The notes below the pieces were generated by a model. The model was not told where the DNA came from and searched no databases. It saw only the letters and a list, made by a program, of their open reading frames with translations. This document shows, in pieces, positions 1 through 33,869 of a stretch of DNA of 33,869 nucleotides; positions within the stretch are counted from its first letter, which is position 1; each line of letters starts with the position of its first letter. The stretch is taken from contig JAGQNA010000009.1 of assembly GCA_020428315.1 (NCBI GenBank), positions 1-33,869 on the forward strand, written 5' to 3'. The DNA is from Candidatus Saccharimonadota bacterium. Lineage in GTDB: Bacteria; Patescibacteriota; Saccharimonadia; Saccharimonadales; Saccharimonadaceae. The position numbers and the translations under genes are program-made.

Positions 1-146
1 TTTCTATCACCGACGGTCCATTTAAAGGCTTTGATGGTTCGATTTCTGAGATCGATGCCGCAAAAGGTAAACTACGCGTGATGGTTAGCATGTTTGGGCG
101 TGATACACCAGTTGAGCTAGATGCACTACAGGTTAAGAAGGTCTAG
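1..146 (+). CDS. nusG: Transcription termination/antitermination protein NusG, C-terminal part
   Basis: This is the 3' end of a gene that begins before the window, readable in frame from base 3 to the TAG at 144-146. The 47 visible residues contain a KOW-type segment (GPFKGFDGSISEIDAAKG, then KLRVMVSMFGR and a final LDALQVKKV), typical of the NusG C-terminal domain that contacts Rho or ribosomal protein S10. nusG directly before rplK-rplA is the common bacterial order, which supports the call. The N-terminal NGN domain lies outside the window and was not seen. Confidence 0.9.
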   Translation, partial: SITDGPFKGFDGSISEIDAAKGKLRVMVSMFGRDTPVELDALQVKKV

Positions 147-152
147 ATAATT

Positions 153-335
153 ATGCGAAGTAACTACTTAGAACTAGTGCCAAGTGGAATTAGTGGAGAC
201 ACCGGAGAGACAGTCAAGCACCCTAAAACGGTTCACCTAGATAATGCTGAATGTGCCGATAAACCTCCGTCAACTCCAGCCATTGAAATTGACCCAGCAA
301 AGCTTAGTCAAGACGCCCTCCACGGCTACAACTAA
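153..335 (+). CDS. Possible small protein, 60 residues, unknown function
   Basis: An ATG-started ORF begins 6 bases after the nusG stop and ends about 90 bases before rplK. A purine-rich AAGAAGG lies about 11 bases upstream of the ATG, inside the end of nusG, and could serve as a weak ribosome binding site. The product is polar and proline-rich, with no membrane segment or motif I recognise. The stop overlaps the 14-base element that recurs before rplJ. It could be a real minor member of the nusG operon or chance coding in a leader. Confidence 0.3.
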   Translation: MRSNYLELVPSGISGDTGETVKHPKTVHLDNAECADKPPSTPAIEIDPAKLSQDALHGYN

Positions 336-400
336 GCTAGACATTAGTCGTACAATCTGTTAATATTGCTATGTTACGCACTGCACGCTTCTAAATGCAG
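333..400 (+). promoter_or_regulatory. Probable promoter and leader region of rplK
   Basis: This 90-base gap holds the sequence TAAGCTAGACATTA (333-346), repeated exactly before rplJ at 7106-7119. It also holds two -10-like candidates, TACAAT (351-356) and TGCTATGTT (367-375), and a small hairpin with ACTGCA/TGCAGT arms (380-385 and 396-401). Which element sets the start of transcription cannot be decided by eye. The rplK ATG follows a GAGGA ribosome binding site. Confidence 0.4.
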
Positions 401-426
401 TATCTAAACAATAATATGAGGAAAAT

Positions 427-855
427 ATGGCAGCAAAGAAAGTAATTGGTAATTTAAAACTACGCATCCCAGCCGGTCGTGCAAGCGCTGGTCCACCGGT
501 TGGTAGTACTCTTGGTCAATGGGGCCTAAATATGATGGATTTTATAAATCCATTCAATGACGCCACTAAAGACATGATGGGGAAAGATGTAATTGTACAT
601 ATTCAGGTCTACGAGGATCGTACGTTCACCTGGAAGTCACTTGGCCAACCAGTTGACGACATGATTCGAGATAAAATTGGTATCAAAAAGGGTAGCGGCA
701 AACCACATACCGATAAAGTAGGTAAGATCACTAGGAAGCAGCTCGAAGAAATTGCTGAAATCAAGATGAGTCAATTGAATGCCATAGACCTAGACGGTGC
801 AGTTAAAGTTATCGCTGGCTCAGCTCGAAGCATGGGCGTCGAAGTAACAGATTAA
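427..855 (+). CDS. rplK: 50S ribosomal protein L11
   Basis: L11 binds the GTPase-associated centre of 23S rRNA and supports elongation-factor and stringent-response function. The 142-residue product has the usual family length. It shows the hallmark N-terminal stretch IPAGRASAGPPVGSTLGQWG with the proline-rich linker, and a C-terminal rRNA-binding domain containing KKGSGKPHTDKVGKITRKQL and the ending GSARSMGVEV. A GAGG ribosome binding site sits a few bases before the ATG. It lies upstream of rplA, but a terminator follows it, so the two need not be co-transcribed. The 7-residue segment NPFNDAT, usually KEFNART in other bacteria, is slightly divergent. Confidence 0.97.
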   Translation: MAAKKVIGNLKLRIPAGRASAGPPVGSTLGQWGLNMMDFINPFNDATKDMMGKDVIVHIQVYEDRTFTWKSLGQPVDDMIRDKIGIKKGSGKPHTDKVGKITRKQLEEIAEIKMSQLNAIDLDGAVKVIAGSARSMGVEVTD

Positions 856-871
856 ATTTCTATAAACAAGC

Positions 872-905
872 AAATTACCCCGTCTAGACACTAGGGGTAA
901 TTTTT
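872..905 (+). terminator. Rho-independent terminator between rplK and rplA
   Basis: A 10-bp stem (AAATTACCCC at 872-881 with GGGGTAATTT at 894-903) encloses a 12-base loop and runs into a T tract at 901-905. Its place between two genes that are normally co-transcribed, followed at once by a strong -10 box, suggests that rplK and rplA are at least partly separate units. Confidence 0.75.
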
Positions 906-913
906 GTTATAAT
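905..913 (+). promoter_or_regulatory. Extended -10 promoter for rplA
   Basis: TGTTATAAT is a perfect extended -10 (TG, one base, TATAAT at 908-913). It lies right behind the rplK terminator. Transcription would start near 920, giving a leader of about 55 bases before the rplA ATG at 977. Confidence 0.7.
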
Positions 914-933
914 AATATATACACAAATCAATG

Positions 934-963
934 CTGGGAGACGAAACGTCGCTTGTACCACAG
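934..963 (+). promoter_or_regulatory. Candidate L1-binding autoregulatory leader of rplA
   Basis: The short leader can fold into two stacked helices: CTGGG (934-938) with CC-A-CAG (958-963), and GACG/CGTC (940-943 with 947-950) closed by an AAA loop. They are separated by an asymmetric internal loop, one base on the 5' side and GCTTGTA on the 3' side. L1 represses its own mRNA in several bacteria and archaea by binding a two-helix structure with an asymmetric internal loop that mimics its 23S rRNA site. The fold is seen; the L1 interaction is inferred. The ribosome binding site AAAGGA (964-969) follows immediately. Confidence 0.45.
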
Positions 964-976
964 AAAGGATAATACT

Positions 977-1942
977 ATGGCCAAAAAGGCAGATTTATTA
1001 GAGAAGGCTAATGCGCTAAAGCTTAATTTAACTGAAAAAAATACTATTGCTGAGATCGAGCAAGCGATTGCTGACACCGAACATCACGAAGTTCGTGAGG
1101 CAACTGTTGCAAAGTCTGGCAAGCGTAGCCAAAAAGCTATCGACGAGGCTAAGGCTGCAGAAGAAAAAGCTGCACGCAAGGACGCAGGCGATACTTCAGC
1201 ACATGACCCTGATGCGGTTGAGACCAAGAAAAAAGGCCCTGTACCAATTACGCGTCCTCGCATTGATCGTCGCGGGAAAAAGTATCAGGAAGCTGCTAAA
1301 CTAGTTGACAAGAACAAGGTATACACCCTATCTGAAGCTGCCAGTCTCGCTACCAATACTAAAATTACAAAATTTGACGCAAGCGTAGAGATTCACGTTC
1401 GTCTTGGTGTCGACCCCCGTCAGGCCGATCAAAATATTAGAGCAACAGTAGCGCTACCTAATGGCAGTGGCAAAACCATACGAGTTGCAGTATTCGCACC
1501 AGAAGATACTCATGCAGCCGCAAAAAAAGCAGGTGCAGATATAGTTGGTGATGAAGACTTCCTGAAACTACTAGATAAAGAAAAAATAGAGTTCGATGTA
1601 TTAGTCGCCACCCCGCAATACATGGCAAAACTCGGTAAGTATGCCCGTCTGCTTGGACCACGTGGTCTAATGCCAAATCCAAAGAGTGGAACTGTTTCAG
1701 CCGACCCAGCTAAATCTGTTACTGAAGCTAAAGCTGGTAAGGTCGAATACCGTGTCGATAAGCAAGCAGTCGTACACCTAGCCGTAGGTAAAGTCAGTTT
1801 TGGTACAGAAAAAATCGAGCAAAACATCAAAGCTTTCCTTGACAGCCTAGGTTCTCAAAAACCTAGTAGCATCAAAGGTGTATTTATAAAAAGTATCAGT
1901 ATAAGCACCACTATGGGACCTGGCATAAGAGTCGAGATATAA
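977..1942 (+). CDS. rplA: 50S ribosomal protein L1 with long N-terminal extension
   Basis: L1 forms the mobile stalk of the large subunit near the E site and often represses its own mRNA. The canonical L1 body starts near residue 95 (GKKYQEAAKLVDKNKVYTL) and includes the signature region LGPRGLMPNPKSGTV. At 321 residues it exceeds the usual length of about 230 because of roughly 90 extra N-terminal residues. The first 35 (ADLLEKANALKLNLTEKNTI and following) resemble a small helix-extended-helix fold of the SAP/LEM/Rho-N kind. A charged Ala/Lys/Glu linker follows. I chose the ATG at 977, preceded by AAAGGA, over an in-frame TTG at 953 that lies inside the leader hairpin. Confidence 0.95.
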   Translation: MAKKADLLEKANALKLNLTEKNTIAEIEQAIADTEHHEVREATVAKSGKRSQKAIDEAKAAEEKAARKDAGDTSAHDPDAVETKKKGPVPITRPRIDRRGKKYQEAAKLVDKNKVYTLSEAASLATNTKITKFDASVEIHVRLGVDPRQADQNIRATVALPNGSGKTIRVAVFAPEDTHAAAKKAGADIVGDEDFLKLLDKEKIEFDVLVATPQYMAKLGKYARLLGPRGLMPNPKSGTVSADPAKSVTEAKAGKVEYRVDKQAVVHLAVGKVSFGTEKIEQNIKAFLDSLGSQKPSSIKGVFIKSISISTTMGPGIRVEI

Positions 1943-2067
1943 TTCAAGATTGTATGATCTCAGTTTAGTTCTAGTAAATACTTAAAAAAAGAGTACTGTC
2001 AGTTAATTATTAATCTTAGATCATAGCTTCTTATATAGTTACTATTGTAATATCATAATATTTATTG

Positions 2068-2073
2068 TATAAT
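2068..2073 (+). promoter_or_regulatory. -10 box of a predicted leaderless transcript
   Basis: A perfect TATAAT ends 7 bases before the ATG at 2081, so transcription should begin at or within a base or two of the start codon. No ribosome binding site is present; the intervening bases are TAAAAAG-like. Confidence 0.65.
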
Positions 2074-2080
2074 TAAAAAG

Positions 2081-2992
2081 ATGTCAAATAGTAATGAATT
2101 ATGGGTCCCATCATCCTCTCGAGAAGAATTTTCACCACCAAGCACTCATGAACTTATGGCGATGTGGACTACGATGCAAGTGGCCGGCCCAAATTCCAAA
2201 TTGGATTTCGATACAGTAGAGGCAGTTGACTCTGGACACCATGACAGTTTTCTTCATTTAAACGAAACTGTTCTGAATGCTTGTCAGGTTCCTAAAAAAG
2301 CACCATCTGCAATTGTATCCATGGATATGTGCGAGATGCTCAGACGAACCGGCGAGTCGCTTGGACTAGTATTCAACCCTTACGGTGTCGATCTACCCGC
2401 TCACCCTAGCGGCGACCGTCCAAGCTACGACTCCATGCTCGACGAGAAAGGCTTAGAAGATATCAAATGGTGGGTGGATACTCTAGTGCAAGAGCTTGCA
2501 GACTCAAACTCAATTCCGCCAGTCGATTACATAAATGATATAGCGAACATATTTCGTGACCTAAGAAGCAAGGATGTCTATATTGTTGCTAATACTTCCA
2601 TAGTAGGCGGTACGGAAAAGGGCACCTTGAGGTTTATCCATAAATATATGAATGGCTGCTTCGATGGCATATTATTTCCTCGAAATTATATGGCAGACGA
2701 AAACCAAATGACAAAAGCTCGTGCTATAGCAAGCGTACAACAAGCCATCGAAATGCAAACAAACTTCTCCGCGAATGTACCAATTTACGCTGTCGACGAT
2801 ACACCAAAACACCTTCAGCAAATGCATCAGAAGCTCGGAGCGGTATGCTTTACTCCACCATACTCATGGAACAGTAATCCTGGCCCAAACATACACAGAG
2901 ATGATTATGACAGTAATGGCTTACCATTTGAACTAGGCCCATTACTGACAGCACAGGCGTTGCACAGACACCTACTTGAAAATACCCTCTGA
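2081..2992 (+). CDS. HAD-like protein, possible nucleotide phosphatase relative
   Basis: I read this 303-residue protein as a distant HAD-superfamily member. A hydrophobic strand ends in SMDMCEML (nucleophile candidate Asp82), a second strand ends in VANTS (motif II position), a lysine-bearing region follows, and IYAVDDTPKHL fits the acidic motif IV. The residue two after Asp82 is Cys84 rather than the Asp usual in HAD phosphatases, so catalysis is uncertain. It sits directly before thyA, dfrA, dcd and tmk, which makes a role around deoxynucleotides plausible but unproven. The start is the ATG right behind a TATAAT box, implying a leaderless mRNA. Overall family assignment is moderate at best. 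Confidence 0.5.
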   Translation: MSNSNELWVPSSSREEFSPPSTHELMAMWTTMQVAGPNSKLDFDTVEAVDSGHHDSFLHLNETVLNACQVPKKAPSAIVSMDMCEMLRRTGESLGLVFNPYGVDLPAHPSGDRPSYDSMLDEKGLEDIKWWVDTLVQELADSNSIPPVDYINDIANIFRDLRSKDVYIVANTSIVGGTEKGTLRFIHKYMNGCFDGILFPRNYMADENQMTKARAIASVQQAIEMQTNFSANVPIYAVDDTPKHLQQMHQKLGAVCFTPPYSWNSNPGPNIHRDDYDSNGLPFELGPLLTAQALHRHLLENTL

Positions 2993-3019
2993 TCTTACGC
3001 CTAGCTTTCTTAATATTTT

Positions 3020-3028
3020 TGGTATAAT
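3020..3028 (+). promoter_or_regulatory. Extended -10 promoter for thyA
   Basis: TGGTATAAT (TG, one base, TATAAT at 3023-3028) lies 19 bases before the thyA ATG, predicting a 5' leader of about a dozen bases containing a weak AGAG. A second TATAAT (3042-3047) abuts the ATG but is too close to act as its promoter. Confidence 0.6.
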
Positions 3029-3047
3029 TTAGTAATAGAGATATAAT

Positions 3048-3968
3048 ATGCGTCAATACCTAAGCCTACTTCAAGATATATTAGAAAACGGTACCACCAA
3101 AACTGACCGAACGGACACTGGTACAAAAAGTGTTTTTGGTCGACAAGTTCGCTACGACCTAGCCGATGGCTTTCCGGCTGTCACTACTAAAAAACTCTAT
3201 TTTAGTTCCGTAGTCCACGAGCTACTATGGTTCCTAAAGGGAACTGGAAACATAGAGTATCTAGCCAAAAATAATGTCCACATCTGGGACGAATGGCCAT
3301 TTAAGGCCTATCTTGAAAAAAATAATCTACCAATTCCAGAAGTCAATTCTGACGACTGGAAGAGTCAGATGAAAGAGTTTATCGGTAGAGTCGCGTCAGA
3401 TCATGAGTTTGCGATAAAATGGGGCGACCTTGGGCCAGTTTATGGCGTGCAGTGGCGCAGGTGGCCAGACGGGAAGGGAAGATATATCGATCAAATCTCC
3501 CGAGCGATTGAAATGATAAAAACCACCCCAGACTCACGTCGTATTATTGTTAGTGCTTGGAACGCAGCCGAGATTGACGCTATTGTCGAAACTGGTGGCC
3601 TGCCTCCATGTCATAGTTTATTTCAATTTTATGTTGCCGATGACAAACTAAGCCTGCATCTTTACCAACGATCAGCTGATACCTTTCTAGGTGTTCCATT
3701 TAATATTGCTAGCTATTCGCTACTCCTCGCCATGATCGCACAGGTTACCAGCCTAAAACAAGGTGAATTTGTTCACACATTAGCAGATACTCACATCTAT
3801 AGCAATCACTTTGAGCAAGTCAAGGAACAGTTATCACGGACACCCAAGGCATTACCCACACTTTGGCTCAATCCGATGATCAAGAGTATTGACGATTTCA
3901 CGTTCGATGATATCAAACTTGAAAACTACAATCCAGATCCGCCCATCAAGGCACCAATTGCAGTTTAA
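3048..3968 (+). CDS. thyA: Thymidylate synthase (ThyA type)
   Basis: ThyA methylates dUMP to dTMP with 5,10-methylenetetrahydrofolate, producing dihydrofolate. The 306-residue protein has the phosphate-binding arginine region near Arg21 ([11 protein letters not shown]), the active-site cysteine at about residue 188 in [13 protein letters not shown], the [17 protein letters not shown] block (207-223) and the C-terminal PPIKAPIAV closing tail. It is paired with dfrA, which recycles the dihydrofolate and is encoded convergently; the two stop codons overlap in the tetramer TTAA (3965-3968). Downstream dcd and tmk complete a dTMP route. Confidence 0.98.
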
Positions 3969-4462
3969 CTAATTTTCACGTACTTCACAAAGTCGTATGC
4001 GTACTTATTTTTGCTATCCGCATCGTGACTTTCACGTGAGACTTCTTGCCATTTATTCAAATTAATTTCGGGGAAAAACACGGTTGCCTCCGGAAAGGTA
4101 GCCTTAACTTCAGTGACGAATAGAGCATCCATATCAAGCAACGCGTCACTAAACACTTTGCCGCCGCCAATTACTGCTATATCGTACTGCGCTAACGCGT
4201 AAGCTGCTTCAAGCGAGTAAGCAGTTAGTACGCCTTTAACACCAGTTGGCTTACTTGAAAGGACTATATTTTGCCGATCAGGAAGCGGCTTTCCTAGTGA
4301 GGCTAGTATCGACTCAAATGTCTTTCGGCCCATGATTACCGACTTGTTGATAGTTAATCGCTTAAAATGAGCCAAATCTGCTGGTAGGTCGCGCTGCCAG
4401 AGTAAATCATTGTTCGCTCCAATACCGTACTTTTCATCCATTGCTACGACCATATACTTCAT
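3965..4462 (-). CDS. dfrA: Dihydrofolate reductase
   Basis: DHFR reduces dihydrofolate to tetrahydrofolate with NADPH, restoring the cofactor used by ThyA. The 165-residue protein begins [20 protein letters not shown] and shows the [16 protein letters not shown] substrate-binding region (the position of the catalytic acid), the cofactor motif [10 protein letters not shown] and the late [10 protein letters not shown] turn. I chose the ATG at 4462 because the in-frame GTG at 4466-4468 directly abuts the -10 box. With the ATG, the gene starts 6 bases after a TGCTACAAT element and should be leaderless. It is divergent from dcd across a shared palindromic promoter. Confidence 0.95.
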
Positions 4463-4468
4463 ACGCAC

Positions 4469-4486
4469 ATTGTAGCATGTTACAAT
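4469..4486. promoter_or_regulatory. Shared palindromic divergent promoter of dfrA and dcd
   Basis: ATTGTAGCATGTTACAAT is an 18-bp near-perfect inverted repeat (16 of 18 positions symmetric). On the minus strand it reads TGCTACAAT toward dfrA, whose ATG is 6 bases on. On the plus strand it reads TGTTACAAT toward dcd, whose ATG is 11 bases on. The central CATG supplies the extended -10 TG of both directions, so any -35 contact for each gene would fall inside the other gene's promoter or coding region. Confidence 0.7.
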
Positions 4487-4497
4487 ACTAATAGCTT

Positions 4498-5220
4498 ATG
4501 GGGGTATATAGTAACACCGAGATTAATTCAGCTGTTGATGATGGCACGATTGTTTGCGTACCATTCAATGAGTCGTACGTCAGTGAAGCCAGCCTTGACT
4601 TTACACTCGGTTATTATTTTTACAAGCAAGAATATCAGCCTGAGGCTAATGGTATCTATAACCCATTTGATAAACCAGAGGTAGATAGATATTTCAAAGG
4701 CCCGCTCAAGGCAATCGAACACAAGCAATGGTGCCAAGAGAATAACATTAAGCTATTTAATAATATCCCGGAAGATCATCCAATTATAGTTTTACGACCT
4801 GGCGAACGAATATTAGCTCACACACACGAGTTTATCGGTATCCGTGCTCATGGCGGTGCTTGTGAAGTAAAAAGCCGCTCCAGCTGGGGGAGAAATGGCG
4901 TAGCAGTCTGCTTTGACGCTGGCTGGGTCGATCCTGGCTATATCAATCGAATCACTCTCGAAATCTACAACCTAAATATGCACGAAAGTGTTGTTCTGCC
5001 AGTCGGTGAGCGAGTTGGTCAATTAATATTCCACCACACTGGACCGGTTAGTGGTGGCTACGCCGATGGTCGAGAGGGTATGAGTGGTAAATATCAACAT
5101 ACCGATAATCTTACGGAACTCATCGCTACCTGGAAGCCAGAGGATATGCTACCACGAGCTTATAAAGACAGTCGTGTTAAACCACCAATCATTAGTGGCC
5201 TACCCGAGGGAACCCAATGA
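4498..5220 (+). CDS. dcd: dCTP deaminase family protein (dcd/dUTPase fold)
   Basis: Members of this trimeric family deaminate dCTP to dUTP, and some also hydrolyse dUTP to dUMP, the substrate of ThyA. Diagnostic blocks are VKSRSSWGRNGV, GWVDPGYINRITLEIYN (carrying the glutamate used for deamination) and VGERVGQLIFHHTGP. At 240 residues it is longer than the usual roughly 190; extra sequence lies at about residues 45-95. The final four bases overlap tmk (ATGA), so the two are translationally coupled. The mRNA is probably near-leaderless from the palindromic promoter. Whether it is mono- or bifunctional cannot be told by eye. Confidence 0.9.
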   Translation: MGVYSNTEINSAVDDGTIVCVPFNESYVSEASLDFTLGYYFYKQEYQPEANGIYNPFDKPEVDRYFKGPLKAIEHKQWCQENNIKLFNNIPEDHPIIVLRPGERILAHTHEFIGIRAHGGACEVKSRSSWGRNGVAVCFDAGWVDPGYINRITLEIYNLNMHESVVLPVGERVGQLIFHHTGPVSGGYADGREGMSGKYQHTDNLTELIATWKPEDMLPRAYKDSRVKPPIISGLPEGTQ

Positions 5221-5849
5221 CATCCGGTAAGTATATCGTGATAGAAGGTAACGATGGTACTGGCAAGTCAACACAAGTAAGATTACTGCGAAAATACCTT
5301 GCTAATATTGGTATTAAATCGGTTGAATACCATGAGCCAGAAGGTACACCAATCGCCAATCGAATCCGTGATGTTATCAAAAACGGTAAGCTCGTGCGTG
5401 ACGGCTACACTAATCTACTACTATTCACCGCTGCTCGGCATGAAATATGGAAGCAAGCTGAGCGGCAACTTGAGAAAGGCATTTGGGTTATTTCAGCACG
5501 CAACTACTATTCAACTCTAGCATACCAGGGATATGGCGAGGGGATTGATATCGAACTCATCAGACAAACCACAGAGCAATTCACATCACAACGTTACATA
5601 AAACCAGATCTGGCGATAATATTAGATCTAGGCGACACCGCCCGACTAAAAAGACTAGAGCAGCGAGGTGCACCTAAAACTGTTGACACTTTTGAAGCTC
5701 GAGACATAAATTTTCAAGATCGCGTAAACAATGGCTACAGGCAGCTTGCAAATCAACTGAATATAGCTACTATTTCTGCCGATGTTGATGCTGATAGTAT
5801 TTCAAAAGAAATTATCTCAAATCATCTCACAACACTTATTGACGATTGA
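5217..5849 (+). CDS. tmk: Thymidylate kinase
   Basis: Tmk phosphorylates dTMP to dTDP. The 210-residue protein has the P-loop IEGNDGTGKSTQ near the N terminus, the substrate loop HEPEGTPIANRIRDVI and the AYQGYGEG segment that packs on the thymine. The usual DR(Y/H) motif just before STLAYQG reads ARN, so the Asp is replaced while the Arg is kept. The LID region contains RLEQRG. The ATG overlaps the dcd stop by four bases. The gene closes the dcd-tmk operon; a TATTTG repeat follows. Confidence 0.93.
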   Translation: MTSGKYIVIEGNDGTGKSTQVRLLRKYLANIGIKSVEYHEPEGTPIANRIRDVIKNGKLVRDGYTNLLLFTAARHEIWKQAERQLEKGIWVISARNYYSTLAYQGYGEGIDIELIRQTTEQFTSQRYIKPDLAIILDLGDTARLKRLEQRGAPKTVDTFEARDINFQDRVNNGYRQLANQLNIATISADVDADSISKEIISNHLTTLIDD

Positions 5850-5863
5850 AAGACAGTAATCTA

Positions 5864-5887
5864 TATTTGTATTTGTATTTGTATTTG
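5864..5887 (+). repeat. Hexanucleotide tandem repeat (TATTTG)4
   Basis: Four uninterrupted copies of TATTTG run between tmk and the next gene, followed by a partial copy. The last copy overlaps the expected -35 position of the promoter at 5905-5913. Copy-number change by slippage could alter upstream DNA, though the -35-proximal bases would stay the same. Confidence 0.9.
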
Positions 5888-5904
5888 TATTATTTATTAT
5901 AATA

Positions 5905-5913
5905 TGATATAAT
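5905..5913 (+). promoter_or_regulatory. Extended -10 promoter, leaderless gene
   Basis: TGATATAAT (TATAAT at 5908-5913) ends 7 bases before the ATG at 5921, with no ribosome binding site between them. Confidence 0.7.
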
Positions 5914-5920
5914 ATATGGT

Positions 5921-7075
5921 ATGTCAACACAAAATCATTCACCAGATCTGTCCGAATGGGTCCCTATATCTGAGCAGTGTCAGGATGCTATCACCAGTTA
6001 TCTAGAAGAGCGTCGCCCTTCAGTCTACGGAGGTGTCAGGGCCTTCTTGGCTCCGTTCGGTCGTAAGATGGGATATAATCCAGATTATGTAACTTCTATC
6101 TCGACATATATAGAAAAGCAGCTAGGAAGTGGTGAACGACGAATTACTCCCGCTAGCCTACTTGCTCGACAGTCGCTACAGACTATAGTGGCGTTAAATG
6201 AGCTATCAGCCGATCACTTACCTATAAAACACAGAGGATTCAACTTCCTACCGGTTGACCCAACCGATGATATCTCAACAAAACTTAAACGTGTCGTATT
6301 GAATGCGTATCGTATGAATGTTGAGCTGGGTGGCGACTTTTTTGCTAGAAAGACTTATGATGGTAGTGGTTACTTTCGTGCACCAATTGACGACGAATTC
6401 GCGGTTGCAGTAAAGGGTGGCAGCGGAGCTGGTACATTCTCATTAGACATTGCCCTTGAATACAACAAGTATGGCGATGGTCGTGACTCACTCAACCCAT
6501 CACACGAATTATGGCGAACCGGAATTGACACTGCAGAACTAAACAACAACGAATCTGCTATCAGAATAATTCGCACAGGCAGCGGTATCAAACCAGATGA
6601 TAGCGTGAAGCCAGGAAAAATAACTGAATTCAAGAAGCGATATAACACTACTCCGCCACGAGTGCTTACATTTCTAGCCGCACATGTAATGTTAGCAATG
6701 CGAGGTGACACCGGCCTAGCTTTAAGTAGCTACGGCGCCGAAACGTTGTCAAGCTTAAAAAAATCAAATAATAGAGCCAGGACTCGTTACAGTGAGATTC
6801 ACGAGGGTATTGGGTTTATCGGCAACTACAATCCATACTGGCACTCGATGAGTGATTTACCAAATAATTTCTACGATCAGATTGTTGCACAAAACGATAG
6901 CGAACCTGGCATACAGCCGCATGAGCGACACATCATTGATCTGGCCATAGATGCATTCAACTCTCTAAAAAATACAGAAAACAATCCGTTCCGGTTAAAG
7001 CTATGTACCGACGACCCACAGAGTGTTGTTCAATCTGCAGTCTCTTCGTACACGCAAGGCAGGTTTCCATACTGA
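5921..7075 (+). CDS. Unrecognised protein, 384 residues
   Basis: I do not recognise a family. The product is soluble, with no signal peptide or membrane helix. It has a helical N-terminal third (YLEERRPSVYGGVRAF, then SISTYIEKQLG), a middle segment that looks beta-rich with a glycine-rich VKGGSGAGTFSLDIAL, and a second helical part around RVLTFLAAHVMLAMRGDTGL. Codon use, with many CTA leucines, matches the neighbours, so it is probably native. It stands alone between the tmk operon and the rplJ leader, with its own leaderless promoter. The opening segment SEWVPISEQ faintly echoes ELWVPSSS at the start of the HAD-like protein at 2081, but the rest does not match. Confidence 0.8.
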   Translation: MSTQNHSPDLSEWVPISEQCQDAITSYLEERRPSVYGGVRAFLAPFGRKMGYNPDYVTSISTYIEKQLGSGERRITPASLLARQSLQTIVALNELSADHLPIKHRGFNFLPVDPTDDISTKLKRVVLNAYRMNVELGGDFFARKTYDGSGYFRAPIDDEFAVAVKGGSGAGTFSLDIALEYNKYGDGRDSLNPSHELWRTGIDTAELNNNESAIRIIRTGSGIKPDDSVKPGKITEFKKRYNTTPPRVLTFLAAHVMLAMRGDTGLALSSYGAETLSSLKKSNNRARTRYSEIHEGIGFIGNYNPYWHSMSDLPNNFYDQIVAQNDSEPGIQPHERHIIDLAIDAFNSLKNTENNPFRLKLCTDDPQSVVQSAVSSYTQGRFPY

Positions 7076-7105
7076 GCTTGCATTTTATAGATACTTTTGC
7101 TAGTA

Positions 7106-7119
7106 TAAGCTAGACATTA
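7106..7119 (+). promoter_or_regulatory. Promoter/start element of rplJL, shared with rplK
   Basis: TAAGCTAGACATTA is identical to 333-346 upstream of rplK. Here it overlaps a plausible extended -10 (TGCTAGTATAAG, 7099-7109) and the expected first transcribed bases of the L10 leader. The shared sequence would place a common motif at the transcription start of both ribosomal units. Confidence 0.45.
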
Positions 7120-7187
7120 CCAAAGACAGTAGCAGCATATGCTTAATTCGCTACCGAGGAAATAACTATTATCTTGTAATCTTTGGT
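7119..7187 (+). promoter_or_regulatory. Ribosomal protein L10 leader (autoregulatory RNA)
   Basis: The leader closes with an 8-bp helix, ACCAAAGA (7119-7126) with TCTTTGGT (7180-7187). Inside is GTAGC/GCTAC (7129-7133 with 7150-7154) enclosing an AGCAT/ATGCT hairpin. The flanking AAAGACAGTAGC and CTACCGAGGAAATAA are the kink-turn-like conserved strands of the L10 leader family, where the L10(L12)4 complex binds and represses rplJL. The match to the family pattern is from memory, but position directly before rplJ fits exactly. Confidence 0.8.
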
Positions 7188-7192
7188 TATGC

Positions 7193-7213
7193 GAGAATTT
7201 TGCAAAAATTCTC
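7193..7213 (+). promoter_or_regulatory. Hairpin downstream of the L10-binding domain
   Basis: GAGAATTTT (7193-7201) and AAAATTCTC (7205-7213) form a 9-bp stem with a three-base loop just after the L10 leader. It has no T tract, so it is more likely a pause or alternative-fold element of the leader than a terminator by itself. Confidence 0.5.
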
Positions 7214-7265
7214 AGTAATGTACGTTAACAATTTGGCACACACTATAAACCAATGAAAGGATTTT

Positions 7266-7790
7266 ATGGCAATATCACGCGATAAAAAGAATCAATTGGT
7301 TGCTGAAGTTCAAGAGCTAGTCAAAAACGCAAAGATGACAGTCTTTGCAGAATACAAGGGAATCAGCGTAGCTGACATTCAAGATCTACGAGCTAAAGCT
7401 CGCGAAGCTGGTGTCACTATCAGGGTTATAAAAAACCGCCTAGTACGCGTTGCGATTGAGTCAATTGATGAGCTAAAAAACGTTGATACCTCTGCAATGA
7501 TTGGACAGTTGCTTTATGCGACTAGCGATACAGACGAAGTTGCTCCAGCTCAAGTATTGAACAACTTTGCAAAAGAACATCCCCAGCTTCAATTTGCTGG
7601 TGCATTCTCAGGAGAAGCTTCGAATCTTAGCGTTGCAGAGATCAAAGAGCTAGCTGACTTACCAAGCCGCGAGCAACTTGTAGCCGAGGTCGTGGCACAA
7701 CTGTTAAGCCCAGTTCACGACACAACCAATGCACTATCAGGTAACCTTCACGCACTACTCGATGGTGTCGAAGCAAAAGCAACCACATAA
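7266..7790 (+). CDS. rplJ: 50S ribosomal protein L10
   Basis: L10 anchors the L7/L12 dimers on the large-subunit stalk and, with them, represses its own operon. The 174-residue product has the classic N-terminal part ([20 protein letters not shown], then [19 protein letters not shown], then IKNRL) and the helical C-terminal tail ([16 protein letters not shown]) that binds L7/L12. An AAAGGA ribosome binding site precedes the ATG. It sits behind the L10 leader and 23 bases before rplL. It is separated from rplK-rplA by about 5 kb of nucleotide genes, and rpoB does not follow. Confidence 0.97.
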
Positions 7791-7813
7791 TTTTAATCAA
7801 TAAGGAGACTTAC

Positions 7814-8194
7814 ATGGCTGATGTAAAAAAACTTGCAGAAGAGCTGACTAAGCTTACTGTACTAGAAGTAAATGAACTTAAGAATGTTCTAAAAGATGAA
7901 TATGGCATAGAGCCAGCTGCAGCTGCGGTTGCAGTTGCCGGCCCAGCTGCCGGGGGGGACGCAGGAGCGGCTGCCGATGAGAAAACTGAATTCACTGTCA
8001 CGTTGAAGGATGCTGGCGCTCAAAAAGTAGCTGTCATCAAAGCGGTTAAAGAAATTACAGGACTTGGGCTTGGTGAAGCTAAAGCAATCGTAGATGAAGC
8101 TCCATCAACTGTTAAAGAAAAAGTAGCTAAAGACGAAGCCGAAGAGGCTAAAGCCAAGCTTGAAGAAGCTGGTGCAACTGTAGAATTAGTCTAA
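7814..8194 (+). CDS. rplL: 50S ribosomal protein L7/L12
   Basis: L7/L12 is the multicopy stalk protein that recruits translational GTPases. The 126-residue protein has the dimerising N-terminal domain ([20 protein letters not shown]), an Ala/Gly-rich hinge near residues 37-56 and the conserved C-terminal domain [20 protein letters not shown], then [20 protein letters not shown] strong AAGGAG site precedes the start. A clear terminator follows at 8224-8255, so rplJ-rplL forms a two-gene unit. Confidence 0.98.
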
Positions 8195-8223
8195 ATAAAT
8201 AGTGTGTGTCAATTTGTTACTTA

Positions 8224-8255
8224 AATAATCCACTCTTCCGAGTGGATTATTATTT
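8224..8255 (+). terminator. Terminator of the rplJL operon
   Basis: A perfect 12-bp stem (AATAATCCACTC at 8224-8235 with GAGTGGATTATT at 8240-8251) with a TTCC tetraloop is followed by ATTTG. The T tract is weak, but the stem is strong and well placed after rplL. The remaining bases to 8395 hold no gene I can support. Confidence 0.8.
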
Positions 8256-8395
8256 GTCAAGTGACATATAAATTCTACAACGATTATTATTTTTAATCTG
8301 TTTAGTATGTGGAAAATCACTTGTTTCAGTAAATATATCGGGAGCAACATTTTATACACTGCCCGACTACTTATTTATGAATCTTACTATAAACC

Positions 8396-8424
8396 TTGAC
8401 AATACATACCTGGACTGATATAAA
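8396..8424 (+). promoter_or_regulatory. Consensus-like promoter for the 171-residue protein
   Basis: TTGACA (8396-8401), a 17-base spacer and TATAAA (8419-8424), preceded by an extended TG, form the only textbook -35/-10 promoter I found. Transcription would start near 8431, giving a 35-base leader that contains AAGGA about 12 bases before the ATG. Confidence 0.8.
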
Positions 8425-8465
8425 GAGAAAGATATTTATAAAAATAGACAAGGACTGCGAGAACT

Positions 8466-8981
8466 ATGTCTGACTTACCAGAAAAACAAGTGAAGAGACT
8501 AAAGGCTCTAATTCAAGACGCCGAAACTAACCTAGCTGCTGCAAAAGAGCTTTTAATGAGCATACTCGGGGATGATGGCCATGTGGTCACTCCAGCGAGC
8601 TCACGAGAAGACGTTAGCGGAAAAGTAATCGAGGGTGTCTTTGACGGGCAAAAATTTGCCGGACCCGACGGGAGAGAATATCCCGTTCCTGCTAACTACG
8701 CGAGTAAAAGCAAGCTCGTTGAAGGTGACATACTGAAGCTGACAATCACTGAAGAGGGTGGCTTTATCTATAAGCAAATTGGCCCTGTCGACAGAACACA
8801 GCTAATTGGCGTATTAGTCCAGCATGACGGTAATTATTACATCGAGGCAAATGGGCGTCAGTATAGAATTCTACTCGCCAGCGTGACTTATTTCCGAATT
8901 AACGTTGGAGATCAGGTAACAATTATAGTCCCAACAGACAACCCTGACGCGACATGGGCCGCTGTAGAAGCTGCACTCTAG
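8466..8981 (+). CDS. Unknown protein, 171 residues, helical N terminus and beta-rich body
   Basis: I cannot name this family. Residues 1-35 form a charged helix or short coiled coil (KQVKRLKALIQDAETNLAAA). A flexible linker follows, then a segment with glycines and short strands (GVFDGQKFAGPDGREYPVP, ANYASKSKLVEGDILKLTI) and a second half of similar look (IEANGRQYRILLASVTYFRI, VGDQVTIIVP). The body suggests two small beta-barrel modules, possibly OB- or SH3-like, which is inference. The strong consensus promoter and leader point to high expression, unusual in this window outside the ribosomal genes. Confidence 0.85.
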   Translation: MSDLPEKQVKRLKALIQDAETNLAAAKELLMSILGDDGHVVTPASSREDVSGKVIEGVFDGQKFAGPDGREYPVPANYASKSKLVEGDILKLTITEEGGFIYKQIGPVDRTQLIGVLVQHDGNYYIEANGRQYRILLASVTYFRINVGDQVTIIVPTDNPDATWAAVEAAL

Positions 8982-9003
8982 TTATCTATCACTAGCTCTA
9001 TTT

Positions 9004-9012
9004 TGCTATAAT
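9004..9012 (+). promoter_or_regulatory. Extended -10 promoter, leaderless tdk
   Basis: TGCTATAAT (TATAAT at 9007-9012) ends 6 bases before the tdk ATG, with no ribosome binding site. Confidence 0.75.
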
Positions 9013-9018
9013 ATCACC

Positions 9019-9594
9019 ATGGCAAAACTGCACTTCAAATACGGAGCTATGAATAGTGGTAAAAGCGATTCGCTTATTAAGACCGCTTACAATTACGAGG
9101 AGCGAGGCTTAAATATCGTAGTTATTAAGCCTAGAGTCGACACCAAAAGCACACAATCAATCGTTGCGAGAGGTGGCCACCGTAGAGAAGCCGATATTTT
9201 ATCGGACACTGCAACAAATTTCGCGTCTAGCATCCAAGCATTTGGCGACATCTCTTGCGTACTTGTTGACGAGACCCAGTTTCTAACAGAAAAACAGATA
9301 TCGGAACTATACTTAGTTGCGAAAAGTTATGACATATCCGTCATATGCTATGGCTTACGTACCGATTTTCAAACAAAGTTATTTCCAGGTAGTCAACGCC
9401 TAATCGAGCTAGCTGATAATATAGAGAAACTACCGACAATGTGTACCTGCGGGTCGCAAGCAGAATTCAATACTCGTAAGATTAATGGGAACTACACATT
9501 CAAGGGAGCGCAAGTTGCAATTGACGGTAAAGAGTCTGTAGAATACGATTCACTATGCGGAAAATGCTATATGCAGCGTGGTGGAAAAATCTAG
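9019..9594 (+). CDS. tdk: Thymidine kinase (type II)
   Basis: Tdk phosphorylates salvaged thymidine to dTMP. The 191-residue protein has the P-loop GAMNSGKS (9-16), the catalytic LVDETQF (Asp84, Glu85), the FPGSQRLIELAD segment and a C-terminal zinc-binding lobe with Cys142, Cys144, Cys180 and Cys183. The first cysteine pair is spaced by one residue rather than the usual two. The presence of both tdk and thyA/dfrA means dTMP can be made de novo and by salvage. The gene has its own leaderless promoter and is followed by dnaX after about 40 bases. Confidence 0.95.
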   Translation: MAKLHFKYGAMNSGKSDSLIKTAYNYEERGLNIVVIKPRVDTKSTQSIVARGGHRREADILSDTATNFASSIQAFGDISCVLVDETQFLTEKQISELYLVAKSYDISVICYGLRTDFQTKLFPGSQRLIELADNIEKLPTMCTCGSQAEFNTRKINGNYTFKGAQVAIDGKESVEYDSLCGKCYMQRGGKI

Positions 9595-9622
9595 TACTCG
9601 TACGTACAAGCTAAAAATAAGG

Positions 9623-9628
9623 TATAGT
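9623..9628 (+). promoter_or_regulatory. Probable -10 box of leaderless dnaX
   Basis: TATAGT ends 7 bases before the dnaX ATG at 9636; an overlapping second TATAGT (9628-9633) is too close. No ribosome binding site is seen. Confidence 0.5.
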
Positions 9629-9635
9629 ATAGTAG

Positions 9636-11063
9636 ATGGGGAAAGCACTATACCGCAAATATCGCTCGCGGAAGTTATCTGATATCGTCGGCCAAAGCCA
9701 TGTGACCGACCTGCTATCGAGTGCTCTTAAAACTAACCGTATTTCACATGCATACCTGTTCACTGGTCCGCGAGGAACAGGCAAAACATCCATCGCAAGG
9801 ATTTTAGCACATGAAATAAATAACCTTCCATACAACGATGAGTCAACTCATCTTGACATTATCGAAATCGACGCCGCCAGCAATAACGGAGTAGATGATA
9901 TACGAGATCTTCGTGAAAGGGTTCAGTTGGCCCCTAGTAGTGCCACGAAGAAGATATACATCATAGATGAAGTACATATGCTATCTAAGCCAGCGTTTAA
10001 CGCACTACTAAAAACCCTGGAGGAGCCACCTGAACATGTTGTTTTTATCCTAGCAACAACAGATGTTGATAAGTTACCTGAAACAATTGTTAGTCGCACT
10101 CAACGATACACCTTCCACAAAGCAAGCACAGAAGATATCATCATCAACCTAAAGAGAATAGCGGCCGCAGAGAAGATAATAATTGATGACGAAGCGCTTC
10201 AGTTAATAGCCGAGCATAGCGACGGTAGCTTTCGTGATAGTGTTAGCCTCTTAGACCAGCTAAATGGTCTTGCAGATAGTACAATTTCTGCAGCTACCGT
10301 TGAGAATAGCCTAGGTCTGGTGCCATCGAACGTTATCGTACAGCTTGCCAATGCGACGAGAGACGGCAAATTTGACGAGGTATTAAGTATTCTTAACCAA
10401 CTCGAAACGAGCGGTCACCAGGCAAGTATCACTTCTAGTCAACTGGTCTCGTATATAGTTCGTAATGCGCTAGACTACCCTGGATTACTTAAGATTGTTA
10501 CCGACCTACTAGACGTACCGAAATCTCTCCGACCAAATAGTAGCCTACTGGCAATACTCGGAGTATACACTGCAGATAAACCGACAAAATTAATGAAATC
10601 GGCTATTCCCGCTAAAGGTATCATCGATTTAGAAAATAAAGCCCTAGAACCGCACCCAAAAGATGATATTCGACTCGCTGAAAAGACCCCTGAACCTCAG
10701 AAAAATACTATAAATACCACTAAGAATACTAATGAATCTGCTGACACCGATCTAGACTGGCAGATGATACTAGATTCTGCCAAAAAATCTAGTATTGGAC
10801 TCCAAAGTATCTTACATAAATGTAGCCATAAAATTACTGATACTAAAAATATAGTAATATACACACGAAATGAATTTTATCGGAAAAAACTTGAATCACC
10901 CAAGCAAATACAGTCCTTGCATAAGACGCTAAAAGATGTAACTGGTACAGAATGGCAAATTGAGCTTATTGGATCAGTCGCACCACCAAAAGATAGCGCG
11001 CTAGCTGCAATTACTGATATGATGGGTGGTGGAGAAGAAATAATACTTGAGGATGATACTTGA
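9636..11063 (+). CDS. dnaX: DNA polymerase III gamma/tau subunit, zinc module absent
   Basis: DnaX is the ATPase of the clamp loader that links polymerase and helicase. Seen are ALYRKYRSRKLSDIVGQ at the start, Walker A GPRGTGKT (44-51), Walker B IYIIDEVHML with Asp111-Glu112, NALLKTLEEPPEHVVFILAT (sensor 1) and SRTQRY, followed by the lid region SDGSFRDSVSLLDQL. The cysteine-rich zinc module normally between Walker A and EIDAASNNGVDDIRDL is missing, replaced by about a dozen residues. The C-terminal part has a linker and a tau-like domain (WQMILDSAKK...). Total 475 residues. The TGA stop overlaps the dnaB ATG by one base. Confidence 0.96.
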   Translation: MGKALYRKYRSRKLSDIVGQSHVTDLLSSALKTNRISHAYLFTGPRGTGKTSIARILAHEINNLPYNDESTHLDIIEIDAASNNGVDDIRDLRERVQLAPSSATKKIYIIDEVHMLSKPAFNALLKTLEEPPEHVVFILATTDVDKLPETIVSRTQRYTFHKASTEDIIINLKRIAAAEKIIIDDEALQLIAEHSDGSFRDSVSLLDQLNGLADSTISAATVENSLGLVPSNVIVQLANATRDGKFDEVLSILNQLETSGHQASITSSQLVSYIVRNALDYPGLLKIVTDLLDVPKSLRPNSSLLAILGVYTADKPTKLMKSAIPAKGIIDLENKALEPHPKDDIRLAEKTPEPQKNTINTTKNTNESADTDLDWQMILDSAKKSSIGLQSILHKCSHKITDTKNIVIYTRNEFYRKKLESPKQIQSLHKTLKDVTGTEWQIELIGSVAPPKDSALAAITDMMGGGEEIILEDDT

Positions 11064-12409
11064 TGGCAGATAAGAATATTCCCGTTGGCAAGGTCCCCCC
11101 ACACAGTAGTGACGCCGAGAAAAGCCTACTTGGTGCTGTACTGATCGATGATGAGGTAATGAGTGACGCTACAGAGCATGTAAAACCAGATGATTTTTAC
11201 GACCAACGTCATTCGGTAATTTTTGAGGCAATGCTCAGTCTATATGAAAAGCATAAACCAGTAGATCTATTGACTCTTACTGAGGAGTTGAAAAAAAAGA
11301 AACACCTCGAAACAATTGGTGGTAGTAGTTACCTCACTGAATTAACAAATTACGTCCCTACTGCTGCCCACGCCGAATCATATGCTGAACTGGTAAGTCA
11401 AAAAGCAGTTCGAAGGCGATTAATTCGGGCAAGTGGCGAGATTAGTGAATTAGGCTTTGATGAGAATACAACTACACAAGAACTATTAGAAAAAGCCGAG
11501 GCCGAGCTGTTTAGCGTCAGTGACCAAAGCCTCAATCAGGATGTAGTTATATTAGAGAGTATTTTGACAGAGAGTTTTGACCGCCTAGAGGAGCTCCATA
11601 AAAATAAAGACAAACTACGGGGAATACGGACCGGTTATCGCGATTTAGATAACATGACTGCTGGTTTGCAGCGAAGTGATTTATTTATTCTTGCAGCAAG
11701 ACCAGCTATGGGTAAGACTACTTTTGTAACTAATCTTGCTTATAACGTTGCGACGATTGCTAAACAGCCAGTCTTGTTTTTCAGCCTAGAGATGAGTAAA
11801 GAGCAGCTAGTAGATCGAATGCTTGCCGACGCAAGTGGTGTTGATGCATGGAATATTCGAACTGGAAATCTTAGCGATGATGATTTTAGTAAGCTATCAG
11901 AGGCTATGGGCGAAATGGCAGAAGCGCCAATCTATATAGACGATACTCCGGGCTTAACCGTTTTAGAAATGCGAACAAAGGCACGCAGGATTAATCATGA
12001 ACAGCCTTTAGGTCTTATTATCGTTGACTATTTACAGCTAATGCAATCGAGCGGAAAAAGCGATGGAAATCGCGTTCAAGAAGTGAGCGAGATCTCCAGA
12101 GGCCTAAAGCTTATTGCTCGAGAGTTGAATGTCCCACTTATTGCATTGAGCCAGCTGAGCCGAAGTGTCGAAAATCGCTCCCCGCAAATCCCTCAGCTAA
12201 GTGACTTGCGTGAGTCTGGGAGCATTGAACAAGACGCTGATATCGTTAGTTTTATATACAGGCCAGGCTACTACGAACCAGACAACCCCGAATTCGAAAA
12301 TATTACAGATTTAATTATCGCCAAGCATCGTAATGGTCCCACAGGTAAGGTTCAACTCTACTTCCACCCTGAAAGACTTAGGTTTATGTCGCTCGATAAA
12401 AAGCACTAA
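11063..12409 (+). CDS. dnaB: Replicative DNA helicase DnaB
   Basis: DnaB is the hexameric 5'-3' helicase of the replication fork. The 448-residue protein opens with the N-terminal domain signature VPPHSSDAEKSLLGAVLIDD, then has the RecA-like C-terminal domain: Walker A AARPAMGKTTFV, H1a region FSLEMSKEQLVDRML, Walker B IIVDYLQLM and the conserved LSQLSRSVENR and DLRESGSIEQDADIV. I chose the ATG at 11063, overlapping the dnaX stop by one base (TGATG), over a TTG one codon earlier. The dnaX-dnaB coupling fits co-expression of fork proteins. No intein is present. Confidence 0.98.
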   Translation: MADKNIPVGKVPPHSSDAEKSLLGAVLIDDEVMSDATEHVKPDDFYDQRHSVIFEAMLSLYEKHKPVDLLTLTEELKKKKHLETIGGSSYLTELTNYVPTAAHAESYAELVSQKAVRRRLIRASGEISELGFDENTTTQELLEKAEAELFSVSDQSLNQDVVILESILTESFDRLEELHKNKDKLRGIRTGYRDLDNMTAGLQRSDLFILAARPAMGKTTFVTNLAYNVATIAKQPVLFFSLEMSKEQLVDRMLADASGVDAWNIRTGNLSDDDFSKLSEAMGEMAEAPIYIDDTPGLTVLEMRTKARRINHEQPLGLIIVDYLQLMQSSGKSDGNRVQEVSEISRGLKLIARELNVPLIALSQLSRSVENRSPQIPQLSDLRESGSIEQDADIVSFIYRPGYYEPDNPEFENITDLIIAKHRNGPTGKVQLYFHPERLRFMSLDKKH

Positions 12410-12432
12410 TAAGCAACCTTACTGCACTAACA

Positions 12433-12441
12433 TGATATAAT
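12433..12441 (+). promoter_or_regulatory. Extended -10 promoter, leaderless membrane-protein gene
   Basis: TGATATAAT (TATAAT at 12436-12441) ends 8 bases before the ATG at 12450, with no ribosome binding site. Confidence 0.7.
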
Positions 12442-12449
12442 GTCTATAG

Positions 12450-13937
12450 ATGGCGAATAAAAAAATATCAGATTTTTTACTTTATCGCATACGCTACTCG
12501 GCGGCAACAACTTGTATGATACTGCTGCTTTTTACGGTCCTACTGTTCAGTGGTTTTGTCATGCCAGCAGGCCTATCTGCACAAGAAATGCAGTCCGCGT
12601 CCGAGAGTATCCATACGCCTATGCTTGCTCTAAATGGTGAAGAGGCGAGACATTTGATCAACTTACCTTATCATTTACTGCAAAAGGTTAGTATCTATGT
12701 GTTTGGTGTTACTAATCTTGGCATAAAGCTACCTTCGCTAGTCCTAGCGTTTATTAGTATTGTGGCTCTATACAATCTTTTGAGACTCTGGTTTAGAAAA
12801 AATACTGGAATTTTAACCAGCATTATCGCAACCTGCAGTGCGCTATTCATATTCTATGCACAACTTGGAACACCAGATATTAGTTATATCTTCTGGCCAG
12901 CAATATTACTATCTTCTACATCGATGCTTGCTTATTCAACAAAACTAGTTCCGTTATGGATCATTATCTCTGCCGTCGCCGGAGCTTTGAGCCTATATAC
13001 ACCATTACTGATTTTTCTTATCTTAACACTCGTGTTCACTAGCTTCCTGCACCCACACGCACGATTTATAATCTTCAAACAGTCGTGGACAATTCTAGCA
13101 CTTGCAGCTTTTATTTTTACTTCACTACTAGTGCCAATCATGATCGGAATAGTAAATAGCCCACAGATTATATTTAGCCTTTTAGGCCTCGATAATCTTA
13201 AGTCAATTACCGCAAACGAGCTATGGACAAACTCCGCACCATATATACAGCTATACGATCCATTTATTGCAAATATAGTAGTCCCGGTCTATAGCGTGGT
13301 AGTGTTACTGCTAATAATAATAGGAGCAATACAGCTCATCACCACAAAATATACTGCGAAAAGCTACATTCTATCAATCCTATTTAGTTTCTTTCTTATA
13401 GGAGTAGTCCTGGGAATACTGCCACCTGCATTTACTTTTATTCCCGCAATGGTACTAGTAACCTATGCGCTCAATTACATTATTAGCTCGTGGTATAACC
13501 TTTTCCCGCTCAACCCATACGCCAGAGTTGCTGGTTTAATACCAATTTTTGTACTAATAACCGGTATTTGCTTATCTGAGTTTAGTCGCTACTCCTACGG
13601 AATATCACACAGTCCGCCAATTAGTAGTGTATTCAATCAGGATCTAGAATTATTACACAAATATCTCAGTAAGTCGTCTAATGAGAAGTTGGCAATCTTG
13701 CCCGCAACTAACGAGACGCTATTCTACAAAGACGTTGCCGAACGGACTAAGAATAAATCCGGCAATAGGCCAATTATCATAACCAACCCTCAGGAAATTT
13801 CTTCTATCGCACCCGCTTACACTATCATTGCCGCACCCGAATATAAATCATCAACCACGCCTCCTACTGATATTCTTGTTTCGCCAACATCAATGGACTC
13901 TGCTCGTTTCTTCCTATATAAAAATACCTACAAATAG
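12450..13937 (+). CDS. Multi-spanning membrane protein, GT-C glycosyltransferase-like
   Basis: This 495-residue protein has about ten to twelve predicted membrane helices and a short polar C-terminal domain (from about residue 395). The layout resembles GT-C enzymes of the ArnT/PMT kind, which move sugars from polyprenyl-phosphate carriers on the outer face of the membrane. After the first helix, an external loop carries NGEEARH, in the place of the acidic motif of that family. The loop is followed by NLPYHLLQKVSIYVFG and a helix typical of PMT-like proteins (GIKLPSLVLAFISIVALYNL). The acceptor, whether lipid, protein or polysaccharide, is unknown. Family call by topology and motif, not by alignment. 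Confidence 0.6.
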   Translation: MANKKISDFLLYRIRYSAATTCMILLLFTVLLFSGFVMPAGLSAQEMQSASESIHTPMLALNGEEARHLINLPYHLLQKVSIYVFGVTNLGIKLPSLVLAFISIVALYNLLRLWFRKNTGILTSIIATCSALFIFYAQLGTPDISYIFWPAILLSSTSMLAYSTKLVPLWIIISAVAGALSLYTPLLIFLILTLVFTSFLHPHARFIIFKQSWTILALAAFIFTSLLVPIMIGIVNSPQIIFSLLGLDNLKSITANELWTNSAPYIQLYDPFIANIVVPVYSVVVLLLIIIGAIQLITTKYTAKSYILSILFSFFLIGVVLGILPPAFTFIPAMVLVTYALNYIISSWYNLFPLNPYARVAGLIPIFVLITGICLSEFSRYSYGISHSPPISSVFNQDLELLHKYLSKSSNEKLAILPATNETLFYKDVAERTKNKSGNRPIIITNPQEISSIAPAYTIIAAPEYKSSTTPPTDILVSPTSMDSARFFLYKNTYK

Positions 13938-13939
13938 GT

Positions 13940-13945
13940 TATAAT
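13940..13945 (+). promoter_or_regulatory. -10 box of the ebfC-recR unit
   Basis: TATAAT predicts a start near 13952 and a leader of about 29 bases containing a good GAGGGAG ribosome binding site before the ATG at 13981. Confidence 0.6.
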
Positions 13946-13980
13946 ATAGAGACTTACTAACGAGAGGGAGAAACTAATTT

Positions 13981-14271
13981 ATGGCGTTTGACCAAATGAA
14001 AATGCTCAACGATTTACGCAAGGCGCAGAAGAACTTAAAAAAACAAATCGTAGAAGTCGAGGCAGGCGATGGTGCTGTTGTCGTACGCATAAATGGGGAA
14101 CTTAAGGTTGAGAGTATCAAAATTGATCCCGAAATGGTTGATCTGAACGATATAGGTGAGCTAGAACACTGGATAGAGATAGCTATCCGAGACGGAATGA
14201 CAAAGGCTCAAGAAATTGCAGCTGAAACGATGAAGCCACTCATGGGTGGCTTAAACCTACCTGGAATGTAG
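13981..14271 (+). CDS. ebfC: YbaB/EbfC family nucleoid-associated protein
   Basis: EbfC proteins are small dimeric DNA-binding proteins. The 96-residue product begins with the typical coiled region FDQMKMLNDLRKAQKNLKKQ, followed by VEAGDGAVVVRINGELKVESIKIDP and a C-terminal helix with a Met/Gly/Pro-rich end (MGGLNLPGM). A GAGGGAG site precedes the ATG. It lies 6 bases before recR; ybaB-recR adjacency, often after dnaX, is a very common bacterial order and supports both calls. Here dnaB and a membrane protein separate it from dnaX. Confidence 0.95.
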   Translation: MAFDQMKMLNDLRKAQKNLKKQIVEVEAGDGAVVVRINGELKVESIKIDPEMVDLNDIGELEHWIEIAIRDGMTKAQEIAAETMKPLMGGLNLPGM

Positions 14272-14277
14272 CTCTAA

Positions 14278-14895
14278 ATGCATCGGCAGATATTACCCAC
14301 GGCCTTACTTCGCCTAATTGACGAACTTGGTAGCCTACCCGGAGTCGGTCCGCGTACAGCCGAGAGATACGCCTATCATCTACTCCGTGCCTCAGACAAA
14401 AAGTCTCATACTCTCGCGGATAGCCTAGCTAAGCTTCATACTCAGGTATCTACTTGTCCGATAACTTTCGCTCTAATAGATTTTGACGAACAATACTCTA
14501 AGCTATACACTGATGAATCTAGAAACAAACAGTTAGTAGCTCTAGTCGAGGAGCCACTCGATATCGTAGCACTAGAAAAGACTGGTCAATTTAATGGCAC
14601 CTACCATGTACTTGGTGGTGCTATTTCGCCGATAGATGGAATCGGACCAGAACAGCTACATATTCCAGAATTAGTACAACGAATTAAAAAAGATAATGTA
14701 ATCGAATTAATTATTGCGACTAATGCCTCAGTCGAGGGGGAGTCTACTGCACTATTTGTACAAAACTATATAAAGGATGCTGACATACAGATAGACGTTA
14801 GTCGGTTAGCGCGAGGCATACCGGTTGGCGTTGATCTAGAGTATGCCGACCAAATTACACTCGGGCACGCGTTAGAAGGTCGTAAAAAACTTTAA
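14278..14895 (+). CDS. recR: Recombination protein RecR lacking the zinc-finger cysteines
   Basis: RecR works with RecO (and RecF) to load RecA at single-stranded gaps. The 205-residue protein has the helix-hairpin-helix region LIDELGSLPGVGPRTAERYA, the Toprim domain (VALVEEPLDIVALE, then YHVLGGAISPIDGIGPEQL) and the C-terminal RLARGIPVGVDLEYADQITL. The four-cysteine zinc finger expected between HhH and Toprim (about residues 55-82) is degenerate: only Cys60 remains. The start ATG has no clear ribosome binding site and lies 6 bases after the ebfC stop, so coupling is likely. Confidence 0.95.
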   Translation: MHRQILPTALLRLIDELGSLPGVGPRTAERYAYHLLRASDKKSHTLADSLAKLHTQVSTCPITFALIDFDEQYSKLYTDESRNKQLVALVEEPLDIVALEKTGQFNGTYHVLGGAISPIDGIGPEQLHIPELVQRIKKDNVIELIIATNASVEGESTALFVQNYIKDADIQIDVSRLARGIPVGVDLEYADQITLGHALEGRKKL

Positions 14896-14930
14896 TCCCA
14901 GGTACGGTATTAGTAATTATATACAATAAA

Positions 14931-14939
14931 TGATACTAT
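14931..14939 (+). promoter_or_regulatory. Extended -10 promoter for the 59-residue protein
   Basis: TGATACTAT (-10 TACTAT, 14934-14939) predicts a start near 14946 and a leader of about 32 bases with an AAAGGAG site (14965-14971). A TACAAT at 14922-14927 is an alternative. Confidence 0.5.
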
Positions 14940-14977
14940 GGATTTGATATTCAAAACTAGCCGCAAAGGAGCTATCT

Positions 14978-15157
14978 ATGACAGAAACTCGTTATCCTTC
15001 GGACCCACTCAGGAATGAACAAGATCCAAATACAGTAGATGATGAAGCAACTCGAAGAGAACTAGCTAGGGCCAGTGGCTTACCTAATGTAGGGACTGAG
15101 GAAGATAGCCTGAAGAAGCCGGACTATCTAGGGCAAGGAGAATATATTATTGCCTAA
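14978..15157 (+). CDS. Small acidic protein, 59 residues, unknown function
   Basis: A complete short gene lies between recR and the convergent pyrD. It has a near-perfect AAAGGAG ribosome binding site 6 bases before the ATG and an upstream extended -10. The product is hydrophilic and mostly disordered-looking, with an acidic centre (DPNTVDDEATRRELARASGL) and the ending GQGEYIIA. I recognise no family. The stop is only 3 bases from the end of pyrD. Expression signals are better than for many larger genes here, which is the main reason to accept it. Confidence 0.6.
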   Translation: MTETRYPSDPLRNEQDPNTVDDEATRRELARASGLPNVGTEEDSLKKPDYLGQGEYIIA

Positions 15158-15160
15158 GTG

Positions 15161-16261
15161 TTAGGCTATAAGATCAAGGCGCCTCTTGATCTTCATTGCT
15201 AGCTCTGGATCCCACATTGCTCCGGTTACAGACTGGACGACATCCGCACCAGCCTCTCGGTACTCTATAAAGTCGCCAGGTTCCATCACACCACCAACCC
15301 CGATGATTTCATAGTCATAGTTTTTTGCTTTACGAAGCGTGTCAAGGCGTCGTACCATGTCTATTCCGGCCCATTTCACACTAGCTCCACACACACCGCT
15401 CCGATTACGACCTTTGCCTGGTAGCGCCTGCTTTCCACTCTTATTTAAAATCTCCCCTTGTAAAGTATTTATCGCACTTATTGCCGATACGAAGTTACTT
15501 GTACTGTCAACAATTCTCTCCAATAGAGCTTGCTGATCGTGACTAAAATAGCCGATTTTTATTACTAGTGGAACATCGCCGATAGCAGCTTTCGTTTGTT
15601 TACAAATTTCAAATACGGCGTCTGGCGAGTAACAAATTACACCCTCACTGGCGACATTTGGACACGATAAGTTGATTTCGATCACTTTTGCACCGGCTTC
15701 TTTTGCATCTTGAGCCGATCTTGCAAAGTCAGCGTAATAGTCTTCAGCAGTAAACCCTGGCTGTATCGTGCCGACTACGCTCATAATCAATAGCTGGCCT
15801 GCGTGTACGCCAGTCTGAGCCTGCTGAAAGTCATTCATCCATACTGACGGCCCGTTAGAAGGTACTCCGAATGAGTTTGTTATTGAAAGTTGACGTAAGT
15901 CAGTAGGGTAGTCATCTCGCACAAAAATTGGTTTTTCAAGCTTGTCTAGCGTTAGGTCTCCTTCTATCTGAAGCGGTAGTATATTCGGGAATGGATTACA
16001 CGGGAATTCAGTTGATCTCTGGGTCTTATACACTACGACGTCAAAGCCAAGACAAAATGCAGCTGTAGTGTGTCGCGAAGTTGGCAGCGAACCAGCAGCG
16101 ATCCCAAACGGTGAATAAATCGGAAAACCCAGAAAACTATAGCTAGGTCTACCGTGTGGCTCTACATAATTAATATTTCCGACATCATACGGTCCAGTAA
16201 GATAATTGTCTTCGTAGCTCTTTAGCGGATCGAACAGTATAGGCTTTGAACCAGATATCAT
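15161..16261 (-). CDS. pyrD: Dihydroorotate dehydrogenase
   Basis: PyrD oxidises dihydroorotate to orotate with FMN. The 366-residue protein has the FMN-binding N-terminal region (SPFGIAAGSLP), the substrate motif ITNSFGVPSNGPSVW (127-141) and INLSCPN with Cys200. A cysteine there is typical of soluble class 1 enzymes, where membrane class 2 enzymes have serine. It also has the late GVGGVMEPGDFIEYREAGAD phosphate-binding part. It is divergent from pyrF-pyrE, only 20 bases separating the start codons, so the three genes make orotate and convert it to UMP from one control point. Class assignment rests on the cysteine and is moderately sure. Confidence 0.92.
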   Translation of the reverse strand: MISGSKPILFDPLKSYEDNYLTGPYDVGNINYVEPHGRPSYSFLGFPIYSPFGIAAGSLPTSRHTTAAFCLGFDVVVYKTQRSTEFPCNPFPNILPLQIEGDLTLDKLEKPIFVRDDYPTDLRQLSITNSFGVPSNGPSVWMNDFQQAQTGVHAGQLLIMSVVGTIQPGFTAEDYYADFARSAQDAKEAGAKVIEINLSCPNVASEGVICYSPDAVFEICKQTKAAIGDVPLVIKIGYFSHDQQALLERIVDSTSNFVSAISAINTLQGEILNKSGKQALPGKGRNRSGVCGASVKWAGIDMVRRLDTLRKAKNYDYEIIGVGGVMEPGDFIEYREAGADVVQSVTGAMWDPELAMKIKRRLDLIA

Positions 16262-16284
16262 GATTATAGTATACTATAGTCATG
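16259..16284. promoter_or_regulatory. Palindromic divergent promoter bounded by the pyrD and pyrF start codons
   Basis: The 20 bases between the two ATG codons hold the perfect 14-bp palindrome TATAGTATACTATA (16265-16278). Including both start codons, the symmetry extends to 26 bp with one mismatched pair (CATGAT versus GTCATG). Overlapping TATAGT/TATACT hexamers occur on both strands. The plus-strand TATAGT at 16265-16270 ends 11 bases before pyrF, and the minus-strand equivalent (16278-16273) ends 11 bases before pyrD. Confidence 0.7.
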
Positions 16285-17007
16285 ACTCCAGATAGAATCA
16301 TTGTGGCAGTGGATGTTGACGACCTAGACCAGGCCCATAAGCTACTAGATGAGCTGCGCGGCACAGGTGTGACTATCAAATTCGGCAACCAACTGGGGAC
16401 CTACATAGGCTGGAAAAAGGCAATTGAACTTGGTCAGCTGTACGATTCAGCAGTGTTTTGCGATACAAAATATAAAGATATTCCGAAAACTATTGAGCTT
16501 TCTTCACGGGTAATGACACGACTCCAGCCAGCCATGTTTAACATCATGGCAGACAATACTCCCGAGGCATTAACCGCAGCTACCGCTGGAGTAGAGTCGG
16601 CTATACAGGATTTCAAACTAGACAGTAAACCATTGCTACTTGGAGTTACTGTCCTCACCTCGTTCACGGACCAAGATGCTATACAGGTCTATGGTGGCCC
16701 AGCAATTGAAAAAGTACAACAATTTGCAGCTGCTGCAGCAACGGCTGGACTCGATGGGCTAGTTTGCTCACCTCACGAGATTAGACAGCTTAAATCTAGT
16801 CCAGAAACAAGTCACCTAGTGCTAGTTACGCCAGGCATAAGACCAGACTGGTCAGATAAGGGTGATCAAAAGCGGATAATGACACCAGCGACAGCCGTGT
16901 CTGCTGGTGCCGACTACTTAGTTATTGGACGCCCCATTACCAATCCACCAAGTTCAATCGGTAGCCCAAAGAATGCAGTACAAAAAATTATGGAGGAGAT
17001 AAATTAA
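16282..17007 (+). CDS. pyrF: Orotidine 5'-phosphate decarboxylase
   Basis: PyrF decarboxylates OMP to UMP. The 241-residue TIM-barrel protein shows RIIVAVDVDDLDQA at the first strand, IKFGNQL with Lys33, and the catalytic CDTKYKDIPKT (Asp61, Lys63, Asp66), matching the D-x-K-x-x-D-I signature. It also shows LLGVTVLTSF, LDGLVCSPHEI, VTPGIRPDW and GADYLVIGRPI for the phosphate site. The TAA stop overlaps the pyrE ATG by one base. The start codon is within the palindromic promoter, and no ribosome binding site can exist on a leaderless mRNA. Confidence 0.97.
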   Translation: MTPDRIIVAVDVDDLDQAHKLLDELRGTGVTIKFGNQLGTYIGWKKAIELGQLYDSAVFCDTKYKDIPKTIELSSRVMTRLQPAMFNIMADNTPEALTAATAGVESAIQDFKLDSKPLLLGVTVLTSFTDQDAIQVYGGPAIEKVQQFAAAAATAGLDGLVCSPHEIRQLKSSPETSHLVLVTPGIRPDWSDKGDQKRIMTPATAVSAGADYLVIGRPITNPPSSIGSPKNAVQKIMEEIN

Positions 17008-17624
17008 TGTCAAACATATCACAAGACACACTTGATGTCGTGGCAAACGAACTTAGTGAACATGGATTAATCAAATTTGGTGAGTTCAAACTAAAAAGCG
17101 GCTTGCTCTCACCATTCTATATTGACTTACGAGAAGTTCAGTCATATCCAACTGCTCTAAGATCTGTCACCAGGGCATATGCTGAACTTATTGGTGATAA
17201 AACTCAGGATTTACTACTAGCAGGTATCCCAGAGGCCGGTGTACCGTTAGCTACAGCTGTTGGCTACGAACTGGGCATACCACTAGTTCAACCACGCAAG
17301 CTAGTTAAGGATCACGGTACAAAAAGTGCAGTTGAAGGCGCATACAATCCTGGCGATCATGTTATTCTAATCGATGACCTAATTACGAAAGGTGATTCAA
17401 AGATCGAGGCGATCGAACAGGTTAGTTTGGCTGGTTTAGTAGTTGATAAGTTTTTAGTGCTAATTGATCGAGAACAAGGTGGAATCGAACTACTTAAGCA
17501 AGAAAAAAATTGTCAAGTTATTGCTGCTTTCACGATCACTGAGCTAGTAGACACTCTCAAGCAATCTAGTAAAATTTCAGACGAACAATACCAAACAATT
17601 ATTAGCTTCATACAAAATAATTAA
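17007..17624 (+). CDS. pyrE: Orotate phosphoribosyltransferase
   Basis: PyrE joins orotate to PRPP to give OMP, the substrate of PyrF encoded just upstream. The 205-residue protein has KLKSGLLSPFYIDLRE near the N terminus, the flexible catalytic loop with KLVKDHGTKSAVEG and the PRPP motif VILIDDLITKGDS (119-131). A GGAGG site lies about ten bases before the ATG, inside pyrF, and the genes overlap by one base (TAATG). No transcarbamylase or dihydroorotase is present in this window. Confidence 0.96.
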   Translation: MSNISQDTLDVVANELSEHGLIKFGEFKLKSGLLSPFYIDLREVQSYPTALRSVTRAYAELIGDKTQDLLLAGIPEAGVPLATAVGYELGIPLVQPRKLVKDHGTKSAVEGAYNPGDHVILIDDLITKGDSKIEAIEQVSLAGLVVDKFLVLIDREQGGIELLKQEKNCQVIAAFTITELVDTLKQSSKISDEQYQTIISFIQNN

Positions 17625-17631
17625 TAGTGCG

Positions 17632-17640
17632 TGCTACAAT
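17632..17640 (+). promoter_or_regulatory. Extended -10 promoter, leaderless GTG-started gene
   Basis: TGCTACAAT (TACAAT at 17635-17640) ends 6 bases before the GTG at 17647. The same spacing as at dfrA, tdk and the ACT-domain gene supports the GTG as the true start. Confidence 0.7.
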
Positions 17641-17646
17641 ATTACA

Positions 17647-18630
17647 GTGTTCACAGAAGCCATACAATTAATAGAGCAAGCTAAGCATGTCGCTATTATT
17701 CAAGCAGAGAATCCCGACGGTGACAGTCTTGGCTCAGCATTGGCGCTAGACGAGCTGCTCACAGATAAGCAAACTACACTTTACTGTCCTGTGGATATCC
17801 CAAAATATCTCCGCTATATCGCCGGCTGGGACAGAGTTATATCAGATTTTCCATTTAAGGCCGACCTTGCCATAATCGTTGACACTAGTGCGGATGTATT
17901 GTTGTCAAAAGTGTTGCAAGTAGCTGGAGCTAGGCATTTTCTTGAGTCCCATCCAGTGCTAATAATCGACCATCATACTGAGAGTGACAATACGATAAGT
18001 TTCGAGCACACCTTCCTGAGTAAACCAGCCATCAGCAGTAGCGAAATCATCTTCCAACTAGCCAAACAGGCTAATTGGCAAATATCAACGCTGGCCGCGA
18101 CTCATATGCTCGAAGCGCAGCTTTCCGACAGTCTAGGCCTCAGCATCCAAACTGTTACTCCCGAGAACTACAGAATTACAGCAGAACTAACTGAGCTCGG
18201 TGCCCACGTCGCCGATATCGAAAGTAGGCGTCGAGAGTTTATGAAAAAGGCACCTGAGATCCTAGAGTACAAAGGACAGTTACTGCAACGAATCGAATAC
18301 TTTCTTGATAATAGACTTGCTATAGTTCACATCCCGTTTAACGAAATCGAACAATATAGCGATAAGTATAATCCTAGCGTACTTGTCTTGGATGAGTTGC
18401 GATTAGTCGAAGGTGTTGAGCTTGCGGTAGCTATCAAAACGTACCCAGATGGTAAATTAACCGGAAAATTGCGCTCAAATATTCCGATTTCCGAACAAGT
18501 TGCCGGCTACTTCGGCGGCGGGGGACACAAATATGCAGCCGGCTTTAGGGTTTACGACGCATACGATACTGTAATTAAGGAACTACTAGACGCATCATCC
18601 AAAGCACTGGAGGCCTATGAAAATATTTAA
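17647..18630 (+). CDS. DHH/DHHA1 family phosphoesterase (NrnA-like)
   Basis: Proteins of this family degrade short oligoribonucleotides, pAp or cyclic dinucleotide products using two metal ions. The 327-residue protein has NPDGDSLGSALAL (motif I), LAIIVDTSAD (motif II), VLIIDHHTESDN (the DHH motif) and a C-terminal DHHA1 domain ending in EQVAGYFGGGGHKYAAGFRV. Exact substrate cannot be assigned. The GTG start is chosen from the promoter spacing. The last 14 bases overlap cysS, whose GGAGG ribosome binding site lies inside this gene, so translation is coupled. Confidence 0.9.
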   Translation: MFTEAIQLIEQAKHVAIIQAENPDGDSLGSALALDELLTDKQTTLYCPVDIPKYLRYIAGWDRVISDFPFKADLAIIVDTSADVLLSKVLQVAGARHFLESHPVLIIDHHTESDNTISFEHTFLSKPAISSSEIIFQLAKQANWQISTLAATHMLEAQLSDSLGLSIQTVTPENYRITAELTELGAHVADIESRRREFMKKAPEILEYKGQLLQRIEYFLDNRLAIVHIPFNEIEQYSDKYNPSVLVLDELRLVEGVELAVAIKTYPDGKLTGKLRSNIPISEQVAGYFGGGGHKYAAGFRVYDAYDTVIKELLDASSKALEAYENI

Positions 18631-19990
18631 TACCTTATCGCGCCAAACCGAAGAAATAAAACCGCTAGAAGCACGTAAAATTCGGATGTACACCTGCGGT
18701 CTTACTGTCTACTCTCAGCCCCAAATCGGTAACTGGGTTGCTTACATTTATTCTGATATCCTAACTCGGACCTTAATAGCTAATAAATTTGACGTTTATC
18801 GAGTACAAAATATAACGGATGTTGGCCATCTGGTAAGCGATGATGATGGTGGTGAAGATAAAATGGAAAAGGGTGCTCGCCGTGAAGGTCTAACGGCATG
18901 GGATGTAGCTAAAAAATATACTGAAATTGCTGATCATGAAGGCTATGAATTGCTTGGACTGCTACGACCGAACCAGCTAATTCCAGCCACCAGCTTAATA
19001 GACAAGCAGATAGAGTTTGCCCAAGAGCTCAGCGACAAAGGCTACCTATACAAGATTGATGATGGTATGTATTTCGATACGTCAAAACTAACGGACTATG
19101 GAAAGCTCGCTCGTCTTGACATCGCCGGCCTACAAGCCGGAACACGAGTGGACATGACAGGCAAAAAGAACGTGACCGATTTTGCAGTTTGGAAGTTCAG
19201 TCCTACCAGTCAAAAACGTGATATGGAATGGGACAGTCCGTGGGGCAAGGGCTTTCCTGGTTGGCATCTAGAATGTTCAGTCATCGCCCGTGAATCGCTC
19301 GGAGACCAGCTAGATATTCACACTGGCGGCATTGACCATATTCCAGTTCATCACACTAATGAGATTGCCCAGACAGAAGCCGTAACAGGCAGACAATTTG
19401 TCAAATATTGGTTTCATAACAATCACCTAAAAGTGAATGGCACGAAACTATCTAAATCTCTAGGCAATAGCTACACACTACAAGATATCACCAATAGAGG
19501 ATATAGTCTTGACGCCTTCAAACTACTGGTATTGTCCAGCCATTATCGGACTGAGGGCAATTTCACCTGGGAAATTATGCAGGCTGCACAAAACCGTATC
19601 AATAATTGGCAGGCCATCGCCGATCGTCGCTGGCAGACAGAAATAGTATCAAAGATTCAACCAGATATTTCAACGCAGATCATTGCCAAATTATCTGATG
19701 ACATTGACACGCCAGGAGTACTTTCGGTAATCGACAGATACTTTAATAACATAAACGAATCTAATACCGCGCCAAGCCCAGATAGTCTGCAAACGATCCA
19801 CAAGATCCTTGGCATCAACCTATTACAAGCCGATATTAGTGATAGCCAAAAGAATTTGCTAGCACTCCGCAATAAAGCACGTAACGAAAAAGACTGGCAA
19901 ACGTCAGACAAGTTACGAGCCAAGTTATTAAATCAAGGAATTGGGGTTCACGATTTATCGATCGGACAAGTATGGTACCGATCCGCCTAG
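18617..19990 (+). CDS. cysS: Cysteinyl-tRNA synthetase with altered HIGH motif
   Basis: CysRS charges tRNA-Cys. The 457-residue protein begins KIFNTLSRQTEEIKPL like other CysRS. It keeps the zinc ligand in YTCGLTVY, WHLECSVIARESLG, the HTGGIDHIPVHHTNEIAQTEA region and the KLSKSLGN (KMSKS) loop. The HIGH signature reads QIGN (in SQPQIGNW): Gln replaces the first histidine and Asn the last. Asn there is common; Gln is unusual to my knowledge. The zinc site appears intact, unlike in RecR and DnaX. The TAG stop overlaps the stop of the convergent gene in the tetramer CTAG. Confidence 0.95.
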   Translation: MKIFNTLSRQTEEIKPLEARKIRMYTCGLTVYSQPQIGNWVAYIYSDILTRTLIANKFDVYRVQNITDVGHLVSDDDGGEDKMEKGARREGLTAWDVAKKYTEIADHEGYELLGLLRPNQLIPATSLIDKQIEFAQELSDKGYLYKIDDGMYFDTSKLTDYGKLARLDIAGLQAGTRVDMTGKKNVTDFAVWKFSPTSQKRDMEWDSPWGKGFPGWHLECSVIARESLGDQLDIHTGGIDHIPVHHTNEIAQTEAVTGRQFVKYWFHNNHLKVNGTKLSKSLGNSYTLQDITNRGYSLDAFKLLVLSSHYRTEGNFTWEIMQAAQNRINNWQAIADRRWQTEIVSKIQPDISTQIIAKLSDDIDTPGVLSVIDRYFNNINESNTAPSPDSLQTIHKILGINLLQADISDSQKNLLALRNKARNEKDWQTSDKLRAKLLNQGIGVHDLSIGQVWYRSA

Positions 19991-20685
19991 CTGCTCAGCA
20001 CCCACCGAGCGACCAAATCCTTAACTCTGCGATATTCCGATTCCTCCAGCTGAATGTTTGCAACACAAAACTTTCGACTAGCTAGATGCGTACAAAATAG
20101 ACATTCGTAAAGATCGTAGCAGTCTTGAATAAACATACTACTTGTTATCTTATTTGACCATATTACACTAAAGCTATTTTCTACATGCTTACTGTCTTCG
20201 ACTCGAATACTATCCTTGCATGATTTTGAGGTTTGTCCTGCAACTACTGACTGACATGATTCTAGTCCATCACTAAATAAAATATTTTTAGATTTTCGAA
20301 TATTAATTGACCTATACACACCCTCAGATGAGTAGATACCGTCACTTTCAGCAACGTTCTTGGATGCCATCTGTCTTTCACTCATTGACAGATTTATTTT
20401 ATTCCATGCAGTAAGTATATGCTCAATCGTGCTTAAATCCTGCTTAGCCTGCATTCCTTCATTTACACTAAGACGCTTCTCGACATTTTTACGAGTAATA
20501 TAACGCTGCTGACCCATGCTTGCTGCCCAGCTGGGCTGTTTGTCAATCTCATCATACACTTGTTGAGGCAAACGTACATCAAATGCAAATTTTGTCATAG
20601 CCTGTTCAAGGCTCAGCGGATTCTGATAGCTAAAAATATTCCCGACAATATTATCAAGTAGTTGTTTCGCAACGACATTATCCAT
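19987..20685 (-). CDS. Ser/Cys-rich short-repeat protein, unknown function
   Basis: The 232-residue protein has a helical N-terminal half. From about residue 118 comes a run of short repeats with Ser or Cys at roughly every sixth position (VYRSINIRKSKNILFSDGLE, ESCQSVVAGQTSKSCKD, SSMFIQDCYDLYECLFC), ending in ASRKFCVANIQLEESEYRRV. This pattern suggests a narrow beta-solenoid. From memory it resembles the C-terminal repeats of proteins in Patescibacteria sometimes annotated CaiB/BaiF family, whose function is also unclear. A perfect AAAGGAGGA site precedes the ATG, which overlaps the upstream ATPase gene by 8 bases, so the two are tightly coupled. Stop codons overlap with cysS. Confidence 0.75.
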   Translation of the reverse strand: MDNVVAKQLLDNIVGNIFSYQNPLSLEQAMTKFAFDVRLPQQVYDEIDKQPSWAASMGQQRYITRKNVEKRLSVNEGMQAKQDLSTIEHILTAWNKINLSMSERQMASKNVAESDGIYSSEGVYRSINIRKSKNILFSDGLESCQSVVAGQTSKSCKDSIRVEDSKHVENSFSVIWSNKITSSMFIQDCYDLYECLFCTHLASRKFCVANIQLEESEYRRVKDLVARWVLSS

Positions 20686-22666
20686 TTTTTCCTCCTTTAA
20701 TTACATTTCTATGGGACGACTGCCTAGAGAGGACTTCCATTAAGTTGGCCTGCGGATTTATCTCAACCTGTGGCACTCTACTCGCGATTGCAGTTTTTTT
20801 CATGCCACCACTTGGTTCAACATACTTAGCCGGCATACTAGATCCATCATAGCTTTTAAGGTCTAGCACTGTATTGTAATTTGTCTCAGCCACAAAATCC
20901 ATAGTTCTTGCCTTTAGTGCCGGAAGAAGCTTGCCACCACTAGATACCCGAACTACACAGTCACGAGGGTCCTGATCTGTTAGTATCGGGACTCGAAGGT
21001 CTTCCTCTTTATTCAAAACTCTAGTAGCCTCCATGAGCATTTTTTTAGGCAATTCCATTGTAATATTACCCTCAAGTAGCCTAGCATCGTGTTCGGAGAC
21101 CTTAAACACATAATAGTTACTAACGTTTGAAAATATTGCGTTTTGGAGTTTATCATCTATCTGTCCAAAGTATTGCTGACTCAGAAACACGTACAAGTTA
21201 TACTTTCTAGCTTCAGCTAGAATCTGAGCAATAGTTGGGTTCTGAATGACACTAACTTCATCGATAATCAGTATAATTTTTTCATTAAATGTACGTGCTT
21301 GTGCAAGTAGGAATAGTTGTTGGATCAGCAGTCCAGATACCGCTTTTATCACCTTATCGCCCATTCCGATTTTATTTAACGAGAACAAGGTCAGTCTATT
21401 AGAATTGATAACTTTAGCAAGCGAACTTGCTTGCTTGTGCTTGTTTGATAATGCAGGTTGAACCTGAATTTCATCTATCAACTCAATAATTGGGAATATA
21501 CTAGTTTGATAGTCTGTGTCTCTGAGCTTAATAAAATCATTATTGAAATAATTAACAACATTTTCCGAAATATGCTCATTAACATGTTCAAGTATGCCTT
21601 TTCTGTACTCATCGTCAATGAGTAGCCGTCGAAGGTTATCAAGAGACATTACCTGTGCTGTCATCAGGATACGCATACCAAACCTCAGGATACGCTCAAC
21701 TTGAGCTGAATAGTTCTTACCCAACAATGACTCAAACAACGTTCCTGTCAACTCTGTAGCTGCAGATATATCGGCATCCGTACTAGAAAATAATTCAGTA
21801 CTATCGTTGCTGTTACGAAAATTTATTACATTTGTATCTGCATAGCCCCCGATATCACCTTCTAACGACGCGTGCGGGTCAATTACAACTATACGATACT
21901 GGGAAGCAAATGGAGACTTTAACAATCTATCCACGAATAAGCTAATAAACTTCGACTTACCACTGCCGCTACCGCCAACAATAAACGAATGCCTATCAAA
22001 ATCATAACTTGCAAGCGGTAAATATCCGCTTGATGACAAATAGGGAAATGTATTGACATTAAAGATTGCACCAGATGGCTCAGAGCGAAGCATGTGAAGC
22101 GACTTTTGAATATCTAGGTGCTTGCTTCGACGCACATAATCATATTTCTCGTTTTCTCTAAAATTAATAGCAATTAGCTGACCTGGCGTTGAAAGCATAT
22201 GCTTAGTCGACACCCCATAGGTTCCGTCACTATTGTCGAATAGCAGGTTCGTCCTAGTATATACTGAATCCCCGACTGATTTCATACTAAATATTGCCCA
22301 GTTTAATAACTTGCCTCTTTTCAGTTCATACTTCTCGCGGATGTCTAATATATTTCCGCCGGGCACCGCAATAACTAAGCGCTCAGGCTTGACTGTAAAT
22401 AACGATGAGAGAATAGTTGGATCAACTGGTCGTAGCGTGATTTTTTCTAGCTTATTTGAAAGGCCAGATAAATTCTTATTTGCACCAAAATAATAATGTA
22501 CCGTGTTACCGTCGATGTGCATAATGACTTTAACCGTGCGAGCAATACCAACATATAATAGCAATGCACGAAGCGTCTTGTTCCACATATCGCCATCTAG
22601 AGTACTTTTTTGTAAATATGCTTCAAACCAATACTTACAGCCATGTACGGTTTTAGGGTTACTCAT
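20678..22666 (-). CDS. HerA/VirB4/TraD-like membrane-associated or DNA-transfer ATPase
   Basis: The 662-residue protein is a P-loop ATPase of the FtsK-HerA superfamily. It has Walker A GGSGSGKSKF, a following IVVIDPHASLEGDIGGY strand, Walker B KIILIIDEVSVIQN and the TraD/TraG-like segment IAQILAEARKYNLYVFLSQQ, then IFSNVSNYYVFKVSEHDARL. The first 200 residues form a separate domain without a clear match. No membrane helix is obvious. Proteins of this kind pump DNA or protein in type IV secretion or process DNA, but no relaxase or VirB channel genes are nearby. I chose the ATG at 22666; a TTG nine codons earlier overlaps a likely TGCTAGAAT promoter. Confidence 0.8.
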   Translation of the reverse strand: MSNPKTVHGCKYWFEAYLQKSTLDGDMWNKTLRALLLYVGIARTVKVIMHIDGNTVHYYFGANKNLSGLSNKLEKITLRPVDPTILSSLFTVKPERLVIAVPGGNILDIREKYELKRGKLLNWAIFSMKSVGDSVYTRTNLLFDNSDGTYGVSTKHMLSTPGQLIAINFRENEKYDYVRRSKHLDIQKSLHMLRSEPSGAIFNVNTFPYLSSSGYLPLASYDFDRHSFIVGGSGSGKSKFISLFVDRLLKSPFASQYRIVVIDPHASLEGDIGGYADTNVINFRNSNDSTELFSSTDADISAATELTGTLFESLLGKNYSAQVERILRFGMRILMTAQVMSLDNLRRLLIDDEYRKGILEHVNEHISENVVNYFNNDFIKLRDTDYQTSIFPIIELIDEIQVQPALSNKHKQASSLAKVINSNRLTLFSLNKIGMGDKVIKAVSGLLIQQLFLLAQARTFNEKIILIIDEVSVIQNPTIAQILAEARKYNLYVFLSQQYFGQIDDKLQNAIFSNVSNYYVFKVSEHDARLLEGNITMELPKKMLMEATRVLNKEEDLRVPILTDQDPRDCVVRVSSGGKLLPALKARTMDFVAETNYNTVLDLKSYDGSSMPAKYVEPSGGMKKTAIASRVPQVEINPQANLMEVLSRQSSHRNVIKGGKNG

Positions 22667-22705
22667 AAGTGATATAATATCATATTCTAGCAATGATCGC
22701 CAGTA

Positions 22706-23833
22706 TTAATCTTTAGCTTTTTTTACAAGTTTATGTAACGTGCTCTCAGTTTTTTTCGGTTTATTCTTTGTATTTTCTAGGTATTCTTCGACCAGAATCT
22801 TTACACACCCAGCTATTGGAATAGAAATTATAGCACCAGCTATACCGAATACATATACTCCAATTGTTACAGCGGATAACACAATCAACGCACTTAGTTC
22901 TAATTTTCGAGACTGAATTGCTGGCCCAATAAAATTATTTTCGACTTGCTGATAAATAATAAAGTAGATTACAAATATCACAGCAGCCACCGGGGAATTC
23001 AGTCCAAGTAGCAGCGCTACCAAGGTAGCACTGATTGCCGAGCCAAACATTGGAATGAGAGAAAAGACAAAGGCGAGAGCGGCAGTCGCAACAGCTAGGT
23101 TATTCGGCACTTCTGGTGCGAATAAACTAATTATAAATACCGTTACACCTGCAAAAAAAGCACCGATTGCCGATACTGTTAATTGGCCAGTCACGTAACC
23201 TGAAACAATCCCAGCCATACGAGTAATCGTTTTTCTATGCAGTTCCATCTTTTCGTTATCTCTATAAACACTCCAAAGCCGTTGCAACCATGACGGTCCC
23301 TCAACAAGCATGAGAAAAGATATCACCAGCATTAAGAATAGTGACGCTAGAAATCCGAATACTGAACCTACTCCGCTTAATATATTTCCACCAACATTTG
23401 ATGCCCAGGAAGTTGCGTTATCTTTTAGTGAAGACATGGCTTCATCTACTTGGTTTTGCAGATGATATTTATCGATAATTTGATTCAAACTTTCCCAGCT
23501 AGAAGTCGTAGTCTCCACTAGACTAGGCACAGTTTGAGCGAATTTTGCAGTTTGTTGAATAATTGGCGGGGTGGCCAAAAAAATGAAAGCACCTAAAAAT
23601 ACTACTACTAGAAGAAAGGCAATTGCCGTGCTGCCAATCCGACTTTTTCCCGGCAGAATAGTGGCGATCTTCGTCACAGGGCCATTCAATGCTAGTGCAA
23701 AGAAAAGGGCACTACCTACGATCATTAAACCGGTTCTAGCGCTATATATCATCAGTGCTGCGAGCAAAAAACCGACTAGAACTAGCCAGAACCGTATAAA
23801 GGTCTCGGTTTCAACCTGTATTCGTATCCTCAT
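22706..23833 (-). CDS. AI-2E family permease (PerM/YdiK type)
   Basis: The 375-residue membrane protein follows the AI-2E layout. Two N-terminal helices (FWLVLVGFLLAALMIYS, LFFALALNGPVTK) lead into a third near residue 60, then a polar external region (SWESLNQIIDKYHLQNQVDE). A C-terminal bundle follows, with GAFFAGVTVFIISLF, PMFGSAISATLVALLLGL and the family-typical YQQVENNFIGPAI. The tail is lysine-rich. Family members export varied substrates or act as ion antiporters; the name does not prove autoinducer-2 transport. It precedes the HerA-like ATPase gene on the same strand by about 40 bases. Confidence 0.92.
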   Translation of the reverse strand: MRIRIQVETETFIRFWLVLVGFLLAALMIYSARTGLMIVGSALFFALALNGPVTKIATILPGKSRIGSTAIAFLLVVVFLGAFIFLATPPIIQQTAKFAQTVPSLVETTTSSWESLNQIIDKYHLQNQVDEAMSSLKDNATSWASNVGGNILSGVGSVFGFLASLFLMLVISFLMLVEGPSWLQRLWSVYRDNEKMELHRKTITRMAGIVSGYVTGQLTVSAIGAFFAGVTVFIISLFAPEVPNNLAVATAALAFVFSLIPMFGSAISATLVALLLGLNSPVAAVIFVIYFIIYQQVENNFIGPAIQSRKLELSALIVLSAVTIGVYVFGIAGAIISIPIAGCVKILVEEYLENTKNKPKKTESTLHKLVKKAKD

Positions 23834-23840
23834 ACCGATT

Positions 23841-23846
23841 ATTATA
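23841..23846 (-). promoter_or_regulatory. -10 box of the leaderless AI-2E permease gene
   Basis: On the minus strand TATAAT ends 7 bases before the ATG at 23833. No ribosome binding site is present. Confidence 0.65.
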
Positions 23847-23900
23847 CTGTTTATACATAAGATTTAAAAGATGCAAATTGACAGCTATTACTAGACTTTA

Positions 23901-23906
23901 TATAGT
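23901..23906 (+). promoter_or_regulatory. -10 box of leaderless hxlR-type gene
   Basis: TATAGT ends 6 bases before the ATG at 23913, again with no ribosome binding site. The divergent permease promoter is about 55 bases away. Confidence 0.55.
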
Positions 23907-23912
23907 AATAGT

Positions 23913-24242
23913 ATGGACATAGAGGTAACTTCAGTTGGTCACATTAAAGAGACTACTAAGATACTTGGCGATAAATGGACACCTTTATTGTTGCATTGCT
24001 TTATAAGCAATGAGATAGTACGCTTTTGCCAGATACAGAATCTAGTTGGAGGAATAAATCCAAGAACATTATCTGCTAGGCTCGTATCCCTGGAGGAGCA
24101 AGGAATTATTCAAAAACTACCTCAACGCAAATCAAGTCGCTGCGACTATACACTAACAAGCAAGGGAAGGGCTCTTATGCCGATTCTACGTGGCATGGAG
24201 GACTGGTCAAAAACCTACAGCTCTAGCCAGGCAGCAATTTAG
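23913..24242 (+). CDS. HxlR family winged-helix regulator
   Basis: HxlR proteins are small dimeric winged-helix regulators that often sense aldehydes, redox or quinones. The 109-residue protein matches through ILGDKWTPLLLHCF at the first helices, the recognition part FCQIQNLVGGINPRTLSARL, then LVSLEEQGIIQKL and the wing (RCDYTLTSKGRALMPIL). It contains Cys49-like and later cysteines, but no sensing role can be read from sequence. It is divergent from the AI-2E permease and lies 16 bases before a two-component system on the same strand, so either may be its target. Confidence 0.9.
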   Translation: MDIEVTSVGHIKETTKILGDKWTPLLLHCFISNEIVRFCQIQNLVGGINPRTLSARLVSLEEQGIIQKLPQRKSSRCDYTLTSKGRALMPILRGMEDWSKTYSSSQAAI

Positions 24243-24258
24243 TGGCCATATATTATAT

Positions 24259-24936
24259 ATGAAGATATTAGTAATCGAGGATGAACCAAAGATCGCACGA
24301 GCACTGAAAATGTCACTAGAGCAGGAAAATTATACTGTCGACGTATGCCTTAATAGCGACGACGGATATTCGATGGCCTCGACTGAAGAGTACGATGCAA
24401 TGATAGTAGACAGAATGTTGCCAGGAAAGTTTGATGGGATTTCAATTGTTAAAAATATACGCTCCGCCAATATACACACTCCGGTCCTGCTACTTACAGC
24501 ACTAGGTACAACCACAGATAAAACTGTCGGTCTGGATAGCGGTGCTGACGACTACCTTGTAAAGCCGTTCTCGATTGATGAGTTGCTTGCTAGAATACGA
24601 GCCTTGCTACGTCGACCAAAAAACCAACAATCAAACACACTTCATGCAAATGGAGTTTCACTCAATCGTCTCGAAAAAACGGTATTTGTTAAAGATCAAA
24701 TAATCTCGTTGACCAACAAAGAGTACTCGATACTTGAATACCTTCTACGTAATAAAAATCGTATTTTGACTAAAGATAATATAATTTCCAACGTTTGGAA
24801 TTATAATGCAGATGTATCACTAAACACGGTAGAAGCTAATATCAAGACCTTACGTTCTAAGCTCGACAAGCCATTCAATGCCAACGCAATCGAAACCGTT
24901 CGTGGCTTTGGCTATAGGATACGGGATTCACAGTGA
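24259..24936 (+). CDS. OmpR/PhoB family response regulator
   Basis: The 225-residue protein has a receiver domain with the acidic pocket IEDEP, phospho-acceptor Asp51 in IVDRMLPG, Thr80 and Lys102 (LVKPF), and a winged-helix effector domain ending VEANIKTLRSKLDKPF and IETVRGFGYRI. I chose the ATG at 24259, where the receiver strand begins; an upstream ATG at 24190 lies inside the HxlR gene and adds 23 residues unrelated to the fold. The 3' end overlaps the kinase gene by four bases (GTGA). A weak TATATT before the ATG may add a leaderless promoter. Confidence 0.95.
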   Translation: MKILVIEDEPKIARALKMSLEQENYTVDVCLNSDDGYSMASTEEYDAMIVDRMLPGKFDGISIVKNIRSANIHTPVLLLTALGTTTDKTVGLDSGADDYLVKPFSIDELLARIRALLRRPKNQQSNTLHANGVSLNRLEKTVFVKDQIISLTNKEYSILEYLLRNKNRILTKDNIISNVWNYNADVSLNTVEANIKTLRSKLDKPFNANAIETVRGFGYRIRDSQ

Positions 24937-25937
24937 AGCAAATCTTTGAATCAGCAACCTTAAAACTTACTCTATGGTACCTAGCAATACTGATGTTGAT
25001 TTGTCTGTTCTTCAGTACGATTATCTATCAGATTTCTATCTCTGAAGTCCGCACACGACTAGATATTGCCGAGCAACAATTTAATATCAGCCTACTTCCG
25101 TCATTAAAAAATACCAAATCACGTAGCAGCCACACTGAATTTCAAAAACAGCAGCTACGTGCAGCTGAGACCAATTTATTCGTTGCACTACTATACTCAA
25201 ATTTACTAATTCTACTCATTGGAGGTGTTGGCAGCTATATGCTTGCTAGACGCACTTTGGAGCCGATCGAAGAACTGCACGAGGCACAGTCTCGCTTTAC
25301 CAGCGATGCGAGCCACGAGCTTCGTACACCTTTAGCTATCATGAAGAGTGAGCTCGAGGTAGCAAGACGTACGAAAAACCTAACAAAACAAGCTATGCAA
25401 GAGTTAATATCTAGTAATCTCGAAGAGATCAACCGTCTCTCTGAGTTATCAAATATACTCCTAAAGCTATCCCGGTACGAATTTTCTAAAGTAGATATCG
25501 CGCCATTAAATCTAGTTGATATCATTAAGACTAGCATTGGTTCTCTTCATAAGACTAGCTCATCTCGTACAAAAGTCAGCTCGCCAAAAAAACTAATGCT
25601 AATGGGAAACTCAACCAGCTTAGTTGAGCTATGTGTCATTCTTATAGATAATGCTTTGAAGTACAGTCCAAAAGACTCTACTATACATATCTCCGCACAA
25701 AAAACACGAAATCATATTGAGCTATCCATAAGTAACTCCGGAGAAGGTATTGAAGCGATTGACCTCCCTCATGTATTTAAAAGATTCTACAGGGCAGATA
25801 AATCTCGCTCTCATAACTCGAGCTACGGGTTGGGATTACCGCTAGCTAAGAAGATTGTTGAATTACACAATGGCAAAATTGAGATTACTAGCAAGCCAGG
25901 CGATACCACTGTAGTAAGAGTATTATTTAAAAAATAG
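24933..25937 (+). CDS. Sensor histidine kinase
   Basis: The 334-residue kinase has two membrane helices (about 11-33 and 82-104) flanking a short external region of about 48 residues, then HisKA with FTSDASHELRTPLAIM (His128). The HATPase domain has IDNALKYSP (N box), EGIEAIDLPHVFKRFYRADK (G1/F box) and SYGLGLPLAKKIV (G2). There is no recognisable HAMP beyond a short linker. It starts with GTG inside the regulator's stop and is the cognate partner by arrangement. The small external loop suggests it senses the membrane or a small ligand, which is inference. Confidence 0.94.
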   Translation: MKQIFESATLKLTLWYLAILMLICLFFSTIIYQISISEVRTRLDIAEQQFNISLLPSLKNTKSRSSHTEFQKQQLRAAETNLFVALLYSNLLILLIGGVGSYMLARRTLEPIEELHEAQSRFTSDASHELRTPLAIMKSELEVARRTKNLTKQAMQELISSNLEEINRLSELSNILLKLSRYEFSKVDIAPLNLVDIIKTSIGSLHKTSSSRTKVSSPKKLMLMGNSTSLVELCVILIDNALKYSPKDSTIHISAQKTRNHIELSISNSGEGIEAIDLPHVFKRFYRADKSRSHNSSYGLGLPLAKKIVELHNGKIEITSKPGDTTVVRVLFKK

Positions 25938-25945
25938 TTACTTTC

Positions 25946-25977
25946 TTCAGCTTATTTTCAGTTTCAGTAATTATACT
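25946..25977 (+). promoter_or_regulatory. Candidate OmpR-type direct repeats and promoter before the Gre-like gene
   Basis: TTCAG occurs at 25946-25950 and 25957-25961, an 11-bp spacing (one helical turn) typical of OmpR/PhoB binding, and again at 25963-25967. These lie just upstream of a possible -10, TATACT (25972-25977), where an activator would sit. Binding by the adjacent response regulator is a guess. Confidence 0.35.
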
Positions 25978-26022
25978 TATGCTGTAGTCAATAAAGACTA
26001 TTAAAAAGAAAAGAGGTATTAT

Positions 26023-26490
26023 ATGACAGAACAAGGAACAATCTTACTTAGTAGTAAAGGTATAAAAGATCTTAGAAAATCTATTAGTAAACTGGAACAT
26101 AAGCAATCTGCTCTCATATCCGCACTGCGTGATATCGATAAAACTGACACTCATGATCAAAGACTCATAAGGATTGAAAAGCTGAGTGAACTCGAGTATG
26201 TCGAAAACGAGCTCCGAAATAAGCGATATATCCTACATCGCGCCAAGCCGCTACCGCGAAAACGTGACGCTCTAAAGGTGGTGTTAGGTTCTGCGGTTGA
26301 ATTAATTGATATCAGCGGACGAATAGTAAAATACACTATTGTAAACGGTATAGAAGCTAATCCCACAGAGGGCCGAATATCTGCAGACAGCCCCTTAGGC
26401 CAAAGTCTACTCGGCAAGACACTGCAAGATACTATCCGATGGGGCAACAACCTACAAATCCATAAAATGCAACTGATTGCTATAAAATAA
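26023..26490 (+). CDS. Gre-like transcription factor with altered coiled-coil tip
   Basis: Gre factors insert a coiled coil into the RNA polymerase secondary channel; GreA/GreB stimulate transcript cleavage, while relatives such as Gfh1 inhibit. The C-terminal domain (from about residue 84) is clearly Gre-type: VVLGSAVELIDISGRIVKYT, GRISADSPLGQSLLGKTLQD. The N-terminal 75 residues form a coiled coil, but the catalytic GDLxENxEY tip is missing. Instead the turn reads RDIDKTDTHDQ, with four aspartates (37, 39, 42, 45). Length (155) is normal. A GAGGT site precedes the ATG. Confidence 0.8.
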   Translation: MTEQGTILLSSKGIKDLRKSISKLEHKQSALISALRDIDKTDTHDQRLIRIEKLSELEYVENELRNKRYILHRAKPLPRKRDALKVVLGSAVELIDISGRIVKYTIVNGIEANPTEGRISADSPLGQSLLGKTLQDTIRWGNNLQIHKMQLIAIK

Positions 26491-26538
26491 AAACTGTCAG
26501 TACACAGTTTGAGACTTGGTCTGAATAGGTCAAGTCTC
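26491..26538 (+). terminator. Two tandem hairpins after the Gre-like gene
   Basis: AAACTGT/ACAGTTT (26491-26497 with 26504-26510) is immediately followed by GAGACTTG/CAAGTCTC (26511-26518 with 26531-26538) and TTATACTT. The second may end the upstream transcript. Both also lie just upstream of the tRNA promoter, so a regulatory role is an alternative. Confidence 0.45.
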
Positions 26539-26549
26539 TTATACTTCTG

Positions 26550-26558
26550 TGTTATAAT
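26550..26558 (+). promoter_or_regulatory. Extended -10 promoter of tRNA-Gln
   Basis: TGTTATAAT (TATAAT at 26553-26558) lies about 28 bases before the mature tRNA 5' end, leaving a short precursor leader of about 20 bases. Confidence 0.75.
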
Positions 26559-26585
26559 ACCTACTGGTTTAGGCCATAAAGTTAT

Positions 26586-26660
26586 TGGGGTGTCGCCAAG
26601 TGGTAAGGCACATGGTTTTGGTCCATGCATTCGGGGGTTCGAATCCCTCCACCCCAGCCA
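26586..26660 (+). tRNA. tRNA-Gln (anticodon TTG), CCA encoded
   Basis: The cloverleaf reads off directly. The acceptor stem is TGGGGTG with CACCCCA, and the D arm has GCC/GGC. The anticodon stem is CATGG/CCATG with loop TTTTGGT, giving anticodon TTG for glutamine. The T arm is GGGGG/CCCTC with loop TTCGAAT (one G-U pair). Discriminator G (26657) is followed by a genomically encoded CCA (26658-26660). The T-loop and D-arm GTGG-type bases are canonical. No duplicated 3' end was seen nearby. Confidence 0.97.
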
Positions 26661-26731
26661 AAATTGGACAAAATTGGAGATCGGGTGTGAATGTACCGTT
26701 TTTTTGCTGGAAAGATTTTTGGCATTAAAAG

Positions 26732-26740
26732 TGCTATAAT
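26732..26740 (+). promoter_or_regulatory. Extended -10 promoter, leaderless SDR gene
   Basis: TGCTATAAT (TATAAT at 26735-26740) ends 7 bases before the ATG at 26748. Confidence 0.75.
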
Positions 26741-26747
26741 TACACTT

Positions 26748-27413
26748 ATGAAAACGATTTTAATTACTGGTGCGAGCGATGGTCTGGGTTTTGCCACTGC
26801 ACAACTGTTGCTTGAAAAAGGCTATGATGTTTTTTCTCTTTCTCGCTCAAAACCAACTGACGACAGAATTAAACACATCACTCTTGATTTAACAGATGAA
26901 AAGTCTATTGAAAACGCCATTAAACAAGTTTTAGAGTTAGACACTCCAATTACGACTTTAATAAACTGTGCCGGCATTATGAGTAGATTTGACCGCACAG
27001 ACGAAAAACAATTTAGCGATATCGTAAATGTGTATTCCACAAATGTTATGGGCACAATTTATCTCGTTAATTTTTTGCTTGATAAAATTATCAAAGATGA
27101 AGCCGACGTTATAAATGTTTCCTCTACGGCTGGTACAAAAGGCTCTGCGAGCGAACCAGTTTATGTTAGCAGTAAATGGGCAATGCGTGGCTACACCAAA
27201 TCATTACAAGAACTATTTAAGGGCAAAAAATCACGAGCAATTAGTTTTTGTCCAGGTGGTATGCGTAATAAAATGCTTGAAAAAATTACTGGCGAGCAGT
27301 TACCCGACCCAGAAAACTGGATGCCAGTAGAAATTATTGCTAACGAACTTGTTAAGGTCGTTGAAACGCCTAAGCAAGCAGAGATTAGCGAGATTATTAT
27401 AAATAGAAAGTAG
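26748..27413 (+). CDS. Short-chain dehydrogenase/reductase
   Basis: SDR enzymes are NAD(P)-dependent oxidoreductases of diverse substrates. The 221-residue protein has the cofactor motif TGASDGLG (7-14), NCAG (73-76), the catalytic serine in NVSSTAG and the Y-x-x-x-K pair at Tyr139 and Lys143. I chose the ATG at 26748, 7 bases behind the promoter, because the SDR strand begins there. Leucine codons are mostly TTA, CTT, TTG and CTG, with only one CTA among about 20, unlike neighbouring genes where CTA is frequent. With NUDIX it follows tRNA-Gln, suggesting acquisition by transfer. Substrate unknown. Confidence 0.92.
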   Translation: MKTILITGASDGLGFATAQLLLEKGYDVFSLSRSKPTDDRIKHITLDLTDEKSIENAIKQVLELDTPITTLINCAGIMSRFDRTDEKQFSDIVNVYSTNVMGTIYLVNFLLDKIIKDEADVINVSSTAGTKGSASEPVYVSSKWAMRGYTKSLQELFKGKKSRAISFCPGGMRNKMLEKITGEQLPDPENWMPVEIIANELVKVVETPKQAEISEIIINRK

Positions 27414-27423
27414 CTGATTATTT

Positions 27424-27942
27424 ATGAAAAACATACTCACAATTCACGAACAAGACATTGTGCCAGAAGCACCAATCATAGACACTGGCAATTTTCGCAA
27501 GCGTGAAGCCGCTCGTGCGGTCGTGTCTGACAATGCTGGTAAAATTGCCCTGTTGCGTGTGGGGCTTTATGACTACCATAAATTGCCTGGTGGTGGTATT
27601 GATGAGGGAGAGGACGTACCAACAGCACTAGAACGAGAATTGTTAGAGGAAATCGGCTGTCAAGCCAAATTAACTGGCGAAGTTGGCGAGATTATTGAGT
27701 GCAGAGATCAATCTGAGTTAGAGCAAACATCTTATTGTTTCACTGCTACACAAATTGGCGAAAAAGGTGAACCAGACTTTACCGAGAAAGAATTGCGAGA
27801 ACAATTTTCGATAGTTTGGACGGATAACATCGACAGTGCTATCGCACTGCTTGAACAAGACGAACCAACAAATTATGAGGGCAAGTTTATACAAAAGCGT
27901 GATCTTGCTTTACTAAAAGCCGCAAAAGAACAAACCGCCTAG
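27424..27942 (+). CDS. NUDIX hydrolase
   Basis: NUDIX enzymes hydrolyse nucleoside diphosphates linked to another group. The 172-residue protein contains the full box GGIDEGEDVPTALERELLEEIGC, which I read as G-x5-E-x7-REL-x-EE-x-G (about residues 58-79). It lies in the usual beta-sheet context (KIALLRVGLYDYHKLPGGGI before, and a YCFTATQIGEKGEPDF strand after). It starts 10 bases after the SDR stop, probably in one operon. Leucine CTA is also rare (2 of about 14), matching the SDR gene and supporting joint transfer. The substrate cannot be told. A 7-bp hairpin overlaps its stop. Confidence 0.93.
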   Translation: MKNILTIHEQDIVPEAPIIDTGNFRKREAARAVVSDNAGKIALLRVGLYDYHKLPGGGIDEGEDVPTALERELLEEIGCQAKLTGEVGEIIECRDQSELEQTSYCFTATQIGEKGEPDFTEKELREQFSIVWTDNIDSAIALLEQDEPTNYEGKFIQKRDLALLKAAKEQTA

Positions 27943-27957
27943 TGTCGTAGGGCGGTT
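27933..27957 (+). terminator. Hairpin at the end of the NUDIX gene
   Basis: AACCGCC (27933-27939) pairs with GGCGGTT (27951-27957) around the stop codon. It has an 11-base loop and no immediate T tract (a CTTTT follows about 15 bases later), so termination is possible but not certain. Confidence 0.4.
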
Positions 27958-28034
27958 CGCCAAAAGTCTTTTCAGCCAAAAAACAAAACCCCTGCCTGAC
28001 TTCCGATAGCCCTAAGTTGAGGGAGCCAATTTTC

Positions 28035-28043
28035 TGCTACAAT
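28035..28043 (+). promoter_or_regulatory. Extended -10 promoter, leaderless ACT-domain gene
   Basis: TGCTACAAT (TACAAT at 28038-28043) ends 6 bases before the ATG at 28050. Confidence 0.7.
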
Positions 28044-28049
28044 CAAAAG

Positions 28050-28433
28050 ATGAGTATTAATTTGAAATTACTTCCCTCGGTGTATTGTGTGGCGAAGCTG
28101 AGCCCGGCAGACGACATCCCGGTGAGCGTATCTGAGTCGAGTGAATTCTATAGCTTTTCAAAGTCGAGCGACGAAGCTTCTATTTTGTGTGCTCAATCGC
28201 TAATCTCTAACAATATTGTAGCAGATAGAGACTGGCGACTGTTTCAATACAAAGGGTCGATAGAAGATAATATAGTTGGCATGGTTGCGCGGATAGCTCA
28301 GCCACTGGCAGACAGTGGTATTAGTGTCATCGTCACCACTACCTATGACTCGGGTTTCTTTGGAGTAAAGGTGAGCGACTTAGAGCAAGCTATAGAGGCT
28401 ATGCGACACAATTCCATAATTATAGGTATCTAG
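28050..28433 (+). CDS. ACT-domain protein (CASTOR-like ACT pair)
   Basis: The 127-residue protein looks like a small tandem ACT protein, a fold that binds amino acids or similar effectors. Supporting segments are LPSVYCVAKLSPADDIP, FYSFSKSSDEASILCAQ (usually SxxxTxDElSivc), DWRLFQYKGSIEDNIVGMVA, and IAQPLADSGISVIVTTTYDS, then GFFGVKVSDLEQAIEAM. These match the family pattern I remember for the ACT_7/CASTOR type. No catalytic domain is attached, so it is probably a stand-alone sensor. I chose the ATG at 28050 from promoter spacing; an in-frame start at 28017 would precede the promoter. Confidence 0.8.
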   Translation: MSINLKLLPSVYCVAKLSPADDIPVSVSESSEFYSFSKSSDEASILCAQSLISNNIVADRDWRLFQYKGSIEDNIVGMVARIAQPLADSGISVIVTTTYDSGFFGVKVSDLEQAIEAMRHNSIIIGI

Positions 28434-28434
28434 A

Positions 28435-28453
28435 GAAAAGACCGTGTCTTTTC
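28435..28453 (+). terminator. Hairpin between convergent genes
   Basis: A perfect 8-bp stem, GAAAAGAC (28435-28442) with GTCTTTTC (28446-28453), has a CGT loop and lies right after the ACT-domain gene. Further small hairpins (GGACA/TGTCC at 28503-28521) precede the end of the convergent gene. Confidence 0.5.
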
Positions 28454-28526
28454 GAACATTACTTACACAATAAGACCAGCTAATAAAGCGTGGAGCAGTA
28501 TTGGACAGCAGAAAAGTGTCCTTACC

Positions 28527-29476
28527 TTATGAAGGTGAAAGCTCTGTTAAGATTTCTATAAAAATTGAGTCAAGTTCGACATCGCTTAACCCTATCTGAG
28601 GGGCAATCCTTGCTGATGACTCTAACATAGAGCGAATATACTCCTTACTAGTTTCTAATTCCTCGTCACTATAATAGTTTTCGGGTACTAAGGACCGTGC
28701 GATCGCTGAGCTAAGATGGAGAATGAATTCGTCAAAGTCGGGATGTCTTTTCTGGTGGTCTGAAAATTTTGATTTTAACATATTACGAGCTCTTCCAGTA
28801 TAATTATGCACAATTACGTAAATATTCTCACTCCGCAATTTTTCCAGCCTGTACTTCGCAATGTACATTTCAGACTCCTCAGTTATGGGTAAAAGTGATT
28901 CACCTGTAAATTCAGATGCGACAGCCTGAAGAATACGCACTGCTAGACTTCTATCGATTTCTGAGTCTAACAACACTTTGGCCTCGACCTTCTTACGCAC
29001 ATCATAGGCAGCCTCACGCGCACGACTAGAATCATCTGCCGTGTCTTCGCTCGTGCTTGGTAGATTGCTGTCCCGCTCTTGAATATGATCTAAATCGTCC
29101 TTTTGAGTAAGTGCTAGGACTGCGAGTTGCAGAATAGTAGAGATTAACTTGCATTGTGAAGATACTAATTCAAGGTCTCTCTTTAGATCTTCATCTAAGC
29201 CAGTCGCTGCAGCAGTCTCGCCTTCAAGCTTATGGTACTTGGCTTCAAGATGGCTATATACCTCATCAAAGCCAGACTCGACACCAAGCTGCGCTCTAAT
29301 TTCCAAGAGTCCGGCAGCATTGGAAAGTTATCATCAATAAGACGCATGACTATTCTATCTTGAAGCTGACGAGTATCACGATTTAGTTGCATTTTTCTTC
29401 TCTCGGCATCAATTAAGTCCCTTAGCTCATCGTCGAAACTACCGCTATCGCTACCTAGAGTTGGGTCGGAATTCAT
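28527..29476 (-). pseudogene. Frameshifted gene, acidic helical protein of unknown function
   Basis: Two overlapping reading frames on the minus strand look like parts of one protein. The first starts at the ATG at 29476, behind a TATATA box 6 bases upstream, and reads MNSDPTLGSDSG through RIVMRLIDDNFPMLP. The second runs from about 29320 to 28527 (AGLLEIRAQLGVESGFDEVY onward) and is open only after stops at about 29325-29335. A -1 shift between about 29325 and 29300 joins them into roughly 315 residues. The second frame's only start candidate (TTG at 29306) has no ribosome binding site. The product is charged and helical and has no motif I recognise. A sequencing error is possible. Confidence 0.5.
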
Positions 29477-29577
29477 ATATCCTATATATCTATAAGATAA
29501 AACTTTTGTCAAGTTCTCAACCCCTTAAAGGATTCAGAATTAACCGACAAGAGTACTGTCACTCTAGCGACTTGCGG

Positions 29578-30123
29578 CTATAAAGTAACTAATTCTAAAT
29601 CAACTTTACGGTATTCGCCATTTCTAAGCGTTGGAATATTCGTAAAATCTTTTGCTGGTAGGCCCTCTAGGACAGTCCTAATCATGCGGATAGTACCATT
29701 ATGGGTTATGACTAAGGGGTTTTCAAAATCTTGCTCCTTGAGCCAACGTAAGCCCGCTCGCAAACGACTTTGCATATCTGTTGCACTCTCCCCGGTCTCT
29801 CCACCTTCAGCAAGAAACGTAAAATATGCTTCTCTTGGTTTGCCTACAAATTTGCCGACATCGCGCTCTATGAACTCTAGTTTTATGATTATCTCTTTTT
29901 CTATACCAAGTTCATTCATAATAATCTTAGTGGTATCTAGCGTTCTAGACATCGGAGAAGAAACAATGAGATCAAAATATATACCTTTGAGATTTCGCGC
30001 GGTATCTTTGGCTTGCTGTTTACCAAGTTCTGTCAGCGACGAATTATCGTTGCTACCAGCCATAACACCTTTTATATTCGCCTCGCTTTCTCCGTGACGA
30101 ATAAAATAAACAATTTTGCTCAT
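29578..30123 (-). CDS. Histidine phosphatase family protein (phosphoglycerate mutase-like)
   Basis: These enzymes transfer phosphate through a catalytic histidine. The 181-residue protein begins with VYFIRHGESEANIKGVMAG, containing the RHGE motif (His10), followed by LTELGKQQAKDTARNL, IVSSPMSRTLDT, FIERDVGKFVGKP and the second histidine in PLVITHNGTIRMI. This is the typical layout of small phosphatases rather than of glycolytic mutase, which is longer. An AAGGAGAG site precedes the ATG, so unlike many neighbours it has a normal leader. Substrate unknown. Confidence 0.92.
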   Translation of the reverse strand: MSKIVYFIRHGESEANIKGVMAGSNDNSSLTELGKQQAKDTARNLKGIYFDLIVSSPMSRTLDTTKIIMNELGIEKEIIIKLEFIERDVGKFVGKPREAYFTFLAEGGETGESATDMQSRLRAGLRWLKEQDFENPLVITHNGTIRMIRTVLEGLPAKDFTNIPTLRNGEYRKVDLELVTL

Positions 30124-30319
30124 TTTTTTGCTCTCCTTATTTTTTACCTAAAGTTTTTTAAATGATGCTTCCTCGATATATACATCATATCTTAATTCGA
30201 ACTATTTGACTGTAGTGTCAGAAATTAGATAGACGTCTCAAGTACTTCTACCAATCTGGCATTTATCGTATAAGCTAGTTGAGCAAGATATTTAATATAT
30301 TGCAACTATCCACTAACGA

Positions 30320-30325
30320 TACTAT
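30320..30325 (+). promoter_or_regulatory. Possible -10 box of the M23-like gene
   Basis: TACTAT ends 10 bases before the ATG at 30336. No TG extension or ribosome binding site is seen; support is modest. Confidence 0.35.
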
Positions 30326-30335
30326 CCTAGTCAGC

Positions 30336-31166
30336 ATGAAACGGAATAAATTATGGCTTGCAGCTTGTGTGATAATCATATCTTTACTAGTAACCGGTGG
30401 ATTGATTGCTTGGCAGCGGGGACTGCTTACGCCAGTCAATGCTAATAATCCAGCTAAGTTTATCCAGCATAACTTTGTAGACCTAACAAAGATTGGGTCT
30501 ATATCAAAGTTTCGCTCTGGTGAAGGCCATGACTTTTCGAACGGTGGAGAAACCTGTCGAAGCATGAAGCATTACTTTACGCCGGCTTTCACAGATAAAG
30601 ATATGCAAACGCTATCTAGTCAATCAGAATCTCAGGGGAAACGACTACCACCAGCACCAACCACCAGCACCGCAGTAGCAATCTACGCCCCAGTAGATGG
30701 CGTGATTACAGACATTCGGTCTGAGAATTTCCCAGTTGGGAAACAAATTTACATTACACCGGATAATGCCAACGGTTATAGTATCCGAATTTTTCATGTC
30801 TATCCCATAGAAGGTATCAAAAACGGCAGTCATGTTAGTGCGGGTCAGCATATTGGCGACATTAGTCGTTTGAGTTCAACCGACATTGCGGTGCAGGCCG
30901 GGCAAATCAACGGGACATACGTGTCTTATTTTGACGTCATGCCAGATAGTATTTTTGCATCATATCAAGCACTGGGCATAAAAAACCGCAGTGACTTGAT
31001 AATCTCTAGAGAATATAGAGATGCACATCCACTTACTTGTAACGGTGAAGAGTTCGCCTCACAGTCACAGAATAGCGATTCGAGTATATCAATAAATGGC
31101 TGGTCTGATCCGCGAATGCAACAATCGCAGCAGAGCTCAAACCCAATATACAAGCCAAGTAGGTAA
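30336..31166 (+). CDS. Membrane-anchored extracellular protein, M23/LytM-like domain
   Basis: The 276-residue protein has a short N-terminal anchor (WLAACVIIISLLVTGGLIAW) and an outside domain. The central part YAPVDGVITDIRSENFPVGK, with IRIFHVYPIEGIKNGSHVSA and GQHIGDISR, resembles the lysostaphin/LytM beta-fold, where a biotinyl-like sheet carries zinc ligands. An upstream RSGEGHDFS (His65, Asp66) could give the first ligands and His154 another, but the typical HxH is reduced, so it may be a non-catalytic relative. The Gln/Ser-rich tail is probably disordered. I chose the ATG at 30336 because an upstream TTG at 30279 precedes the likely promoter. Confidence 0.7.
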   Translation: MKRNKLWLAACVIIISLLVTGGLIAWQRGLLTPVNANNPAKFIQHNFVDLTKIGSISKFRSGEGHDFSNGGETCRSMKHYFTPAFTDKDMQTLSSQSESQGKRLPPAPTTSTAVAIYAPVDGVITDIRSENFPVGKQIYITPDNANGYSIRIFHVYPIEGIKNGSHVSAGQHIGDISRLSSTDIAVQAGQINGTYVSYFDVMPDSIFASYQALGIKNRSDLIISREYRDAHPLTCNGEEFASQSQNSDSSISINGWSDPRMQQSQQSSNPIYKPSR

Positions 31167-31227
31167 GGATTGCGCTGTAGGGACTAGAGATTTCTCAACA
31201 CTCTACTGGAAAAACTCAAAGTATATT

Positions 31228-31273
31228 ATTCACGCCCCTACAGAGTACTCCGCAGAGGCGTGAATGTTTTTTT
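31228..31273. terminator. Terminator between convergent envelope genes
   Basis: A long inverted repeat has ATTCACGCC (31228-31236) paired with GGCGTGAAT (31257-31265) and continues inward to GAGT/ACTC. It totals about 19 bp per arm with three A/C mismatches. TTTTTTT follows on the plus strand (31267-31273) and an A-rich stretch precedes it, so it can serve both the M23-like gene and the LPXTG gene. Confidence 0.75.
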
Positions 31274-31279
31274 AATAAC

Positions 31280-32590
31280 TTATTTTCGATTTGAAAGTGT
31301 ATACCAGATAGAGCCGGCACTTGCGATCAGTAGCGCTATCATTGAGTATACTAATGTGTTCATATTATCCCCGGTAGCTGGTAGAGTTTCTACAGTTTTA
31401 GACTGCACTTTCTTGGTGGCTTTAACCGCGTTAACCACAACACCCATACCTGGTTTTGTTTCGTTTTCTACAGTAGTCTGTTCTACGCGTGGCGCCCATT
31501 GTTGGACACCGATTCGCTCAGAAATCATCGCAAGTTCATGCGTGTTTAGATCAAAGGTCGCAGTAACATCACTACTAGGATAATCAGATATATTGAAAGA
31601 TCTTGCAAGAGTTAGACCAGCAAAGCGTGTTCCAATAAGCTTGGTGTTATCTGGTGAGAAATAAGCTGGTACAAACTCCTCAGGCAGGCCAGAGATAGTG
31701 CTAATACTGCCGTCCGCTGTACTTACTAGATAGTAGTCACAATACGGATTATAATCCAGATTCAAACTTGCATACATTCCATAAGAGTAGTAGCATGATT
31801 CACTATTTACATCTACAACTAACACCGACTTATTGTCTGGAGATACGTCCAAGAAAAACTCATTTATTCGCCTGGTCTTAGTTAGTCTCTCTGGTGTAGG
31901 ATTATCTTTTTTGATATACCATATATCGACATTGCCACGCTTGTTAGTTCTACTATAATAGATAGTACCGTCATCTGCGTAACCCGCATTTAAATGTGGG
32001 TCCTCACGTGGGGCAACCACCTCACTAGTCGCACCTGTATCGTTGTCGATCGCAATAACCGCTGATTTATCATCACCGCGTCTTTTATCACTGTACTGTG
32101 TAGCTAATACTGTCTTACCATCTGGTGAATAAGACAAATTACCAACTCGATTTTCGCTTTTTCCATCGACTAGGCTATCCAGCTTGGTTAGTTCTGCAGG
32201 AGTGCCAACAGCAACACCATCCTTATCTGTCGTAACCTTACTTACGGTAGCTGCACAATCGCTGGAGCCGACACAACCTACCTCTGAGATTTCTCCATAA
32301 GCAATATCATGATTATTCTCAGCTGTAGGACCAGAAATTCCCGCTGCCGATATTGCATTTTCTGTCTCGGCGACGACTTGTTCATTACTCCCATCCTGAG
32401 AGGTAGTAATAACTTTCCCTTGTACTTCTACAGAGTCTTCGCCCTTGACATCGTAAGTATTCTCTGTATAGACAATGGGTCCATTTTCTCCATCTTGTGC
32501 CGCTGATACACTTGGCGAATAGATCATAGACCCCGTCAGGTATGCTGCAACAGTAAAAATTGATATTAAATAATAGTTTTTTACCCGCAT
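31280..32590 (-). CDS. LPXTG-anchored surface protein with beta-propeller-like repeats
   Basis: This 436-residue secreted protein has a signal peptide (VKNYYLISIFTVAAYLTG, cleavage likely after residue 30, SVSA). A middle part follows with WD40/TolB-like repeats: NLSYSPDGKTVLATQY, LNAGYADDGTIYYSRT and VSPDNKSVLVVD, then YFSPDNTKLIGTRF. The C-terminal cell-wall sorting signal is LPATG (403-407), a hydrophobic helix and the basic tail SNRK. The gene is divergent from a sortase gene, a strong functional hint. I chose the ATG at 32590 behind GGAGG; an in-frame GTG at 32605 lies on the ribosome binding site itself. The binding partner is unknown. Confidence 0.88.
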   Translation of the reverse strand: MRVKNYYLISIFTVAAYLTGSMIYSPSVSAAQDGENGPIVYTENTYDVKGEDSVEVQGKVITTSQDGSNEQVVAETENAISAAGISGPTAENNHDIAYGEISEVGCVGSSDCAATVSKVTTDKDGVAVGTPAELTKLDSLVDGKSENRVGNLSYSPDGKTVLATQYSDKRRGDDKSAVIAIDNDTGATSEVVAPREDPHLNAGYADDGTIYYSRTNKRGNVDIWYIKKDNPTPERLTKTRRINEFFLDVSPDNKSVLVVDVNSESCYYSYGMYASLNLDYNPYCDYYLVSTADGSISTISGLPEEFVPAYFSPDNTKLIGTRFAGLTLARSFNISDYPSSDVTATFDLNTHELAMISERIGVQQWAPRVEQTTVENETKPGMGVVVNAVKATKKVQSKTVETLPATGDNMNTLVYSMIALLIASAGSIWYTLSNRK

Positions 32591-32714
32591 AGCATTTTCC
32601 TCCACATTAGCTATTAACTATATACTGCGCCGAGTTGGAAAGATTGTCAATATCTTTTTTTAATATTTTTCTATTTAACTCACATGCTAGGTGTTTGATT
32701 TATTTTCCTATAGA

Positions 32715-32720
32715 TAGAAT
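32715..32720 (+). promoter_or_regulatory. Possible -10 box of the sortase gene
   Basis: TAGAAT ends 9 bases before the ATG at 32730. AGAGGT abuts the ATG too closely to be a normal ribosome binding site, so leaderless or near-leaderless translation fits best. Confidence 0.4.
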
Positions 32721-32729
32721 AATAGAGGT

Positions 32730-33329
32730 ATGAGCCATCCAACAAAACGGCCAACACGACATACTGCTAAATCAATATTTTTTCTTTTTGTATCTACTGG
32801 TCTAGTTTTATCTGTTATTTACATTGGAGCCACATTACTAGCGCCACAGCTTACACCGATACCGTACATCTCGGCCTCTCCAATCGACCTAAACAAACAG
32901 AATGATGCAACAGACAATAGAAACCGAGTACAAATCGATAAGATGGGAATCGAGGTACCATTCTTTACCGGTGATGCAAACGTACTTGAAAAAGGTGCCT
33001 GGCATAGAAAACCAGAAAATGGTAACCCTGAAAAAGGTGGAAATTTTATTTTGGCAGCACATCGGTTTGAGATCGGTAATACCCCGGGTGAAACTAGACG
33101 TAGATCACCATTTTTCAAGATTGATAGCTTAGTTATTGGCGACAAAATTCGAGTTTTTTATCAGAAAAAGTGGTATACATACTCTGTTTCAGACAAAATT
33201 GAAGTTACACCGACGTCTCTATATATCGAAAATCCGTCTGTCGAGCCAAGGCTTACCTTATATAGCTGTATGCTAAGTGGAGCAGCAGCCGGTCGATATG
33301 TCATTATCGCAACACCGGATGATGATTAA
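32730..33329 (+). CDS. Sortase
   Basis: Sortases cleave LPXTG-type signals and join the protein to the cell wall or to a pilin. The 199-residue protein has one N-terminal membrane helix (FFLFVSTGLVLSVIYIGATL) and the beta-barrel domain with His111 in ILAAHRFEIG, Cys180 in LTLYSCMLSG and Arg189 in AGRYVIIAT, the full catalytic triad. It fits the class D/E/F group more than the housekeeping class A, judging by length and the AAHR segment; the class is not certain. It is divergent from the LPXTG protein, its likely substrate. Confidence 0.92.
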   Translation: MSHPTKRPTRHTAKSIFFLFVSTGLVLSVIYIGATLLAPQLTPIPYISASPIDLNKQNDATDNRNRVQIDKMGIEVPFFTGDANVLEKGAWHRKPENGNPEKGGNFILAAHRFEIGNTPGETRRRSPFFKIDSLVIGDKIRVFYQKKWYTYSVSDKIEVTPTSLYIENPSVEPRLTLYSCMLSGAAAGRYVIIATPDDD

Positions 33330-33349
33330 GCACTATGGCCAGATAAACA

Positions 33350-33358
33350 TGCTACAAT
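33350..33358 (+). promoter_or_regulatory. Extended -10 promoter of the SAM riboswitch-metK unit
   Basis: TGCTACAAT (TACAAT at 33353-33358) predicts a start near 33365, about a dozen bases before the aptamer, so the whole switch is transcribed. Confidence 0.75.
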
Positions 33359-33377
33359 AGACATATCATTAACAGTT

Positions 33378-33477
33378 CGTATCCAGAGTGCAGTGAAAGA
33401 TCTAGCTTGATGACCTGCCAGCAACCGATTTGATTCGGTGCTAATTCTAGCCTATCTAGCATAGGGAAGATATCCGA
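33378..33477 (+). ncRNA. SAM-I (S-box) riboswitch aptamer
   Basis: The aptamer shows GTATCCAGAG at the 5' side of P1/P2 and a P2 helix GCAG/CTGC. The conserved core is GATGACCTGCCAGCAACC, and the P3 hairpin CCGA/TCGG. The diagnostic GGTGCTAATTCTAGC (33438-33452) is followed by the P4 hairpin CCTAT/ATAGG and the closing GATAT strand (P1 3' side). These match the S-box pattern, which binds S-adenosylmethionine and lowers expression of the following gene when SAM is ample. SAM-IV or SAM-I/IV variants share this core, so the subtype is slightly open. Confidence 0.88.
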
Positions 33478-33529
33478 GTTTACTCCTTTTATCTTCCAGG
33501 CCAGAAGATACGTAAAAGGAGTATTTTTT
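33465..33529 (+). terminator. Riboswitch expression platform: terminator overlapping the metK ribosome binding site
   Basis: TACTCCTTTT (33481-33490) pairs with AAAAGGAGTA (33514-33523), extended by ATCTTC/GAAGAT (33491-33496 with 33504-33509), and a T run (33524-33529) follows. The stem holds the metK site AAGGAG, and the T run touches the ATG. GGAAGATA (33465-33472, overlapping the aptamer's P1 strand) is exactly complementary to TATCTTCC (33490-33497), forming an alternative antiterminator when SAM is absent. Confidence 0.85.
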
Positions 33530-33869
33530 ATGACAAACTACAGAACCGCGGAATGCGTCTCACCTGGACATCCAGATAAAATTTGTGATCAAATTTCTGA
33601 CGCTATCCTAGATGCCCACTTAAATGAAGACCCAGCTGCCCGAGTAGCTATCGATGTAGCAGGTGGTCATGGTATGGTCTTTGTAACGGGTGAGGTGTCG
33701 TCGAAGTCAAAGCTAGTTGATGTCCCAAAAATTATTCATGGTGTCGCTCCAAACGTAAAAGTAATTGAGAATATAGCTGCCCAAAGCCCAGAGATTGCAC
33801 AGGGAGTCGATACTGGCGGAGCCGGCGACCAAGGAATTATGGTTGGCTATGCATGTAATGACACCGAGG
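33530..33869 (+). CDS. metK: S-adenosylmethionine synthetase, N-terminal part
   Basis: MetK makes SAM from methionine and ATP. The 113 visible residues run past the window end and show the signature ECVSPGHPDKICDQISDAILD (ATP-binding GHPDK), DVAGGHGMVFVTGEV and the start of the central motif with VDTGGAGDQGIMVGYACNDT. The ATG is 7 bases behind an AAGGAG site, itself buried in the riboswitch hairpin, so expression is under SAM feedback. The C-terminal two thirds were not seen. Confidence 0.97.
   Translation, partial: MTNYRTAECVSPGHPDKICDQISDAILDAHLNEDPAARVAIDVAGGHGMVFVTGEVSSKSKLVDVPKIIHGVAPNVKVIENIAAQSPEIAQGVDTGGAGDQGIMVGYACNDTE

Follow-up and report, generated by a model that had tools for sequence, protein, structure and literature searches.

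A probable bidirectional promoter for two predicted leaderless genes, pyrD and pyrF, in Saccharibacteria

In divergons with a dimeric repressor, the divergent genes share a palindromic operator that lies between them. Bidirectional promoters with −10 symmetry represent another known arrangement (Warman, Grainger, and colleagues; PMC12825309, PMC10268837). In these, −10 elements on opposite strands overlap, with −7T opposite −11A, and one polymerase binds in either orientation to the exclusion of the other, the two starts being at most tens of base pairs apart. The separation of the starts in E. coli has a mode of 18 bp, with 10 and 23 bp also common (PMC12825309, PMC10268837), and 18 bp is the mode rather than a requirement (PMC12825309). 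Leaderless genes are equally well known: TA-led genes, which account for a considerable share of genes, carry a TANNNT −10 element approximately 10 to 12 bp before the start codon and lack a Shine-Dalgarno sequence (Zheng et al. 2011, PMC3160421).

In the window (the whole stretch of 33,869 nucleotides analyzed here), pyrD and pyrF, divergent genes of a single pathway, have a palindrome in the gap that separates them, as in a divergon with a shared palindromic operator. We read this palindrome, with a probability of about 0.8, as a bidirectional double-leaderless promoter, in which two overlapping −10 elements each start an mRNA at their own ATG. Overlapping −10 elements on opposite strands and use of one polymerase in either orientation would be shared with the known bidirectional promoters, and the −10 spacing and lack of a Shine-Dalgarno sequence with TA-led genes. 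Unlike the known bidirectional promoters, both products are predicted to be leaderless protein-coding mRNAs with start codons inside the symmetric element, the two predicted starts lie 21 bp apart (15 and 23 bp in related cases), not at the 18-bp mode of E. coli, and the overlap is TATA on TATA rather than −7T opposite −11A. Two leaderless genes here share one symmetric −10 region, unlike TA-led genes, and, unlike a divergon of the kind described above, the locus has no adjacent regulator that we could find, no regulon of near-copies, and an arm spacing that is not fixed in relatives. The literature searched, with most subscription papers outside reach, contained no double-leaderless symmetric promoter having both start codons inside, using registers other than the E. 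coli mode, and recurring in many genera of Saccharibacteria, nor any report of a leaderless signal for Saccharibacteria.

The two genes are pyrD (15161 to 16261, minus strand; 366 amino acids), encoding a member of the dihydroorotate dehydrogenase (DHODH) family (Pfam DHO_dh), and pyrF (16282 to 17007, plus strand; 241 amino acids), encoding an orotidine-5′-phosphate decarboxylase of the TIGR01740 type (Pfam OMPdecase). Both start codons are consistent with the N termini of homologues. The start codon of pyrE (orotate phosphoribosyltransferase; 17007 to 17624, plus strand) overlaps the pyrF stop codon by one base, and pyrF and pyrE are likely cotranscribed. The window pyrD falls below every NCBIfam cutoff for DHODH subfamilies (best score, 86.7 bits versus 269) and has close relatives throughout Patescibacteria, and it possibly represents a distinct DHODH subfamily.

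The symmetric element, CATGATTATAGTATACTATAGTCATG, occupies positions 16259 to 16284 on both strands. It ends in the two start codons, on the left CAT for pyrD (minus strand) and on the right ATG for pyrF (plus strand), and the ATGs are separated by exactly 20 bases (16262 to 16281). Symmetry extends over 12 of the 13 pairs (24 of 26 positions) and is perfect over the central 14 bp, TATAGTATACTATA (16265 to 16278). Coordinates, sequence, gap length, and symmetry are all as described in the earlier note and proved correct. The near-palindrome is real and far from chance. Symmetric pairs number 3 to 9 of 13 across the CAT-N20-ATG sites of the same genome (n = 182; 760,527 bases), the pyrD-pyrF site alone reaching 12, and only ten 26-mers of whatever kind in those 760,527 bases have 12 of 13 symmetric pairs. 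A further 26-bp near-palindrome, TATACTTAAACATTTGTTTAAGTATA (L049, 7183 to 7208; G000:C5), is A+T rich, unlike most other high-symmetry 26-mers of the genome, several of which resemble terminator stems.

Each direction of the 26-mer reads TATACT-N6-ATG with C at −1. The −10 element of pyrF lies at 16270 to 16275 (plus strand) and that of pyrD at 16268 to 16273 (minus strand), both 6 nt 5′ of the ATG, and they overlap through the self-complementary TATA; the overlapping −10 hexamers noted previously on each strand are thus TATACT on both, with TATA shared. Within the 14-mer, the hexamers are joined by −15T/−6A and −13G/−8C, bases that serve both strands simultaneously. The symmetry would arise from the demands of this lineage's −10/initiator motif: when leaderless genes stand approximately 20 bp apart, the −15T and −13G preferred by one promoter pair with −6A and −8C on the opposite strand.

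The same signal is widespread in the genome. In 761 kb with 643 called ATG-starting open reading frames (ORFs), the last base of TATANT lies 6, 7, or 8 nt 5′ of the ATG in 39, 33, and 29 genes, respectively (101 in total), 9 or 10 nt 5′ in 12 and 10 genes, and at every other spacing in 0 to 8 genes. A pyrimidine at −1 is present in 94% of the spacer-6 class, in which TG or GG precedes the hexamer. Stretches from two other genera (G071 and G015) have the same spacer peak at 6 to 8. In its strict form, TATANT-N6..8-ATG, the signal is found at approximately 11 to 16% of ATG genes in the own genome and the G071 and G015 stretches. Applied to genes with this signal, the criterion given by Zheng et al. 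2011 (PMC3160421) predicts that they are leaderless, and the spacer-6 pattern is the classic initiator pattern, with the A of ATG as the predicted +1. The palindrome is read as two overlapping −10 elements because TATACT-N6-ATG with C at −1 in both directions matches this leaderless signal. Scores for the leaderless motif are 10.9 bits for both pyrF and pyrD (median for the leaderless set, 11.2), a value reached by approximately 5% of all starts. The 20-bp gap contains no GGAG/AGGA-like Shine-Dalgarno sequence in either direction. TG at −15/−14, found in approximately half of the leaderless set, is absent from both genes.

From the −10 spacing and the pyrimidine (C) at −1, transcription of both genes is predicted to be of the leaderless class and to start at the A of the ATG, at 16282 (plus strand) for pyrF and 16261 (minus strand) for pyrD. 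RNA polymerase would meet two σ70-type −10 elements placed head to head and overlapping through TATA and would bind in one orientation or the other, presumably never in both together. In each orientation, RNA would begin 6 nt past the respective −10, giving pyrD and pyrFE mRNAs with no 5′ leader, and pyrD and pyrF output may be coupled through the shared promoter. Pairs of this kind are therefore predicted to compete for polymerase. A consensus promoter scan of the region returned 3 promoter-like matches, compared with 3.2 in shuffled sequences. A weak −35-like hexamer, TTGAAC, is present for pyrF (16246 to 16251, plus strand; 18-bp spacer) within codons 4 to 6 of pyrD, and pyrF has T at −18; pyrD has neither a recognizable −35 nor this T. 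Our guess from these motifs is that pyrF may be the stronger side.

Divergent order of pyrD and pyrF is kept across Saccharibacteria, where the genes, if both occur, are often divergent, whereas in most of the other Patescibacteria sampled the two are either collinear or widely separated. Both pyrF and window-type pyrD are patchily distributed within the family. Relatives were sought in genome contigs with a pyrD alignment; a scan with a single pyrF sequence gave none, and a search of the genus listed the own genome alone. Overlapping −10 elements are kept in six genomes with pyrD-pyrF gaps of 20 to 24 bp. Besides the window, these are G419 (22 bp; CATGATTGTAGTATATACTAAAATCATG, 13 of 14 pairs symmetric), G435 (23 bp; CATGCCTATAGTATACTATAGCTAGTATG), G400 (24 bp; CATTACTTATTACTATACTAAGTTACGATG), G267 (24 bp; CATAACTTCTTACTATACTAAGTGACAATG), and G223 (23 bp; CATCTCTATAACTATACTAAAGGCAAATG), each with a −10 on both strands 6 to 9 nt from the ATG and with overlapping hexamers. 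Arm symmetry fades with distance: the arms are kept in G419, with 2 bp more between them, and lost in G400, G267, and G223, in which perfect symmetry at the center spans just 4 bp. Conservation across Saccharibacteria, which the earlier note had proposed as a check, is thus found for the overlapping −10 elements at short gaps but not for gap length or for the symmetry of the outer arms, both of which vary. In several relatives with longer gaps, pyrD is preceded by a Shine-Dalgarno-like sequence, and a single TATA-rich core separates the genes.

The promoter design is the same in G223, yet its pyrF is closest to TIGR02127 rather than TIGR01740. Across Saccharibacteria, pyrF genes of these two types (16282 to 17007 in the window; L039, 2715 to 3539; L301) face the same kind of pyrD. 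Since two pyrF types stand opposite the same kind of pyrD, the divergent arrangement seems to have outlived a gene replacement, persisting despite the difference in pyrF type between lineages.

The layout is also found at other gene pairs. Of 394 family genomes, 98 contain the pattern CAT-N6-ANTATANT-N6-ATG, compared with 29 for the reversed control. Genes (ORFs of at least 90 codons) open on both sides at 20 of 29 inspected loci with this 20-bp pattern, and at 1 of 20 loci in the register giving the E. coli start separation of 18 bp, where loci are mostly one-sided; the loci compared are those that the search listed and were not drawn at random, and orthologous gene pairs recur among several of them, so that the contrast is strong but is not an exact rate. 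Two-sided loci come from many genera, and their gene pairs are functionally unrelated: M1 peptidase/GmrSD_C, DUF520 (YajQ)/PAP2, DUF520/glycosyl hydrolase 3, CarS-like/diacylglycerol (DAG) kinase, ddl/mgsA, hydrolase/RNase H, HIT/membrane protein, YjbR/unknown, and pyrD/pyrF. Two-way leaderless promoters are, to judge from these patterns, most likely a real and recurrent compact design in Saccharibacteria rather than a one-off repressor site. The earlier suggestion that a single symmetric element recruits polymerase in either direction is therefore supported in silico, in a more specific form than proposed: both −10 elements stand at 6 nt from the ATG, the genome's leaderless configuration, their overlap is kept in short-gap relatives, and the layout recurs elsewhere.

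The earlier note had also proposed a repressor operator bound by a dimer. A dimeric regulator that binds the promoter palindrome as well (half-site approximately CATGATT..TAGTA), covers the promoters and start codons, and represses both genes would account for symmetry over 24 of 26 positions. It would also account for the outer arms, whose symmetry is 5/6 both in the window and in G419; this is above what the motif requires, and the promoter reading alone is not a full explanation. Discriminator composition predicts approximately 2/6, by a hand estimate from base frequencies that gives a chance of approximately 0.02 per site, the window and G419 being related and not independent. Nevertheless, such an operator is unlikely. 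A scan of both strands of the genome gave a single copy of the 14-mer, and the sole near-copy, with one mismatch, lies upstream of a pilM-like gene and is itself a −10 region, the gene being leadered; the proposed search for the palindrome as a regulator site elsewhere thus returned a promoter element, and an operator regulon was rejected on this single near-copy. No DNA-binding regulator family was recognized in a scan of ten of the neighboring ORFs between 12450 and 23833 (one of the ten, ORF 19987 to 20685, gave no match), although a regulator need not adjoin its target. The 2 extra bp between the arms in G419, the loss of arm symmetry in G400, G267, and G223, and the presence in other genera of the same core at gene pairs with no shared function also argue against an operator. 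Near-copies, neighboring genes, and arm conservation therefore leave the proposal with little support.

Less probable still than the operator is a promoter that truly works in a single direction, with the mirrored −10 a by-product and the other gene transcribed from elsewhere. Known bidirectional promoters often yield a noncoding divergent RNA (PMC10268837), the TTGAAC at −35 and the T at −18 belong to pyrF alone, and the same TAGTATACTA core lies close to pyrD only in both G427 and G456. Against this stand the exact leaderless spacing and −1 C in both directions, the retention of both −10 elements in the other short-gap relatives, and the genes opening on both sides at the 20 two-sided pattern loci. 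A structural role (RNA hairpin or cruciform), for which either strand of the 26-bp near-palindrome might fold, is highly improbable and was rejected, as the element is A+T rich and, with starts at or near the ATGs, would not be transcribed, and as relatives conserve −10 spacing rather than pairing.

The bidirectional double-leaderless promoter would combine the principle of leaderless genes with that of bidirectional promoters in a divergent control region close to the minimum possible size, a design recurring at many gene pairs of a reduced and mostly uncultured bacterial group, and it predicts the positions of many transcription starts in Saccharibacteria. More tentatively, a single −10 palindrome with two start codons may be the whole control region and such regions a recurrent, selected class in Saccharibacteria, in which the choice of orientation would couple the two outputs inversely with no dedicated regulator.

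When the leaderless motif was scored against itself in reverse complement at every start separation, gaps of 14, 20, and 22 bp came out best (6.0, 4.7, and 5.8 bits, respectively), followed by 25 bp (3.5 bits), in a post hoc model built on 134 promoters and with few test cases. The 20-bp register yields TAGTATACTA. Intergenic lengths of 14, 20, and 22 bp are accordingly predicted to be favored, and all three are observed, at M1/HNH and pyrD/pyrF in the own genome and at pyrD-pyrF in G419, respectively. The 14-bp case, CATATATACTAGTATACATG (G000:C67:26069-26088; L127, 6069 to 6088), separates genes for an M1 aminopeptidase and a GmrSD_C/HNH protein, with 18 of 20 positions symmetric and a −10-to-ATG spacer of 7 rather than 6. 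The description of the pyrD-pyrF gap as among the most compact divergent control regions consequently needs qualification, a shorter one being present in the same genome. In other genera (L085, L088, L093, L105, and L107 to L109), the gaps of the M1 aminopeptidase-GmrSD_C/HNH pair are symmetric and 20 bp long. A CarS-like gene (CDP-archaeol synthase family) and a DAG kinase-like gene, identified by Pfam in L100 and by sequence resemblance in L101, L102, and L106, face each other across a 20-bp symmetric promoter at these four loci, which represent several genera.
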